Of a stretch of 64,000 nt of DNA, positions 1-64,000 are shown piece by piece; position 1 is the first letter of the stretch, and each line of letters begins with the position of its first letter. A program made the translations under genes and the position numbers. The notes beneath the pieces are model-generated. The model did no database searches. It saw nothing but the letters and a program-made list of their open reading frames with translations, and had not been told where the DNA came from. Source of the stretch: an uncultured Bacteroidia bacterium (GTDB taxonomy: Bacteria; Bacteroidota; Bacteroidia; Bacteroidales; UBA932); contig CACZCQ010000010.1 of the NCBI GenBank assembly GCA_902779765.1, forward strand, positions 62,001-126,000, written 5' to 3'.

Positions 1-90
1 GTCTCTGCAATAACAATTTGGGATACCCCACCTGCCAATTACCCTGCTCCCTTGTTCAAGCGGAAGCGTTTTGCGAAATATGTTGAATAA
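1..90 (+). CDS. C-terminal end of an unidentified protein (partial)
   Basis: The first frame is open from the window edge to a TAA at 88-90, giving 29 residues that end in the basic stretch KRKRFAKYVE. The gene is convergent with the zinc dehydrogenase that follows, and a hairpin with a T-run lies just downstream, as expected after a real gene end. The fragment is too short to assign a family. It could also be a chance open frame. Confidence 0.35.
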   Translation, partial: VSAITIWDTPPANYPAPLFKRKRFAKYVE

Positions 91-102
91 CAGCCACTTA
101 CG

Positions 103-135
103 AAAAACGAGTAGCATAATTAGCTACTCGTTTTT
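103..135. terminator. Bidirectional rho-independent terminator
   Basis: A 13-bp perfect stem (103-115 with 123-135) with a 7-base loop is A-rich on its left foot and followed by a run of T to 136. It can terminate the plus-strand gene ending at 90 and, read on the other strand, the minus-strand dehydrogenase operon that ends at 172. Confidence 0.8.
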
Positions 136-171
136 TATAAAAGATTCAATATTAACCAGTTACAGAAAACG

Positions 172-1452
172 TTACAGCTGGTCGGCATGGCTGAGGAGAT
201 ATTCCTCGGCCTCGATGTTCCAAAGCCCCTGATGTGCCTTGCAGAGGCGGTCTAGTTCGGCGTAGACAGGATTGGTCTTCCCCTTCTCCTCGAATTCGGT
301 GATTGCCGTCAAAGGCATATCCACGTGGGTGTAGACCAGTTTCTTTCCGCCCTTGATCTCAGGAAGGTGAAGGGTCGTCTCCGGAACTACGTTAAGTCCT
401 CCGATATGGGTCACGAGACCTGCAGGGTCCATGCCCTTGCCCATCAGGTAGAGGGCCTCCTTCATGTCATCGGTGTTGCCGCCGCTGGTTCCCACGATGT
501 GGGTGGACGCGTAATGGACATTGTAGAAGTTCAGAGGAGCCTTGAAGTCCGCGCGGCCGGGACCGGAGAAGAAGTTGAGGCAGCCGTCCTGACCGAGGAT
601 ATCGTCTCCCTGCTCGATCACGGCAGGAACAGGAGCCATCACCACCACCTCATCGTAGCCTGTTCCACCCGATATCTCACGAAGGCATTCCGCAGGATTC
701 TCCACCGCTCCGGTATTGACATAACGGAGGTCGATTCCCCTGGATGCGGCGAACTCCCTGGTGTACAATGAAGCAGCGCGGTCCAGCCTGGCCTGGTCGA
801 TGTCGGTCACGACGAAAAGGGACGGATGCCTGTCCTCGCGACGGAGGACATAGTTGATCATGGCCAGTCCCATCGGGCCCACGCCGGCCAGCAAAGCCAT
901 CTTGCCTCCGTCCTTGATCTCCATGTGATGGACATAGGATCCGGGATGGGTATGGTAGCAGGCGTGCATCGCACCGATCACGCAGGAGAGCGGCTCGCTC
1001 AATGATGCGGGATAGAATCCGGGGCCGTTGTAAGGCAGGAGGCAGCCCTGCTCCATCACCTCTGCGGGGATGATTATGTAAGTGGCGTCACCACCGATGA
1101 ACCTGTAGGAATAACCGGGGGCGGAAAGCACTCCGACGGGACCTCCTTCATAATTGAGGGCAGGCTGGATGGAGAACTTGTCACCTGGCTTGAACTGGTC
1201 TTTCCATTTAGCTCCGACCTCGACGATCTCTCCGGCGAATTCGTGGCCTATGATGGTGGGATTCTCGGCGATGTCATTGGGAACCCTCTTATGGTCGGTG
1301 CCCTGGTGTGATGACTTATAGGACGACATGCAGATGCTGTCGCTGACGACCTTCGCGAGGATCTCGTCTTCCTTCATCGCCGGAAGCTCGAATTCCTCAA
1401 GCCTCAGGTCTTCCTTGCCGTAAAGGCGTACCGCTTTTGTCTTCATATTCAA
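172..1452 (-). CDS. Zinc-dependent alcohol/polyol dehydrogenase (MDR superfamily)
   Basis: This is a medium-chain dehydrogenase/reductase of 426 residues. Cys41, the GHEFAGE motif at His70-Glu71 and the N-terminal GroES-like fold mark the catalytic zinc site. A nucleotide-binding LAGVGPMGLA stretch lies in the middle. The four-cysteine structural zinc lobe of classical alcohol dehydrogenases is not evident, as in sorbitol- or sorbose-phosphate reductase-like members. It is the last gene of the 2-oxoacid dehydrogenase operon, 4 bp after the E1 gene, so it may make or remove a carbonyl substrate for that complex; this is inference. Two in-frame ATGs lie two codons apart and the choice is open. 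The substrate cannot be read from the sequence. Confidence 0.8.
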   Translation of the reverse strand: MNMKTKAVRLYGKEDLRLEEFELPAMKEDEILAKVVSDSICMSSYKSSHQGTDHKRVPNDIAENPTIIGHEFAGEIVEVGAKWKDQFKPGDKFSIQPALNYEGGPVGVLSAPGYSYRFIGGDATYIIIPAEVMEQGCLLPYNGPGFYPASLSEPLSCVIGAMHACYHTHPGSYVHHMEIKDGGKMALLAGVGPMGLAMINYVLRREDRHPSLFVVTDIDQARLDRAASLYTREFAASRGIDLRYVNTGAVENPAECLREISGGTGYDEVVVMAPVPAVIEQGDDILGQDGCLNFFSGPGRADFKAPLNFYNVHYASTHIVGTSGGNTDDMKEALYLMGKGMDPAGLVTHIGGLNVVPETTLHLPEIKGGKKLVYTHVDMPLTAITEFEEKGKTNPVYAELDRLCKAHQGLWNIEAEEYLLSHADQL

Positions 1453-1456
1453 TCAA

Positions 1457-3940
1457 TTAAATACCTTTGCGGGCGTGCAGACGCATCTGGGCGACGGTCT
1501 GGTTGCTCGTGGGAACATAGTCCTTCAGAGGAACGATCTTCTCGTTGATCGCATCGAGGAACCATGACGGCTGAGGGAAGAAGGCCTCCTCAAGTTCATG
1601 GCAAGGAGTGATCCAGTTGCGGGAACCGAGCACCACGGGAGCCGCGTCAAGATAGTCGAATGCCATCTCGGAAATGTTGGCAGCCAGGTCATTGAGATAT
1701 GAACCGCGGGCGCAGGCATCTCCGGCGATGATGATCCGGCCGGTCTTCTTCACGGACTCGATCACCTTGTCGTAGTTGAACGGCACGAGCGAACGGGCGT
1801 CGATCACCTCCGCCTCCATTCCGTACTTCTCCTTCAGGATGTCGGCCGCCTCGAGAGCGCGATAAAGGGTCGCGCCGATGGTCAGTATGGTGATGTCCTT
1901 TCCGGCACGCTTCACATCAGGCTCGCCGATAGGAATCTCGTAGTAACCTTCCGGAACTCCACCCTCGTGGAACTTCTCGGCGATGCCGTAGAGACGCTGG
2001 CTCTCGAAGAAGATCACAGGATCGGTACCCTGCAAGGCCGCGTTCATAAGGCCCTTGGCATCGTAAGGAGTCACGGGGAAGCAGACCTTCAGTCCGGGAA
2101 TATGCGTACAGAGGCTGGTCCAGTCCTGGCTGTGCTGGGCGCCGTACTTGGAACCCACGGAAACACGGACAACCACCGGCATCTTCAGGATGTTGCCGGA
2201 CATCGCCTGCCACTTCGGAAGCTGGTTGAATATCTCGTCACCGCAGCATCCGAGGAAGTCGCAGTACATGATCTCAGGGATGACACGGCCTCCGCACATT
2301 GCGTAACCGATAGCGGTGCCGATGATTGCGGCCTCGGCGATCGGAGAGTTGAACAGACGGTGGTAAGGAAGGGCCTCGGTAAGTCCACGGTAGACTGCGA
2401 AGGCACCGCCCCACTCGCGGTTCTCCTCACCGTAGGCGATGAGGGAAGCATCCTTGTAGAAACGGTCCACAATGGCTTCGAATACACCGTCGCGGAAGTT
2501 GTATGCCTTCATGCTGCTGGCAGGCTTGCCGTCCTTTCCGAGCCAGAAACGCTCCTTGCCGGCGATCTGCTTCACGCGGGGATTCTCCTCCAGCGGCATA
2601 AGCACGTCGGGCTTCGCATCCGACAGCGAGTCGATGCTCTGGTTGGAGAACATCATCTCGCCGAGGAGTTCGTCCTGCTTCACGAGGTCCATCCTCGGTG
2701 AGAGCTCGGGATCGATGGCGAGCTTGTAGCATTCGAATATGTTGTCGTTGACTTCGGCACGTATGGCGTCCAGTGCTGCCTGGTCGGCCACCCCTGCTTC
2801 GATGAGTTTCTTGCCGAAGGCTACGATGCAGTCTTCCTTCTCCCAAGCCTCGATCTCCTCCTTCGTACGGTAGGAGCTCTGGTCGGACGGGGAATGGCCG
2901 CTGTAGCGGTATGTCACGACATCCAGAAGGGCAGGCCCCTTCTTTTCGAGCAGGTAGGCTTTCTTGCGGTAGAATGCGTCGATGACGGCGAGAGGATTGT
3001 AGCCGTCAACCCTTTCGGCATCCATGGCATCGGCCTTGAAGCCTGCACCCAGACGGGCCGGGAAGGTGTAACCCATGGTCTCGCCCTTTGTCTGGCCACC
3101 CATTGCATACTGGTTGTCCATAACGTTGAACAGGACGGGAAGTCCTCCCTTCATGTCGCCTTCCCAGAGGGTGTTGAACTGGTCCATGGAGGCGAAGGTC
3201 ATACCTTCGAGCACAGGGCCACGGGCCATTGCACCGTCACCGAGGTTGGCGACGACGATTCCCTTCTTGCGGTTGACCTTCTTGAAGAGGGCTGCGCCGA
3301 CCGCGATCGAGCCGCTGCCACCTACGATGGCGTTGTTAGGATAGATTCCGAACGGAGTGAAGAACGTGTGCATCGATCCGCCGAGTCCCTTGTTGAAACC
3401 GGTCGTGCGGGCGAATATCTCGGCCATCGCACCGTAGAGCAGGAAGCGTATTCCCAACTCCTTGGTGTCGGTCCCGGAATATGCCTTCTTTGCCACGTTG
3501 AGCGTAGCGCCGTCCCAGAACTCCTCCATCACCTTCTTCAGTTCCTCCTCCGGGAGGATCTGGATCGAGCGGAGACCCTTGGCCAGGATCTCTCCGTGTG
3601 AACGGTGGCTTCCGAATATGAAGTCATCGGTATCGAGGGCATAGGCCATACCTACGGCGGCGGCCTCCTGTCCTGCGGAAAGATGTGCGGGACCCGGGTT
3701 GTTATAGGCGACACCGTTGTATCCTCCGGTGGTCTTGACGAGGTTGAGCATCGTCTCGAACTCACGGATGTAGGACATGTCGCGGAAAATGCGGAGCAGA
3801 TCCTCCTTGGTGAAACGGCCGTCAGCCAATTCTTCCTTGACGGTCTTGTTGTACTTCATCACCGGTATGGTCGGGAGCTTGAGTTCATGCTCCTGCGGAC
3901 GCAGGGTGACTTCCGGATCTATGTAAAGCGCTTTGGGCAT
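1457..3940 (-). CDS. 2-oxoacid dehydrogenase E1, fused alpha and beta subunits
   Basis: This thiamine-diphosphate enzyme decarboxylates a 2-oxoacid and transfers the acyl group to the lipoyl arm of E2. Residues about 40-400 are the alpha part, with SHRSHGE at 111-117 and the ThDP motif from GDG at 234-236 to the Asn of NQYAM at 276. Residues about 480-827 are the beta (transketolase pyrimidine and C-terminal) part. In most bacteria these are two proteins; single-chain alpha/beta E1 proteins of about this length occur in Bacteroidota. E2 and E3 lie directly upstream on the same strand, so the three form one complex. Whether the substrate is pyruvate, acetoin or a branched-chain 2-oxoacid is not decided by sequence alone. 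Confidence 0.9.
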   Translation of the reverse strand: MPKALYIDPEVTLRPQEHELKLPTIPVMKYNKTVKEELADGRFTKEDLLRIFRDMSYIREFETMLNLVKTTGGYNGVAYNNPGPAHLSAGQEAAAVGMAYALDTDDFIFGSHRSHGEILAKGLRSIQILPEEELKKVMEEFWDGATLNVAKKAYSGTDTKELGIRFLLYGAMAEIFARTTGFNKGLGGSMHTFFTPFGIYPNNAIVGGSGSIAVGAALFKKVNRKKGIVVANLGDGAMARGPVLEGMTFASMDQFNTLWEGDMKGGLPVLFNVMDNQYAMGGQTKGETMGYTFPARLGAGFKADAMDAERVDGYNPLAVIDAFYRKKAYLLEKKGPALLDVVTYRYSGHSPSDQSSYRTKEEIEAWEKEDCIVAFGKKLIEAGVADQAALDAIRAEVNDNIFECYKLAIDPELSPRMDLVKQDELLGEMMFSNQSIDSLSDAKPDVLMPLEENPRVKQIAGKERFWLGKDGKPASSMKAYNFRDGVFEAIVDRFYKDASLIAYGEENREWGGAFAVYRGLTEALPYHRLFNSPIAEAAIIGTAIGYAMCGGRVIPEIMYCDFLGCCGDEIFNQLPKWQAMSGNILKMPVVVRVSVGSKYGAQHSQDWTSLCTHIPGLKVCFPVTPYDAKGLMNAALQGTDPVIFFESQRLYGIAEKFHEGGVPEGYYEIPIGEPDVKRAGKDITILTIGATLYRALEAADILKEKYGMEAEVIDARSLVPFNYDKVIESVKKTGRIIIAGDACARGSYLNDLAANISEMAFDYLDAAPVVLGSRNWITPCHELEEAFFPQPSWFLDAINEKIVPLKDYVPTSNQTVAQMRLHARKGI

Positions 3941-3950
3941 GGTTTTCTGA

Positions 3951-5330
3951 TTATTTGATTGTGAATGCGGTTTCCTTGATTATTTCCGACACCGTAGGGT
4001 GAGGGAACACGACTTCCTGGAGCTGCTCGAGGGTCATCTCGGTCTCGATCGCCAGACAGGCGCTGTGGATGATTTCCGAGCAGGGATTTCCGAGCATATG
4101 GACGCCCAGCACCTCGTGGTACCTGGCACCCACGATGATCTTGCAGATTCCCTCTCCCCTCTCGTTCTCTGCCACGAAACGTCCTGAATAAGCCATCGGC
4201 AGCTTGACCACCTTGTAGTCGATGCCCTTGGCCTTGGCCTCGGCCTCGGTAAGGCCGGCACCTGCAACCTCAGGATTCGTATAGACTACGCCGGGAATGG
4301 CGTTGTAACGCATCCTGTCCTCCTTGCCGAGAATGTTGTTCACGGCGACCTCGCCTTCGCGTGAAGCCGTGTGGGCAAGCATCGAGAAACCGGTCACGTC
4401 GCCTGCGGCATAGACGCCGGGGACATTGGTCCTCATCTTCTCATCTACCTTGATTCCGTAAGGCCTTCCGGCCGGATTGAGGGCGAGTTCGACTCCGATG
4501 TTCTCGAGGCCGAAACCCTGGAGGTTGGCCCTGCGGCCCACGCTCACAAGGATCTTGTCCCCGCTTACACGGCAGACCTTGCCATCGGGGTCCTCATATA
4601 CCACGGTATTTCCTTCAATTCCAGTCACCTTGCAGCGGAGGCAGAAATTGACACCTCTCTTCTCATACTGCTTCTGCAGCATGTCGCTGATCTCGTCGTC
4701 AAGGGGACCGAGTATCTTCGGAAGCATCTCGACCACCGTGACCTTGGTGCCCAGGGTGCTGAAGAAGGCCGCGAACTCCATTCCGATCACGCCGCCTCCG
4801 ATGACCACCAGTTCCTCAGGCCTTTCTTCCAAGGCAAGGATCTCGCGGTTGGTTACGATCACGTCTCCGGCTTCCTTAAGACCGGGGAAAGGAGGGACCG
4901 CAGCCTCGGAACCGGTGCAGATCAGAAGGTTCCTGGCTGCATAGGTGTTCCCTGCAGCCTCGACCTTGATACCCTCCTGGTCACGCCCGAGTATGGTCGC
5001 ATTTTCATTCACGACCTCCACTCCGTTACCCTTCATGGCCGCCTTGACTCCGCCGACAAGTTTCTTGACGACCTTGTTCTTGCGCGCCACGATCTCATCG
5101 TACTTGAACGTTGGATCGCTGACATAGACTCCGTAATGGTCTCCGGTCATGGCGTAGTTGTAGACCTTTGCACTGTAAAGGAGGGTCTTGGTGGGGATGC
5201 AGCCTTCATTGAGGCAAACTCCGCCGAGCGACTTCCTTTCGAAGAGAACCACCTTCAGTCCGGCGGCTCCCGCCCTTTCCGCGGCCACATAACCACCGGG
5301 GCCGCCTCCGATAATCGCTAAATCGTACAT
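3951..5330 (-). CDS. lpdA: Dihydrolipoyl dehydrogenase (E3)
   Basis: This FAD flavoprotein reoxidises the dihydrolipoyl arm of E2 with NAD. The N-terminus MYDLAIIGGGPGGYVAAE is the FAD-binding dinucleotide fold, followed by the redox-active disulfide in GGVCLNEGCIP. A second NAD-binding GGGVIGMEFA follows, and the C-terminal dimerisation domain carries the HPTVSE active-site motif. I start at 5330 because the family begins exactly there; a longer frame from 5372 adds 14 unrelated residues and would overlap the E2 gene. The resulting 459 residues is normal for the family. It lies between the E2 and E1 genes of the operon. Confidence 0.95.
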   Translation of the reverse strand: MYDLAIIGGGPGGYVAAERAGAAGLKVVLFERKSLGGVCLNEGCIPTKTLLYSAKVYNYAMTGDHYGVYVSDPTFKYDEIVARKNKVVKKLVGGVKAAMKGNGVEVVNENATILGRDQEGIKVEAAGNTYAARNLLICTGSEAAVPPFPGLKEAGDVIVTNREILALEERPEELVVIGGGVIGMEFAAFFSTLGTKVTVVEMLPKILGPLDDEISDMLQKQYEKRGVNFCLRCKVTGIEGNTVVYEDPDGKVCRVSGDKILVSVGRRANLQGFGLENIGVELALNPAGRPYGIKVDEKMRTNVPGVYAAGDVTGFSMLAHTASREGEVAVNNILGKEDRMRYNAIPGVVYTNPEVAGAGLTEAEAKAKGIDYKVVKLPMAYSGRFVAENERGEGICKIIVGARYHEVLGVHMLGNPCSEIIHSACLAIETEMTLEQLQEVVFPHPTVSEIIKETAFTIK

Positions 5331-5355
5331 ATCCTGAATTAAATTATATCCGAAA

Positions 5356-6747
5356 CTAGAATTCGATTTCAAGGTTCTCTATCTCGGTGGCCACCTGCTT
5401 GAGGAAGCGGGTCGCCTCACCGCCGTCCAGGGCCCTGTGGTCGTATGTCAACGAGAGGCCGAGATAGGGGACGAACTCATATTCACCGCCTCCGAGAGCC
5501 TTGGGACGGGGCACGATCGTGCCAACGCCGAGGATTCCGCTCTGGGGCAGGTTGATGACAGGAGTGAACCATTCGACTCCGAAACCACCCAGGTTGGACA
5601 CCGTGAAAGACGCTGCTTCCGAGGACAGGAGGTCAGGATTGATGCTGCCCTTGCGGCAGTCATCGGCCACCTGCTTGAGAGCCTTGCTGAGGGCTATTAT
5701 GTCCAGTTCCTCGGCATGCTTGATGCACGGGACCATAAGGCCGCGCTCGGTATCGACAGCACAGCCGAGATTGACTGTCTTGAAAATGCGCATCGCATCG
5801 CCGAGACAGTGTGAATTGACCTTCGGGAATTTATGCAGGGCCTTGATCACGGCGAAGCAGACGAAATCGTTGATCGTCACGTTCGCATCGATCCGGCCTT
5901 CCTCCAGGGCTTTCTTCGCCTTTTTGCGGAGAGCCTGGACCTTCCTGGCATCGGCGCCGAGCATATGGGTGAGCTGGGCTGAGTTCTGGAGGGAGTTGTA
6001 CATGCTCTTTGCAATGAGCTTGCGCATGTTGGACATCTTCTCGACAGTGAACTCCGTCCCTTCACCGGGTATCTCGGAATGTGAAGGCTCCCAGGTCTTG
6101 AGGTCTCCGCCCTTGACCATGCCTCCCAGACCTGAACCTGATGCAGGGGCCTGAAGGTTCCCTTCCTTCATCATCGCCTTTGCAAGGCCGGTACGGGGCG
6201 TCAGGGCGGCAGCCAGTACATCCCTTTCAATGACACGGCCGCCAGGGCCGGATCCGGCTATATGCGTTGCATCGACCCCCTTCTCAGCTGCAAGTCTCCG
6301 GGCACGGGGAGAAACTGCGGAGGAACAGGCCGGGGAGACCATACCCCCTGAAACCGTCTCGCTCCGCTCGACCCCACCGCTCGCTTCGCTGCGCTCCGCT
6401 CCGGTCCCCCCTCTTAACGTGCCGAGGGTGGCAGTGGTTTCCGAGGGTATGGTCTCCCCGGCTGCACTGCCGCTGTCACCTGAAGGGGCGAACTCCTCGA
6501 AGGACTCGCCGGGCTCGCCGATGACCATCACGTTGGTCAGGCACGGAATCTCATCATTATCGTTGAAGAAACACGCCAGGACAGTACCTTCGAATTTTGA
6601 TTCCTCTTCGAACGAAGCCTTGTCAGTTTCATAGCTGAAAAGGATGTCTCCGACGGCAACCTTGTCTCCGACTTTCTTTTTGAATTCTGTTACGATGCAA
6701 CTTTCGACTGATTGCCCCTGTTTGGGCATTATAACTGCTTGTGCCAT
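5356..6747 (-). CDS. 2-oxoacid dehydrogenase E2 (dihydrolipoamide acyltransferase)
   Basis: This is the core acyltransferase of the complex and the first gene of the operon. It has one N-terminal lipoyl domain with the lipoylated Lys43 in ETDKASF, then a linker, then an E3/E1-binding domain starting near residue 145 (SPRARRLAAEKGVD, SGPGGRV). The C-terminal catalytic domain ends with the YDHRALDGG motif (His and Asp of the active site). The linker at residues 96-140 is made almost entirely by an inserted repeat (6329-6462) and contains GTGAERSEASGG. This segment is not part of the family fold, yet it keeps the frame. A divergent promoter lies upstream, facing the transketolase genes. Confidence 0.93.
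   Translation of the reverse strand: MAQAVIMPKQGQSVESCIVTEFKKKVGDKVAVGDILFSYETDKASFEEESKFEGTVLACFFNDNDEIPCLTNVMVIGEPGESFEEFAPSGDSGSAAGETIPSETTATLGTLRGGTGAERSEASGGVERSETVSGGMVSPACSSAVSPRARRLAAEKGVDATHIAGSGPGGRVIERDVLAAALTPRTGLAKAMMKEGNLQAPASGSGLGGMVKGGDLKTWEPSHSEIPGEGTEFTVEKMSNMRKLIAKSMYNSLQNSAQLTHMLGADARKVQALRKKAKKALEEGRIDANVTINDFVCFAVIKALHKFPKVNSHCLGDAMRIFKTVNLGCAVDTERGLMVPCIKHAEELDIIALSKALKQVADDCRKGSINPDLLSSEAASFTVSNLGGFGVEWFTPVINLPQSGILGVGTIVPRPKALGGGEYEFVPYLGLSLTYDHRALDGGEATRFLKQVATEIENLEIEF
6329..6462. repeat. Dispersed in-frame element, copy 1, in the E2 linker
   Basis: Inverted arms at 6329-6355 and 6436-6462 match at 24 of 27 positions; the outer 18 are perfect (gccggggagaccataccc). 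They flank an 80-base core (6356-6435). The core is shared with copy 2 at 63370-63446: about 69 of 77 aligned bases are identical, with one 3-base indel. The arms are not shared with copy 2. The E2 gene, on the minus strand, reads the core as GTGAERSEASGG and similar residues without a stop. Confidence 0.85.
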
Positions 6748-6787
6748 TGATTATGGTGTTATTTCTATGGCCCCTTTATAGACCATA

Positions 6788-6795
6788 CAAAGTTA
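6788..6795 (-). promoter_or_regulatory. Probable -7 element for the E2-E3-E1 operon
   Basis: On the minus strand this reads TAACTTTG, matching the Bacteroidota -7 consensus TAnnTTTG, about 40 bases before the E2 ATG. A clear -33 TTTG box is not seen, so this is a motif call only. Confidence 0.5.
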
Positions 6796-6798
6796 AAA

Positions 6799-6830
6799 TT
6801 TCCTCTTGAGATAAAAAAGGATTATATTTG
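6799..6830 (+). promoter_or_regulatory. Probable promoter of the split transketolase genes
   Basis: TATATTTG (6823-6830) fits TAnnTTTG. A TTTC, close to the TTTG -33 box, lies exactly 20 bases upstream. The ATG of the transketolase N-half is 48 bases downstream. Confidence 0.55.
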
Positions 6831-6878
6831 TATGCTTTAACAAAAAGCATAATTCTAATTCAAAATATCAAACAGCAA

Positions 6879-7724
6879 ATGCAATCAACTGAAGATCTGA
6901 AGAAGATTGCCTCTCAAGTCAGAAGAGACATCATCAGGATGGTCGTCGAAGCCAAATCCGGTCATCCTGGCGGTTCGATGAGCAGCGCCGACTTCATGAC
7001 TGCCCTCTACTTCGCAGTCATGGAACACGATCCTGCCACCTGGACCCGTGACGGAAAGGGTCAGGACATGTTCGTTCTGTCTGCCGGCCACCTCACCCCC
7101 ATGTATTACTCGATCCTTTCCCGCGCCGGGTACTTCCCGACCAGCGAGCTGGCCTCCTTCCGCAAGTTCGGAACCCGCCTGCAGGGTCACCCTTCCGTCA
7201 GGAAAGGACTTCCCGGTGTCTTCCAGGCTGCCGGTTCCCTCGGCCAGGGTCTTTCCGTGGCGGTTGGAATGGCGCTCGGCAAGAAGGCTGCGAAGGACAA
7301 CCACACAGTATACGTACTGTGCGGAGACGGCGAGAGTGAAGAAGGACAGATCTGGGAAGCCGGCATGTTCGCCGCACATCACAAGGTCGACAATCTGATT
7401 GCCATGACCGACGTCAACGGCCAGCAGATCGACGGAACCACCGAAGATGTCGCCGGACTCGGAGACCTGGGTGAGAAATGGAGGGCCTTCGGCTGGGAAA
7501 CGATCACAGCTGACGGGCACGACATGGACAGGATACTGGAAGCCTTCGCACAGGCCAAGGAGCTGCAGGGCAAGGGCAAGCCGGTCATGATCCTCTTCCA
7601 GACCGAGATGGGTCACGGGGTGGACTTCATGGCAGGTACCCATAAGTGGCACGGAAACGTACCCAACGAAGAACAGAGCGTCAAGGCACTGGGCCAGTTG
7701 AAGGAAACATTGGGAGACTACTAA
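6879..7724 (+). CDS. Transketolase, N-terminal (thiamine-binding) half
   Basis: This is the first half of a split transketolase of the non-oxidative pentose phosphate pathway. After trimming to the ATG at 6879 it has 281 residues; a longer frame from 6828 overlaps the promoter. GHPGGSMS near residue 30 and the ThDP motif GDGESEEGQIWEA are present, as is the His of SAGHLTP. The pyrimidine-binding and C-terminal domains are in the next gene, 12 bp downstream, so the enzyme assembles from two chains. Such split transketolases are known in Bacteroidota, archaea and other bacteria. Confidence 0.92.
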   Translation: MQSTEDLKKIASQVRRDIIRMVVEAKSGHPGGSMSSADFMTALYFAVMEHDPATWTRDGKGQDMFVLSAGHLTPMYYSILSRAGYFPTSELASFRKFGTRLQGHPSVRKGLPGVFQAAGSLGQGLSVAVGMALGKKAAKDNHTVYVLCGDGESEEGQIWEAGMFAAHHKVDNLIAMTDVNGQQIDGTTEDVAGLGDLGEKWRAFGWETITADGHDMDRILEAFAQAKELQGKGKPVMILFQTEMGHGVDFMAGTHKWHGNVPNEEQSVKALGQLKETLGDY

Positions 7725-7736
7725 AAAGACAGCATC

Positions 7737-8687
7737 ATGAAAAAATATATTGACAGAGGAAAGAAAGACACCCGAAGCGGATTCGGAGAGGGACTTCACC
7801 TGGCCGGCAAGGCCGATCCAAGGGTGGTCGCCCTTACTGCCGACCTCAAGGGTTCACTCAAGATGGATGCTTTCGCAGCTGAATTCCCGGACAGGTATTT
7901 CGAATGCGGAATCGCGGAATCCAACATGATAGGAGTCGCTTCCGGCATGGCCATAACCGGCCTAGTGCCGTTTGTAGGCTCTTTCGCGGAATTCGTCACC
8001 GGCCGTGTCTATGACCAGGTCAGGATGGCGGTCTGCTATGGGAAGACAAATGTCAAGATAGCCTCCTCACACGCAGGTCTCACCCTGGGTGAAGACGGAG
8101 CCACCCATCAGACGATGGAAGACATCGCCCTGATGCGCGTGCTTCCGGACATGGTCGTCATCAACCCCTGCGACTGGACCCAGACCAAGAACGCCACGAT
8201 CGCAGCCGCCAAGTACGACGGTCCTGTCTATCTCCGTTTCGGAAGACCGAAGGTCGCCGACTTCATGCCCGACGAACCGTTCGAGATCGGCAAGGCCTAT
8301 GTCCTCAATGAAGGAAAGGACATAACGATCATCGCCACCGGACATTTGGTATGGGAGGCGCTCAAGGCTGCTGAAATCCTTGAGGCAGAGGGTATCTGCG
8401 CCGAAGTGATCGACGTGGCCACCATCAAGCCTCTCGACACTGCAACCATAGTGGCATCCGTAATCAAGACGGGAGCAGTGGTCGTCGCCGAAGAACACAA
8501 CATGGCCGGAGGTCTGGGAGAACTGATAGCCGGAATGCTTGCCAGGACTTCCCTTAAGCCGATTGAATTCGTCAACGGAAAGGATACATTCGGCCAAAGC
8601 GGAACTCCTGGAGAACTGCTGGCAGCCTACGGTATCGACGCCAACGGAATAATCAAGGCCGTACACAAGGCCATCATCCGTAAATAA
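7737..8687 (+). CDS. Transketolase, C-terminal half
   Basis: This 316-residue protein holds the pyrimidine-binding and C-terminal domains of transketolase and pairs with the upstream N-terminal half. FECGIAESNMIGVASGMA carries the conserved Glu that activates the thiamine ring. SSHAGLTLGEDGATHQ and a C-terminal VVVAEEH segment are also present. It resembles the beta parts of DXP synthase and E1 enzymes, but pairing with the adjacent N-half supports transketolase. Confidence 0.92.
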   Translation: MKKYIDRGKKDTRSGFGEGLHLAGKADPRVVALTADLKGSLKMDAFAAEFPDRYFECGIAESNMIGVASGMAITGLVPFVGSFAEFVTGRVYDQVRMAVCYGKTNVKIASSHAGLTLGEDGATHQTMEDIALMRVLPDMVVINPCDWTQTKNATIAAAKYDGPVYLRFGRPKVADFMPDEPFEIGKAYVLNEGKDITIIATGHLVWEALKAAEILEAEGICAEVIDVATIKPLDTATIVASVIKTGAVVVAEEHNMAGGLGELIAGMLARTSLKPIEFVNGKDTFGQSGTPGELLAAYGIDANGIIKAVHKAIIRK

Positions 8688-8711
8688 GACTTTTTACTAA
8701 ACTTTAAAACT

Positions 8712-9410
8712 ATGAAACTCAAAGATTTATGCGTGGACGAGCGTCCACGCGAAAAAATGCTTTCCAAAGGACCCGGAGCAATGACGAATGCCGAACTCCT
8801 CGCCATTCTTATCGGCTCCGGAACCAGGAAGGAAAATGTCCTGGAAGTCGCCAACAGGCTGCTTGCCAGGGTGGACGGGAAACTTTCGGGTATTGCTTCG
8901 ATGGACCCGTGTGAAATGACGGCGATGGAAGGGATCGGCAGTGTCCGGTACTCCTCCATCGCCGCTGCTTTGGAGCTGGGGAAAAGGAGCTGCCTTGAAG
9001 ATCCTGGCATAGAGAAGAATCCTGTCTGCTCCCCGACCGCGGTTTTCAGGATGATGCTCCCGGTGCTGAAAGGACTGGAATATGAAGAATTCTGGATAAT
9101 CCTCCTCAACAGGGCGAACTATGTGATCCACAAGGAGATGGTAAGTCGCGGAGGGATGACCTCGACCATAATGGACACGAAGCTCGTGGTCAGGAAGGCT
9201 CTGGACAAGCGTGCCAGCGGAATAATAATGGTGCATAACCATCCCTCCGGGAATCCGAGACCCGGGAAGGCGGATATCACGATGACGGCTGCGATGAAAC
9301 GGGCCGCGGCGACTTTCGACATATCCCTGCTGGACCATATCATCGTCTGCGACGACAGTTGTTTCAGCTTCTCAGACGAGCGGGTCTATATGGCCGGTGA
9401 CGGGACTTGA
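8712..9410 (+). CDS. radC: RadC family protein (JAB/MPN domain)
   Basis: It has an N-terminal helix-hairpin-helix-like region (LKDLCVDERPREKML, GPGAMTNAELLA, then MEGIGSVRYSSI) and a C-terminal JAMM metal site of the form HNHPSGNPRPGKAD (H-x-H, seven residues, S-x-x-D). 232 residues is the usual length. The family was named for DNA repair, but its biochemical role is not settled. It follows the transketolase halves by 24 bp and may be read through from them. The next gene, upp, has its own promoter overlapping the radC end. Confidence 0.9.
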   Translation: MKLKDLCVDERPREKMLSKGPGAMTNAELLAILIGSGTRKENVLEVANRLLARVDGKLSGIASMDPCEMTAMEGIGSVRYSSIAAALELGKRSCLEDPGIEKNPVCSPTAVFRMMLPVLKGLEYEEFWIILLNRANYVIHKEMVSRGGMTSTIMDTKLVVRKALDKRASGIIMVHNHPSGNPRPGKADITMTAAMKRAAATFDISLLDHIIVCDDSCFSFSDERVYMAGDGT

Positions 9411-9414
9411 AAAA

Positions 9415-9446
9415 TTTGGATGGGACGAAATAAATCTCTACATTTG
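9415..9446 (+). promoter_or_regulatory. Bacteroidota-type promoter of upp
   Basis: TTTG at 9415-9418, a 20-base gap, then TACATTTG at 9439-9446. This is a full match to TTTG-N19-21-TAnnTTTG. It starts 5 bases after the radC stop codon, and the upp ATG lies 28 bases downstream of the -7 box. Confidence 0.75.
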
Positions 9447-9474
9447 GTTGAAGGAACCATTTATCACCAAAGCA

Positions 9475-10134
9475 ATGAAAGTCATCAATCTTGGAGAGAC
9501 CAATTCGGCGCTCAACAACATCATCGCGCAGGTACGTGACAGGAAAGTCCAGAAGGACAGCTTACGCTTCCGGTTCAACCTGGAGAGGCTGGGACAGATT
9601 TTCGCCTACGAACTCAGCAAGGTGCTGGATTATTCTCCAAGGGAGATATCCACCCCCCTCGCCACGGCCAACGTCAGCACCTGTGATTCCAAGATTGTAG
9701 CGGCCACGATCCTCAGGGCCGGCCTGCCCATACACAAGGGCATACTGGACATCTTCGACAATGCTGAGAGCGCGTTCATCGCCGCCTTCAGGAAGTATCA
9801 CAAGGGAGATGACTTCCATATCGCCATCGAATACTGTTCCTGTCCGAGCCTGAGTGGCAAGATACTGATCGTCGCGGACACCATGATCGCCACCGGTGCT
9901 TCGATGGAAATCACCTACAACAAGCTGCTGGATGAAGGCGGCACTCCCCTCTTCACCCATTTCATCAGTCCGATCTGCAGCATCTACGCCATCGAATACC
10001 TTCAGAAACGGTTGCCTGAGAACACCTGTCTGTGGACAGCTGCCGTCGATGAAGAACTGACGAGCAAATCATACATCATCCCGGGTCTCGGAGACGCGGG
10101 TGACCTGGCCTTCGGAGCCAAGATGAACCTATAA
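9475..10134 (+). CDS. upp: Uracil phosphoribosyltransferase
   Basis: This enzyme converts uracil and PRPP to UMP (pyrimidine salvage). The PRPP-binding motif is LIVADTMIATGASM, and the C-terminal PGLGDAGDLAFG closes the uracil site. I start at the ATG at 9475 (219 residues), because the frame extending up to 9397 overlaps radC and its own promoter. The gene is convergent with rpoN and the two overlap by 6 bases. Confidence 0.93.
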   Translation: MKVINLGETNSALNNIIAQVRDRKVQKDSLRFRFNLERLGQIFAYELSKVLDYSPREISTPLATANVSTCDSKIVAATILRAGLPIHKGILDIFDNAESAFIAAFRKYHKGDDFHIAIEYCSCPSLSGKILIVADTMIATGASMEITYNKLLDEGGTPLFTHFISPICSIYAIEYLQKRLPENTCLWTAAVDEELTSKSYIIPGLGDAGDLAFGAKMNL

Positions 10135-11541
10135 TTCCTTTCTGAGCCTGGCTTTAGGGATATCGAGCTGGTCGCGATATTTCGCGATGGTCCGGCGTGC
10201 GACCTTGTATCCCATCTTGTTCATTTCGGCGACAAGCTGGTCGTCGGTAAGAGGCTTGCGCTTGTCTTCCGAGTCCACACATTCGCGGAGGGCCTTCTTG
10301 AGTTCCCTGGTTGACACTTCCTCCCCATCCTGGTTCTCCAGGCCTTCAGAGAAGAAATACTTGAGGGGGAATATTCCGAAATGGGTTTCGATATACTTGC
10401 TGTTCACCACCCTTGAGATAGTGGAGATGTCGAAACCGGTCTTTTCGGCGATGTCTTTCAGGACCATGGGGCGCAGATGCGACTCATCCCCATCCAGGAA
10501 ATAGTCGTGCTGATATTCCAGGATAGCCTTCATTGTACTCTCCAGAGTGTTGTGACGCTGCTTCAAGGCCTCCACGAACCACTTGGCGGAATCCAGTTTC
10601 TGCTTGACGAAGGTTGCCGCTTCCTTCTGCTGGCGCTCGGTGGAACCCTGGGCGTCGGCCAGGAGCTCCGCATATTTCTTGTTGACGCGGATCTCCGGAA
10701 TCGAGAAGCGGGGCATCGACAGCTCCAGGTTGCCGTCATTGATATCCAGCACGAAATCAGGCACGATCTGCTGAGCCTGGTCGCTGTACGAATCGTCGAT
10801 CTGCCCTCCCGGCGCGGGATTCAGTTTCACAATCCTCGCCAGAACGGCTTTCATCTCATCCTCCGAGATTCCGAGCCGGTTGATGATTTTCTGGAAATGC
10901 TTGTTGGAGAACTCCTGGAAATAATCCTCCAGTATCGTCTCCGCCAGTCTGACCTCTTCGTTCTGCGTCTGCCCCTTGAGCTGCAGCAGCAGGCATTCAC
11001 GCAGATCCCTGGCTCCCACACCGGCGGGTTCGAACTCCTGGATAACCTTCAGGAGACGGAGCACCTCTTCCGGGCTGGACTCTATGTTGGCCCTGAAAGC
11101 CAGATCGTCCACGACGTTTTCCACATCCCGCCTCAGGTACCCGTCCTCGTCCAGGCTGCCGATGATGAACGCAGCCACGTCGTGGTCATGCCTGGACAGG
11201 TTCCTGTAACCAAGCTGGTCCATCAGGCTCTGGGTGAAACTCTCCTTGACGGAGAACGTGCTGTACTGGGGTCTTTCGTCCTTGCCGTAATTGTTGACCC
11301 TCAGCCTGTAGGAAGGGATGGGATCGTTTTCGTCGATCTCGTCGATCGAGATGTCCTTCGGTTCGTCATCCCTGTCCTCATTGTCCGGAGCAGGAGAATC
11401 GTCGAGCACAGGATTCTCTTCGAGTTCAGCCTTCACACGCTGTTCCAGCTCCTGGATCGGCAGCTCGATCAGTTTGATCGTCTGTATCTGGAGCGGAGAC
11501 AGCTTCTGTGTCTGCTTTAGTTCGAGTCCTTGCTTGAGCAT
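10129..11541 (-). CDS. rpoN: RNA polymerase sigma-54 factor RpoN
   Basis: This 470-residue sigma-54 factor has three parts. The N-terminal Gln/Leu-rich activator region includes QTQKLSPLQIQTIKLIELP. The core-binding region follows an acidic stretch. The C-terminal DNA-binding region has a helix-turn-helix and the RpoN box ARRTIAKYRDQL. It is the last gene of a three-gene unit with a lipoprotein and a SPOR protein. I looked for -24/-12 sites in this window and found no convincing one, so its targets probably lie elsewhere. Confidence 0.95.
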   Translation of the reverse strand: MLKQGLELKQTQKLSPLQIQTIKLIELPIQELEQRVKAELEENPVLDDSPAPDNEDRDDEPKDISIDEIDENDPIPSYRLRVNNYGKDERPQYSTFSVKESFTQSLMDQLGYRNLSRHDHDVAAFIIGSLDEDGYLRRDVENVVDDLAFRANIESSPEEVLRLLKVIQEFEPAGVGARDLRECLLLQLKGQTQNEEVRLAETILEDYFQEFSNKHFQKIINRLGISEDEMKAVLARIVKLNPAPGGQIDDSYSDQAQQIVPDFVLDINDGNLELSMPRFSIPEIRVNKKYAELLADAQGSTERQQKEAATFVKQKLDSAKWFVEALKQRHNTLESTMKAILEYQHDYFLDGDESHLRPMVLKDIAEKTGFDISTISRVVNSKYIETHFGIFPLKYFFSEGLENQDGEEVSTRELKKALRECVDSEDKRKPLTDDQLVAEMNKMGYKVARRTIAKYRDQLDIPKARLRKEL

Positions 11542-11544
11542 CTG

Positions 11545-12057
11545 CTAATAGATTGAACCTGCCGGAGGATAGTTGATCGAAGATTCCTTGACTATGAACG
11601 CAGAGGGGAACGAGCCCTTGATCTGCTGAAGAAGCTGCATGGCCTCCGACTTGGTGCGGAAATCCCCGACCGTAACCTTGAAGAACGGATTGGAATACGT
11701 CCGGTATGCCGCTATTCCGGGATACATCCCCTTGAAGCGGTTCAGGGCAGCTTCCGAAGCGCCCCTGGAAGTCTGCTTGTTGTCATTGAATATCCTGACC
11801 CTGTAGCCGGACATCTTCCTCGACGAGTTCGAGGAAATCTGGCTGCCGAGAGCCTTCTGGATACTCTGTGACTGATGGATGGTCACATCAGCCCTGGCGC
11901 CCTTGCCCTTGGACGGAAGGATATTGAAAATGCTCTTGCCGATAAGGGTGGAGTCCACCGAAGGAGCCTTTCCGGGCACCGACTCAGTCTGGGCCGATGC
12001 GGAAAAAGCCGTCAGCAGGCAAAGCGCGAATAATGTCGTCAACAGTCGTCTCATCAT
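11545..12057 (-). CDS. Secreted SPOR-domain protein
   Basis: An N-terminal signal peptide (RRLLTTLFALCLLTAFSASAQ) leads into a linker and a C-terminal SPOR-like domain of about 75 residues (YRVRIFNDNKQTSRGASEA through FFKVTVGDFRTKSEAMQLL). SPOR domains bind denuded peptidoglycan glycan strands, so it is probably a periplasmic cell-wall protein. Its ATG overlaps the stop of the upstream lipoprotein gene (ATGA), so the two are translationally coupled, and rpoN follows after 3 bp. A second ATG is the next codon. The role is inferred from the domain only. Confidence 0.75.
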   Translation of the reverse strand: MMRRLLTTLFALCLLTAFSASAQTESVPGKAPSVDSTLIGKSIFNILPSKGKGARADVTIHQSQSIQKALGSQISSNSSRKMSGYRVRIFNDNKQTSRGASEAALNRFKGMYPGIAAYRTYSNPFFKVTVGDFRTKSEAMQLLQQIKGSFPSAFIVKESSINYPPAGSIY

Positions 12058-12536
12058 TTCTCTGCAAGTTTCTGAAGGTCCAGATCCTTGAATCTCACTG
12101 TCTTCCTGGGACCCTTCTTGATTTTAACCTTGGCCTCTATGTCAGCGGTGAAACCTTCCAGCGAGCCTTTCCCCGCTATCTGCATGGCCTGGAGCAAACC
12201 GATGCCATCCCTGAGGGTAGCGGTGCACGGCAGGTCATACACCTTGCTGCACTTCGCATTCACCGTGACAGTGTCAGCCGAGAAGAATGCAAAATCCTCA
12301 CCATGATATTTCAGGATTCCGTCAAGTTCATTTACCGTGAACTCCATGGCCGGATTGTCAATCCCGATGGCAAGCACCGCATCAAGCGATCTCAGACCTT
12401 TCATGGAATATGACTCCACCCCGCAGGAAGTCACCTTTATCTCCTTCACCTTGGCCAGGGAGCCGCAACCGGGAAGTGCCGTGACGATGGATGTCACGAG
12501 CAGGCAGAGGATCAATATTCTTTCTGTTCCTTTCAT
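12054..12536 (-). CDS. Lipoprotein of unknown function, LEA/WHy-like
   Basis: A lipoprotein signal (ILILCLLVTSIVTALPGC) is followed by one compact beta-rich domain of about 130 residues. Phrases such as DAVLAIGIDNPAMEFTVNELDG and a C-terminal GFTADIEAKVKIKKG resemble LEA-2/WHy domains seen in bacterial lipoproteins. I start at the ATG at 12536; a frame from 12554 adds six residues ahead of the signal. It heads the unit with the SPOR protein and rpoN and has its own promoter. Function is unknown. Confidence 0.65.
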   Translation of the reverse strand: MKGTERILILCLLVTSIVTALPGCGSLAKVKEIKVTSCGVESYSMKGLRSLDAVLAIGIDNPAMEFTVNELDGILKYHGEDFAFFSADTVTVNAKCSKVYDLPCTATLRDGIGLLQAMQIAGKGSLEGFTADIEAKVKIKKGPRKTVRFKDLDLQKLAEK

Positions 12537-12560
12537 GTCTGAAACGGCTTGCATGTCTTA

Positions 12561-12592
12561 CAAAGATATGAAAAAATACTTATACGTTGAAA
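12561..12592 (-). promoter_or_regulatory. Probable promoter of the lipoprotein-SPOR-rpoN unit
   Basis: On the minus strand this reads TTTC-N20-TATCTTTG, with the -7 box at 12561-12568, about 24 bases before the lipoprotein ATG. It is interleaved with the divergent miaB promoter. Confidence 0.6.
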
Positions 12593-12597
12593 ATTCC

Positions 12598-12605
12598 TAT
12601 CTTTG
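12598..12605 (+). promoter_or_regulatory. Probable -7 element of miaB
   Basis: TATCTTTG lies 21 bases before the miaB ATG. It sits in a 15-base string, aattcctatctttgt, that recurs exactly at the mraZ promoter. No clear -33 box is seen. Confidence 0.55.
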
Positions 12606-12626
12606 TGCCCATACTTGAGTACCGGG

Positions 12627-13946
12627 ATGAAAAGGAAGATTTACATCGAAACATACGGCTGCCAGATGAATGTGGTAGACTCCGAGGTGATATTCGCCAT
12701 CATGGCAAAGGAAGGCTACGAACGCACCGAATCCATGGACGAGGCGGATATCATCCTTGCCAACACCTGTTCTGTCCGCGACAATGCGGAGCAGAGGATC
12801 TGGGGACGCATAGAGCTCTTCCACACCCAGAAGAAGAAAAGGCCGGAAGTGATCGTGGGGATAGTCGGATGCATGGCCGAAAGGCTCAAGGACAAGCTCA
12901 CGGATACGGGCAAGGTGGACCTCGTGGCAGGTCCCGACTCTTACAGGGCAATACCTGAACTGATAAGGAATATCACTCCCGACAAACCCCAGGTCGACGT
13001 CCTCCTGTCCCATGAAGAGACATATGCGGACATCGTACCCGTCAGGACCGACAAAAACGGAGTCTCCGCCTTCATATCCATAATGAGGGGTTGCAACAAC
13101 GTATGTTCATACTGCGTCGTGCCTTACACCAGGGGTGCCGAACGGAGCAGGGACCCGGAAACCATCCTTTCCGAGGCAAGGGACGTATTCAGCCGCGGGT
13201 ACAGGGAAGTCACCCTGCTCGGGCAGAATGTGGACTCATATCTCTGGAAATGCGACGCCGGGACCGTGACTTTCGCCCAGCTGCTCGAATCGGTGGCGGA
13301 GATAAGTCCGGAACTGAGGGTGCGTTTCGCCACCAACCATCCGAAGGACATCAGCGACGACCTGATCGAGGCCATGGCACGGCACGACAACATCTGCAAG
13401 CACATCCACCTTCCCGTACAGTCGGGAAGCGACCGTCTTCTGGAAAAGATGAGGCGCCGGTACACCCGTGAATGGTACCTCGAAAGGGTAAGGAAGATAA
13501 GGGAAGTCCTCCCGGGATGCGGAATAACCACCGATGTGATAGCAGGATTCTGCTCCGAGACAGAGGAGGACCATCAGGACACCCTCTCCCTCTTCAGTGA
13601 AGTAGGATTCGACTATGCCTTCATGTTCAATTATTCCGAGAGGCCGGGAACCCTCGCCGCCAGGAAGTATCCTGACGACGTCCCTCTCGAGGTAAAGACC
13701 AGAAGGCTCAACGAGATCATCTCCCTGCAGAACGAACTGAGCCTCAAGAGTAACCAGGCTGATATTGGAAAGACCTTCACAGTACTGGTCGAAGGTCCGT
13801 CCAAGAAGAATCCGGATGAACTCTGCGGACGTACCGGAAGCAACAAGATGTGCGTCTTCCCCGACAGGATACACAAGGCCGGGGACTACGTGGATGTCAC
13901 GGTACTTTCATGCACATCCGCAACCCTCATCTGCAAACTGGCCTGA
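12627..13946 (+). CDS. miaB: tRNA-2-methylthio-N6-dimethylallyladenosine synthase MiaB
   Basis: This radical SAM methylthiotransferase adds the methylthio group to i6A37 of tRNAs. The N-terminal UPF0004 domain begins IYIETYGCQMN and contributes three Cys to the auxiliary iron-sulfur cluster (ETYGCQMN, ANTCSVRDNAE, IVGCMAER). The radical SAM motif is CNNVCSYC, followed by PYTRGAERSR, and a C-terminal TRAM domain ends the protein. I start at the ATG at 12627, just before MKRKIYIETYG; an upstream TTG would lie inside the promoter. The 439-residue length is normal. It is convergent with the purF-like gene. Confidence 0.95.
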   Translation: MKRKIYIETYGCQMNVVDSEVIFAIMAKEGYERTESMDEADIILANTCSVRDNAEQRIWGRIELFHTQKKKRPEVIVGIVGCMAERLKDKLTDTGKVDLVAGPDSYRAIPELIRNITPDKPQVDVLLSHEETYADIVPVRTDKNGVSAFISIMRGCNNVCSYCVVPYTRGAERSRDPETILSEARDVFSRGYREVTLLGQNVDSYLWKCDAGTVTFAQLLESVAEISPELRVRFATNHPKDISDDLIEAMARHDNICKHIHLPVQSGSDRLLEKMRRRYTREWYLERVRKIREVLPGCGITTDVIAGFCSETEEDHQDTLSLFSEVGFDYAFMFNYSERPGTLAARKYPDDVPLEVKTRRLNEIISLQNELSLKSNQADIGKTFTVLVEGPSKKNPDELCGRTGSNKMCVFPDRIHKAGDYVDVTVLSCTSATLICKLA

Positions 13947-13955
13947 GATGCCGCC

Positions 13956-15707
13956 TTACGGCTCCAGACCGACTTCGGCAGCATAATCAAGGAATGATTC
14001 ATTCACCCGGCGGTTTCCGCCAGGAGTTGGATATCTGCCAGAGAAATACCAATCACCCAAATGGCCGGGGCAGGCCTCACGTAGTCCTTCAAGTGACTGG
14101 AATACGAACTGCACAGGAGTCTCCATTCCTTCAGGACGAAGCATTTCCGCCATCCTCGAGTTCAACTCTTCGACAGAGAAAGGAGCATAGACCCCGCGTA
14201 CAGCATTCCTGATTTCCGGTTCCGGCTTGGATAGTTCCTGCCTGCAATCGTCCACTATCTGTTTCAGACGGTTCTCCCAGCAGCGCTCTTTCCACAAGTC
14301 CATGGCAGCCCTGAATGCACACAGTTCATCCAGCCTCGGCATGTCTATACCATAATAGTCCGGGTATCTGACCTGGGGAGAAGAACTGACTATCACTATC
14401 TTGCGGGGATGCAACCTCTCCAGGATCTTCAATATGCTGTCTTTCAAGGTTGTCCCACGCACAATGCTGTCATCGATTATCACCAGGTTGTCCTGGTATG
14501 GTCGGAGGCTTCCGTAAGTAATGTCATATACCAGCGATGCCAGACTGTCCCTGGATCCGGCCTCAGTGATAAAGGTTCTCAGCTTGATGTCCTTCCACGC
14601 CACCTTTTCTGTCCGGAGATCAAAGCCCTTGCTCCGGAATCCTTCGACAAGCCCATAGAAAGCGACCTCGGCTGTATTTGGGATAAATGAGAACACCGTG
14701 TTTCCGACATCACCTCCTATTGCTTCACTGATCGAAGGTACAAGCTGTTCTCCCAGTTTCTTCCTTTCACGGTAAATGTCACGGTCGGAACCCCGGCTGA
14801 AATATATCCTCTCGAACGAACATTTGGAATCACCCCTCTTGTCAAGAATCTTTGAGACACATACTTCACCACTGCGTCTCACTACCAGGGCCTCTCCTGC
14901 TGGAAGCTCTTCAACATCCTCGCACGAAAGGTCAAACACCGTCTGGAGGACAGGTCGCTCGCTCGCCAGGGCAACTACCTCATCATCCCTGTAATAGAAA
15001 GCGGGCCGTATGCCCCAGGGATCACGGACGGCAAACATCTCTCCGCTCCCGGTAAGACCGCACATCACATAGCCACCGTCGAACCCTTCCAGAGTCGTCC
15101 GAAGCACTTCCTCGATCCGGACATGGTCGTCGATATATCTTGTAATATCCAGCCCTGACAGGCCTGACCGAACAGCCTCCTTGTATTCCTTCTCCACTTC
15201 CATGTCGAGCCTGTGTCCCATGAGTTCCAATGTGATATAGGAATCACTGAAAATCCTGGGGGACTGTCCCTGGGCAACCATCTTCGCGAAAACATCATCG
15301 ATGTTGGTCATATTGAAATTGCCGCAGAGGCATAGGTTACGGGCACGCCAATTGTTCCTGCGAAGAAAAGGATGGACGTACACGAGCCCACGCTTCCCGG
15401 TGGTAGAATATCTGAGATGGCCCATGTAAAGCTGTCCCCTGAAAGAATCGCCCAGGCGTCCGAATATCTCGGTGATGGCATCCTTCCCCTCTGCACGTTC
15501 ACGGAACATGTATTCCTCTCCCGGCGGCACGTCAAGGTTTACGCATGCGATGCCTGCTCCTTCCTGGCCTCGGTTGTGCTGTTTTTCAAGCATCAGGTAC
15601 AGCCTCTCTGCACCATACCGGTCTGTCCCGTACTTTTCCCTGTAATAATCCAATGGCTTGAGAAGCCGTATGAGAGCAACTCCACACTCATGACTAAGCT
15701 TTTCCAT
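13956..15707 (-). CDS. Amidophosphoribosyltransferase, PurF family (long form)
   Basis: This is a glutamine-dependent enzyme for the first step of purine synthesis, or a close paralog. A seven-residue propeptide precedes the N-terminal nucleophile Cys in ECGVALIRL. RGQEGAGI belongs to the glutaminase domain, and the PRPP motif VIIDDSIVRGTT to the transferase domain. At 583 residues it is longer than classical PurF (about 450-500), with expansions in the N-terminal part and after the PRPP loop. Bacteroidota often carry both a classical and a long form; the classical one is not in this window. It overlaps pyrG by 14 bases. Confidence 0.85.
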   Translation of the reverse strand: MEKLSHECGVALIRLLKPLDYYREKYGTDRYGAERLYLMLEKQHNRGQEGAGIACVNLDVPPGEEYMFRERAEGKDAITEIFGRLGDSFRGQLYMGHLRYSTTGKRGLVYVHPFLRRNNWRARNLCLCGNFNMTNIDDVFAKMVAQGQSPRIFSDSYITLELMGHRLDMEVEKEYKEAVRSGLSGLDITRYIDDHVRIEEVLRTTLEGFDGGYVMCGLTGSGEMFAVRDPWGIRPAFYYRDDEVVALASERPVLQTVFDLSCEDVEELPAGEALVVRRSGEVCVSKILDKRGDSKCSFERIYFSRGSDRDIYRERKKLGEQLVPSISEAIGGDVGNTVFSFIPNTAEVAFYGLVEGFRSKGFDLRTEKVAWKDIKLRTFITEAGSRDSLASLVYDITYGSLRPYQDNLVIIDDSIVRGTTLKDSILKILERLHPRKIVIVSSSPQVRYPDYYGIDMPRLDELCAFRAAMDLWKERCWENRLKQIVDDCRQELSKPEPEIRNAVRGVYAPFSVEELNSRMAEMLRPEGMETPVQFVFQSLEGLREACPGHLGDWYFSGRYPTPGGNRRVNESFLDYAAEVGLEP

Positions 15708-17301
15708 ATTCGATGCAGGCTTTTACGAAATCCATGAACAAAGGATGGGGTTTCAGGACGGTGGAAGAATACTCCGGGTGGAACTGGGTGCCAACATACC
15801 ATCTCAATGAGGGGATTTCAACTATCTCTACCAAATCGGACTCCGGATTCCGCCCTACAAGGTTCATCCCATTGTCCTCGAATTCCTTAGCGAACCGGTT
15901 ATTGAACTCGTAGCGGTGTCTGTGGCGTTCCCGGATGGAATTCACCCTTCCATAAGCTTCCCATACCCGGCTGCAGGGGACGAGATTGCAGGCATATTCC
16001 CCGAGCCTCATGGTTCCTCCCTTCATGGTGACGGTCTTCTGCTCCTCCATCAGGTCAATGACATTATGCCCGGTTACCGGATTCATCTCTACACTGTCAG
16101 CATCCGGATATCCGAGAACATTCCGGGCAAATTCGATCACCATCATCTGCATCCCGAGACAGATGCCGAATGCCGGAATGTCATTAGTCCTGGCATACTC
16201 AGCAGCGATGATCTTTCCCTCTATGCCCCTCTGACCGAATCCGGGACATATGACAATACCATTCATGCCATCCAGTCTGCCGGATACGTTATTCCTGTCA
16301 ATCTCTTCACTGTTGACAAAAACAGCCTTTACCCTGTGGTCATGGAAGGTACCGGCATGGGCAAGACTCTCCGATATACTCTTGTAAGCATCCTGAAGAC
16401 CATATTTCCCGACCAGGCCGATTGTAAGGGTTGAAGAAGCGCTCTTCCTTCTTTCCAGAAAACCCATCCACTCTCCCAGATCAGGTTCGGCGCCGGGCTC
16501 GATCCCCATCTTTTTGAGGCAGATGGCATCCAGTCCTTGCCGTTCCATATTCACCGGGACCTCGTAGATACTCGGAAGGTCCTGGCTCTGGATGACCGCC
16601 TCGACATCGACATTGCAGAAATGGGCGACTTTCCGCCTCACATCATCACCCAGTACATGCTCAGTTCGCAATATGAGCACATCCGGCTGAATACCAAGGC
16701 CTTGCAACTGTTTCACGCTGGTCTGTGTGGGTTTGGTCTTAAGCTCTCCCGCAGCGGCAATGAAAGGGACATAGGTCAGATGGATATTGAGGGCCTGACT
16801 GGATCCGAGTTCCCACCTGAGTTGCCTGATAGCCTCAAGGAAGGGCTGGCTCTCTATGTCCCCTATCGTTCCGCCAATCTCCGTTATTACGAAATCCAAA
16901 TCTTCCTTTGTAGCCTTAAGCTGGATCCGACGTTTAATCTCATCGGTAATGTGCGGAACGACCTGGACGGTCTTGCCAAGATAATCCCCACGCCTCTCTC
17001 TTTCAATTACACTGCTGAAGATCCTTCCGGTCGTTACACTGTTGTCCCTTGTTGTCCTGATGCCGGTAAAGCGTTCATAATGGCCCAGATCCAGATCCGT
17101 TTCCTGACCGTCGGATGTCACGTAGCATTCTCCATGTTCATAAGGGTTGAGAGTACCGGGATCGATGTTGATATATGGATCGAACTTTTGGATGGTAATC
17201 CTGTAACCCCTTGATTGAAGCAGCTTTCCGAGTGAAGCACTGATTATACCCTTCCCTAGGGAGGACACTACGCCCCCCGTTATGAATATGTACCTTGTCA
17301 T
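15694..17301 (-). CDS. pyrG: CTP synthase
   Basis: This enzyme aminates UTP to CTP using glutamine. The synthetase domain starts TRYIFITGGVVSSLGKGI and includes FDPYINIDPGTLNPYEHGE. The C-terminal glutamine amidotransferase has the nucleophile Cys in FGICLGMQ and the His-Glu pair in GTQFHPEY. 535 residues is the usual length. It lies between glutamine synthetase (20 bp upstream) and the PurF-type amidotransferase (14-base overlap), so three glutamine-linked enzymes are probably co-transcribed. Confidence 0.97.
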   Translation of the reverse strand: MTRYIFITGGVVSSLGKGIISASLGKLLQSRGYRITIQKFDPYINIDPGTLNPYEHGECYVTSDGQETDLDLGHYERFTGIRTTRDNSVTTGRIFSSVIERERRGDYLGKTVQVVPHITDEIKRRIQLKATKEDLDFVITEIGGTIGDIESQPFLEAIRQLRWELGSSQALNIHLTYVPFIAAAGELKTKPTQTSVKQLQGLGIQPDVLILRTEHVLGDDVRRKVAHFCNVDVEAVIQSQDLPSIYEVPVNMERQGLDAICLKKMGIEPGAEPDLGEWMGFLERRKSASSTLTIGLVGKYGLQDAYKSISESLAHAGTFHDHRVKAVFVNSEEIDRNNVSGRLDGMNGIVICPGFGQRGIEGKIIAAEYARTNDIPAFGICLGMQMMVIEFARNVLGYPDADSVEMNPVTGHNVIDLMEEQKTVTMKGGTMRLGEYACNLVPCSRVWEAYGRVNSIRERHRHRYEFNNRFAKEFEDNGMNLVGRNPESDLVEIVEIPSLRWYVGTQFHPEYSSTVLKPHPLFMDFVKACIEYGKA

Positions 17302-17321
17302 GCTGACAGAAAGTTATTCCC

Positions 17322-19433
17322 TTAACTGATAAACAGAAGCTCACGGTACTTGGGAAGCGGCCAGGTACGGTTGTCGACACGCTCCTCGAGCTTGTCGATA
17401 GGTCTGCGAAGGTCGTTCAGGGCCTCGGCTATTCTGTGGTAGGCTACGGCCCTCTGGTAGAGATCCTCGATGGAATTGGCCATCTTGCGGAGTTCGACAG
17501 AACACCCCGAGGTGTCCCCGAAGACCTCCTGGCTCAGAGCCACTTCCTTGAGGAGCCGGTGCTTGTAGTCAAGGGCGGCAGGGATTATGTGGTTGATGGC
17601 CATCCTGACCATCACACGGGATTCGATCTGCACCTTCTTGATGTACATCTCCCATTTGACCTCGTTGCGGGCCTCCAGTTCCATCAATGAATAAACACCT
17701 GTCCTGCGGAACATCTCTACCGACTCCGGATGTGTGAAGACCTTGATCATCTCCGGAACGCTCGTTTCAATGTCAAGACCCCTCATCCGGGCTTCTTCAA
17801 CCCATTCCGGGGCATAACCGTTACCGTCGAAACAGACCACGTCGATAATCGAAGCGATGATCGGCTTGAGAGTGTCCATGACTGCGACATTGAGTGCCTT
17901 GCCCTTGGCCAGCTCCTTGTCCAGGTCTGCCTTGAAGATCAAAAGCTGTTCAGCAACCGCTGCATTCAGCGTAGTCATGGCGCCGGCGCAATTGGCGGAA
18001 GAGCCGACGGCACGGAACTCGAAACGGTTGCCGGTAAAGGCGAAAGGAGAGGTCCTGTTACGGTCAGTGTTATCCACGAATATTTCCGGAATCTCGACCA
18101 GTCCGAGGTTCTTTCCCTTCTTCCCGGCAATCTCGATGGGAGTATCGGAAGGGACTTCAAGGAGTTTGCGCAGGACCCCGGTCATCGTCCTTCCGAGAAA
18201 GGCGGAGATGATCGCTGGCGGAGCCTCATTGCCGCCGAGACGGTGTGCGTTGGTAGCCGAGGCGATCGAAGCCTTGAGAAGGCCGTTATGCCTCTGGACG
18301 GCTGCCAGGACGTTCACGAAGAAGGTAATGAACTGAAGATTTCCCATAGCATCCTTTCCCGGGGCAAGGAGCATCGTACCCTTGTCGGTACCAAGCGACC
18401 AGTTGTTGTGTTTTCCGGAGCCATTTACCCCATCGAAAGGCTTCTCGTGGAGAAGCACCACGAAGCCGTGCTTCCTGGCAATCTGGTTCATAAGATTCAT
18501 GAGAAGCTGGTTCTGGTCGTTGGCAAGATTGGTTTCCCCGTAAATCGGAGCAAGCTCGAACTGGTTGGGTGCCACCTCATTATGGCGTGTCTTGATAGGA
18601 ATTCCGAGACGGTGGCCACTGGTCTCAAGGTCACGCATGAACTCTGCGACCCTGGACGGGATTGCTCCGAAATAATGGTCATCCAGCTGCTGGTTCTTCG
18701 AGGAAGCATGACCCATCAGGGTTCGCCCCGTGATCATCAGGTCAGGTCTTGCGGCGTAGAGGGATTCATCCACGAGGAAATATTCCTGTTCCCAGCCAAG
18801 GTAGGAAAAGACTTTCTCGACCTTAGGATCAAAGAGACGGCAGATAGGCACGGCCGCATCAGAAACTGCCTTCAACGCTTTTTTGAGAGGGGTCTTATAG
18901 TCGAGGGCCTCTCCAGTATAGGCGATGAAAACAGTCGGTATACATAGGGTATCGTCCATGATGAAGACAGGAGAAGTAGGATCCCATGCAGTATAGCCCC
19001 TGGCCTCGAAAGTAGCCCTGATGCCTCCGTTGGGGAATGAAGAGGCGTCCGGTTCCTGCTGCACCAGGGAACTGCCGTCGAATTTCTCTATGACTCCACC
19101 CTTCCCGTCATATTCGATGAGGGAATCGTGTTTTTCCGCCGTACCTTCCGTGAGCGGCTGGAACCAGTGGGTCACATGGGTGACGTGATGTTCCAACGCC
19201 CATTCCTTCATGCCTTCCGCGACCCCGTCAGCGGTCTTCCTGTCCAATGGATGTCCCTTGTCGATGCATTCAAGAAGGGCCGAAAGGGTGTCAGCATCAA
19301 GATACTTGCGCATCTTGCGGCGGTCGAAGACGAGTTCTCCAAAATAGTCGGACGGTTTGCCTTCTACTCTCTCGGAAGGAATTGCCTTTTTCTCGAAGGA
19401 TTCCTTCACCAAATCAAATCTGTCACTGCTCAT
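17322..19433 (-). CDS. glnN: Glutamine synthetase type III
   Basis: At 703 residues this matches the large GSIII family typical of Bacteroidota and some cyanobacteria, not the 450-residue GSI. It contains the glutamate-binding stretch KHNNWSLG and the ATP-site segment RHNEVAPNQFELAPIYGE. A GSIII-specific N-terminal region and C-terminal helical extension are also present. It makes glutamine from glutamate and ammonia. Its ATG overlaps the end of the upstream glycosyltransferase gene by 11 bases, an unusual coupling, and it is followed by two glutamine-consuming enzymes. Confidence 0.96.
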   Translation of the reverse strand: MSSDRFDLVKESFEKKAIPSERVEGKPSDYFGELVFDRRKMRKYLDADTLSALLECIDKGHPLDRKTADGVAEGMKEWALEHHVTHVTHWFQPLTEGTAEKHDSLIEYDGKGGVIEKFDGSSLVQQEPDASSFPNGGIRATFEARGYTAWDPTSPVFIMDDTLCIPTVFIAYTGEALDYKTPLKKALKAVSDAAVPICRLFDPKVEKVFSYLGWEQEYFLVDESLYAARPDLMITGRTLMGHASSKNQQLDDHYFGAIPSRVAEFMRDLETSGHRLGIPIKTRHNEVAPNQFELAPIYGETNLANDQNQLLMNLMNQIARKHGFVVLLHEKPFDGVNGSGKHNNWSLGTDKGTMLLAPGKDAMGNLQFITFFVNVLAAVQRHNGLLKASIASATNAHRLGGNEAPPAIISAFLGRTMTGVLRKLLEVPSDTPIEIAGKKGKNLGLVEIPEIFVDNTDRNRTSPFAFTGNRFEFRAVGSSANCAGAMTTLNAAVAEQLLIFKADLDKELAKGKALNVAVMDTLKPIIASIIDVVCFDGNGYAPEWVEEARMRGLDIETSVPEMIKVFTHPESVEMFRRTGVYSLMELEARNEVKWEMYIKKVQIESRVMVRMAINHIIPAALDYKHRLLKEVALSQEVFGDTSGCSVELRKMANSIEDLYQRAVAYHRIAEALNDLRRPIDKLEERVDNRTWPLPKYRELLFIS

Positions 19434-21084
19434 AATTACCTTTAATAAAGTTCGTTTGTATATTGTCTATATCATTATCCGTATTGTCCGGTTCTACCCT
19501 GACCACGCAGTACGGTCCGACGAACCAATGGCTCCTGCTTCCGGCGAACTCCCCGAGTCTTCCATCCCGGTCCAGATACCTGCCCCTGGTCACCAGCACG
19601 AGAGGCCCCTGCCCGGCGGTCCGGTCCTTTATCTCCCCGTCGTAAAAAGCATCAAAATCCCTCTGATAATCAGATACTTCCTTTCCGAGATAAACCTTCA
19701 TCGGATATGGTCTCCTCAGATAAAGGGTCGCGACTTGCTCTTCCGGGGAGATGGTCTTGCACAGGTTGCCATAGCCGATCCAGTCATTCAGTTGAGGCAT
19801 GACGGAAGAGGCAGCATATCCGGCAAGCAGTATAGAACTGCCAATGAATATCAGTGAAAGGTTCGGGCGGCGCCTGTACAGGTAATAAAGCGCCAGGGCC
19901 AAACCCTGTATCAGCAGGAACAAGGCGAACTTGACCATTCCGTAACGGACGAAGGGATACTGCGATACCAGTTCTGCCGGTTTGCCGCTCCCGGTGCCGA
20001 ACAGCAGGATACCGAGAACCGCAAGCACCACGACCAGCAGGAGGATGCACGGTACAGCAAGCGACCAGGTCATCCACTTCTTCCACCCGGTCCGCTTCAG
20101 GACCTCGATGAACAGGAGGACCATGAACGGCATGACGGGAACCAGGTAGACGGCCAGCTTCCCGCTGAAAAGCGACAGCATAACGAACGTGGCCGTGACG
20201 GTAACCAGGAAGAATGTTTCCTTGTCCTGCCTGTCCTCTTTACCGATTCCCTTGAAGGAAGCCACTATGCTGCCGACAAGCAGGAACATGTATGGTGCAG
20301 TCACGTACCAGACGGCCGCGAAATAATACCAGAACGGTGCTTTGTGGCTGAATGAATTTATCGCCCTCCCCAGGGTCTGGTGGAAAAGCAGGTTGTCCAG
20401 GTACTCCCAGCCTCCTTCCAGATATGCCCCTGTGAACCAGACGGCGCACAGGCCGGCGAGTATCCCCCAGGTCTTCCAGCCGAGATACCTGCCGATTTCA
20501 CGCCCCTTCCGCTTGACAAGCAGGAATACGGTAATCGACAGGACCGGCATCAGGAGTCCCACCGGCCCTTTGGTGAAAAGGGCCAGGAATACCCACACCG
20601 GCATCAGTATCCCCTGTTTCCCATTCCCCTCGTACAACTTCCAGAAAGAATGAAGCGCAAGCACGATGAACATGGTCATCAGCATGTCCATCCTCAGGAA
20701 TACGGAAGCCCCGAGGAACAAGGCGCAGGTCATCATCATGAAAGCCACTCCCACCCTGTCGGACGGCTTTGACAGGCCGGCCCATCTGTCCATGACACCG
20801 ATGGTTACGAAAGCCGGAATAAGCGAGAACAACGAGAGGAGCAGCATGGAATGCTTGCCGAGGATGAGCCGGCAAAGCATGACCAGCCATATATAGAGCG
20901 GAGGCTTGTCGGCATAGGTCTCTCCCTGGTATGAGAACGTGAATATACTGCCGTTCCCGATGGCCTCGTCAGCTATCTGCAGGTACCTCAGCTCGTTATC
21001 CGGGTTGAAGTCCCTCAGGATCATCATCGGCAACAGGCAGAGGGTGATCAGGACGAAGGTTATTATGAGGGGATACCTATTCAC
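19423..21084 (-). CDS. ArnT-like membrane glycosyltransferase (GT-C fold)
   Basis: This polytopic membrane protein of 553 residues has an N-terminal NPDNELRYLQIADE loop with acidic catalytic-type residues and a YADKPPLYIWL motif, as in the ArnT/GT39-GT83 families. About 10-12 hydrophobic segments precede a soluble C-terminal domain. Such enzymes move a sugar from a polyprenyl-phosphate donor to lipid A or another acceptor on the periplasmic face. The neighbouring GT2 and LAB_N proteins fit one pathway: donor synthesis, a membrane helper, then transfer. The acceptor and sugar are not known. Confidence 0.8.
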   Translation of the reverse strand: MNRYPLIITFVLITLCLLPMMILRDFNPDNELRYLQIADEAIGNGSIFTFSYQGETYADKPPLYIWLVMLCRLILGKHSMLLLSLFSLIPAFVTIGVMDRWAGLSKPSDRVGVAFMMMTCALFLGASVFLRMDMLMTMFIVLALHSFWKLYEGNGKQGILMPVWVFLALFTKGPVGLLMPVLSITVFLLVKRKGREIGRYLGWKTWGILAGLCAVWFTGAYLEGGWEYLDNLLFHQTLGRAINSFSHKAPFWYYFAAVWYVTAPYMFLLVGSIVASFKGIGKEDRQDKETFFLVTVTATFVMLSLFSGKLAVYLVPVMPFMVLLFIEVLKRTGWKKWMTWSLAVPCILLLVVVLAVLGILLFGTGSGKPAELVSQYPFVRYGMVKFALFLLIQGLALALYYLYRRRPNLSLIFIGSSILLAGYAASSVMPQLNDWIGYGNLCKTISPEEQVATLYLRRPYPMKVYLGKEVSDYQRDFDAFYDGEIKDRTAGQGPLVLVTRGRYLDRDGRLGEFAGSRSHWFVGPYCVVRVEPDNTDNDIDNIQTNFIKGNYEQ

Positions 21085-21718
21085 TTTCCGCTTCTTTCTT
21101 GAAACCGATCATAAGATTCCTTACATATGCCACGAAACCGAAAGACTGTCCCAGGATGAGGACCGGGTCCTTCCTGAACAATCCGTAGGCTACTATCACT
21201 GCTGAACCTATGAGGCTGATGATCCAGAACCCCCTCGGAAGCATGCTGACGTGGGGGTTGCGGGAATACGCCCACTGGTATACGAACCTCAGGGTAAACA
21301 GGATCTGTCCGGCGGACCCGAACAGTACCAGCCACAACGGGATTTCCTCGTTCCGGAAAACATTGTGGATGAATGATCCGGCATCCCGGAAAAGGGCTGC
21401 GACCGCAGCCACCGGAACGAGCATGAGTATGACCTGGAGCACTCTTCCCAATCTGTTCCAGACCCCGACGGCTTCCAGGTTCCAAAGATATATATAGAAC
21501 GAAATGAACTGCCCGAGGATAATGGAGAAGTCACTCCTGAGGACCCCATAGAGGAACATCAGGCAGGAGGCGATCACACTCAGTCCCCAATATGCGGAAG
21601 GAGAGGTCACCCTATGCTTCCTCTCCGAGTCGACCCATTGGAAAACGGTCCTCCCCGCAAAGAAGAACTGGGCTGCAAAACCTATCGAGAAGATTAACCA
21701 ATGCGGGAATCCGTCCAT
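21077..21718 (-). CDS. Membrane protein with two LAB_N domains
   Basis: The 213 residues contain two copies of the lipid-A-disaccharide synthase N-terminal (LAB_N) fold, at about 5-75 and 125-205. Each has the pattern FxxRxxxQWxxSE/SR, seen as FFAGRTVFQWVDSERK and LFTLRFVYQWAYSRN, and ends in an ILGQ(F/S)xxF(Y/V)xYxxNL segment. There is no LpxB catalytic domain, so it is a free-standing membrane protein. It lies between GT2 and ArnT-like genes, with an 8-base overlap with the latter. The function of free-standing LAB_N proteins is poorly known; flipping or presenting a lipid-linked sugar is only a guess. Confidence 0.8.
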   Translation of the reverse strand: MDGFPHWLIFSIGFAAQFFFAGRTVFQWVDSERKHRVTSPSAYWGLSVIASCLMFLYGVLRSDFSIILGQFISFYIYLWNLEAVGVWNRLGRVLQVILMLVPVAAVAALFRDAGSFIHNVFRNEEIPLWLVLFGSAGQILFTLRFVYQWAYSRNPHVSMLPRGFWIISLIGSAVIVAYGLFRKDPVLILGQSFGFVAYVRNLMIGFKKEAESE

Positions 21719-21724
21719 ACCGTG

Positions 21725-22456
21725 CTAAAGATTAGTATCACCAACTTCGTAGCTGCAGTACCGGCTTTTCATCCACCGGTATGCAAAGCAATCGGCAAAC
21801 GGTCCCCAGAGCCTGTTCCGGAGACTGTACTTCGACTTCCCGCTGGTCCTTGGATAATGCCTTACCGGGACCTGCCTGTATGAACCGCCGTCCTGCAGAA
21901 GGACAAGGGCGGGAAGGAAACGGTGCATCCCCTTGAACATGGGCAGCTTCCTGGCCACGTCGGTATGCAGGACCTTCAGGGGGCAGCCGGTGTCGACCGC
22001 TCCGTCACGTGTCATCATCCTCCTGAAGCCATTTGCTATGACTGACTGGACCTTCTTGAACGGGGAATCCTTCCTGGACCCGCGTATTCCGACGACCATG
22101 GAACAGCTGTCTATCTCCTTCAGGAGAAGGTTGAAATCTTCCGGATCAGTCTGGAGATCGGCATCCATGTAACCTACCAGTTCAGACTCCGAATAATCGA
22201 AACCGGCTTTCAGGGCGGTGCTCAGTCCGGCATTCCTGCCATAGGATATATAGTAGAAATCCGGATTCACGGAACAGGCGGATTTGATGCCTTCGAGGCT
22301 GCCGTCCACGGATCCGTCATCCACGAACAGGACACAGGCTTTGCAAAGGCACTTCGGAAGGAATCCTGACAAAGCCTCCTCAAGTCTGGTGATGTTGTCT
22401 TCCTCATTGAAAACGGGAACGATTATGGTCAATCGGTATTCGGAAGTCCTGTTCAT
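21725..22456 (-). CDS. Family 2 glycosyltransferase, polyprenyl-phosphate sugar synthase-like
   Basis: A GT-A fold begins LTIIVPVFNEEDNI, with the DxD-type site MDADLQTDPED and a downstream RGSRKDSPFKK. This pattern is typical of dolichol/undecaprenyl-phosphate sugar synthases (DPM1, ArnC group). It lacks the long C-terminal membrane segments of ArnC, ending instead after PRTSGKSKYSLRNRL. I start at the ATG at 22456 because the -7 promoter motif at 22473-22480 puts the likely transcript start downstream of the alternative ATG at 22471. It would make the donor for the ArnT-like enzyme. Confidence 0.82.
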   Translation of the reverse strand: MNRTSEYRLTIIVPVFNEEDNITRLEEALSGFLPKCLCKACVLFVDDGSVDGSLEGIKSACSVNPDFYYISYGRNAGLSTALKAGFDYSESELVGYMDADLQTDPEDFNLLLKEIDSCSMVVGIRGSRKDSPFKKVQSVIANGFRRMMTRDGAVDTGCPLKVLHTDVARKLPMFKGMHRFLPALVLLQDGGSYRQVPVRHYPRTSGKSKYSLRNRLWGPFADCFAYRWMKSRYCSYEVGDTNL

Positions 22457-22472
22457 CTTGGGTATAATCATA

Positions 22473-22480
22473 CAAAGTTA
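22473..22480 (-). promoter_or_regulatory. Probable -7 element of the GT2-to-purF transcription unit
   Basis: On the minus strand this reads TAACTTTG, the same octamer as the E2 operon promoter. It lies 16 bases before the chosen GT2 start. No strong -33 box is seen. Confidence 0.5.
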
Positions 22481-22482
22481 AC

Positions 22483-22501
22483 TATATTTTTACTATCTTT
22501 C
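22483..22501 (+). promoter_or_regulatory. Candidate -7 elements of the sialidase gene
   Basis: TATATTTT (22483-22490) and TATCTTTC (22494-22501) each match 7 of 8 consensus positions. Either would give a very short or absent leader before the ATG at 22506. The real start site is undecided. Confidence 0.35.
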
Positions 22502-22505
22502 CACC

Positions 22506-24083
22506 ATGTTACTCTCATTTCTTGCCACGCTGCTGACGGTCGCATCCGTGGACGTTTACAACCCGAGGATACCGGTAATCCTCGACCGTGAATACAATGT
22601 CGTTTCCGAAATCGTAATCCCCCGCACTGAAGCAGGACAGGCCTCGGGCGAGGTGGAGGTGTCGCTTGAAGGCATCCCCCTTAAGGCCGTGAAGGACATA
22701 AGGCTGGTCTACATCGGAACCATCTCACCGTTGATGTCCCGGACCAAGTCCAACGTGATGAAGTCCCACTACAACTTCTGGGGTGCCGGCCAGGAAGACT
22801 GGTATGCTTCGAGGTCTACCTCAGTCGAATGCAGGATGAAGCCCAAGTCAGGCACCGTCGTGCTGCCTTTCAACAGGCCGCTCATCAAGGGAGACAACCA
22901 TTTCTATGTCAGCCTCAACATCGCCTCTTCCAAGGTCGGGCTATCCGACGCCTTCTCCTGCAAGGTCAATTCCGTGACCCTGGACGGCACGAGGGCGGAA
23001 ATTGATGAGCATGGCCCTTCGGGCGGAAGACGTTACGGAATCGCTCTCCGCAACCATGACGACGACGGAGTGGACACCTACCGCATCCCCGGTCTGGCAA
23101 GGATGAAGGACGGACGTCTGATCGCAGTTTACGACATCCGCTGGAATACCTACTATGACCTTCAGGCTGACATAGATATAGGTTTCCAGACCAGCGGTGA
23201 CGGCGGAAGGACATGGAGCAGGATGAAGGTGGCCATGGATCTCGGCGAATACGGCGGGCTCCCCAAGGACCAGAACGGATGCGGGGATCCCTGCGTTCTC
23301 GTTGACGAGAGGACCGGCAACATATTCATTTTCGCGATATGGGCCCACGGGCAGGAGGGACAGGCCTCCATCTTCTCTTCCAGGACCGGTCTGGCTCCTG
23401 GTGAAGTCGCCCAGATCGTCATGGTGAAGAGTACCGACGGGGGCAGGACCTGGAGTGCCCCGGTGAACATAACCCCGATGGTAAAGGACCCTGCTTCATC
23501 CACCTTGTTCCAGGGCCCCGGATGCGGCATCACGATGTCCGACGGAACCCTGGTCGTCCCCATCCAGGAATGGGACAAGGACAAGGTTCCTTCGGCCGGC
23601 ATAATGTACAGCAAGGACGGCGGTGAGACCTGGACCAAGACGGCCATGGCGGTCGACCACGTCTGCGAGGACCAGGTGGTCGAGCTGCAACCCGGAGTGC
23701 TTATGCTCAACATGAGGAATTACGGCAACCAGGACAGGACGAGGAAAGTATACGTCTCATCCGACCTGGGAGCTACCTGGACTCCCCATGCCTCCAACGA
23801 CGTCCTGATTGAGCCGGTCTGCCAGGCCAGCATACTCAAGGCCGGGAACACCCTGCTTTTCGCCAATCCGGCCTCGACCAAGACCAGGAATATGTTCACG
23901 GTCAAGGCCAGCAGCGATTTCGGGAATACCTGGCCCCATGCCCTGCTTCTTGACGAGGAAGGCGGTTGGGGATATTCCTGCATGGCGATGATCGACGAAG
24001 ATACTGTCGGAATCCTCTACGAAGGCAGTACATCCCACCTGGTTTTCCAGGCCGTCAAACTCTCCGACATCATGGCCCGCTGA
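22506..24083 (+). CDS. Secreted sialidase (GH33)
   Basis: This exo-sialidase is predicted to release sialic acid from host glycans. A short signal peptide is followed by an N-terminal beta-sandwich domain to about residue 175. The six-bladed propeller then begins with the catalytic Arg motif TYRIPGLARMKDG near residue 192. Asp-boxes are visible as SGDGGRTW, STDGGRTW, SKDGGETW, SSDLGATW and SSDFGNTW. TKTRNMF and WGYSCMAM carry a later Arg and the Tyr nucleophile region. 525 residues and this architecture match Bacteroides-type sialidases. No nan uptake or catabolism genes lie nearby, so it may feed on or unmask glycans without a linked operon. A strong terminator follows. Confidence 0.93.
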   Translation: MLLSFLATLLTVASVDVYNPRIPVILDREYNVVSEIVIPRTEAGQASGEVEVSLEGIPLKAVKDIRLVYIGTISPLMSRTKSNVMKSHYNFWGAGQEDWYASRSTSVECRMKPKSGTVVLPFNRPLIKGDNHFYVSLNIASSKVGLSDAFSCKVNSVTLDGTRAEIDEHGPSGGRRYGIALRNHDDDGVDTYRIPGLARMKDGRLIAVYDIRWNTYYDLQADIDIGFQTSGDGGRTWSRMKVAMDLGEYGGLPKDQNGCGDPCVLVDERTGNIFIFAIWAHGQEGQASIFSSRTGLAPGEVAQIVMVKSTDGGRTWSAPVNITPMVKDPASSTLFQGPGCGITMSDGTLVVPIQEWDKDKVPSAGIMYSKDGGETWTKTAMAVDHVCEDQVVELQPGVLMLNMRNYGNQDRTRKVYVSSDLGATWTPHASNDVLIEPVCQASILKAGNTLLFANPASTKTRNMFTVKASSDFGNTWPHALLLDEEGGWGYSCMAMIDEDTVGILYEGSTSHLVFQAVKLSDIMAR

Positions 24084-24148
24084 CAATAGCATTCAGGTAC
24101 CGATATTCAGGTGTTTTTCATAAACATCTGGCTACCAAAAGATTACAG

Positions 24149-24180
24149 AAAATGCGTAGATTATTTGTCTACGCATTTTT
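24149..24180 (+). terminator. Rho-independent terminator after the sialidase gene
   Basis: A 12-bp perfect stem (24149-24160 with 24168-24179) with a 7-base loop is followed by T-rich sequence. It separates the sialidase from the dcw cluster. The rest of the gap, 24181-24270, shows nothing recognisable. Confidence 0.8.
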
Positions 24181-24272
24181 TATATTCTGTTCATTTTCAA
24201 TCATTTACAAATAATGCCCAAACTGCGTGCAGCCCACGGATCCATGGCGCCAGGAACCGCAGGGGCGGTCTG

Positions 24273-24319
24273 TGGAAAAATATGTGGAAAAATTTGGAAA
24301 GCAGTGGAAGAAAATGGAA
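24273..24319 (+). promoter_or_regulatory. Candidate MraZ operator: five TGGAA repeats
   Basis: TGGAA begins at 24273, 24285, 24295, 24305 and 24315; the last four are spaced exactly 10 bases apart. E. coli MraZ is known to bind direct TGGGN repeats separated by 5 bases upstream of its own gene, which is the same 10-base period. The fourth repeat falls where the -33 box would be, so binding would block transcription. MraZ autorepression is inferred. Confidence 0.6.
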
Positions 24320-24328
24320 AATAATTCC

Positions 24329-24336
24329 TATCTTTG
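24329..24336 (+). promoter_or_regulatory. Probable -7 element of the dcw cluster
   Basis: TATCTTTG lies 27 bases before the mraZ ATG, inside the 15-base string aattcctatctttgt that is also found before miaB. It is directly downstream of the TGGAA array. Confidence 0.6.
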
Positions 24337-24363
24337 TATCCAAGCGTGAAAGGCGAAAAAGAT

Positions 24364-24816
24364 ATGATCACATTCATAGGCGAATACACATCAAAGATCG
24401 ACGACAAGGGAAGGGTTGTCTTCCCTGCGCCGTTCAAATCCTTGATGCCCGCCGAAGGCGACATGAGGTTCGTGGTGAAGAAGGACATCTTCTCCCCCTG
24501 CCTGGAAATGTACACCTTCGAGGAGTGGGAGCGCCAGTCGGAAGGGGTCAAATCGAAACTGAATATCTTTAATCGTGCTCACGCCGCTTTCTGGAGAGAG
24601 TACATGCGCAACCGGGCCATCGTTGAACCAGATGCCAAGCTCGGCCGCATCTCGATCCCCAAGAAGCTTCTGGAGTCCATTGGTGTAACGAAAGAGGTAG
24701 TCTTCTCGGGCAACGATTACAAGATAGAGATCTGGGCCAAGGAAAAGTACGAGGCCAGCGAGATCTCGAATGAGGAATTCTTGAATATTGCCGGCCAGCT
24801 GTCTCAGGAGAGGTAG
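24364..24816 (+). CDS. mraZ: Transcriptional regulator MraZ
   Basis: This is a double-swapped-hairpin AbrB-like DNA-binding protein and the first gene of the division and cell-wall cluster. The first repeat begins FIGEYTSKIDDKGRVVFPA; the second includes VEPDAKLGRISIPKKLLE. Both carry the conserved DxKGR/DxxGR-type turn. I start at the ATG at 24364 (MITFIGEY), since an upstream TTG would sit within the promoter. MraZ normally represses its own operon by binding short direct repeats, and a matching array lies just upstream. Confidence 0.93.
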   Translation: MITFIGEYTSKIDDKGRVVFPAPFKSLMPAEGDMRFVVKKDIFSPCLEMYTFEEWERQSEGVKSKLNIFNRAHAAFWREYMRNRAIVEPDAKLGRISIPKKLLESIGVTKEVVFSGNDYKIEIWAKEKYEASEISNEEFLNIAGQLSQER

Positions 24817-24827
24817 GAGGGTCAGGA

Positions 24828-25766
24828 ATGTCAGAATACCATACTCCGGTTCTTTTGGACGAGAGCGTTTCCGCTTTGGTCACGAATCCTTCAGGAATAT
24901 ACGCAGATGTCACATTCGGAGGCGGTGGTCACACCGCCGGAATCCTTTCACGCTTAAATGAAGACGGTCACGTCATCGCCTTCGATCGTGACAATGATGC
25001 GTTGCAGAACAGGATAGACGACCCGCGCCTTACCATGGTGCGTGCCGATTTCCGGTTCATACACAATTTCGTCCTGGCCACCGCCCATGAAAGGGAGGAC
25101 CTCAAGGGACGGCTGGAAGAAGGCCTGGACGGAATCCTCGCCGACCTGGGTGTATCCTCCCACCAGTTCGACACCGCTGAAAGGGGCTTCTCATTCAGGT
25201 ATGACGCCCCTCTGGACATGAGGATGAACAGGGAAGGTGGTATCACCGCTGCGGATGTCGTGAATTCATATCCGCAGGAAGACCTGGAGAGGATATTCAG
25301 ACTGTACGGTGAAGTCGAGAACGCGCGCAAGGTCGCGTCCCTGATAGTTTCCGCCAGGGACCGTAAGGGGATCACCACTACCGGCGACCTGGACAGTGCC
25401 ATCGGAAGCGTACTCCCGAAATTCGCCGAGCACAAGTTCCTGGCAAAGGTCTACCAGGCACTCCGCATAGAGGTCAACCACGAGATGCGGTCCCTCGGGA
25501 AGTTCCTGGAAGGAGCGGCGGATTCACTGAAGGAAGGCGGGATACTCGCCGTAATCACCTACCACTCCCTTGAGGACAGGATGGTGAAGAACTACATCAA
25601 GACGGGAAATGCGGAAGGGATTGAAGAGAAAGACATGTTCGGAGTGGTAAGGACTCCGTTCGAGGCGGTGAACAGGAAGCCCATCCTCCCGGAAGAGAAT
25701 GAAATAGCAACCAACACGAGGGCGAGGAGCGCCAAACTCCGGATAGCCCGCAAAAAGGGTAATTGA
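24828..25766 (+). CDS. rsmH: 16S rRNA (cytosine-1402-N4)-methyltransferase RsmH
   Basis: This SAM-dependent enzyme methylates C1402 in the ribosomal P site. It begins YHTPVLLDESVSALV, with the SAM-binding motif YADVTFGGGGHT, then DGILADLGVSSHQFD, and the C-terminal ISYHS-like stretch reads VITYHSLEDRMVK. 312 residues is normal. It lies second in the dcw cluster, 11 bp after mraZ and 1 bp before ftsL. Confidence 0.97.
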   Translation: MSEYHTPVLLDESVSALVTNPSGIYADVTFGGGGHTAGILSRLNEDGHVIAFDRDNDALQNRIDDPRLTMVRADFRFIHNFVLATAHEREDLKGRLEEGLDGILADLGVSSHQFDTAERGFSFRYDAPLDMRMNREGGITAADVVNSYPQEDLERIFRLYGEVENARKVASLIVSARDRKGITTTGDLDSAIGSVLPKFAEHKFLAKVYQALRIEVNHEMRSLGKFLEGAADSLKEGGILAVITYHSLEDRMVKNYIKTGNAEGIEEKDMFGVVRTPFEAVNRKPILPEENEIATNTRARSAKLRIARKKGN

Positions 25767-25767
25767 T

Positions 25768-26130
25768 ATGCTTGGAGAGAAGGAACACAGGAAATGGAAG
25801 TTCTCCGACGTGGGCCAGTGGCTCAGGAACGCCTTCCTTGCTACGATCAAGGGAGAATTCCTGCTCAGGCTCCGGATAAGCAAGTACTTCATCCATATCA
25901 TCTACACCTTCTTCCTTTTCTGGGTCAGCATATGGCTGAGCCTAAAGATGGAGAAGACCCTGACGCGGGTGGAAGACAACAGGAAGGCCCTCCAGGACAT
26001 GGAGATATACCACGCCCAGAAGACGGTCGAGCTGGTAAGCCTCGGACGTATGAGCAAGATAGAGAATATGCTGCAGGAACAGGGGTCGAAACTGACTTTG
26101 CCCCAGAAGCCTGCAGACAGGATAAAGTAA
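25768..26130 (+). CDS. ftsL: Cell division protein FtsL-like
   Basis: This small bitopic membrane protein of 120 residues has a cytoplasmic N-terminus of about 45 residues and one transmembrane segment (YFIHIIYTFFLFWVSIWLSL). A periplasmic coiled coil rich in Glu, Lys and Leu follows. Sequence identity to FtsL of other phyla is low; the call rests on size, topology and position between rsmH and ftsI. FtsL acts with FtsB and FtsQ to activate FtsW-FtsI. It shares the gene order of all Bacteroidales dcw clusters. Confidence 0.8.
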   Translation: MLGEKEHRKWKFSDVGQWLRNAFLATIKGEFLLRLRISKYFIHIIYTFFLFWVSIWLSLKMEKTLTRVEDNRKALQDMEIYHAQKTVELVSLGRMSKIENMLQEQGSKLTLPQKPADRIK

Positions 26131-26151
26131 ACTTTAAAGGAAGGCAGAGAC

Positions 26152-28257
26152 ATGGCTGTACAGTCACAGAATTCAACCAAGAAGGAGAGGGACAGGATAG
26201 GAATGATCCTGTACTACCTCTATGCCGCCTTCCTGATCCTTTCCGTCATCCTGGTCGGCAGGATCGCCTGGATACAATGGTTATGGAAGCCTGACAAGAC
26301 CATAGAGAGGTATTTCCGTCCGGTCAGCGTCAAGACCATAATAGATCCGGAACGAGGTGCCATTATCGGTCAGGACGGAAAACTCCTGGCGATGTCCACC
26401 CCCATGTACGAGCTGTTCATGGACTGCACCGTACGCAAGGACTATTTCGAGAGCAAGGGCAGGGAAGGCAAGAAGCTTGAGGCCGAATGGCAGTCCAAGG
26501 CTAAGCAGTTCGCGAAGGGACTTTCCGCCGAGATGGGAGGAGACGGTGAGAACTACTGGAAACTTATCGAGAAGGGAAGGGAAGACGGGAACAAGTACCT
26601 GAGGCTGGGCCACCCCGTGGACAGGGAGACGCTTATCCGTCTCAGGAGACTCCCCCTCATGGACGAAGGCCAGTACAAGAGCGGAGTGATCGTCGTAAAG
26701 AAGGATTCCCGCCAGTATCCCTACGGTACCCTCGCCAGGCGTACCATCGGATATGTCAAGGACAACAGCAACTCCAACGGTAACAACCACATAGGTCTCG
26801 AGGGCAAGTATGACTATGTGCTCCACGGCAAGGAAGGCGAGATGTGGACCAGGCCTACCGACAACCGGGAGCGTATCCAGAACTACGACAGCCTGTATGT
26901 CAAGCCGGAAGACGGCCTCGACGTCAGGACCACCCTGGACATCACAATGCAGGATATCGTGGACCGTGCCCTAAGAAGACAGATCGAGGACAACAAGGCC
27001 ATCGAGATGGGCTGCGCCGTGATCATGGATGTCAAGACAGGTGCTATCCGGTCGATGGTCAACCTGATGAGGGATTCCACGGACTGGAGCCTCAGCGAGA
27101 CCTACAACATGGCCATCGGACTCAACTCCGAGCCCGGATCGGTGTTCAAGGCGACAACCTTGATGACCGCCCTGGAAGACGGATACATACAGTCGCTCGA
27201 CGACAGGATCCCCACCAACAACGGTATCCTGCCCGGATATCCACCGGACGACCATGTAAGAGGCATGAAGGATATATCGATCCTCCACGGCTTCGAGATC
27301 TCCTCGAACTATGTTTTCCGCTACCTCGCGGTCAAGAACTACGCCGACAACCCCAAGAAATTCCTGGACAAGCTGTACCTGTACAAGCTGGGACAGGCAT
27401 TCGACTTCGACCTGGACGGACTCAGCGCCCCCGAGCTGCCGAATCCCGAATCCCCCAGGTGGAGCGCGACCGACCTCGGATCGGTCGGAATGGGATATGC
27501 CATCAAGGAGACTCCCCTGCACATCCTGACTTTCTACAACGCGATTGCGAACAAGGGTAAGATGATGAAACCCTACCTGGTCGAAAGCATCGAGAAGGAC
27601 GGTGTGGTCAAGACCAAGAAAGGACCGAGCGTGCTAAATGCATCAATCTGCTCCAGGGCGACCGCCGACACCCTGCTCAGGGCAATGAAGGCCGTCACAT
27701 CCGAAGGTACCGCGACCAGGCTGAAGGGTGCCAGAGTACAGGTGGCCGGAAAGACCGGTACTTCCCGACAGGTCCTTTCAGGAGAGGAAATCAAGAAATT
27801 CGGCATGCAGAATCCATACGTCACTAAAGACGGAAGCTACCATAACCTTGCGACCTTCGTAGGTTTCTTCCCCGCCGACAACCCCAAGTACAGCGCTATC
27901 ATCTGCCTCAAGTCCTATCTGATCAGGGGCAGCGTGTACGGAGGAGTCCTCCCCGCAGCGGCAATGAGGGAGATCGTCGACGCTCTCTATGCCCTTGAAC
28001 CCGACTGGGGACATGAGATAGAGTCCAAGGTCTCGGTTCCCCAGATGGCGCTCGACAGGGAGATGCCGGTACAGGCTGACGCCAAGAATCCCGTAGTCCC
28101 CGACGTAAAGGGTCTGGGGCTCAAGGATGCAATGTATATGATTGAGAACAGCGGACTCAGGTGCATATATTCCGGAACGGGCCATGTCTCCTCGCAGATA
28201 CCACAGGCGGGACAGAAGGCTCCGAAGGGATCGACAGTAACCATATCTTTGAAATGA
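26152..28257 (+). CDS. ftsI: Septal peptidoglycan transpeptidase FtsI (PBP3) with a PASTA domain
   Basis: This class B penicillin-binding protein cross-links septal peptidoglycan. It has a cytoplasmic start, one membrane anchor (YYLYAAFLILSVILVGRIAW), a pedestal domain and the transpeptidase domain. The catalytic Ser330 lies in SVFK, then SSN (ISSNYVF), then KTGT (VAGKTGTSR). A single C-terminal PASTA domain begins VPDVKGLGLKDAM. The PASTA tail is common in Bacteroidota and Firmicutes but absent from E. coli FtsI. The stop overlaps the murE ATG (ATGA). Confidence 0.95.
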   Translation: MAVQSQNSTKKERDRIGMILYYLYAAFLILSVILVGRIAWIQWLWKPDKTIERYFRPVSVKTIIDPERGAIIGQDGKLLAMSTPMYELFMDCTVRKDYFESKGREGKKLEAEWQSKAKQFAKGLSAEMGGDGENYWKLIEKGREDGNKYLRLGHPVDRETLIRLRRLPLMDEGQYKSGVIVVKKDSRQYPYGTLARRTIGYVKDNSNSNGNNHIGLEGKYDYVLHGKEGEMWTRPTDNRERIQNYDSLYVKPEDGLDVRTTLDITMQDIVDRALRRQIEDNKAIEMGCAVIMDVKTGAIRSMVNLMRDSTDWSLSETYNMAIGLNSEPGSVFKATTLMTALEDGYIQSLDDRIPTNNGILPGYPPDDHVRGMKDISILHGFEISSNYVFRYLAVKNYADNPKKFLDKLYLYKLGQAFDFDLDGLSAPELPNPESPRWSATDLGSVGMGYAIKETPLHILTFYNAIANKGKMMKPYLVESIEKDGVVKTKKGPSVLNASICSRATADTLLRAMKAVTSEGTATRLKGARVQVAGKTGTSRQVLSGEEIKKFGMQNPYVTKDGSYHNLATFVGFFPADNPKYSAIICLKSYLIRGSVYGGVLPAAAMREIVDALYALEPDWGHEIESKVSVPQMALDREMPVQADAKNPVVPDVKGLGLKDAMYMIENSGLRCIYSGTGHVSSQIPQAGQKAPKGSTVTISLK

Positions 28258-29747
28258 GACTGGAAGAAATCATAAGGGACAGCGGAGTGATCGAGATCAA
28301 GGGAAATCCTGGCATCTCGATCGGCAATGTCTGCAACGACTCGCGCAAGGTAACGCGTGGCGACCTCTTCATAGCCGTCAAGGGGCACGGAACCGACGGG
28401 CATGCCTATATAGGCAAGGCCATCGCATCCGGAGCCGCCGCCATCGTCTATGAAGATGACACGGTCCCTGAACTCACCACCCCGGTCCCGGAGCCTGCCG
28501 AAGGGCACGCGGTGACATTCGTCAAGGTCGCTTCGTCCAGGCATGCGCTGGCCGTGATTGCCGCCAACTATTACGACAATCCTTCCCGGAAACTCTCTCT
28601 CGTTGGAATCACCGGCACGAACGGCAAGACCACCACTGTCACCCTCCTCTACGACCTGTTCATGGCGCAGGGATACAACTGCGGCCTGCTGTCCACGATA
28701 GCGAATTACGTCGGGACGAAGAGGTTCGAGACCGCCAATACCACCGCCGATCCCCTGGTCATCAATTCCCTGATGGACCAGATGGTCAAGGCAGGCTGCG
28801 AATACTGTTTCATGGAAGTCAGTTCCATCGGAGTCGAGCAGGAAAGGGTCGCCGCCCTGGAATTCAAGGTGGCTATCTTCTCCAACCTGACCCACGACCA
28901 CCTCGACTACCACGGAACCTTCGCCGAATACATCCGGTGCAAGAAACTGTTCTTCGACAACCTCGGGCCCGAGGCTACCGCCATAATCAACGTCGACGAC
29001 CGCCACGGGGAGGTCATGGTGCAGAATACGGCCGCCAAGGTCATGACCTATTCCTGCAAGGGAATGGCGGACCATACCTGCCGCATCATCGAGGAAAGCT
29101 TCGAGGGGATGCTGCTCAGGATTGACGGCCGCGAGACCTGGACAAGGCTGATCGGAAGGCATAATGCATATAACATCCTTGCCATTTACAGCGCCGCCAT
29201 GGCACTCGGAGCGGATGTAGACGAGACCCTGCTGGCAATCAGCAGGCTGTGTCCGGCCAAAGGCCGGCTGGAGGTCCTCAGGGGACCGAAGGGACTGTCG
29301 GTCGTGATAGACTATGCCCATACCCCCGACGCTCTCGACAATGTGCTGAAGACCCTGAGGGAGATCGACCGTGGCAAGGAACTCATCTGCCTGTTCGGAT
29401 GCGGAGGCGACCGGGACAGGACCAAGCGTCCCGAGATGGCTGCCGTGGCCGAGAAATATTCCGACAGGATAGTCGTCACTTCCGACAATTCCCGTACGGA
29501 AAGGACCGAGGACATCATCGAGGAGATAAAGACCGGTTTCAGTCCAAAGGGACTGGCCAGGACCATCTCCCTTCCGGACAGGAAGGAAGCGATCCGGATG
29601 GCCGTCATGACGGCTGCCCCCAATGCCATCATCCTCCTTGCCGGCAAGGGTCACGAGACCTACCAGATACTCGGGACGGAGAAACGCCATTTCGACGAGA
29701 GAGAAGTTGTCGCCGAAGTGTTTAAGCAAATGGAAACAACTGAATAA
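28254..29747 (+). CDS. murE: UDP-MurNAc-tripeptide synthetase MurE
   Basis: This Mur ligase adds the third stem-peptide residue. The ATP motif is GITGTNGKTTTV; central-domain residues include TTADPLVINSLMD and SNLTHDHLDYHGT. The C-terminal domain has DYAHTPDALDNVL, and TSDNSRTE corresponds to the DNPR-type motif that selects meso-diaminopimelate, here with Ser in place of Pro. I start at the ATG overlapping the ftsI stop (497 residues). A longer frame from 28161 lies inside ftsI. No murF follows, as is usual for Bacteroidales. Confidence 0.94.
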   Translation: MRLEEIIRDSGVIEIKGNPGISIGNVCNDSRKVTRGDLFIAVKGHGTDGHAYIGKAIASGAAAIVYEDDTVPELTTPVPEPAEGHAVTFVKVASSRHALAVIAANYYDNPSRKLSLVGITGTNGKTTTVTLLYDLFMAQGYNCGLLSTIANYVGTKRFETANTTADPLVINSLMDQMVKAGCEYCFMEVSSIGVEQERVAALEFKVAIFSNLTHDHLDYHGTFAEYIRCKKLFFDNLGPEATAIINVDDRHGEVMVQNTAAKVMTYSCKGMADHTCRIIEESFEGMLLRIDGRETWTRLIGRHNAYNILAIYSAAMALGADVDETLLAISRLCPAKGRLEVLRGPKGLSVVIDYAHTPDALDNVLKTLREIDRGKELICLFGCGGDRDRTKRPEMAAVAEKYSDRIVVTSDNSRTERTEDIIEEIKTGFSPKGLARTISLPDRKEAIRMAVMTAAPNAIILLAGKGHETYQILGTEKRHFDEREVVAEVFKQMETTE

Positions 29748-29759
29748 TAGAACAATACA

Positions 29760-31070
29760 ATGATATACCACCTGTTAAGATACCTTCAGAGATTCGACTT
29801 CCCAGGAGAGCACCTGATCAACTTCCTCTCCTTCAGGGCAATGCTCACGAGTGTGACTGCCATGCTGATCGCCTTCTTCATAGGAAGGAGGATCATCACC
29901 TGGCTGCAGCGCAAGCAGATTGGCGAAACCATCCGCGACCTCGGTCTGGAAGGGCAGATGCAGAAGAAAGGTACCCCTACGATGGGTGGAATCATCATCA
30001 TCATCTCCATAGTCGTTCCGGTCCTTCTTTTCTGCGACCTGACCAATGTCTATGCCCAGCTTCTTCTCTTCACCACCCTGTGGTGCGGAGCCCTGGGATT
30101 CGCCGATGACTATATCAAGGTATTCAAGCATAACAAGGACGGCCTGAATCCCAAGGCCAAGCTCCTGGCGCAGATGATACTCGGCCTCGTGGTCGGCATG
30201 ACGGTGTGGCTCAGCAACGACATCGTCGTGAGGGAGAAAGTGCCCGTGAAGGCGGGTGTCGCCAACATTGTCGCCCAGGGGAACAGCGGTTCGCTCAACG
30301 TGGATTCTGAGACCCTCGTGGCACAGGATTCCGGCTGGAAGATGGAGAACGTGGTCAAGAGTACCAAGACCACCATCCCGTTCGTCAAGAACCACGAGTT
30401 CGACTATAAGTGGCTGTCTCCTTTCAAGGGGAAATGGGGCTGGTACTGCAAATGGGGAATATACGTCCTGATGATCATCCTGGTCATCACCGGCTGTTCG
30501 AACGGAACCAACCTGACAGACGGAATGGACGGGCTGGCCGCAGGTACAAGCGCCATCGTCGGAGTCGTATTGGGTATACTGGCCTGGCTAGGAGGTAACC
30601 TGGTGGATTCCAACTACCTGAATATCATGTATATCCCGGGCAGCGGCGAGATTGCCATCTTCATGTCCGCATTCGTCGGAGCATTGATGGGATTCCTGTG
30701 GTACAATTCATATCCGGCCCAGGTATTCATGGGCGATACCGGCAGCCTTACGATCGGAGGAATCATAGGTGTCGGAGCCGTGCTGATGCGCAAGGAACTG
30801 CTCCTGCCCATCCTGTGCGGCATATTCCTCGTGGAGTCACTCTCCGTAATGATGCAGAGAGGTTACTTCAAGTACACGAAGAAGAAATACGGTGAAGGAA
30901 GGAGGGTTTTCAAGATGACTCCCCTGCACCACCATTACCAGAAGGAAGGCATTCCGGCCATAATCCAGAAGCCGGTCCGTGCTATTCCGGAGGCGAAGAT
31001 AGTCGCCCGCTTCTGGCTGATCGGAATCATCCTGGCAGTTGCGACGCTTGCATTGTTGAAGATAAGATAA
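29760..31070 (+). CDS. mraY: Phospho-MurNAc-pentapeptide transferase MraY
   Basis: This ten-helix membrane enzyme makes lipid I from UDP-MurNAc-pentapeptide and undecaprenyl phosphate. Conserved cytoplasmic loops are visible: KKGTPTMGG, ALGFADDYIKV (Asp pair), GCSNGTNLTDGMDGLAAG and the HHH motif in PLHHHYQKEG. At 436 residues it exceeds the E. coli length of 360, because of an extra loop of about 70 residues after the fourth helix (about 160-230), a feature seen in Bacteroidota MraY. Confidence 0.96.
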   Translation: MIYHLLRYLQRFDFPGEHLINFLSFRAMLTSVTAMLIAFFIGRRIITWLQRKQIGETIRDLGLEGQMQKKGTPTMGGIIIIISIVVPVLLFCDLTNVYAQLLLFTTLWCGALGFADDYIKVFKHNKDGLNPKAKLLAQMILGLVVGMTVWLSNDIVVREKVPVKAGVANIVAQGNSGSLNVDSETLVAQDSGWKMENVVKSTKTTIPFVKNHEFDYKWLSPFKGKWGWYCKWGIYVLMIILVITGCSNGTNLTDGMDGLAAGTSAIVGVVLGILAWLGGNLVDSNYLNIMYIPGSGEIAIFMSAFVGALMGFLWYNSYPAQVFMGDTGSLTIGGIIGVGAVLMRKELLLPILCGIFLVESLSVMMQRGYFKYTKKKYGEGRRVFKMTPLHHHYQKEGIPAIIQKPVRAIPEAKIVARFWLIGIILAVATLALLKIR

Positions 31071-31094
31071 CAAGAAAAATAAAGGAAAGATAAG

Positions 31095-32435
31095 ATGAGC
31101 AGGATTGTAGTATTGGGAGGAGGAGAAAGCGGTGTCGGAGCCGCGGTCCTCGCGAAAGTCAAGGGATTTGACGTATTCCTCTCGGACAGCGGACAGATCG
31201 CCGGCCATTATGCCGACGACCTGCGCAAATGGGACATTCCGTTCGAAGAGGGATGTCACAGTGAAGACCTAATCCTGAACGCCGACGAGGTGATCAAGAG
31301 CCCTGGCATACCCAGCACCGTCCCGATGGTGAGGAAACTGGAAGCGCAGGGAACCCCCATACTGTCGGAAATCGAGTTCGCGGGACGCTACGACAGCGCC
31401 AAGAAGATATGCATCACGGGAAGCAACGGGAAAACCACCACCACTTCCCTGATTTACTACCTTCTCAAGAACGCCGGCTTGAACGTGGGGCTGGGCGGGA
31501 ATATCGGAAAGAGCTACGCCTATCAGGTCGCAACCGAGCACTTTGATTATTATGTCCTGGAAATCAGTAGTTTCCAGCTTGACAACTGCTATGACTTCCA
31601 TCCTGACATAGCCATAATCACGAACATCACCCCCGACCACCTGGACCGTTACGGATACCAGCTGGAGAATTATGTGAAGTCGAAGTTCCGGATCACCAGG
31701 AACCTGAGCCCTGAAGACTGCTTCATCTTCGATTCCGATGACGAGATCACCATCGACCACCTCAACAAGATAATCCTGAGCGCCAAGAGGCTTCCTTTCA
31801 CCCAGAAGGAAGAAGTTCCGCAGGGAGCTTACCTGAAGGATGACAAGATCATCGTCAAATACGAGGACGAAGAATGTGACATCTACCTCAAGGAACTGGC
31901 CCTCGGAGGGAAACACAATATCTACAATTCGATGGCAGCAGCCCTCGCCGCCAAGGCTTCCGGTATCGACAACCAGGTGATCCGCGAGTCCCTGGCCACT
32001 TTCCAGCCCATTGAACACAGGCTGGAACCGGTGCTGAGCATCAAGGATGTCCTTTACATCAACGATTCCAAGGCCACCAACGTAGACTCCGCCTGGTACG
32101 CGCTCGAATGCCAGACCAAGCCCGTCGTGTGGATCGTCGGCGGAAAGGACAAGGGCAACGACTATGACGTCCTGAAGCCGTTGGTCAAGGAGAAGGTCAA
32201 GGCGATAGTCTGCCTGGGAGTCGACAACACCAAGATACGCGAAGCCTTTGAAGGGATAGTAGGAAGCGACAGGATAGTGGAGACAAGGTCGGCTGAGGAT
32301 GCAGTCAAGGAATCCAGCAAGCTGGCCAGCCCCGGCGACGTGGTCCTGCTGAGTCCCTGCTGCGCAAGTTTCGACCTGTTCACGAGCTACGAGGACAGGG
32401 GACGCAAGTTCAAGGAAGCTGTCAGGATGCTTTAA
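31095..32435 (+). CDS. murD: UDP-MurNAc-alanine:D-glutamate ligase MurD
   Basis: This cytoplasmic Mur ligase adds D-glutamate to UDP-MurNAc-L-Ala. The N-terminal UDP-binding fold begins SRIVVLGGGESGVGAA, the ATP loop is ITGSNGKTTTTS, and NITPDHLDRY and EHRLEPV follow. YINDSKATNVDSAWYAL and the C-terminal LLSPCCASFDLF are also typical. 446 residues is normal. It lies 24 bp after mraY and 15 bp before ftsW. Confidence 0.96.
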   Translation: MSRIVVLGGGESGVGAAVLAKVKGFDVFLSDSGQIAGHYADDLRKWDIPFEEGCHSEDLILNADEVIKSPGIPSTVPMVRKLEAQGTPILSEIEFAGRYDSAKKICITGSNGKTTTTSLIYYLLKNAGLNVGLGGNIGKSYAYQVATEHFDYYVLEISSFQLDNCYDFHPDIAIITNITPDHLDRYGYQLENYVKSKFRITRNLSPEDCFIFDSDDEITIDHLNKIILSAKRLPFTQKEEVPQGAYLKDDKIIVKYEDEECDIYLKELALGGKHNIYNSMAAALAAKASGIDNQVIRESLATFQPIEHRLEPVLSIKDVLYINDSKATNVDSAWYALECQTKPVVWIVGGKDKGNDYDVLKPLVKEKVKAIVCLGVDNTKIREAFEGIVGSDRIVETRSAEDAVKESSKLASPGDVVLLSPCCASFDLFTSYEDRGRKFKEAVRML

Positions 32436-32450
32436 AGACAAGGACGGGAT

Positions 32451-33890
32451 ATGACTGAAGAGAAGAAAAAGAACAATCTGTGGAACTTCCTCGACAACCT
32501 CGAGGGAGACAAGGTCGTGTGGATGATAGTGCTGCTGCTGATGCTTATCTCCATAGTGGCCATTTTCTCTTCCACATCCCAGCTCGCCCTGCAGAAAGGG
32601 ACCTCGAGGATGAACATCATCACACAGCAGATGATAATCACCCTCTTGAGCCTCGGCCTCATCGTCATATGCTACAACATCAGGAGCATCGGCTTCTTCA
32701 GGGTATTCTCCCAGTTCGGATATGCCCTGTCCATGTTCCTGCTGCTGATACTGGCAAGCCATAAGCCGGTGGGTCCGATCAAGCCGCTGTTCATCAACAG
32801 CGCATGGAGGATCGTGAGTATCGGAGGGTTCCAGGTGCACGTATTCGAGGTGGTCAAGATCGCCATGGTCATGTACCTTGCCTGGGCGGTAAACGCTTAC
32901 CGCAACGACAAGTTCATGATCGCCAACCTGCTGGCGAAGAAATACTCCTTCTGGAGCAAACCCCTGACGAAGAAGATCGTCTACATCTACCTGCCGATAT
33001 TCACAGTCTGCCTCGGAATCATGGTGGGCAGCCTCTCCAGTACCATATTCATAGGGGGCATAATGTTCATCACCATCCTGATCGGAGGAATAAGCGTCAA
33101 GGAGCTCATCCTCCCCGGCCTGATCGCTGTCGGTCTGCTGCTGGGCTGCATCGGAATCAATTCGGTTTCCAAGAAGCCAAGTGACCAGAAACCCTTCCCC
33201 CACCTCGAATCAGCGATGAGGAGGCTCTCTTCCGACAGCACGGAGAAACGGATCGAGACCATCAGGACAGCACCGCAGAACAGTGCGGAGTTCCAGGACG
33301 CCCTGGACAAGCTGAAGCAGCCCGTCAGCGCCAAGATCGCCATCCACGAAGGAGGGCTGATCGGCAAGGGGCCCGGAAGAAGCACTCAGAGGTATGTCGT
33401 ACCGATCATGTTCGAGGACTACATGTTCAGCTTCATCGTGGAGGAATATGGGATCCTAGGCGGAATATTCGTGATAATCCTGTACATCAGCCTGCTGGCC
33501 AGGGGCTCGATAATCGTAAGGAACTGCGACAACCATTTCGCAAAGACGGCCGTGGCCGGACTGGTAGTCCTGATCACCGGTCAGGCGATGATGCACATCA
33601 TGATCAACTGCGACATGGGCCCGCTGACCGGACAGACGCTCCCTTTGATAAGTCACGGAAACTCTTCATACATAATGTTCAGCATCGCCTTCGGAATCAT
33701 CCTGTCCATAAGCAAGATGGCGAGGAGGAAGATAGCCCGTGAAGCGGCGAAGGCCGCTCCCCTGGTGGAGCATGATGGAAAAGACGAGATGGAAAGGACC
33801 CTGGACGACCTGGATGTCCTGGAGTCTTCACTTCCGGTGCACGAAAACGACATTCCCGACTACGGGATAGACGACCATAACAACGAATAG
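32451..33890 (+). CDS. ftsW: Septal peptidoglycan glycosyltransferase FtsW (SEDS)
   Basis: This SEDS-family polymerase works with FtsI at the septum. There are about ten membrane segments after a short charged N-terminus. GGFQVHVFEVVKIAMVMYLA carries the conserved Glu-Lys helix, with Glu and Val in place of the more usual Pro-Ser. EYGILGGI and the last segments with LPLISHGNSSYIMF (usual PFxSYGGS) are conserved. The large periplasmic loop carries the catalytic-type GKGPGRSTQRY region. A hydrophilic C-terminal tail of about 50 residues is rich in acidic residues. The rod-shape homolog RodA is possible by sequence, but the dcw context supports FtsW. Confidence 0.93.
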   Translation: MTEEKKKNNLWNFLDNLEGDKVVWMIVLLLMLISIVAIFSSTSQLALQKGTSRMNIITQQMIITLLSLGLIVICYNIRSIGFFRVFSQFGYALSMFLLLILASHKPVGPIKPLFINSAWRIVSIGGFQVHVFEVVKIAMVMYLAWAVNAYRNDKFMIANLLAKKYSFWSKPLTKKIVYIYLPIFTVCLGIMVGSLSSTIFIGGIMFITILIGGISVKELILPGLIAVGLLLGCIGINSVSKKPSDQKPFPHLESAMRRLSSDSTEKRIETIRTAPQNSAEFQDALDKLKQPVSAKIAIHEGGLIGKGPGRSTQRYVVPIMFEDYMFSFIVEEYGILGGIFVIILYISLLARGSIIVRNCDNHFAKTAVAGLVVLITGQAMMHIMINCDMGPLTGQTLPLISHGNSSYIMFSIAFGIILSISKMARRKIAREAAKAAPLVEHDGKDEMERTLDDLDVLESSLPVHENDIPDYGIDDHNNE

Positions 33891-33892
33891 CC

Positions 33893-35035
33893 ATGGAGTA
33901 CAAAGCCTTGAGGGTAATAATCAGCGGAGGAGGCACGGGAGGTCACATCTTCCCGGCCGTTTCAATCGCGAACAAGCTGAAGGAGCTCAATCCGGAGACC
34001 GAAATCCTCTTCGTAGGCGCTGAAGGGAAGATGGAGATGGAGAAAGTGCCAGCCGCCGGCTACAGGATAATCGGACTACCGATCACAGGATTGCAGAGGC
34101 AGCTGAACCTGAAGAACATCATCAATGACCTGGGGGTCCCCTTCAGGGTACTCTCAAGCATCCGCAAGTCCAGACACATCATCAAGGAATTCAAACCGCA
34201 GGTAGCGATCGGGGTCGGTGGATATGCCAGCGCTCCCCTGCTTATGGCGGCCACCCGTATGGGTGTCCCGTCCCTCATCCAGGAACAGAACGGATTCGCC
34301 GGCCTGACCAACAAGAAACTCGGGGACAAGGTCCAGTGCATCTGCGTGGCTTACGAAGGCATGGAGCGTTTCTTCCCTGCCGACAAGATAGTCATGACCG
34401 GCAACCCGATCAGAAGCGTATTCGTTCCCTGCACTCCCGAAATGAAGGAAGAGGGAATCAAGGAATACGGACTCGACCCCGGAAGGAAACATATATTCAT
34501 TGTCGGAGGCAGCCTGGGAAGCTCGAAATTCAACAAGAGCATGAGGAAGTGGATCTCTGACGGCTGTCCGGGTGCCGAGGGTGTGGATGTCCTCTGGCAG
34601 TGCGGCAAGTACTACAAGGCGGGAATCGACGGGTTCATGGAAGAGGAAACAGCAAAGAATCCCGGCCTTGGGCAGATAGTGAAGTACTCCGACTTCATAG
34701 GAAGGATGGATCTCGCCTACGCCGCTGCGGACGTGGTCATCTCCCGTTCCGGAGCCAGCAGCGTTTCCGAACTCTGCGCCGCACACAAGGCAGTGATATT
34801 CGTACCGTCACCAAACGTGGCTGAAGACCACCAGACCCATAATGCCATGGCCCTGGTGAACAAGGACGCCGCACTGATTGTGAAGGATGACGATGCCATG
34901 GAAAAGATGATGCCTACTGCCCTCGAGCTGCTGAAGGATCCGGAAAAGATAGGCCGTCTGGAGGAGAACGCCGGCAGGATGGCATTGCCTGACGCCGCGA
35001 AGAAGATAGCGGACGAAGTGTACAAACTTGTTTAA
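33893..35035 (+). CDS. murG: UDP-GlcNAc:lipid I GlcNAc transferase MurG
   Basis: This peripheral membrane GT28 enzyme converts lipid I to lipid II. The N-terminal glycine loop is IISGGGTGGHIFPA; the second lies at IGVGGYASAP. The UDP-GlcNAc site has IVGGSLGSSKFN, and the C-terminal lobe has ISRSGASSVSELCA. The 380-residue length is normal. It starts 2 bp after the ftsW stop. Confidence 0.96.
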   Translation: MEYKALRVIISGGGTGGHIFPAVSIANKLKELNPETEILFVGAEGKMEMEKVPAAGYRIIGLPITGLQRQLNLKNIINDLGVPFRVLSSIRKSRHIIKEFKPQVAIGVGGYASAPLLMAATRMGVPSLIQEQNGFAGLTNKKLGDKVQCICVAYEGMERFFPADKIVMTGNPIRSVFVPCTPEMKEEGIKEYGLDPGRKHIFIVGGSLGSSKFNKSMRKWISDGCPGAEGVDVLWQCGKYYKAGIDGFMEEETAKNPGLGQIVKYSDFIGRMDLAYAAADVVISRSGASSVSELCAAHKAVIFVPSPNVAEDHQTHNAMALVNKDAALIVKDDDAMEKMMPTALELLKDPEKIGRLEENAGRMALPDAAKKIADEVYKLV

Positions 35036-35042
35036 TGGGAAT

Positions 35043-36407
35043 ATGTCACAGTTTTCAAAAGTATATTTCATAGGTATCGGCGGGATAGGCATGAGCGCCA
35101 TCGCCAGATACTACAAGTTCAAGGGTTACCCGGTCGCAGGTTACGACAGGACTCCTTCTGAACTCACCCATGCTCTTGAGAACGAGGGCATCTATGTCCA
35201 CTATACCGACGACCCCGACTACATCCCCAAGGACGTGGCATCAACCCTTATCGTGTTCACTCCGGCCATCCCTTCCGACATGAAGGAACTGGTCTATGTG
35301 AAGGAGCACGGATATACCGTCGTAAAGAGGTCCCGGATGCTCGGTGAGCTTTCCAAGGGACAGACCTGCCTCGCCGTGGCAGGAACCCACGGAAAGACCA
35401 CGACAAGCACCCTTGTCGCCCATATACTGACCGACTGCGGAGCGGGATGCTCGGCCTTCCTCGGAGGGATTTCCAAGAACTACGGGACCAATCTCCTGAT
35501 GAGCCAGACTCCGGTAATGGTCGCCGAGGCGGATGAATTCGACCGCTCTTTCCTGCAGCTCCACCCCGCAATTGCCGTGATAACCGCGATGGATCCCGAC
35601 CATCTCGACATCTACGGCACCCCTGAAGAATACCGCAAGGCTTTCAAGGCCTTTGCATCACAGGTCACCCGTACAGTCATAGCGAAACAAGGCCTGGACA
35701 TCACGTCTTCGGATACGGAAGCCGTGATACTTCACTACAGCTATGACGATCCCGCTGCAGATTACCACGCCAGGAACATACGGACCGACGAACTGGGACA
35801 CTATATATTCGACCTGGTACATCCAGATGGAATAATCGGAGACATACGCTGCGGCATCCCCGGATGGGTCAACGTCGAGAACAGCGTGGCCGCGGCTGCC
35901 GTATGCCTCTGCCACGGAATCCGCCCGGCGGACATCAAGAAAGGAATCGGCAGTTTCCAGGGAGTGAAACGCAGGCTTGACGTCCACGTCGGAACTCCGG
36001 GGCTGACCTACATCGACGATTACGCCCATCACCCGGAAGAACTCTCCAGCGCAATCTCCTCCATCAAGGCAATGTATCCCGGAAGGAAGCTGACGGCTGT
36101 GTTCCAGCCGCACCTGTACACCAGGACCAGGGATTTCGCAGAAGGGTTCGCCGCAGCCCTGAGCAAGGTGGACAAGCTTATCCTGCTGGACATCTACCCC
36201 GCCAGGGAAGAACCTATACCCGGAGTTTCCTCAGAGATTATCTTCGACAAGGTCACCGCTCCTGAGAAGGTATTGCTGAAAAAAGAGGAATTGATGGATT
36301 ACCTCAAGGATGAGCCGGTCGATGTCCTGGCCACATTCGGGGCGGGCAACATCGACAGGTTCATAGAACCGATAACAGAACTTCTGGAAGAAAGGCTGAA
36401 AAGATGA
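35043..36407 (+). CDS. murC: UDP-MurNAc:L-alanine ligase MurC
   Basis: This Mur ligase adds the first L-Ala. It begins KVYFIGIGGIGMSAIARYY; the ATP loop is AVAGTHGKTTTSTLVA; AEADEFDRSFL and DPDHLDIYGT follow. The C-terminal domain has YIDDYAHHPEEL and FQPHLYTRT. I start at the ATG at 35043; an in-frame TTG at 35028 would overlap murG and adds five residues. Its stop overlaps the ftsQ ATG. Confidence 0.96.
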   Translation: MSQFSKVYFIGIGGIGMSAIARYYKFKGYPVAGYDRTPSELTHALENEGIYVHYTDDPDYIPKDVASTLIVFTPAIPSDMKELVYVKEHGYTVVKRSRMLGELSKGQTCLAVAGTHGKTTTSTLVAHILTDCGAGCSAFLGGISKNYGTNLLMSQTPVMVAEADEFDRSFLQLHPAIAVITAMDPDHLDIYGTPEEYRKAFKAFASQVTRTVIAKQGLDITSSDTEAVILHYSYDDPAADYHARNIRTDELGHYIFDLVHPDGIIGDIRCGIPGWVNVENSVAAAAVCLCHGIRPADIKKGIGSFQGVKRRLDVHVGTPGLTYIDDYAHHPEELSSAISSIKAMYPGRKLTAVFQPHLYTRTRDFAEGFAAALSKVDKLILLDIYPAREEPIPGVSSEIIFDKVTAPEKVLLKKEELMDYLKDEPVDVLATFGAGNIDRFIEPITELLEERLKR

Positions 36408-37180
36408 AAAAAGGAATCAGGATAGCCATAGCGGTAGCTGCAGCAGCCCTGCTGGGACTCGCGATCTTCGTCATTCACGGAATGAACGAAGAGAAGCAGC
36501 GTCAGCTCACCTGCGGGGGTGTCAAGGTTGAATTTGCTGATGACTTCAACTTCGTGACCTCCGAAGATATAGAAGCTTACCTGAAAAACGAATACGGTGC
36601 ATACATCGGCCAGAGGCTGGACAGCGTGGACCTGATCAAGGTCGAGGACATCCTCAACAGGAAGAGTGCGATCCTCAAGGCCGAAGCATTCACCACCCCC
36701 GATGGACTCCTCAACGTAAGGATATACCAGAGAGAGCCCGCAGTCAGGTTCCAGAAAGGCTCCGGAGGATTCTATGCCGACTCGAAGGGGTTCCTGTTCC
36801 CTTTGCAGGACAACTATACATCCCATGTACCGATCATCGACGGAGATGTACCTCTCTCTTTCGAGAGCGGCTACAAGGGAGAGCCGAAAACGGAGAAGGA
36901 GAGGATATGGCTGTCCAGGATCATCGAACTGGTCGGTTTCATAAGGGACTCGAAGACCTGGTCGGAAAACATCAGCCAGATATCCGCGCTTCCCAACGGA
37001 GACCTCATCATGGTTCCAAGGCAGGGGAAGGAACGGTTCATCTTCGGCCAGCCGGTCGACATCGAGGACAAGTTCTCCCGCATAGGGAAGTACTATACGG
37101 CAATAGTCCCTGAAAAGGGAGAAGGTTTCTATTCGACCGTCAATGTCAAATATGCAGGACAGATAGTTTGCAGGAAATAA
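36404..37180 (+). CDS. ftsQ: Cell division protein FtsQ
   Basis: This bitopic division protein starts with a very short cytoplasmic end and one membrane segment (IRIAIAVAAAALLGLAIFVI). A POTRA-type domain follows (VTSEDIEAYLKNEYG through AILKAEAFTTPDG), then a beta domain. It scaffolds FtsL and the septal synthase. Overall identity to FtsQ elsewhere is low; the call uses the topology, the POTRA region and the position between murC and ftsA. Overlap with murC is ATGA. Confidence 0.88.
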   Translation: MKKGIRIAIAVAAAALLGLAIFVIHGMNEEKQRQLTCGGVKVEFADDFNFVTSEDIEAYLKNEYGAYIGQRLDSVDLIKVEDILNRKSAILKAEAFTTPDGLLNVRIYQREPAVRFQKGSGGFYADSKGFLFPLQDNYTSHVPIIDGDVPLSFESGYKGEPKTEKERIWLSRIIELVGFIRDSKTWSENISQISALPNGDLIMVPRQGKERFIFGQPVDIEDKFSRIGKYYTAIVPEKGEGFYSTVNVKYAGQIVCRK

Positions 37181-37193
37181 GGATAAACGATAT

Positions 37194-38789
37194 ATGGAAG
37201 AAAGGTACATAGCATCAGTCGACCTGGGCACGTCAAAGATGGCAGTCTGCGTGGCCAGGATCCTGGACCAGGATGTCCAGGTGATCTACTACAAGGAGTC
37301 TCCTTCCCAGGGCATCCGGTACAGTTACGTCAACAACCCTGGAAAGGTTGAAGAAGGACTCAGGAAGGCGATCTCACAGGCCCAGCAGGAATTGAAGATA
37401 AAGATCCAGCAGGTGATAGTAGGCCTGCCGCGCTACTATGTCCGCCAGGAAAGCGCCTCGGCCAGCATGGTCAGGACGGATCCCGACTCACAGATCGGGG
37501 ATTCCGAGGTCAGGACACTGAAATCAATGGCCCTGGAGACCTATCCGCTGGGAGACAGCAAGAACGAAGTCATCTACGGGGCCGTGGCACAGTCATTCTC
37601 GACCGAGGACAGCCTTGGCGAACTGGAGAATGACATCGTGGGTATGACGGCTGAGAAACTGGAAGGCAATTTCAAGGTATTCATCGGAAGCAGGAGACAT
37701 TCGATCAACATCGACAATGTCTTCAACAGCATGGGAATCGCCATTGCCAAGAAGTATTTCACTCCGGGAATCACCGCCAGGGCCGTCCTGAAGGAAGAAC
37801 AGATGGAGAACGGCGTCGCCCTGATAGACATAGGCGCCGGTGTCAGTTCCGTCACCATATTCAAGGGCAAGATAATGAGATACTATGCCGCTATACCTTT
37901 CGGCGGCAACAGCATCACGAATGACATCAAGTCCGAATGCAATTTCTCGTTCGCACTCGCGGAGAACATAAAGAAAGCCTACGGCGCCTGCATGCCCAAC
38001 AAACTTTCTGCGCTTGGCGAAAAATCCATCCAGATAGTCGATGAGAACGACGTCCCTACAGCTCAGGTAACGGTGAAATATATTTCCGAGATCATCACGG
38101 CCAGGATGAAGGAGATCATCGAAGCCCTGCTGTATCACATACAGGTCAGCGGCTACGCTGCCGAAGACATCCTCAGGGCAGGGGTCGTGGTTACCGGCGG
38201 AGGCGCCGATGTGGTAAACTGCGCCAACTATATCAAGGAACTGTCAGGATATTCAGTGAAGATAGGCTACCCGAGGAGGTTCTTCTCATGCGAAGGCTGC
38301 CCCGAGGCCGTCGAGACCGGCGCTGCCACTTCAATGGGAATGATCCTCGCAGCCAAGGGTGACAAGATGCTCAACTGCATCAACGAGCATCCTGCAAGAA
38401 GGGTATGGAGCGCTCCGAAGCCCGCCGTCAAGCAGGAACCGAAAAAGGAGCAGGAATCCGAGCCTGTCGAAAATGTAGCTGTCCCGGTGGTCGAGGAGGA
38501 GAACGTCCAGCCCGAAGAGCAGGACTACAAGCCTGAGGAAAGCCCGATCGAGGAATCCGTGATCGCCGCCCAGGAAGAGGGACCGACCGTCTTCGACGAA
38601 CCCACTCCTGAAGAGATCCGGGATTATAACGATCGCAGGAACAGGAAAGGGACGAAAGAAAACACAAAAGAGTCAAGGACTAAGCGTCCTCGCGAGAAAC
38701 CGAAGTTCACTTGGATCAAGCACATCCAGAGCAGCATAAGCAAGGGAATGGGCGAGATATTCGATGGTATGGAAAACGAAGAAGTATAA
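37194..38789 (+). CDS. ftsA: Cell division protein FtsA
   Basis: This actin-like protein ties FtsZ to the membrane. The ATPase fold begins YIASVDLGTSKMAVCV, with ALIDIGAGVSSVTIFKG and VVTGGGADVVNC as later nucleotide motifs. After about residue 400 there is a long Pro/Glu-rich linker ending in a basic stretch (RTKRPREKPKFTWIKHIQ) and an amphipathic C-terminal helix (SSISKGMGEIFDGM). At 531 residues it is longer than E. coli FtsA (420) because of this linker, as in other Bacteroidota. Confidence 0.95.
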   Translation: MEERYIASVDLGTSKMAVCVARILDQDVQVIYYKESPSQGIRYSYVNNPGKVEEGLRKAISQAQQELKIKIQQVIVGLPRYYVRQESASASMVRTDPDSQIGDSEVRTLKSMALETYPLGDSKNEVIYGAVAQSFSTEDSLGELENDIVGMTAEKLEGNFKVFIGSRRHSINIDNVFNSMGIAIAKKYFTPGITARAVLKEEQMENGVALIDIGAGVSSVTIFKGKIMRYYAAIPFGGNSITNDIKSECNFSFALAENIKKAYGACMPNKLSALGEKSIQIVDENDVPTAQVTVKYISEIITARMKEIIEALLYHIQVSGYAAEDILRAGVVVTGGGADVVNCANYIKELSGYSVKIGYPRRFFSCEGCPEAVETGAATSMGMILAAKGDKMLNCINEHPARRVWSAPKPAVKQEPKKEQESEPVENVAVPVVEEENVQPEEQDYKPEESPIEESVIAAQEEGPTVFDEPTPEEIRDYNDRRNRKGTKENTKESRTKRPREKPKFTWIKHIQSSISKGMGEIFDGMENEEV

Positions 38790-38801
38790 AAAGGCAGAGT
38801 C

Positions 38802-40073
38802 ATGGGAGAAATAGATAAGTTCGACATTATCGCTACCGACTGGACACCGATCCAGTCAATGATCAAGGTCATCGGTGTCGGTGGCGGAGGCTGCAATGCC
38901 GTCAATTACATGTTCCGCGAGAATGTGGAAGGGTGCAGTTTCATAGTCTGCAATACGGACCGCCAGGCACTGGAGGAGAGTCCCGTCCCTGTCAAGATCC
39001 ATATCGGACGCAATGCACTGGGAGCCGGGACTGACCCGACCAAGGGACGCAACGCCGCCCTCGAGGCCCAGGACCAGATCGAGAAGGTCGTCCTCAACGA
39101 GGGTACTCAGATGCTTTTCATAACTGCCGGAATGGGTGGCGGCACCGGTACAGGCGCCGCGCCTCAGATCGCAAAGATGGCGAAGGATAAAGGCATCCTT
39201 ACGGTGGCGGTAGTGACGATCCCGTTCGAGAATGAGGGTGACATGGCTTTGTCAAGGGCCATCGACGGCATCCATGAGCTAGTGAAGAACGTCGACAGCC
39301 TGCTGATCATCAACAATGAGAAGCTTTACGATTTCTTCGGCGGCCACCTTATCCAGGATGCCTTCCCCAAGGCGGACGAGGTCCTTGCGACCGCGGTAAG
39401 GGGTATAACCGAGATCATCTCCAAGCCCGGTTACATCAACGTGGACTTCGAGGATATCAAGACCATGATGAAGAACAGCGGAATGGCACTCATGGGATGC
39501 GGCACGGGCACCGGTGAAAACAGGATCGAAGACGCAGTGCAGGGTGCGTTGCGTTCTCCCCTGCTCAACGATTTCGATCTCACGACGGCAAAGAACCTCC
39601 TGATCAACATAACCTGCGGGAAGAACGAACGCGGCCTGACGATGGATGAACTCAAGGAGATCAATGCCAAGATCGCCGAATATACGGGCAATGTCAACAA
39701 GTTCAAGACAGGACTTGTCTGGGAGACCGATCCCGAAATAGGCGACCAGGTCAAGATAACCGCAATCGCCACCGGATTCAAGGTCAACGACCTGTCCAAA
39801 ATCACGAAGACGGACCTGGGGAACCTCATCATCATAGGAAAGGACTTCAAGTTCGAGAAGCAGAACATGGTCGGAGCAGAGGAAGTGACTCTGACCGATC
39901 TCCCAAGCGGGATGAACATGATCGGTTACAATGCCGCCGACAATGTCAAGAGATTCCACTTCGACAGCGACAGGAAGCCGGCCCTCGTGGTTGAATACGG
40001 CCACAGCATCGGAGAACTGGAAAGCGTCCCGGCGATCAAGAGGATGATCCGCCAGGAGAAGGAAAACAATTAA
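38802..40073 (+). CDS. ftsZ: Cell division protein FtsZ
   Basis: This tubulin-like GTPase forms the Z-ring. IKVIGVGGGGCNAVN is the first nucleotide loop, and GMGGGTGTGAAPQIA is the tubulin signature. The T7 region includes NVDFEDIKTMM. After the globular part, a C-terminal linker ends in the conserved peptide ESVPAIKRM, which contacts FtsA. 423 residues is normal for the phylum. It lies 12 bp after ftsA and is the last gene of the dcw block proper. Confidence 0.97.
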   Translation: MGEIDKFDIIATDWTPIQSMIKVIGVGGGGCNAVNYMFRENVEGCSFIVCNTDRQALEESPVPVKIHIGRNALGAGTDPTKGRNAALEAQDQIEKVVLNEGTQMLFITAGMGGGTGTGAAPQIAKMAKDKGILTVAVVTIPFENEGDMALSRAIDGIHELVKNVDSLLIINNEKLYDFFGGHLIQDAFPKADEVLATAVRGITEIISKPGYINVDFEDIKTMMKNSGMALMGCGTGTGENRIEDAVQGALRSPLLNDFDLTTAKNLLINITCGKNERGLTMDELKEINAKIAEYTGNVNKFKTGLVWETDPEIGDQVKITAIATGFKVNDLSKITKTDLGNLIIIGKDFKFEKQNMVGAEEVTLTDLPSGMNMIGYNAADNVKRFHFDSDRKPALVVEYGHSIGELESVPAIKRMIRQEKENN

Positions 40074-40087
40074 CTTAATGGCAGTCA

Positions 40088-41824
40088 ATGGAAAGAAGGA
40101 CTAGAGTAAGGTTCGCTCCGAGCCCAACAGGACCTCTCCATATGGGAGGTGTCCGTACGGCCTTGTACAATTATCTCTATGCAAAGCAGCGCGGAGGGGA
40201 CTTCATCATAAGGATTGAAGATACCGACTCCCACAGGTTCGTACCCGGAGCGGAGGAATATATTATCGAAGCATTGAACTGGTGCGGAATCATTCCCGAC
40301 GAAGGTGTGGATTCCAACGGCAAGGTCGTCGAGACGGCTTCCCCAAGGCATCCCCACGCGCCTTACAGGCAGAGCCAGCGCAAGCCCATCTACCGGGCAT
40401 ACGCAGAGCAGCTCATCGCCAACGGGTATGCCTATTACGCCTTCGACACATCGGAAGAGCTTGAGAAGGCACGCGCCGATGCTGAAGCATCCAAGGAGAC
40501 CTTCATATACAACCAGGTCACCAGGATGAAGATGCGCAACTCCCTGACCCTCCCTGAAGATGAAGTAAAAAGGCTCCTGGAAGAGACTTCCGACTGGACG
40601 GTCAGGTTCAAGATGCCGGAGAACACGGTCGTGAAGATGGACGACCTTATCCGCGGTCATATTGAGGTCAACACCGACACCCTGGACGACAAGGTCCTCT
40701 GGAAAAGGGCTGACGAACTTCCGACATACCACCTGGCCAACATCGTCGACGACCACCTGATGGAGATTTCCGAGGTCATCCGCGGTGAGGAATGGCTCCC
40801 TTCCCTGCCCCTGCACTACATGCTTTACAAGGCATTCGGATGGGAAGACACCATGCCGCGCTTCGCACACCTTTCCCTGCTTCTCAAGCCCGTCGGTAAC
40901 GGCAAGTTGAGCAAGAGGGACGGTGACAAGATGGGATTCCCGGTATTCCCCCTGAAATGGACCAATGCGGAGGGAGAGACCTCCAGGGGATATCGTGAAG
41001 ACGGATACTTCCCGGAGGCATTCGTGAACATGCTCGCCATGCTCGGCTGGAATCCCGGGGATGACAGGGAAATGTTCTCTATGGAAGAACTCGTCGCCGC
41101 CTTCTCACTCGACAAGGTGCAGAAGGCCGGAGCCAAGTTCAATCCCGAGAAAGCCCACTGGTACAACAGGGAATACCTTAGACTGAAGACTGACGAGGAA
41201 CTCACGGACCTGCTGGTACCGATACTCGAGGAGCACGGGATCAACGTAGTCGACTGCCCCAAATGCGCCCTCACCGCCGGAGCGGAGTTCAATGCCGCAG
41301 GCGGCGACCTCAGCAAGCATATATTCACAAGGGACTATGTCCGCAGCGTCGTCGCCTTCACCAAGGAAAGGGCTACGTTCGTAAAGGACTTCTGGGACAT
41401 AGCATCCTACCTGTTCGTTTCCCCTGAAGACTTTGAACGGTTCGGCATCTCCAGGTCGGCTGCCACGGAAGGCGCTCCCAGGCCGGTCGATCCTAGGGCG
41501 AAGGTCTATGACGACTCGCTGACAGCTCCGTTCCTTGCCAAGGACGTCGACAAATTCTGGAAGCCAGAGATCGTGGAGATGGTCGAAAAGGTCGGGGCGT
41601 TCGTCAAGGGATATGACGGGATGTGGTCCGTCGAAGGCGTCGAAGCCGCCCTCGAGGAGTTCATCAAGGGTAACGAATGGCCGATGGGCAAAGTCATGAA
41701 TGCGACCCGCCTGGCCCTCGCCGGCTCGGCCAGCGGTCTGGGAATAGCGGACATCGTAGCCCGTATAGGCAAAAAAGAAACCTCAGCCCGCATCGCTTAC
41801 GCAATCGACAGGCTGAGGCATTAA
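40088..41824 (+). CDS. gltX: Glutamyl-tRNA synthetase
   Basis: This class I synthetase charges tRNA-Glu, and tRNA-Gln in organisms with the amidotransferase route. It begins RVRFAPSPTGPLHMGGVRTA with the HIGH-type motif PLHMGG; the KMSKS-type motif is GKLSKRDG. At 578 residues it is longer than the usual 470-510, with an added loop near residue 80 (DSNGKVVETASP) and an enlarged C-terminal anticodon-binding region. It follows ftsZ by 14 bp and may be transcribed with the dcw genes. Its last codons appear to encode a terminator for the opposite strand. Confidence 0.95.
   Translation: MERRTRVRFAPSPTGPLHMGGVRTALYNYLYAKQRGGDFIIRIEDTDSHRFVPGAEEYIIEALNWCGIIPDEGVDSNGKVVETASPRHPHAPYRQSQRKPIYRAYAEQLIANGYAYYAFDTSEELEKARADAEASKETFIYNQVTRMKMRNSLTLPEDEVKRLLEETSDWTVRFKMPENTVVKMDDLIRGHIEVNTDTLDDKVLWKRADELPTYHLANIVDDHLMEISEVIRGEEWLPSLPLHYMLYKAFGWEDTMPRFAHLSLLLKPVGNGKLSKRDGDKMGFPVFPLKWTNAEGETSRGYREDGYFPEAFVNMLAMLGWNPGDDREMFSMEELVAAFSLDKVQKAGAKFNPEKAHWYNREYLRLKTDEELTDLLVPILEEHGINVVDCPKCALTAGAEFNAAGGDLSKHIFTRDYVRSVVAFTKERATFVKDFWDIASYLFVSPEDFERFGISRSAATEGAPRPVDPRAKVYDDSLTAPFLAKDVDKFWKPEIVEMVEKVGAFVKGYDGMWSVEGVEAALEEFIKGNEWPMGKVMNATRLALAGSASGLGIADIVARIGKKETSARIAYAIDRLRH
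41781..41818 (-). terminator. Candidate terminator for the minus strand, embedded in the gltX end
   Basis: On the minus strand an 8-bp stem (cctcagcc with ggctgagg) has a 22-base loop, which can itself partly pair, and is followed by TTTCTTTTTT. It lies 24 bases past the DUF1080 stop codon and within the last 15 codons of gltX. Confidence 0.45.
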
Positions 41825-41841
41825 TACTTCAAATCAGACTC

Positions 41842-42630
41842 TTACAGTTTCCTGATCCAGATATTCCGGTAGCTGATTGCCGGGCTGGGATCGCCGTGGC
41901 TCTGGAGAAGGATGGGACCGTCTCCATGCTCCTGGACCTTCGGGAATCCGATGTACTCGGTGGTTCCGAGGATCTCCGTGTTGTTCTGGACGACTACACC
42001 GTTATGGATAACGGTCACGCGGGGACGATAGAGATATGTTCCGTCTGCCTTGAATACGGGTGCTGTGTAGATGATGTCATAGACATTCCACTCACCCGGC
42101 GCCCTCATAGCGTTTACGAGCGGAGGGGTCTGCTTGTAGACAGATCCGGCCTGGCCGTTGACATAGGTCTCGTTCCCGAAGCTGTCGAGAACCTGGATCT
42201 CGTACTTGCCCTGCATGTACACACCGCTGTTTCCACGCGACTGGCTCTTGAAATTCTCAGGCATCGGGGGTATGCACCACTCGATGTGCAGCTGGTAGCT
42301 TCCGAATGATTCCTTCGTACGGATGTCACCGGCCCTCTTGTTTACGGTAACGATACCATCATGTACGTTCCAATTGGCAGGAGAACCGTCACGGGCGCTC
42401 TCCCATGCCGAAAGATCCTTTCCGTCAAAAAGGATGATAGCGTCTGAAGGAGCTGAAGAGGTGGCCTGGTCACCGGGGGTGACGATAGCAGGCTGAGGGG
42501 TCCAGTACTCGGACATCCCGGGCCTCATCGGTTCTTGTTTGGGGTACTCTTTCGCCTCCTGTGCAAAGGCAGAGAAGGACACAGCCATAAGGACGGCTGC
42601 TGCAAAAAGATGAGAAAATGATTTGGACAT
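41842..42630 (-). CDS. Secreted DUF1080 (3-keto-disaccharide hydrolase-type) protein
   Basis: A signal peptide (FSHLFAAAVLMAVSFSAFAQ) precedes a concanavalin-like beta-sandwich with the family signature LFDGKDLSAWESARDGSPA and SRGNSGVYMQGKYEIQVLD. Members of this family include 3-keto-glycoside hydrolases, but most are uncharacterised. I start at the ATG at 42630, since the frame from 42654 only adds residues ahead of the signal. It follows the Ig-like lipoprotein gene by 42 bp on the same strand. The target sugar cannot be told. Confidence 0.82.
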   Translation of the reverse strand: MSKSFSHLFAAAVLMAVSFSAFAQEAKEYPKQEPMRPGMSEYWTPQPAIVTPGDQATSSAPSDAIILFDGKDLSAWESARDGSPANWNVHDGIVTVNKRAGDIRTKESFGSYQLHIEWCIPPMPENFKSQSRGNSGVYMQGKYEIQVLDSFGNETYVNGQAGSVYKQTPPLVNAMRAPGEWNVYDIIYTAPVFKADGTYLYRPRVTVIHNGVVVQNNTEILGTTEYIGFPKVQEHGDGPILLQSHGDPSPAISYRNIWIRKL

Positions 42631-42672
42631 TTTACACGAATTTATAGTAAACAATTAAAGTGGTTTTAATAA

Positions 42673-43683
42673 CTATTGACCTTCATCCATAACTACCTTG
42701 ATCGTTATCCAGTCGGTCTGGATAGTACCGAAACCGTACTTGACCTTGGCCTTAAGGAAGATATTGAAACTCTCGGTCAGGCCTACCGTCGTGAATTTGC
42801 ACATCAGGAAGCCGTTCCTGTTCGCCGGCAGCGAAACCCCTGTTCCGGACTCGGGATCGTTGGCCACCGTGCTTCCCGGCATTGTCTGGACGAGGGTGAC
42901 ACTGTTCTTGGGGAGGGGCTGCCTCTTCCCGTTCAGGTCACACTCGGCATTGGCGATGTCGAATGTGATCTCCACAGGTCCGTAGTAATCCCAATAGGTT
43001 GGATAATCATTGAAATTCCGTCCTCTCCAATCGTAAAGGGTCACAAGGGAGTCGACGGGAATATAAGAACCCTCTTCCCCGAAATCCACATCATAGATGA
43101 AGTGATATTTACTCTCTGGTGATGCCTCTGCCTCTGTTTCGGTTTCTGCTTCAGCTTCTGTTTCTGTCTCCGTATCAGCTGCTACCTCTGCCGTTGCCGT
43201 ATCATCCGACCCTTCATCCGTTACGGTCCCAGCTTCCTCTGCGGCATCCGATCCTGCCTCAGATTCAGCTCCAGTTTCCGTTTCATCTCCGGTTACGGCC
43301 TCTACTTCAGCCTCCGACCCTTCATCCGACGGCTCCGCCGCGATTTCTCCCGAAGACCTTACAGTAACGGTGCAGATTCCACTCGTAACCCCTCCGGCTG
43401 ACGCCGTGATCAACGCAGTACCTGCCTTGTGGACCTGAACCCTTCCCTCCGAAACCGTTGCGACGGAAGGATCGCTGCTGATCCATTTGATTGCAGAATA
43501 ATCCGCGATCGATGGCACTACGGTAGCGACCAGGGTCGTCGTCTCCCCCATCGCCAGGGATATCGAGGTTTCACTCAGACCGACGGAGGTCACGTCAATG
43601 CCCTTTTCGCAACCGGGCAAAAGCACCAGGGCGAGGAGTGCACTCAACAATAAACGGGTAATACAGAATCCTTTATGAGCCAT
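42673..43683 (-). CDS. Lipoprotein with a BIG2 Ig-like domain and an acidic repeat linker
   Basis: A lipoprotein signal (LLLSALLALVLLPGC) is followed by a BIG2-type Ig domain at residues about 30-108 (ETTTLVATVVPSIADYSAIK through GVTSGICTVTV). A linker at about 113-190 is almost entirely Glu, Thr, Ala, Ser, Asp and Gly, ending in repeats of TETEAEAE. A C-terminal domain of about 145 residues has no recognised family. I start at 43683, just before MAHKGFC; an in-frame ATG at 43767 would add an unrelated hydrophobic stretch. Probably an exposed surface protein. Function unknown. Confidence 0.7.
   Translation of the reverse strand: MAHKGFCITRLLLSALLALVLLPGCEKGIDVTSVGLSETSISLAMGETTTLVATVVPSIADYSAIKWISSDPSVATVSEGRVQVHKAGTALITASAGGVTSGICTVTVRSSGEIAAEPSDEGSEAEVEAVTGDETETGAESEAGSDAAEEAGTVTDEGSDDTATAEVAADTETETEAEAETETEAEASPESKYHFIYDVDFGEEGSYIPVDSLVTLYDWRGRNFNDYPTYWDYYGPVEITFDIANAECDLNGKRQPLPKNSVTLVQTMPGSTVANDPESGTGVSLPANRNGFLMCKFTTVGLTESFNIFLKAKVKYGFGTIQTDWITIKVVMDEGQ
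43114..43347. repeat. Low-complexity acidic codon repeat in the BIG2 lipoprotein gene
   Basis: This stretch encodes about 78 residues of Glu/Thr/Ala/Ser/Asp/Gly and is built of near-repeats of six-base units on the plus strand (tctgtt, tctgct, tcagct types). Length changes of multiples of three bases would keep the frame. Confidence 0.6.
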
Positions 43684-43811
43684 TTCGAACATACTGTCTT
43701 GAGCCACTGTCATGGCATATACGGTTAAAAATACGAAAAAATAATAAAAATCAATGCAAGGTTTCACAGGTATTGGATTTAGTAATTAGGAAGAACACGA
43801 ATAAACTGATT

Positions 43812-45047
43812 ATGAAAAATTGCCTGTTACTTACGGTGCTCGCCGCTTTCTGCCTGGTTTCATGCGGAAAGGATGTGCCTGTGGTCATCCCTGAAAGGAA
43901 TGACATAGTACTCACCAGGTCGGAGGCCGAGGTTGTCTCTGCGGGAACTGATTTCTCATTCGACCTGTTCCGGGAAGTATCCTCCAGGAACGGATACCGC
44001 AATATCTTCATCTCCCCGCTCAGCGCCCATATCGCTACCAGCATGCTGGCGAATGGCGCCTCAGGAGAAACGTATTCCCAGATTGTCAACACCCTCGGAT
44101 ACGATGGTTTCAGCATAGATGACGTAAACTCCACTTACAAGGCCCTTGTCAACGGACTGCGGAAAGTAGATACATCGACAAGGCTCGAAATCGCCAATGC
44201 CATGTGGGTGGACAACAAATTCCCCGTAAGCCAAACCTTTTCCAGGGCAATGTCGGATGATTATGACGCATACGTCAAGAATCTGGACTTCGGGTCAAGG
44301 GATGCTGTCAAGACCATCAACAAATGGTGCTCGGACAAAACGGAAAAGATGATTCCCGATTTTCTCAAGGAACTCACTCCCAACGATATAATGATTTTGA
44401 TGAACGCCCTTTACTTCAACGGCAAATGGGCGCAGCAATTCGAACCTGACCAAACATACAAAGCTACCTTCCATGCCCCCGGCAAGGATGTCCAGAAGGA
44501 TTTCATGCATCTGACAAAAGAATTCATTTATGCCGAAACTGAAGACGGCAAGATCCGGATGTGCGAACTTCCTTACGGCAACGGAGCGTTCGTGATGGAC
44601 GTGATCCTCCCCGACAGCGACTTGAATTTCAAGGAATTCATCAATGGGATGACGGGGGCGGAATGGAAGGAGATGTTTACCTACAGGGGGCGTCACAAGA
44701 TTGTCCTGAGCCTGCCGAAATTCAAGATGGAGGCGGAATATGACCTGAAGGACGCCTTCATGTCGATGGGGATGGAACTTCCATACATCAAAGGCAAAGC
44801 CGACCTGACGAAGATGTGTTCAAATGATTCCTGGCAGCTCTGGGTGGACAGGACCATCCAGAAGGCCGTCATAGAAGTCGATGAGAGCGGGAGCAAGGCC
44901 GCAGCGGTCACTGCCCATGTCATCAAAGGAGAAACATCCCCGGGACCTCAGGAGGTAATACAATTCAATTGCGACCATCCCTTCATGTTCATCATCAGGG
45001 AGACCACCTCAGGTGCGCTCCTCTTCATGGGAGCCTTCACTGACTGA
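43812..45047 (+). CDS. Lipoprotein serpin (serine protease inhibitor)
   Basis: This is a full-length serpin after a lipoprotein signal (MKNCLLLTVLAAFCLVSC), so it is anchored to the envelope. Serpin landmarks include NIFISPLSAHIATSMLANGA, NAMWVDNKFPVS, LMNALYFNGKWAQQF and the C-terminal FNCDHPFMFIIRETTSGALL. The hinge of the reactive loop reads SGSKAAAVT, with the small residues needed for inhibition. The loop is about three residues longer than in alpha-1-antitrypsin; the P1 residue falls near KGETS and is uncertain. Bacteroidota serpins such as miropin of Tannerella block host and competitor proteases. I start at the ATG at 43812. The 128-bp gap to the divergent lipoprotein gene shows no clear promoter. 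Confidence 0.93.
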   Translation: MKNCLLLTVLAAFCLVSCGKDVPVVIPERNDIVLTRSEAEVVSAGTDFSFDLFREVSSRNGYRNIFISPLSAHIATSMLANGASGETYSQIVNTLGYDGFSIDDVNSTYKALVNGLRKVDTSTRLEIANAMWVDNKFPVSQTFSRAMSDDYDAYVKNLDFGSRDAVKTINKWCSDKTEKMIPDFLKELTPNDIMILMNALYFNGKWAQQFEPDQTYKATFHAPGKDVQKDFMHLTKEFIYAETEDGKIRMCELPYGNGAFVMDVILPDSDLNFKEFINGMTGAEWKEMFTYRGRHKIVLSLPKFKMEAEYDLKDAFMSMGMELPYIKGKADLTKMCSNDSWQLWVDRTIQKAVIEVDESGSKAAAVTAHVIKGETSPGPQEVIQFNCDHPFMFIIRETTSGALLFMGAFTD

Positions 45048-45054
45048 AAGGATC

Positions 45055-46158
45055 CTACCTTCTCTTCAAGGCCTTCTTCAAGGTAGGGAGTACATATTCA
45101 GTATATCTTACCATGCCGAGATCGGTGAAGTGCACACCGTCGACGGTAGCTTCCCCGTCCGTTCCCAGCATCCTGTCTCCCTTGATGTAGTAGATTCTCT
45201 TCTCCCCCGCCTTTTTCAGCTTTTCGTACACGGCCTTCATAGAGGCGTTGCGTGCAGCCACGTCCGCCGCCCGAACCTTATCGAACACCAGATGGGGATA
45301 GTTCGGGTTCTCTATGAATACCACCGGGACATCGGGATGGGCGTCACGTATGATCCGGAAGAACCGTTCCTCCCTCTCGTCTATAAGTTCATGCTCACAG
45401 TTAGGGACATTGTCCAGGACGAACAATGACGGATCCTTGACCTGTGCCATGAGCTCTGCAATCTCGTAATCCAGTCTCGCATTGCCGCTGAATCCAAGGT
45501 TTACGACTTCCCTGTCTAGTTCGCGGGAAATGATGTTCGTAAAGGCCATTCCGGGACGGTTGGCGCAGCCCCCCTGAAGGATGCTGGTACCGTACATGAC
45601 TATCGGGGAGCCTTTTTTCGGACTGTTGATCGCAGGTCCCTCTATCACGGAGCCTTCATCGACGCCTATCTCGACCTTCTTGACGCCTTCGTAAAGGGAC
45701 AGGTAGAGGATATACTCCCTCATCACCGGATCCATCCCGTCGATGACCAGCTGGTCGTTCAACGTATCCTTCGCCGGCCTGGCACTCTTGACGAAGCGCC
45801 ACATCCCGTTCACGGGATCCTGGGAATACAGGTCCAGTCCCCTTGTACCGGTATCGGTCATATGGTTCATCGTATGCAGGCCGAACGATATCCATCTCAG
45901 CCTGATGGAAGTGGAATTGGACCTGAAACGGATGGAAATCCCGGCGGAATGGTGGGCAAGGTCCCATACCGGTTTCCTGATAACACCCTCCAGGGAGGCA
46001 GGCAACCTCTCATACAAGGCGGATGTATTCTCGATGGCTTTCCCATATACAGGGAATGCTGATGCGTCAACATAAACCGATTGCTGCTGAGCGCAAACAT
46101 GGCCCGACGGTAAAACCGAAAGGGCCATGGCTAAAAGGATGATCGCTGTTTTCTTCAT
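45055..46158 (-). CDS. Secreted SGNH/GDSL hydrolase
   Basis: A signal peptide (KKTAIILLAMALSVLPSGHVCAQ) is followed by an N-terminal beta-domain of about 150 residues, then an SGNH hydrolase fold. The catalytic blocks are visible: VMYGTSILQGGC (Ser), NLGFSGNARLD (Gly, Asn) and the C-terminal DGVHFTDLG (Asp, His). Family members are carbohydrate esterases or lipases. It is 12 bp downstream of the beta-barrel gene on the same strand and convergent with the serpin. The substrate is unknown. Confidence 0.85.
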   Translation of the reverse strand: MKKTAIILLAMALSVLPSGHVCAQQQSVYVDASAFPVYGKAIENTSALYERLPASLEGVIRKPVWDLAHHSAGISIRFRSNSTSIRLRWISFGLHTMNHMTDTGTRGLDLYSQDPVNGMWRFVKSARPAKDTLNDQLVIDGMDPVMREYILYLSLYEGVKKVEIGVDEGSVIEGPAINSPKKGSPIVMYGTSILQGGCANRPGMAFTNIISRELDREVVNLGFSGNARLDYEIAELMAQVKDPSLFVLDNVPNCEHELIDEREERFFRIIRDAHPDVPVVFIENPNYPHLVFDKVRAADVAARNASMKAVYEKLKKAGEKRIYYIKGDRMLGTDGEATVDGVHFTDLGMVRYTEYVLPTLKKALKRR

Positions 46159-46170
46159 TGTCTGAACAGA

Positions 46171-46656
46171 TCAGAATACATACCGGACTCCGAGTCCCAG
46201 ACTGAGCAGTCCGCTGTCGCGGACCTTGCCGTCACCGAACATCAGACGGGGACGCAGGCTCATGGACAGTTGCAGGGGAAAATCGAAGATATATTCAATG
46301 CCGACATTTCCGAGGATGCCCGCATAGACGATATTGTCGTCAAGGACCTCCGTCCTTCTGCCCCAGACAGCCACACTGGCTCCCGGACCCGCATAAAAAC
46401 CCCATTGGCCGGATGCCGACCAGTCAGGATGGGCAATCATGATGTTATAGATACCGTCGAAATGGAAAGAGTTGGTACTGAATACCTCGTCAAGGCCAAG
46501 CTCGAATTCGAGGAAGTCCGAACCGCTTCCGACAAAGTTCTCATAGCTGATGTCCAAGCCATAGTTTCCGATACGTCCTCCCAAAGCCTTAGGCTGGGCG
46601 GAAGCCACTGCCACGAATGCGAAGACAGCGGCCAGGATGGTCATAGTCTTTCTCAT
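46171..46656 (-). CDS. Small outer-membrane beta-barrel-like protein
   Basis: A signal peptide (RKTMTILAAVFAFVAVASAQ) is followed by about 140 residues of alternating hydrophobic strands with glycines and aromatic residues. It ends in LGLGVRYVF; the terminal Phe is typical of outer-membrane barrels. The size suggests an eight-stranded OmpW/OmpX-like or PorT-like barrel. I start at 46656; a longer frame to 46731 overlaps rnfA. It follows rnfA by 37 bp, so it may be the tail of the Rnf transcript. Function unknown. Confidence 0.65.
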   Translation of the reverse strand: MRKTMTILAAVFAFVAVASAQPKALGGRIGNYGLDISYENFVGSGSDFLEFELGLDEVFSTNSFHFDGIYNIMIAHPDWSASGQWGFYAGPGASVAVWGRRTEVLDDNIVYAGILGNVGIEYIFDFPLQLSMSLRPRLMFGDGKVRDSGLLSLGLGVRYVF

Positions 46657-46693
46657 GATCTGAATAATTAACCAGAAAACAGATCTGCAAAAA

Positions 46694-47296
46694 CTATACG
46701 AGACCGGAGAAACCCATGAATGCCATGGCAAGGATTCCGCAGGTGATCAGGGCGATGGGAACACCCTTGAACTGCTTCGGCACATCATTCAACTCAAGAT
46801 GCTCCCTGAGTCCGGCGAAGAGGATCAAGGCCATTCCGTAACCGATGGCCGTAGCGAATGCGTAGACCACTGACTCTCCGAGGTTCAGCATATGGGCTGC
46901 ACCTCCGCCGAATGTAAACTCCTTGGTGACCACGTTCAGGGCAACGCCGAGCACAGCACAGTTGGTAGTGATCAGCGGAAGGAAGATACCCAGGGCCTGG
47001 TAAAGCGAGGGGCTGATCTTCTTGAGCACGATCTCGACGATCTGGACCAGGGTCGCGATCACGAGGATGAAGGCTATGGTCTGGAGGAACTCCAGTCCGA
47101 AGGGAATCAGCAGGAACTTGTTTATCAGGTACGTGACAAGGGTCGCAAAGGTGATGACGAAGACCACGGCTCCGGACATGCCGGTAGCTGTCGACAACTT
47201 GCTGGAGACTCCGATGAACGGACAGGTGCCCAGGAACTGGGCCAGCATGATGTTATTGACGAATATCGCCGAAATTATGATGAGGAAATATTCCAT
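46694..47296 (-). CDS. rnfA: Rnf electron transport complex subunit RnfA
   Basis: This six-helix inner-membrane subunit forms, with RnfE, the membrane core around a cluster that carries electrons across the complex. It begins YFLIIISAIFVNNIMLAQFLG with the conserved Cys in FLGTCPFIGVS, and the second Cys lies in TTNCAVLGVALN. 200 residues is normal. Last gene of the rnfBCDGEA order. NqrE of the sodium-pumping NADH:quinone reductase is related, but the rnfB and rnfC neighbours settle the assignment. Confidence 0.95.
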   Translation of the reverse strand: MEYFLIIISAIFVNNIMLAQFLGTCPFIGVSSKLSTATGMSGAVVFVITFATLVTYLINKFLLIPFGLEFLQTIAFILVIATLVQIVEIVLKKISPSLYQALGIFLPLITTNCAVLGVALNVVTKEFTFGGGAAHMLNLGESVVYAFATAIGYGMALILFAGLREHLELNDVPKQFKGVPIALITCGILAMAFMGFSGLV

Positions 47297-47299
47297 GAC

Positions 47300-47890
47300 C
47301 TAGCTCTTTTTTGCGATTTTGTTGAAAAGTACCATAAGATAACCCAGGGCGATGAAAGCGCCGGGGGCCATCACGAATACGAGGAGGCCGTCGCCGGAGA
47401 TAAACTTCCAGCCGAAGGCGGACCCGCTTCCGAGGATCTCACGCACGAGGCCGAGAACGGTAAGGCTCATTGTGAAACCGAAACCGATTCCCAGTCCGTC
47501 GAGGGCGGAATCCACGATGCCGTTCTTGCTTGCAAATGCCTCAGCGCGTCCAAGCACGATGCAGTTCACAACGATCAGCGGTATGAACAGGCCGAGGGTC
47601 TTGTACATATCCGGGGTATAGGCCTGCATGGCGAACTGGAGGATTGTCACGAAGGTCGCGATGACGACGATATAGACAGGGATATGAACCTTGTCAGGGA
47701 CCAGGGGTGCGATGGCCGAGATCACGATATTGGACAGCACGAGGACGAAGAGGGTGGCAAGGCCCATGCTGAGGCCGTTGATGGCCGACGTCGTCGTAGC
47801 CAGTGTCGGGCAAAGTCCGAGGAGAAGTACGAAAGTAGGATTCTCCTTGAAGAAGCCTTTGGTGAAGATATTCAGTTTTCTCTTGCTCAT
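47300..47890 (-). CDS. rnfE: Rnf complex subunit RnfE
   Basis: This partner of RnfA has the mirrored six-helix topology. KENPTFVLLLGLCPTLATTTS and VVNCIVLGRAEAFASKNG hold the two conserved cysteines for the membrane iron-sulfur cluster. 196 residues. It lies 3 bp from rnfG and 3 bp from rnfA. Confidence 0.95.
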   Translation of the reverse strand: MSKRKLNIFTKGFFKENPTFVLLLGLCPTLATTTSAINGLSMGLATLFVLVLSNIVISAIAPLVPDKVHIPVYIVVIATFVTILQFAMQAYTPDMYKTLGLFIPLIVVNCIVLGRAEAFASKNGIVDSALDGLGIGFGFTMSLTVLGLVREILGSGSAFGWKFISGDGLLVFVMAPGAFIALGYLMVLFNKIAKKS

Positions 47891-47893
47891 AGC

Positions 47894-48457
47894 CTATTCT
47901 CCTTTAATGGTCTTGAAAGCCTCGACGGCATTCTTGACTGCGAGGGAATATGCCCTCGAAGTGATGGTCGAAGCTGTGATTGCATCCACGTCCCCGCCGT
48001 CCTTCTTGACTGAAAGGATCTTCTGGGACGGATCGAATCCCTTGAACTGTGAGTAGAAGTGTTCGTCAGAAGTACACTTGGCTCCGAGTCCGGGGGTTTC
48101 GGTATGTGAGAGAACGGAAGTGTTGTACACGTTGCCGTCAGGAGTTATCCCGACCATCAGGGTCAGAGGACCTCCGAATCCGACGGTAGTGGACTTGATG
48201 GCATATGCGACCACTTCATCTCCGTTGCTGCTGACGTAATATTCAGAAGGCTGTCCGCCGACCTTTACTTCCCTGGCATCGGAGATATCGCCGCCGTCAG
48301 GAAGGACAGCCCCGATAGAGGCTTTGAGGATATCGGCATTAGCCTTGTCTATGGGTGCCTTGGTCAAAGCGTACATGCAGCCCAGGAGTGCGGAACACAC
48401 CAGGCAGACAGCCGTAAGACACAGGACCATGTTGGTCAAATTGGATTTAGCTGCCAT
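47894..48457 (-). CDS. rnfG: Rnf complex subunit RnfG (FMN-carrying)
   Basis: One N-terminal membrane helix precedes an external FMN-binding domain. ITASTIT matches the flavinylation motif of the (S/T)GAT(S/T)-like type, where FMN is attached to the last Thr by ApbE, with Ser in place of Gly. THTETPGLGAK-like sequence (SHTETPGLGAKC) is also typical. 187 residues. An apbE gene is not in this window. Confidence 0.93.
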   Translation of the reverse strand: MAAKSNLTNMVLCLTAVCLVCSALLGCMYALTKAPIDKANADILKASIGAVLPDGGDISDAREVKVGGQPSEYYVSSNGDEVVAYAIKSTTVGFGGPLTLMVGITPDGNVYNTSVLSHTETPGLGAKCTSDEHFYSQFKGFDPSQKILSVKKDGGDVDAITASTITSRAYSLAVKNAVEAFKTIKGE

Positions 48458-48460
48458 AAT

Positions 48461-49444
48461 CTATGCCCTCCCGTATTTTTTCTGATGGAACCAGTTGTTG
48501 AGAAGAGGAACCGTCGAGTTCATAATGAGGATCGCGAAGCTCATTCCTTCGGGATAGGATCCGAAGTACCTGATCATCAATGTTATGAAACCGATCCCTA
48601 TACCGAATATGATACCGCCCTTCGTAGTCATCGGAGAGGTCACGTAGTCGGTCGCCATGAAGCAGGAACCGAGGAGCAGACCACCGGTGAGGAGATTGAA
48701 GAGAGGATCTGTGAACTGGGCGGGATTGGCCAGCCAGAAGATGCAGGATACCGCCGCCACGGTGCCGAGGATCGAAAGGGTGATCCAAGGCTTGATGACC
48801 TTGCGGGCGACGAGGTAGATGAAGCCCACAAGTATCGCTATCGCACATGCCTCTCCGGCAGAACCGCCGATATTGGCGAACAGCATCTGGGAATATGAGT
48901 ACCCGTGCTGGGCCATGAGTTCCGGTACCGAGGCTCCCTGCATCAGGCCTTCCTTGATGACACCCAGGGGGGTGGCGCCGGTTATGGCGTCAACTCCGAA
49001 CAGTCCCTGGGGGATTTCCCAACGGGTCATATATGTCGGGAAGGAAATGAGCAGGAATACTCGTCCGACGAGAGCCGGGTTGAAAAGATTCTGTCCGAGA
49101 CCTCCGAAAGTCATCTTCGCCACACCTATGGCGACGATGGCTCCGATGAACACGACCCACCACGGGGTGGTCGTGGGAAGGTTCAGGGCCAGCAGGATAC
49201 CAGTAACGATTGCCGACCAGTCCCCTGTCGTAGAAGCCTTCTTGAGGCAATATCTCGTGATGAGGTATTCAACAAGCACGCAGGAAAGTACGCTGACTGC
49301 CAGTACCAGGAGTTCCTTCCATCCGTAGAATACCACGGAAACGACAACCGCAGGCAGCAAGGCAATAACGACATCACGCATCAGGACCTTGGTCGTGGTC
49401 TTGGAATGCAGGTGCGGATTAGGTGAAACCAATATCTTATCCAT
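48461..49444 (-). CDS. rnfD: Rnf complex subunit RnfD (FMN-carrying)
   Basis: This polytopic membrane subunit begins VSPNPHLHSKTTTKVLMRDV. The flavinylation motif is in DAITGATPLG, where the Thr would carry FMN. Eight or more hydrophobic segments are visible, with RWEIPQGLFGV and FMATDYVTSPMTTKG as conserved loops. 327 residues. It lies 3 bp from rnfC and rnfG. Confidence 0.95.
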   Translation of the reverse strand: MDKILVSPNPHLHSKTTTKVLMRDVVIALLPAVVVSVVFYGWKELLVLAVSVLSCVLVEYLITRYCLKKASTTGDWSAIVTGILLALNLPTTTPWWVVFIGAIVAIGVAKMTFGGLGQNLFNPALVGRVFLLISFPTYMTRWEIPQGLFGVDAITGATPLGVIKEGLMQGASVPELMAQHGYSYSQMLFANIGGSAGEACAIAILVGFIYLVARKVIKPWITLSILGTVAAVSCIFWLANPAQFTDPLFNLLTGGLLLGSCFMATDYVTSPMTTKGGIIFGIGIGFITLMIRYFGSYPEGMSFAILIMNSTVPLLNNWFHQKKYGRA

Positions 49445-49447
49445 ACG

Positions 49448-50845
49448 CTATTCAGTTTTCGGTTTTGCGGCCTCCGCAGCTGCCTTGGCAGCGGCGGCGC
49501 GGGCCTTCATTATTCCCATGACCTGGCCTCTGGCCTGGCTTATGACATCCAGGAGCGGGATCCCTGCAGGGCAGGAATACAGGCAGCATCCGCACATGAT
49601 GCAATCCTGGACGGCATTCTCTTCGAGAGCATCTGTGTTGCCGGCTTTGGCAAGCCGGTTGAGCAGGAACGGTTCCAGGCCCATCGGGCAGGCATCAGCG
49701 CATTTGCCGCAACGGATGCAATTGCTCTCGGGCATCCTCTTGGTCTGCTCCCTGGTAAGGAACAGGAGACCTCCGGTACCCTTCATGGTGGCAGCCTCGA
49801 GGTTAGCGATGGACTTGCCCATCATGGGACCGCCGCTGATTACCTTGGCAGCATCTTCAGGAACTCCGCCGAGGAAGTCGATGATATAGTTGATCGGAGT
49901 ACCTACCCTCACAAGGAGGTTCGCCTGACGTGGGAAGCATTCTCCGGTGACAGTCACCGAATTATCCACCAGGGGCTTGTTCTTCTGGACAGCCTCATAG
50001 ACAGCAAGGGCTGTGCAGACATTGTCCACCACGGCCCCGACATCGATCGGAAGACCGCCGGACTTGACCTGACGGTGCATAACTGCGTCGATCAGCTGCT
50101 TCTCGCCGCCCTCCGGATACTTTTTCATCAGGGACATGACCTCGATTCCGGCATAGTCGGTGGACTTAGCCTTCATCTCGGCTACGACCTTTTCGATATG
50201 GTCGATGGCCTCAGGCTTGTTGTCTTCGATAGCGATGGTCGCCTTGTCGACTCCAAGGGCTTTCTTGATGATGGCGGTACCGACAACCACCTGTTCTCCT
50301 TTTTCCAGCAGGGTGCGGAAATCGGACGTAAGATAAGGCTCACATTCGCAGCCGTTGATTATCAGCATCTCGCAAGTCTTTCCAGGAGGAGGGCTGAGCT
50401 TTACGTGGGTCGGGAAGGTTGCACCTCCGAGTCCGACTACACCGCCGAGCTTGATCTTCTCGATTATGGCTTTGGGATCCTGCGGTATTTCCGTGATGAG
50501 GGTGTCGGTCCTGTCTATGCCTTCCATCCACTCGTCTCCCTCGACTGCGATTTCAACGACCATCTGGTTGTTTCCGGAAAGATCCTTGCGGGGACCGATC
50601 GACTTGACCGTACCGGAGACGGATGAATGGATGTATGCCGACATGAATCCGCCCGGCTCGGCTATCACCTGGCCCGCCTTGACCTTGTCACCCACGGCGA
50701 CCACCGGCTTGGCCGGAGCCCCGATATGCTGTGCGACGGCGATGTACACGGTAGGAGGAGTCGGCAGGACTTCTATCTTGCAGTCGCGCGAGATCTTGGC
50801 GTCGTTCGGATGGACGCCTCCGATAGAGAATGTTCTTCTAGCCAT
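49448..50845 (-). CDS. rnfC: Rnf complex subunit RnfC (NADH-binding)
   Basis: This peripheral subunit, related to the NADH-binding part of complex I, exchanges electrons with NAD. The first domain resembles a barrel-sandwich carrier (GDKVKAGQVIAEPGGFMSAY). Then come the flavin/NAD region (LGGATFPTHVKLSPPPGK, INGCECEPYLTSDFR) and a C-terminal pair of 4Fe-4S motifs, CIRCGKCADACP and CIMCGCCLYSCP. A short Ala/Lys-rich tail replaces the long tail of proteobacterial RnfC. It overlaps rnfB by 8 bases. Confidence 0.95.
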   Translation of the reverse strand: MARRTFSIGGVHPNDAKISRDCKIEVLPTPPTVYIAVAQHIGAPAKPVVAVGDKVKAGQVIAEPGGFMSAYIHSSVSGTVKSIGPRKDLSGNNQMVVEIAVEGDEWMEGIDRTDTLITEIPQDPKAIIEKIKLGGVVGLGGATFPTHVKLSPPPGKTCEMLIINGCECEPYLTSDFRTLLEKGEQVVVGTAIIKKALGVDKATIAIEDNKPEAIDHIEKVVAEMKAKSTDYAGIEVMSLMKKYPEGGEKQLIDAVMHRQVKSGGLPIDVGAVVDNVCTALAVYEAVQKNKPLVDNSVTVTGECFPRQANLLVRVGTPINYIIDFLGGVPEDAAKVISGGPMMGKSIANLEAATMKGTGGLLFLTREQTKRMPESNCIRCGKCADACPMGLEPFLLNRLAKAGNTDALEENAVQDCIMCGCCLYSCPAGIPLLDVISQARGQVMGIMKARAAAAKAAAEAAKPKTE

Positions 50846-51767
50846 TGTTTTCCTCCTTCTTTATTTCATTGGCGGCCGCGGCAGCGGCTTCGCGGGCTTT
50901 CTTCTGACGCTCCTGCACCCTTGCCTTCACCGCCTCCTTGTCGAGCGGTTTGGGGAAGTTGACACCATGGATCGCCCCGGTAGGACACATGGCCTCGCAT
51001 TCACGGCAAAGCTTGCACTTTTCGGGATCGATATAGGCCACGTTATTGTCCAGGACGATGGCTCCGTGGGTACAGGTCTTGACACATATCCCGCAACCGA
51101 TGCAAGCAGCGGCGCAAGCTTTCTTGACAGAGGGTCCCTTGTCCTTGTTGACGCAGGACACGAATTCCCTCATGCCCCTGGGTCCTTTCTTCCTCAACTC
51201 GATAATACCCTTCGGACAAGCCTTCGTACAGGCACCGCAGGCAGTACATTTGTTCTCGTCCACGACAGGGAGACCCGTCTCGGGATCCATCGAAAGGGCA
51301 CCGAACTTACAGGCTTCCACACAGTCGCCGCAACCGAGGCAGCCGAAAGCGCAACCGGTGTCGCCCGAGTAAAGGGAAGCCTTCACCTTGCAGGAAACGG
51401 AACCGTCGTACTCATTGACCTTGGGCCTGTTCGCACAGGAACCGTTGCAGCGCACCACGGCCACCATCGGGGCCTTCTCCTGGATCTCATATCCAAGGAT
51501 ATCGGCGACTGCCTTCATTGTCTCATTGCCACCTACCGGACAGAAATGGTTGTCCAGGTTCGGGGCCTTCACAGCCGACTCGGCGAATGCATGGCATCCG
51601 GCAAAGCCGCACCCTCCGCAATTAGCCCCGGGCATGGCCTTTTCGACCAGCTCGATGCGAGGATCCTCGACCACCTTGAAACGCTGCGCGACAAGGTAGA
51701 GGGTCAACGCAAGCAGCAGGCCTAGTCCTGAGATGATTGCGATGGTCCAGATAATAGTTGTTGTCAT
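50838..51767 (-). CDS. rnfB: Rnf complex subunit RnfB (ferredoxin-type iron-sulfur protein)
   Basis: An N-terminal membrane helix precedes an iron-sulfur domain with GANCGGCGFAGCHAFAE, then several 4Fe-4S motifs (CLGCGDCVEACK, CTACGACTKACP, CIGCGICVKTCT, CKLCRECEAMCP). It accepts electrons from or gives them to ferredoxin. At 309 residues with five or more clusters it is the long form found in anaerobes, versus about 190 in E. coli RsxB. First rnf gene, preceded by rseC. Confidence 0.95.
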   Translation of the reverse strand: MTTTIIWTIAIISGLGLLLALTLYLVAQRFKVVEDPRIELVEKAMPGANCGGCGFAGCHAFAESAVKAPNLDNHFCPVGGNETMKAVADILGYEIQEKAPMVAVVRCNGSCANRPKVNEYDGSVSCKVKASLYSGDTGCAFGCLGCGDCVEACKFGALSMDPETGLPVVDENKCTACGACTKACPKGIIELRKKGPRGMREFVSCVNKDKGPSVKKACAAACIGCGICVKTCTHGAIVLDNNVAYIDPEKCKLCRECEAMCPTGAIHGVNFPKPLDKEAVKARVQERQKKAREAAAAAANEIKKEENNG

Positions 51768-51782
51768 AAAAATTGTTTGGAT

Positions 51783-52199
51783 TTATCTCCTGATAAAAAA
51801 CTCATATCCCTCCGCGAGTCGGTCCTTGAAGAGATACAGTATAAGATAGTACAAAGCGACGCCCAGGATCGAAATGACACCGGCAGCAAGTTCACCCAGC
51901 CCTATCAAAGACAAAGATAATATTAAAATCAGTAAAAACATCACGGGCAGCACATAAGAAAGCAGAACTGCCTTAAGTCCGGTCTTCGGGGCCAGGCATA
52001 CCTCGACTTCCTGTCCGGAAACATATTCCATCCCGGCCGGGGCAGGTACTTCGACGATCTTCTTACGGGATTCCGACATGCCGCATAGACCGGCGGCATG
52101 ACAGGCTGCACAGGCAGATTCCGAGACGATCTCCACACTGACCTTCTTGCTGTCCGCGGAGACCACTCTGCCTTTATGGGAAATCAGTTCGGCCATCAA
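51783..52199 (-). CDS. rseC: RseC/MucC-like membrane protein
   Basis: Two hydrophobic helices in the C-terminal half (VLLSYVLPVMFLLILILSLS and the next) follow an N-terminal cysteine cluster with SACAACHAAGLCGMSESRKK. The family (positive regulator of sigma-E, also tied to SoxR reduction) is regularly placed next to rnf genes in Bacteroidales, and may help mature or feed electrons to Rnf. The 138-residue length is normal. Its start overlaps the stop of the DUF3108 gene by 4 bases. Confidence 0.85.
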   Translation of the reverse strand: MMAELISHKGRVVSADSKKVSVEIVSESACAACHAAGLCGMSESRKKIVEVPAPAGMEYVSGQEVEVCLAPKTGLKAVLLSYVLPVMFLLILILSLSLIGLGELAAGVISILGVALYYLILYLFKDRLAEGYEFFIRR

Positions 52200-53032
52200 T
52201 CGACGACGCAGGACATCTGGTGCCTCAGGCCGGTGTAACTGTTCAGGCGGCCACGGACCTGACCTATCTTGAGGGGGGCGATGAAGAATACCGGAATCTT
52301 GTTTTCATCGTCCGAAAACCAGGCGTAAAGGGAGCTGTCCCCTTCGAAAGACTCGCCCTTGGGAACCTCGAAGCCGAACTTCAGGCACCTCATGGTCTTC
52401 CCGGAAATCTTCCGGTTCTCCTTGCCTAGATAAACGAAATGGATGTTGTGGACATGATGGTCGCAGGCATAGGACATGGGATAACGTCCGCCTTCCTTGA
52501 GCTTGGACACATCCATGTTGCGGATCATGAAGAACAGCATAGCCACATCGTACGTACAGGCGTCCTTGGGAAGGGTGACATTGAATTCACCTCTCTTGGA
52601 ACTGTTGATCTGCGCATCGATATGGTCAGACTTGTATGCGTACAGGTTCTTACACCAATAGTTTCCCTCGACGCAGTCGCGGGTGAACTTCAAGGGCTTG
52701 AAATCTCCGGTCGTGAACCAGCAGTCGAAGTCCTCCTTGAGCTTGAATACCTTTTCGTATGTCTTCTGGATGTTGCCTCTCAGGGAGCCGTGATAACAAC
52801 TCCTGCCATTCAGGACAGTGGAATCCAACTTGAGGGTAGCCTGGGCGACATCAGCATTGATCAGGCCCCATTTGTAATGGACCGTATATACCAGTTTTTC
52901 CCCACCCTTGAAAGCGATCTTGTCCTTGCTCAGGTCCAGTGGCAGGCATTTGCTGCCGTCACCGGCCATAAGCGACAGACTGGCTGCCAGGAACATCGCA
53001 GCGACAGTAAGGCAAAGTCTTGTAGGTTTCAT
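52196..53032 (-). CDS. Periplasmic DUF3108 protein
   Basis: A signal peptide (LCLTVAAMFLAASLSLMAG) is followed by a 250-residue beta-rich domain beginning FKGGEKLVYTVHYKWGLINA, with GRLNSYTGLRHQM at the end. This matches the DUF3108 family, which is common in Bacteroidota and has no known activity. Start and dnaB stop share one base (TGATG), so they are probably coupled. No function can be given. Confidence 0.82.
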   Translation of the reverse strand: MKPTRLCLTVAAMFLAASLSLMAGDGSKCLPLDLSKDKIAFKGGEKLVYTVHYKWGLINADVAQATLKLDSTVLNGRSCYHGSLRGNIQKTYEKVFKLKEDFDCWFTTGDFKPLKFTRDCVEGNYWCKNLYAYKSDHIDAQINSSKRGEFNVTLPKDACTYDVAMLFFMIRNMDVSKLKEGGRYPMSYACDHHVHNIHFVYLGKENRKISGKTMRCLKFGFEVPKGESFEGDSSLYAWFSDDENKIPVFFIAPLKIGQVRGRLNSYTGLRHQMSCVVD

Positions 53033-54504
53033 CAGAAATCAGGATTATTGTCAAACTCACTGTTCATTGCAGATTCCGTGCCCATCGATTCCGCCCTGGC
53101 GGCGAGGGAGTCCCCCGGCTCGACGAATTTGACCTGCTCCGCCTTGAACAGCATGTCAAGATCCCTGACTTCGCCGTTACGATGCTTGGCGATGATGATC
53201 TGTGTCGTTTCCTTCCCATCCGGGGACTCACCCAGTCCAAGATAGTCCGGACGATGGATGAATATGACCATGTCGGCATCCTGCTCGATCGCACCGGATT
53301 CACGCAGGTCGGAAAGCTGGGGCTTGCCCGTTCCACCGGTCCTCTGGACGGCGTTCCTGGACAACTGGGAAAGGGCTATGATCGGAATGTTCAACTCCTT
53401 TGCCGTAGCCTTGAGGGTCCTGGAGATCGCCGCCACCTCCTGCTCACGCAGGCCACGCAGTTCGACAGGTCCCTGCATAAGCTGCAGATAGTCAACTATC
53501 ACCAGCCTGACTCCCTTGGTATTGACGAGTCTCTTGACCTTGGTACGGAACTCCATGAGCGGGATACTCGGAGTATCATCGATATACAGAGGAGCCTTGG
53601 AAAGCGCTGCCAGCCTGGTCTCCAACTGCTGCCAGTCCCACGGGTCGAGTTTGGCACCACCCTTGAGCTTGTCAGCGGAAAGGCCGGACTCCGTGGTCAT
53701 GAGCCTCATGACAAGCTGGAGCGCAGACATCTCGAGTGAGAATACGGCCACGGGCATATGAGAGTCCACGGCGGCATTCCTTGCAAGGTTGAGTGCGAAG
53801 GCGGTCTTTCCGACAGACGGCCGTGCGGCAAGGATGATAAGGTCCGAATTCTGCCAGCCCCTGGTAACCCTGTCCAGTGAAGGGAATCCGGACGGAACCC
53901 CGCTGAAACCACCTTTTTCCTGGTTCCTCTCAACCGCCTTCATGGCTTCGTTGATGATGGAACTGATCTCCTGGACATCCTTCTTCAGATTGTCCTGGAT
54001 GGCATTGTAGAGTTTGGACTGTGCCTCGTCGATCAGCTTGTCGACATTGATCGAGTCATCGTATGAATCCTTGAGGATCTCATAGGAAGCCTTGATCAGA
54101 TCCCTCTGGATGCTTTTCTGCTTCAGTATCTTGACATAGTATTCAAGATGGGCGGCGGCGCCGACCTTCTCCGACAGTCCGACGATTGCGACCGGGCCAC
54201 CGACAGCCTCAAGGTTCCCCTGCTCCCTGAGCTTGGTGCTGACCGTCACGATATCCACGGAAGTATGTTCGGTGACCAGGGAGGACATGGCCTCGTAGAT
54301 CATCCTGTGGCGGGGATCGTAGAAACAAGACGGGGACAACTCCTCAATCGCCGTGTCGACGGATGAGGGTTCTATGAGCATGGCACCGAGGACAGCCTCT
54401 TCGACATCAAGAGCTTGAGGCGGTTTGTTTCCCATCTCAAGCCCGAGTGTGTCCAGATTGACTGCCTGGGCCCTTTTCCTTGTGGATTTAGGGTTATCAG
54501 GCAT
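53032..54504 (-). CDS. dnaB: Replicative DNA helicase DnaB
   Basis: This hexameric helicase acts at the replication fork. The N-terminal DnaB domain begins KPPQALDVEEAVLGAML. The RecA-like C-terminal domain has the Walker A ARPSVGKTAFAL, Walker B RLVIVDYLQLMQG, and the late motifs LSQLSRNAVQ and SDLRESGAIEQDAD. 490 residues is normal. I see no intein. It sits within a long minus-strand gene string. Confidence 0.97.
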   Translation of the reverse strand: MPDNPKSTRKRAQAVNLDTLGLEMGNKPPQALDVEEAVLGAMLIEPSSVDTAIEELSPSCFYDPRHRMIYEAMSSLVTEHTSVDIVTVSTKLREQGNLEAVGGPVAIVGLSEKVGAAAHLEYYVKILKQKSIQRDLIKASYEILKDSYDDSINVDKLIDEAQSKLYNAIQDNLKKDVQEISSIINEAMKAVERNQEKGGFSGVPSGFPSLDRVTRGWQNSDLIILAARPSVGKTAFALNLARNAAVDSHMPVAVFSLEMSALQLVMRLMTTESGLSADKLKGGAKLDPWDWQQLETRLAALSKAPLYIDDTPSIPLMEFRTKVKRLVNTKGVRLVIVDYLQLMQGPVELRGLREQEVAAISRTLKATAKELNIPIIALSQLSRNAVQRTGGTGKPQLSDLRESGAIEQDADMVIFIHRPDYLGLGESPDGKETTQIIIAKHRNGEVRDLDMLFKAEQVKFVEPGDSLAARAESMGTESAMNSEFDNNPDF

Positions 54505-54518
54505 ATTGTGGTTGAAGT

Positions 54519-55331
54519 CTATTCGAAATCAGGGTTGACTATGATACGGCCGCAGTGCTCGCAGATAATGAGCTTCTTGTTGGAAGCGATCTCCACAAGG
54601 CGCTGAGGAGTGATGGTGTTGAAGCAACCTCCGCAGGAATCTCCATTGTAAACGGAAACGACTGCAAGGTGGTTGTGGACACTGGCGCGGATGCGCTCGT
54701 ATGCGCTCATTGTCCTGGCGTCGATCTTGGAAGCGCACTCCTCCCTCACTGCCATGAGCCTCTTCTCATCCTTGGCTGTGGACTCGACGATGTTTGCGAG
54801 CTCTTCCTTCTTGGCCTTGAGGTCCTCATTCCTTACGGAGATGTAATCCTTCAGGCTCTCGATATCCTCCTTCTTCTCAGCGATGGCAGTCTTGGTATCG
54901 TTGATGGTTTTCATCGCGATCTGGCGCAGAAGTCCCTGGTTCTCTATCTCCTTGTTGATGGAGTCGAACTCACGGCTGTTGGAAATCTCTTCCAGCTGCT
55001 TCTGGTACTTCTCTATCTGAAGGTCACAGTCTATGATGTTCTGCTTGTTGTCGGCTATGGTCTGGTTATAAGCGTCGATGACCGCGTTGTCCTGGGCCTG
55101 GCGGGCCTTCAGGTCAGCAATCTCGTTCTCAAGGGTCTCGACCTCGGAAGGAAGTTCACCACGGAGCTGGACGATCTTGTCGATAGCTGAATCAGCCTCC
55201 TGGAGGGCGTATAGGGTCTTGAGTTTTTCCTCGACGCTGATCTCGGAGTCTGCAAAATTCTTCTGAAGGGAGACGAAGGTTTCCCTCTGGTCTATCGGGG
55301 TCTCGACTTTCTTGATTTTCTTGGTTGCCAT
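54519..55331 (-). CDS. Coiled-coil zinc-ribbon protein (CT398/CdsZ-like)
   Basis: A long helical coiled coil (about residues 35-190) is followed by a four-cysteine zinc ribbon, CGGC with CEHC 20 residues later, ending GRIIVNP. This is the C4-type zinc-ribbon family related to chlamydial CT398/CdsZ, widespread and poorly understood; suggested roles include nucleic-acid binding or export adaptors. The family is regularly found beside Nif3-like genes in Bacteroidota, as here (19 bp). Confidence 0.85.
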   Translation of the reverse strand: MATKKIKKVETPIDQRETFVSLQKNFADSEISVEEKLKTLYALQEADSAIDKIVQLRGELPSEVETLENEIADLKARQAQDNAVIDAYNQTIADNKQNIIDCDLQIEKYQKQLEEISNSREFDSINKEIENQGLLRQIAMKTINDTKTAIAEKKEDIESLKDYISVRNEDLKAKKEELANIVESTAKDEKRLMAVREECASKIDARTMSAYERIRASVHNHLAVVSVYNGDSCGGCFNTITPQRLVEIASNKKLIICEHCGRIIVNPDFE

Positions 55332-55350
55332 AATAGCTGTTTATGTCTGA

Positions 55351-56130
55351 CTAATAATAAAAAACCGGATTGGCCGAATCCAGCTTCGCGCTGGTACGGA
55401 CTGCAAAGGTAGGAAAATTTTTCCTTAACAGAGTAAATAATACCTGGCAAATTTCCACTTCCCCTTCGAAATGGCCTATATCAATGAGCATAAAGTCCTT
55501 AGGGGTGAAGAAATGATGGTAGGAGATATCCCCGCAGATGTATGCCTGGGCGCCCGATTCCATAGCCTTCCCGATCAGGGAGGACCCGGAACCTCCGCAC
55601 ATCGCGACACGGCTCACAGGGATATCCAGGGGACGGGAACAACGGGCGACGGACAGTCCGAAACAGGATTTGACATAGTCGATGAATTCCCCGCTTGACA
55701 TCGGCCTAGGGAGATTGCCAACCGCACCCAGTCCGATCCCATCTCCTTCCTCGTCGAGAACTTTGATATCCTCAAGGTGAAGGCGTCTTGCCATGGCGCC
55801 GCTCACTCCCGCCAGAACCTTGTCCGCAGTGGTATGTGCAGCATAGACCGCTATCCCAGCCGACACCGCCTTGATGATGGCGAGCCCGGTCGGGGCGTCC
55901 GGAGAGATCCTCTTTACGCCGCCGAATATCAGGGGATGATGCGTCACAACAAGGTCCGCTCCGCAGGAAACCGCCTCATCGATCAGTTCAGGAGTACAAT
56001 CGAAACCAATCAATACTCCGTGGACCTCCTGTTCAGGGGATCCTATCACCAAGCCGCTGTTGTCCCACCCTTCCTGGATGGACAAGGGGGCGAAATCCTC
56101 GATCACCGAGGTGATGTCCCTGACTGTCAT
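55351..56130 (-). CDS. Nif3-like dinuclear metal-centre protein (DUF34)
   Basis: Metal-binding motifs are present: VTHHPLIFGGVKR (two His), AHTTADKVLAGVS and the C-terminal IDIGHFEGEVEIC (His, Glu). At 259 residues this is the short form; many Bacteroidota members carry a middle insertion and reach about 360. The family is annotated as GTP cyclohydrolase I type 2-like, but its true activity is unresolved. Its ATG overlaps the merR stop by 4 bases. Confidence 0.88.
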   Translation of the reverse strand: MTVRDITSVIEDFAPLSIQEGWDNSGLVIGSPEQEVHGVLIGFDCTPELIDEAVSCGADLVVTHHPLIFGGVKRISPDAPTGLAIIKAVSAGIAVYAAHTTADKVLAGVSGAMARRLHLEDIKVLDEEGDGIGLGAVGNLPRPMSSGEFIDYVKSCFGLSVARCSRPLDIPVSRVAMCGGSGSSLIGKAMESGAQAYICGDISYHHFFTPKDFMLIDIGHFEGEVEICQVLFTLLRKNFPTFAVRTSAKLDSANPVFYY

Positions 56131-56444
56131 AGCGACTTCCTGACCTCCACCAGCTGACTGCGGATCTCCTTGAGGCTGTCAAGTGCCTTTACCCTTCCGT
56201 CGACCTTCTTTCTCTCAGCCGCGAGTTTCTTGGAGGCACCCTCCAGGGTCAGGCCCTGCTCCTTGACGAGCAGATGGATCTGCTTGAGGCAGTCCATGTC
56301 TTCCTGGGTAAAAAGACGGTTGCCTTTGGCATTCCTCTTCGGCTTGATGTACTTGGGGAACGAATTCGACCAGAATCTCACGAGGGATGTGCTTTCCCCG
56401 AGGATTTCGGCGGCTTCTCCGATGGTATAGTATAATTTGTCCAT
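56127..56444 (-). CDS. MerR-family transcriptional regulator
   Basis: This 105-residue protein starts with a winged helix-turn-helix (YYTIGEAAEILGESTSLVRF, then KGNRLFTQEDMDCLKQI) and ends in a coiled-coil dimer helix. No effector domain or metal-binding cysteines are present, so it is not a metal sensor of the classic type. It lies between the M23 peptidase and Nif3 genes, an order that is conserved in Bacteroidales. The regulated genes are unknown. Confidence 0.88.
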   Translation of the reverse strand: MDKLYYTIGEAAEILGESTSLVRFWSNSFPKYIKPKRNAKGNRLFTQEDMDCLKQIHLLVKEQGLTLEGASKKLAAERKKVDGRVKALDSLKEIRSQLVEVRKSL

Positions 56445-56458
56445 TTGAATATGTGGTA

Positions 56459-57403
56459 TTAATCCATTGACTGGCCTGTGTTGAATGACATGAAGAGCAT
56501 CGCCATGTATTCCTCCGGACTCACTGAAGCGAACATGAAGTTGAGCGGGTCCAGCCTGGTGGTGTCCTTCATGACTTCATAGTGGAGATGGGGTGCGAAT
56601 GAATTGCCGGACATACCGACCTGACCTATCTGCTTCCCCTTGGTCACCTTCTGTCCACGGCTCACACGGGTATTCTCGAGATGGGCATATCTCGTAAGAT
56701 AACCGTTGCCGTGGTCGATGGTCACCACGTTGCCCAGCCCCTTGGATGAATGGTCGACATCCTTGACGGTTCCGTTCGCTACGGCATATACGGGCTCACC
56801 TTGCTGCGAAATCAGGTCAAGCCCGCCGTGAGGGACAGCCACCTTGTAGAAAGGATTTATCTTCTCGCCGGTGGAAGCTCCTGTCCTGGCGTATGAGAAA
56901 TCATTGAGAGGAGTTGTCATGGGAGGCAGCTGCCGTCCGCTCTCCATAACTTCCATGACATGCCGGAAATTGTCCTCAACCTTGCCGGAAGCATCCTCAA
57001 GCAGGTCCAGCTTCTTTCCGACATATTCCAGGATATCGTTGTCGTCCACGGAATCTATCATCGACAGGAAACCTTCCGGATACATTATTCCCAGATCGGG
57101 AGCATCCGAATTGAACAACTGGCGGAATATCCTGTCGTCCTTGACCTTCAGACCCTCGATGACCTCCCCGACAAGTTCCTCCTTCCTGGAGAGCTCATCG
57201 AACATCCTGGCATACATCTGGTTTTCCCTCTTGAGGACACGCTCGGAATCGGTATTCACCAACAGGGCGAATATCAGATAATAGACGACTGCAAGGGATG
57301 CAGTGATCAGGAAATAATTCAAGCCCTTTCCGAGAATGTTCCACACCGTACGGGTGGTCTTCCGGAATACCATCTTGTTCTTGTCGTACTCGTACCTGTC
57401 CAT
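56459..57403 (-). CDS. M23-family peptidoglycan endopeptidase, membrane-anchored
   Basis: A cytoplasmic start of about 25 residues, one membrane helix (LNYFLITASLAVVYYLIFAL) and a periplasmic coiled-coil part precede the C-terminal LytM/M23 domain. Zinc ligands and active-site residues are visible in HGGLDL, RYAHLENT and APHLHYEVM. I start at 57403 (MDRYEYDK), because an upstream ATG at 57424 would overlap the previous gene. It is a paralog of the neighbour at 57408-58412 and probably trims peptidoglycan during growth or division. Confidence 0.88.
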   Translation of the reverse strand: MDRYEYDKNKMVFRKTTRTVWNILGKGLNYFLITASLAVVYYLIFALLVNTDSERVLKRENQMYARMFDELSRKEELVGEVIEGLKVKDDRIFRQLFNSDAPDLGIMYPEGFLSMIDSVDDNDILEYVGKKLDLLEDASGKVEDNFRHVMEVMESGRQLPPMTTPLNDFSYARTGASTGEKINPFYKVAVPHGGLDLISQQGEPVYAVANGTVKDVDHSSKGLGNVVTIDHGNGYLTRYAHLENTRVSRGQKVTKGKQIGQVGMSGNSFAPHLHYEVMKDTTRLDPLNFMFASVSPEEYMAMLFMSFNTGQSMD

Positions 57404-57407
57404 CCCG

Positions 57408-58412
57408 CTATCTTCTTGTGACACTGAAGGGACGCCTGGTCAGGACGGCTTCGGATTCATTCTGGCGTTTTTCCACCATGGCCTGGTATTCCTGCTTGGA
57501 CATCGAGAGGTCGAAATAATTGGCAGGATTCACCCTCTCACCCTTGTATATCACTTCGTAATGGAGGTGGGGTCCGCTTGCCCTTCCGGACTGGCCGACA
57601 TCACCTATCCGGTCTCCCCTCTTTACTTTCATTCCCTCGATCACGCTGACCGAATTGAGATGGGCGTAACGTGTCTTGTAACCGAAACCATGGTCCAGGA
57701 GGACCGAATTGCCGTATCCGAAGAAATCGAATTCGATTGTCTCAACCACCGCATCGCCGGTCGCATACACCGGATTGCCGACTTTCATCGCTAGGTCTAC
57801 TCCGGTATGCATCTTTGCATCCGTCGTAAACGGATCCGACCTGTACCCGAAGGGACTCGACAGGGTATACTTCGAAGGATCCGGCACGATCGGGGGTATT
57901 GCAGGGATGCAGGAAGCCATGTCTCCGGCCGTCTTGGATATCGAGGCCACCTCATCGAACGACTTGCTCTGTACATAGGCCCTCCTGGTCAGGCGGTCTA
58001 TCCGGATCGCCGTATTCTTCAAGGCATTGTCCGGCTCGAGGCCGTCCAGATATGCATACTTGTCGACACCGCCGATTCCGGCCGCCCTGACCGCCGCAGG
58101 GATTTCGTTCATTCCGAATATGGACCTGTATATGTCGTCATCCCTGATCTGCAGGGCTTCTAGGTTGCTCTCGTATCTGTCCAGGCGGGTGTTGAGGACG
58201 TCTAGCTTGGCATCCCAGCGGGCCTTCTCGGCCTTCAGGAACGCCGTCTTCGGGAGGTCCAGTCCGAGTACGGAGGTAAAGAACCACAGGTAAAGGACCG
58301 CCAGCGCGATGCTGCCGACCAACAACATAAGACCCTTGAAGAGTTTGGATTTCAAGGAAGCGTCCTTGATCTCGTACATCAGGGTCTCAGGATTGAGAAT
58401 ATACTTTCTCAT
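57408..58412 (-). CDS. M23-family peptidoglycan endopeptidase, membrane-anchored (paralog)
   Basis: It has the same design as the next gene: a short cytoplasmic start, a membrane helix near residues 25-48 (GLMLLVGSIALAVLYLWFF), a coiled coil, then an M23 domain with MHTGVDLAMK, TRYAHLNSV and GPHLHYEV. All zinc ligands are present, so an active enzyme is expected. I start at 58412 (MRKYILNPETLMYE), the pattern seen in Bacteroidota homologs; an ATG three codons earlier is possible. Two tandem copies suggest a duplication. Confidence 0.88.
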   Translation of the reverse strand: MRKYILNPETLMYEIKDASLKSKLFKGLMLLVGSIALAVLYLWFFTSVLGLDLPKTAFLKAEKARWDAKLDVLNTRLDRYESNLEALQIRDDDIYRSIFGMNEIPAAVRAAGIGGVDKYAYLDGLEPDNALKNTAIRIDRLTRRAYVQSKSFDEVASISKTAGDMASCIPAIPPIVPDPSKYTLSSPFGYRSDPFTTDAKMHTGVDLAMKVGNPVYATGDAVVETIEFDFFGYGNSVLLDHGFGYKTRYAHLNSVSVIEGMKVKRGDRIGDVGQSGRASGPHLHYEVIYKGERVNPANYFDLSMSKQEYQAMVEKRQNESEAVLTRRPFSVTRR

Positions 58413-58418
58413 AGCTCG

Positions 58419-58426
58419 CAAATATA
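58419..58426 (-). promoter_or_regulatory. Candidate -7 element of the M23 gene string
   Basis: On the minus strand this reads TATATTTG, only 6 bases before the chosen ATG. If used, the mRNA would be leaderless or nearly so. It may be a chance match. Confidence 0.3.
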
Positions 58427-58432
58427 CCCTTT

Positions 58433-58466
58433 TTTGCTATAAATCGCTAAATTTGTTATAATTTTG
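58433..58466 (+). promoter_or_regulatory. Probable promoter of alaS
   Basis: TTTG (58433-58436), a 22-base gap, then TAATTTTG (58459-58466). The gap is slightly longer than the usual 19-21. The alaS ATG is 28 bases downstream. A second TAnnTTTG (58448-58455) has no partner box. Confidence 0.5.
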
Positions 58467-58494
58467 CCATTTCCGTGCCATTTTATAAAATGAT

Positions 58495-61113
<2,619 letters not shown>

Positions 61114-61128
61114 TACAATCCCCCGGGG

Positions 61129-63672
61129 ATGAAGAAACTCGACAGATTCATATTGACTTCGTTCGTAGGACCATTCGTACTGATCCTGCTTGTCGTGATC
61201 TTCATCCTCGTGATGCAGACCCTCTGGGTCTATATCGACGAGCTGGTCGGCAAGGGACTGGACTTCCGGATCATCGCCGAGTTCCTGTTCTGGGGAAGCT
61301 GCATGGTGCTGCCGCTTGCATTACCCCTGGCCACCCTGCTGGCATCCATGATGACCATCGGAAGCATGGGAGAGAACAACGAGCTGATTGCACTGAAGGC
61401 TGCCGGAGTATCGGTATTCCGGGTGATGGCTCCGGTCATGATAGCATCCCTGATCATTTCCGTCGGAACATATTTCGTCATCAACAAACTCGTTCCCGTT
61501 GCATACAACGAGATGTTCACCCTGAGGGATGACATCAAGAATACCAAGAACGAGATCAAGATTCCCGACGGGGTCTTCTATGACGGAGTGGACGGGTATG
61601 TGCTCAGGGTGGAATCCACCTCTCCCGAAGGCATGATGAACGGAGTCATGCTCTATGACCATCACGGAAATGGCAATACCAGGCTCACCCTCGCCGATTC
61701 CGCACAGATAAAGATGTCCAAGGACAAGTCGTACCTGACCATCCATATGTACCAGGGCACCAATTACCAGGAGACCAACAAGATGGCTTACAGGGATACT
61801 TCCCTGCAACTGCAGAAGATCGACTTCTCCAGGCAGGAGATGGTGGTCGCCCTCGAGAATTATGCCTTCCAGAAATCCGACAGCGTGAGGTTCGGAGACC
61901 AGGCCAAGACAATGCCACTGAGGAAACTGCGTGAAGTCAAGGACACCCTGAGGGCAGAAAGGGACAGCACCAAGTCGTCACAGCTGATGTCCACTGCAGC
62001 TTCCTACCTGTTCTCGCTCAACAAGCAGCTGGATACGATTCCCTCCGGGATCTACAGTAATTTCGAGGACCCTGACTTCCTGAATTTCGCCGACGAGAGT
62101 GCCACCGCTTCCGCGATGTCCAGGGCTGCAACGGTCGCCGCACAGATGCAGTCCAATCTCCAGACATATGAATTCGGGGCATTCGATTATACCGTAAGGC
62201 TCCGATGGACCATGGTCGAGTTCCTGAGACGGTATTCCCAGGCGCTCGCCTGTTTCATAATGTTCTTCATCGGTGCGCCGCTGGGAGCCCTCATCCGCAA
62301 AGGCGGGCTGGGTGTTTCAGCCATCGTGGCCATCCTGTTCTTCGTCCTGTACTGGATCGTCGACATAACCTCCGTCAAACTCTCGAGGGATGGCAGCGTA
62401 AGCCCCTGGGTCGGAGCCTTCGCTTCAGCCGCCGTGATGCTGGTGATCGGCGTCTACCTGACATTCAGGGCCATACACGACACCGACCTGTCCAATACTG
62501 ATTCCGTCAAGAATCAATGGAAGAAACTCAAGAGCAAGGTCATCGGGTTCTTCCGCAAGACGAGGATTGTGTTCATGGGTACTCCCGAATTTGCGGTTGC
62601 CTCACTCAAGGCCCTGCTCGACAACAACTACAATGTCGTAGGTGTCGTGACAGTTGCAGACAAACCAAGCGGACGCGGTCAGAAAGTCAACGAAAGCGCA
62701 GTCAAGCAGTTCGCTGCCGAGCGCGGCATCCCTGTCCTGCAGCCGGTCAAGCTCAAGGATCCCGTATTCCTTGAACAACTCGCCGCCTTGAAGGCCGACC
62801 TGTTCGTGGTGGTAGCGTTCAGGATGCTGCCTGAAGATGTATGGATGATGCCCAAGCTGGGTACATTCAACCTCCACGCCGCCCTTCTGCCGCAATATCG
62901 CGGTGCGGCCCCTATCAACTGGGCGGTGATAAACGGTGAGACGAGGACGGGAGCGACGACCTTCATGATCGACAAGAATATCGATACCGGAGGAATAATC
63001 CTGCGCCAGGACATCAACATATCCGAGACTGACACCGCCGGCGATGTCCATGACAAACTCATGGAAATCGGAGCCGAAATGGTGGTACAAACCACTCAGG
63101 GTCTTATCGAGAGAACGGTGGAGACCAGGATCCAGAGGAGTTTCATCCAAGGTTCCGAGGTCCTCAAGCCGGCTCCCAAGCTGACCAGGGAACTCTGCCA
63201 TATCGACTGGAACGATAACACCGTCCAGGTCTATAACCTTATCCGGGGTCTGAGTCCCTACCCTGCCGCCTTCACCGAACTGGTCAAGGAAGGCTCATCC
63301 CCTCTCCAGCTCAAGGTCTACTCCGCCGAGAAGGTTGATCCTCGGTTCGAAGGGAACGGCAGTTCGGACGCCTCGCTCCGCTCGGCCCCACCGCTCGCTT
63401 CACTTCGTTCCGCTCCGGTTCCCCCTCTAGTGCCGAGGGTGGCATTGTCCTCACCTGCCGTTCCCTCCGAACCTGGAAGAATCATCTCCGACGGGAAGAC
63501 GTATCTGTGGATAACGACTGCGGACGGAGCCATTTCACTTAAGGAGGTACAGCTTGCCGGCAAGAAGCGGATGGGCATCGAAGCATTCCTCCTCGGCTTC
63601 CGCGACCCTGAATCATACTCCACAACGACCGGCACCTCCAAGGCCGAGATAGCCAAGACCAGACAGGCGTGA
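61129..63672 (+). CDS. Fusion of an LptF/LptG-family permease with methionyl-tRNA formyltransferase
   Basis: One uninterrupted frame of 847 residues encodes two unrelated proteins. Residues 1 to about 475 are a YjgP/YjgQ (LptF/G) permease: three N-terminal helices, a periplasmic beta-jellyroll part and three C-terminal helices (about 370-450). From residue about 479 (RIVFMGTPEFAV) it is Fmt, which formylates initiator Met-tRNA. The Fmt catalytic triad is present (Asn581, His583 in FNLHAALLPQYRGAAP; Asp619 in IDTGG). The C-terminal domain is complete but carries a 44-residue insert (739-782) made by the repeat at 63344-63473. There is no stop between the parts; internal GTG 62569 or ATG 62575 could start a free Fmt. 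The C-terminus of LptF/G faces the cytoplasm, so the fusion is topologically possible. Confidence 0.85.
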   Translation: MKKLDRFILTSFVGPFVLILLVVIFILVMQTLWVYIDELVGKGLDFRIIAEFLFWGSCMVLPLALPLATLLASMMTIGSMGENNELIALKAAGVSVFRVMAPVMIASLIISVGTYFVINKLVPVAYNEMFTLRDDIKNTKNEIKIPDGVFYDGVDGYVLRVESTSPEGMMNGVMLYDHHGNGNTRLTLADSAQIKMSKDKSYLTIHMYQGTNYQETNKMAYRDTSLQLQKIDFSRQEMVVALENYAFQKSDSVRFGDQAKTMPLRKLREVKDTLRAERDSTKSSQLMSTAASYLFSLNKQLDTIPSGIYSNFEDPDFLNFADESATASAMSRAATVAAQMQSNLQTYEFGAFDYTVRLRWTMVEFLRRYSQALACFIMFFIGAPLGALIRKGGLGVSAIVAILFFVLYWIVDITSVKLSRDGSVSPWVGAFASAAVMLVIGVYLTFRAIHDTDLSNTDSVKNQWKKLKSKVIGFFRKTRIVFMGTPEFAVASLKALLDNNYNVVGVVTVADKPSGRGQKVNESAVKQFAAERGIPVLQPVKLKDPVFLEQLAALKADLFVVVAFRMLPEDVWMMPKLGTFNLHAALLPQYRGAAPINWAVINGETRTGATTFMIDKNIDTGGIILRQDINISETDTAGDVHDKLMEIGAEMVVQTTQGLIERTVETRIQRSFIQGSEVLKPAPKLTRELCHIDWNDNTVQVYNLIRGLSPYPAAFTELVKEGSSPLQLKVYSAEKVDPRFEGNGSSDASLRSAPPLASLRSAPVPPLVPRVALSSPAVPSEPGRIISDGKTYLWITTADGAISLKEVQLAGKKRMGIEAFLLGFRDPESYSTTTGTSKAEIAKTRQA
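63344..63473. repeat. Dispersed in-frame element, copy 2, in the fmt part
   Basis: Inverted arms at 63344-63362 (ggttcgaagggaacggcag) and 63455-63473 match at 18 of 19 positions; a further ggac/gtcc pair lies just inside, with a one-base bulge. They flank a 77-base core (63370-63446) shared with copy 1. The host gene is on the plus strand, so it reads the core antisense to copy 1, as LRSAPPLASLRSAPVPP, again without a stop. Confidence 0.85.
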
Positions 63673-64000
63673 GCACGGCAGTCATCATAGGAGGAGGAGA
63701 ATTCCCAAGGAAAGAATATCCCCGTGAACTGATACGACGGGCCGACAGGATCGTCTGCTGCGACGGAAATGCCTTGAAAGCTTTTCTCCGGAACCGTGCA
63801 GGCATATTCGGAAACGATGCCAGGGAACCTGATGCGGTCGTAGGCGATATGGACTCCATGACGAAAAGTCTCGCTGAAAGGTATTCCCACCTGATGGTCA
63901 AGGTCGAAGAACAGGACGACAACGACCAGACAAAAGCCCTGCATTTCGTCCTGTCCAACTATCCGGAAGTTGATACTGTCCATTTCATCGCCGCTACCGG
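63669..64000 (+). CDS. Thiamine pyrophosphokinase (N-terminal part, cut by the window end)
   Basis: From a GTG that overlaps the fusion gene stop (GTGA) the frame is open to the window end, 110 residues. It contains IVCCDGNALKAF, the VVGDMDSM motif (GDxDS) and EEQDDNDQTKAL (DxxDxTKA), which are the nucleotide and thiamine sites of thiamine pyrophosphokinase. The enzyme makes thiamine diphosphate, the cofactor used by the E1 and transketolase enzymes at the start of this window. No earlier ATG fits; GTG is the likely start. Confidence 0.88.
   Translation, partial: MSTAVIIGGGEFPRKEYPRELIRRADRIVCCDGNALKAFLRNRAGIFGNDAREPDAVVGDMDSMTKSLAERYSHLMVKVEEQDDNDQTKALHFVLSNYPEVDTVHFIAAT

Follow-up and report, generated by a model that had tools for sequence, protein, structure and literature searches.

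A dispersed hairpin repeat with locus-specific arms lies in-frame, in both senses, within housekeeping genes of Bacteroidales

How does one DNA segment come to lie in-frame inside two housekeeping genes that read it from opposite strands? The question is raised by a 64-kb stretch (‘the window’: positions 62001–126000 of contig C10 in genome G000, an assembly of 2.48 Mb in 31 contigs; G and L numbers denote genomes and loci throughout), in which a sequence-only reading had picked out matching cores in the genes for a 2-oxoacid dehydrogenase E2 component and for Fmt, differing by one 3-base indel and sharing one chromosomal orientation. All of this was recovered: a search of the window's own genome with the 76-nt E2 core aligned the fmt core at 88% identity over 76 nt with a 3-nt gap (E = 2.4e-21), and both cores have the same orientation on the plus strand, the E2 gene being on the minus strand and fmt on the plus strand. 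The inserted peptides read ...ATLGTLRGGTGAERSEASGGVERSETV... in E2 and ...ASLRSAPPLASLRSAPVPPLVPRVALS... in Fmt. With their paired arms the whole elements exceed the cores, extending over about 6329–6463 and 63344–63474. In the list below and hereafter, a copy is in orientation A if its host gene is read along the strand with TGCCACCCTCGGCA, and in orientation B if it is read along the opposite strand.

5356–6747, minus strand: E2 host gene, 2-oxoacid dehydrogenase E2 component (domain match)
6329–6463, minus strand: element copy in E2 with both arms; here the minus strand, the sense of E2, is the A-sense one
6358–6433, minus strand: conserved 76-nt core of the E2 copy, used as search query
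6330–6346, plus strand: left outer arm of the E2 copy, forming 17 bp with 6445–6461 (sequence and pairing statistics over copies)
6445–6461, plus strand: right outer arm of the E2 copy, pairing with 6330–6346 (sequence and pairing statistics)
6350–6355, plus strand: inner arm stem of the E2 copy, pairing with 6436–6441 (from sequence)
6420–6433, minus strand: hairpin TGCC[ACCCTC]GGCA of the E2 copy (structure statistics)
6424–6428 and 6409–6413, complements of both: pseudoknot of the E2 copy, loop CCCTC with GAGGG (structure statistics)
6356–6372, minus strand: terminal hairpin GTC-GA-GC-GNA-GC-GA-GAC of the E2 copy (structure statistics, copy pattern count)
63344–63474, plus strand: element copy in fmt with both arms, read by Fmt in the B sense
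63372–63444, plus strand: fmt core, shorter by 3 nt (core search)
62563–63669, plus strand: Fmt part of the host ORF 61129–63672 (ORF and domain match)

Distribution of the repeat

Both insertion sites had been proposed to be tolerant ones. By domain search, the E2 insert falls in an interdomain linker, between the lipoyl match (residues 6–68) and the E3-binding match (residues 146–179), and the Fmt insert falls within the Formyl_trans_C match, a position that suggests tolerance there. The host ORF of the fmt copy, 61129–63672, joins the C-terminal part of an LptF/LptG permease to Fmt, with a stop-free junction, in 847 codons.

The segment had also been called dispersed, and 18 matches to the 76-nt core at E < 1e-8 are present in the window's genome, where a covariance model gave 19 matches at E ≤ 0.01, 18 of them at E < 1e-9. 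Twelve of the 18 copies lie in-frame within recognisable genes (ORFs with Pfam or NCBIfam matches), encoding E2, QueH, IspE, KsgA, a SpoU-type RNA methylase, ArgD, Fmt, an RsmF-like methylase, an aldehyde dehydrogenase (ALDH), PurD, GH92 and GH3; the other six (L002, L006, L009, L010, L014 and L016) are intergenic. Residence in both reading senses, another expectation of the sequence-only reading, holds among the genic copies, ten of which are in orientation A and two, those in Fmt and ALDH, in orientation B. The segment is neither limited to two copies nor an ancestral part of E2 and Fmt in all relatives, the possibilities that had been raised against its mobility: orthologues without it are many, including 15 of 35 E2 sequences and 26 of the 30 best Fmt proteins (the Fmt search gave matches in 57/61 genomes, from which the 30 best loci, including the window's own, were aligned).

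Carriers detected by the covariance model number at least 78 of 121 genomes in the genus, at least 4 of 247 in the order and at least 1 of 247 in the phylum, own genome included in each case; these are lower bounds, obtained from sampled genomes under strict filters and with a ceiling on the number of candidates scored. The genomes besides the window's are species representatives, one per species, and nearly all or all of them MAGs. There were 746 matches in the genus, with 1 to 33 per carrier genome. In GTDB terms the genus probably corresponds to Cryptobacteroides, judging from the labels of the E2 relatives (‘Bacteroidales bacterium’ from ruminant MAGs, and ‘Candidatus Cryptobacteroides aphodequi’). 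Outside it, one genome of another family in the order has three copies sharing conserved arms (L320–L322). Inside the genus, genome G347 has recently amplified copies within larger repeat units, beside a sister repeat, GCC[ACCCCC]GGCTAGGGGG, of the same pseudoknot plan. Larger mosaic units with the element occur at L303–L311, L314 and L315 (G347 and G358), several of them also with this sister repeat. Phages and plasmids gave no matches by distant blastn, and viral contigs none for one exact pattern. Among known Rfam RNA families, none matched the 10 loci searched above its gathering threshold: the one match reached 21.1 bits, against 45 required (E = 0.23).

Our preferred reading, to which we give a probability of about 0.68, is of a non-autonomous, mobile family of ~135-bp hairpins, inverted or exchanged in place, in effect a portable in-frame inverton, and working much as Rickettsia palindromic elements (RPEs) do, a precedent that had been invoked from the first and that is apt in this sense of likeness in working. 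The same figure covers, jointly, the statements that the family is common in one genus of rumen Bacteroidales and patchy beyond, and that partial copies in relatives are deletion scars (see below).

Arms, core structure and reading frames

Beyond what the sequence-only reading had described, the repeat proves to be a hairpin whose complementary arms are particular to each locus: the full element, of ~135 bp, comprises a structured core closed by ~30-bp arms that pair within each copy. In 85 copies (drawn from 160 BLAST matches, which gave 103 unique full-length copies, by removal of those with similar flanks), pairing between arms of the same copy was 0.84–0.93 at 10–30 nt from the core, compared with 0.54–0.58 for swapped arms, falling at 30–35 nt to 0.56 (own) and 0.49 (swapped); at 12–28 nt, own pairing exceeded the swapped 95th percentile in 83/85 copies. 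Position-wise arm identity between loci was just 0.34–0.41 at 5–30 nt. A recent subfamily, nine copies chosen by their common left inner arm, showed between-locus agreement of 0.82–1.0 (left) and 0.69–0.86 (right) over the inner 20 nt, and of 0.42 over the next 8 nt, where swapped pairing was 0.46 and own pairing 0.86 (position means for the 8 copies scorable there). Because these outer 8 nt differ between loci but pair within a copy, the outermost arm is site-private yet self-complementary.

Complementarity of this kind might instead arise after insertion, through template switching that perfects a palindrome, and this account may well apply, at a little under even odds. Compensatory differences between relatives at one site, such as those between the E2 arms of the window and L078, are what it would produce; among 15 E2 sequences own arms paired at 0.84, and with the arm of another species at 0.59, which fits it also. 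However, complementarity ends rather abruptly, ~8 bp past the common inner arm in the 8 recent copies and near 30 nt in the 85, which fits a defined event better than later perfecting.

The core structure, derived from 42 sequences, consists of a pseudoknotted hairpin, a variable hairpin and a terminal hairpin, with 82% of cells paired compared with 34–52% in slid versions. In the helix between the loop and its downstream partner (the pseudoknot) 97.6% of cells were paired, with U-A changed to G-C in 3/42 sequences, including SpoU-gene copies, and the covariation score was 0.130 against 0.076 for shuffled alignments, 0.130 being reached in 0/500 shuffles. Three points are contrary: the number of pair types was not above that of shuffles (468/500 as high), the covariation score was still 0.092 after a slide of +1, and only a minority of sequences formed the first hairpin's three outer pairs. 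The terminal hairpin had the GNA-loop form (GCGNAGC, N being any base) in 75/103 copies, the variable pair among these being T-A in 30 and C-G in 45. As d(GCGNAGC) is an unusually stable DNA mini-hairpin, and the A-sense strand folds better than its complement (mean −80 vs −73 kcal/mol with RNA parameters, 95 copies), these features suggest that recognition is of the A-sense strand.

Long ORFs contained 90 of the 110 copies with 400-nt context, and a single frame was used by 52/53 A-oriented and 31/37 B-oriented gene copies, as counted from longest-ORF calls in G+C-rich DNA over copies that are not independent. The opposite-sense frame, unused by the gene, was open in 82/90 gene copies, with stops in 5/53 A and 3/37 B; the same two frames had stops in 7 and 6 of 20 intergenic copies. 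Unused-frame stops were thus fewer in gene copies (8/90) than in intergenic ones (13/40; Fisher p = 0.0015, the copies again not being independent).

A pseudoknot and a long stem, set in conserved genes, might recall an intron-like or bypass element that is removed from the mRNA or skipped by the ribosome, the peptide never being made. We regard this as very improbable, since a given orientation is almost always read in the same frame, which is stop-free in gene copies (partly by construction, spanning ORFs defining the gene-copy class), and since partial copies are in-frame too.

Orientation at shared gene sites

Opposite senses are not merely a matter of which host gene is chosen; they occur also at one gene site across species, a finding that lay outside the sequence-only reading. 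For E2, loci L078–L116 were taken from a set of 45, leaving out distant proteins (L117–L122), loci without a usable ORF (L104, L106 and L108) and truncated ones (L109 and L110). The linker held the element or a derivative in 20/35 sequences: nine A, six B, four A with another middle part, and one remnant. Seventeen of these filled sequences formed one group in the E2 tree (support 85/64), the other three lying in two further places. Five states required 13 changes on the tree, 6 of them between A-type and B. Absence of the insert was clustered (3 changes vs 11.5 for shuffled labels), and A (8 vs 8.1), B (6 vs 5.7) and A with another middle part (4 vs 3.9) were no more clustered than shuffled labels; strongly supported sister pairs with different states were L079/L115, L084/L112 and L087/L089. 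Flipping improved the match between the 26-nt arms of opposite-orientation E2 neighbours in 5/5 comparisons (0.79, 0.85, 0.77, 0.71 and 0.58 flipped; 0.61, 0.68, 0.62, 0.56 and 0.50 unflipped). Opposite-orientation sister alleles differed in the middle hairpin too. The E2 linkers of L082, L087, L091 and L092 are chimeric, an unrelated segment (SSQAGISRPAGAGLR...) replacing the left part of the element, with the right end retained.

At fmt, orientation was B in the window, L124 and L258, and A in L125, L126 and L245, the arms of L126 and L258 matching at 0.75 flipped and 0.51 unflipped. Corresponding values were 0.96 vs 0.71 for TrmO (L275/L266) and 0.88 vs 0.73 for IspE (L204/L208). Non-orthologous copies gave a background of 0.51 in the element sense vs 0.40 in the opposite sense (144 pairs), and because of this element-sense background a clear flip signal is limited to E2, fmt, TrmO (L266/L275) and IspE (L204 or L207 vs L208); the RsmF-like and other IspE pairs were, after flipping, at or below background. 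Both orientations at one site were found further in the genes for KsgA, QueH, the RsmF-like methylase, GH3, ALDH, the SpoU-type methylase and IspH, and these differences may have their source in independent insertion.

An ordinary REP- or RPE-type repeat, inserted at random, tolerated in loops and then diverged, would yield both orientations at one site by independent insertion into permissive loops, with no inversion. Intragenic REPs and RPEs are known; the loops of KsgA and IspE host other repeat families, which makes them hot spots; the KsgA, GH3 and IspH arms all come from one recent subfamily; and the opposite-orientation arms in the RsmF-like gene are unrelated (0.38–0.40 flipped). As a general explanation it is nevertheless rather unlikely, given that the 17 filled E2 species in one group have arms that match after flipping, and given the flipped match of the two fmt copies.

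A real, if lesser, possibility is that old alleles of both orientations have been shuffled between species by homologous recombination, inversion being rare. Same-orientation E2 alleles were alike across species, with 0.96 identity between the A arms of L081 and L112, although L084, the sister of L112, is B, and 0.94 between the B arms of L084 and L086; by eye, the L112 linker begins like that of L084 and from the arm onward resembles that of L081. Allelic exchange may therefore be a part cause of orientation switching, and real inversions perhaps few. Yet shuffling still requires at least one inversion at such a site, and does not by itself account for both frames staying open in gene copies. 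At E2 and fmt a segment between inverted repeats is found in both orientations between species. Intragenic invertons, or gene-altering inversions, coding segments that are flanked by inverted repeats and found either way round, are reported to have been described by Chanin et al. in 2024 and Milman et al. in 2023; the present element differs in being a dispersed repeat that carries inverted repeats of its own as well as two open frames, and the comparison here is between species.

Partial sites, candidate movers and neighbouring repeats

Unfilled relatives were compared at the IspE, KsgA, SpoU-type, ArgD, PurD, TrmO, IspH, GlpC-like, MATE-like, ALDH and MiaA genes; several that are near filled ones resemble deletion remnants, and the clean empties are too diverged to show whether one arm is duplicated target. 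KsgA has no insert in G085, the nearest genome by E2. Partial forms in IspE comprised a 6-bp mini-palindrome (G085), one arm (G096) and the core end with one arm (G093), and TrmO L273 has a bare palindrome explained by deletion between two CTGCCAG repeats; further partial remnants were found in GlpC-like L282, MATE-like L285 and L286, and IspH L279. The frame was kept by partial copies in all five genes, and sequence comparison suggests that they are in-frame deletion scars. Across the many species of this one genus a given site may be filled, empty, partial or flipped, which allows direct comparison of insertion, inversion and loss.

The single IspE arm of G096 sits at the very position that arm-core-arm' takes up in the otherwise similar G095 (L187 and L206), which is consistent with an inverted target duplication. 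This arm could be a pre-insertion site instead of a loss product, and deletion between short CCCC repeats would account for it equally. A duplication of this kind might arise if the hairpin were joined at one target end and its free 3' end extended, ~8 bp of target thereby being copied to the other arm. A bolder version, which we think improbable on balance, is a portable intragenic inverton that would copy ~8 bp of target inverted on insertion, so build its own repeats, and then be flipped in place to give two alternative peptides.

On the preferred reading, of a mobile hairpin inverted or exchanged in place, the element would spread as a single-stranded (or RNA) hairpin recognised via its core. 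Insertions that break genes would be lost, the survivors being those in-frame in tolerant loops, where the arms could allow inversion in place, or exchange with other alleles, by recombination or template switching. Each flip would swap one peptide for another and leave the gene intact, because both sense frames are open; inversion, if active, would make the element a mobile source of intragenic variation in housekeeping enzymes. Annotators should note that peptides such as ATLGTLRGGTGAERSEASGG or SLRSAPPLASQSEAPVPPLNVPRVAV derive from the repeat when they occur in unrelated proteins.

One candidate mover is a RAYT-type HUH transposase. Y1-type transposase matches were found in 89/121 genus genomes (both transposase and element in 68, element only in 10, Y1 only in 21, neither in 22), a co-occurrence for which descent is a confounder; 10/78 carriers had no Y1 match, one of them with 18 copies of the element. 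The window's genome has four Y1/RAYT-like genes (L227–L230), one of them ~0.9 kb from the KsgA copy; the core flanks none of the four, and three have other palindromes alongside. RAYT was set aside as the established mover on these grounds, the Y1-like genes sitting beside other palindromes and the co-occurrence being confounded by descent. The gene at L228 is bracketed by its own palindromes, e.g. CCATGTGGT...ACCACATGG. An autonomous parent of the element was not found among Y1 transposases.

Coding genes have been recognised as hosts of selfish palindromes since Rickettsia, and to our knowledge their movement and in-frame residence are still open questions. RPEs are described in PMC10969869 as ~150-bp palindromic repeats of several families, many in-frame in unrelated genes. 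The present element is likewise an in-frame palindromic repeat in unrelated genes (12/18 copies in the window's genome), but, compared by description only, it differs in its locus-specific arms, pseudoknot core and site-wise orientation differences, and belongs to a different phylum. REPs are short hairpin repeats sometimes within genes (PMC3733652). The element resembles the REP/REPIN-RAYT systems (GTAG- or CGTC-tagged) in being a short hairpin repeat in a genus with RAYT-like genes, and differs from them in that its outer ends vary per locus in the genus, leaving no common terminal tag, and in that its core adjoins no RAYT-like gene in the window's genome. Like a MITE it is non-autonomous and dispersed with inverted ends, but in the genus these ends are not conserved between copies. 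The element is not assigned to the RPE, REP or inverton class, and no description of the family was found among the matches listed from open-licence full text on palindromic elements, in-frame insertion, Cryptobacteroides repeats, RPEs, small dispersed repeats, pseudoknotted palindromes, RAYT/Bacteroidales and intragenic invertons (further compared: PMC2884548, PMC3116915 and PMC11892184).

Other in-frame repeats occur in some of the genes that host the element. In KsgA of the window's genome (L005, 1124–2248), two copies of a second repeat (STPLHPQGGLRGVPLRH) precede the element; G089 KsgA (L211) has one copy, and several relatives differ in what fills the site. A third repeat, with a peptide like RxHxRFAAAEYGLS, occurs in the RsmF-like gene and in relatives' KsgA (L012, L210 and L214). 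A further type, giving VILSEAK, CHPERGEGS or DRSFADAQDD peptides, lies in the same loops at L192, L204, L207 and L216, and its L192 copy contains GA-GCGAAGC-GA, as in the element's hairpins.
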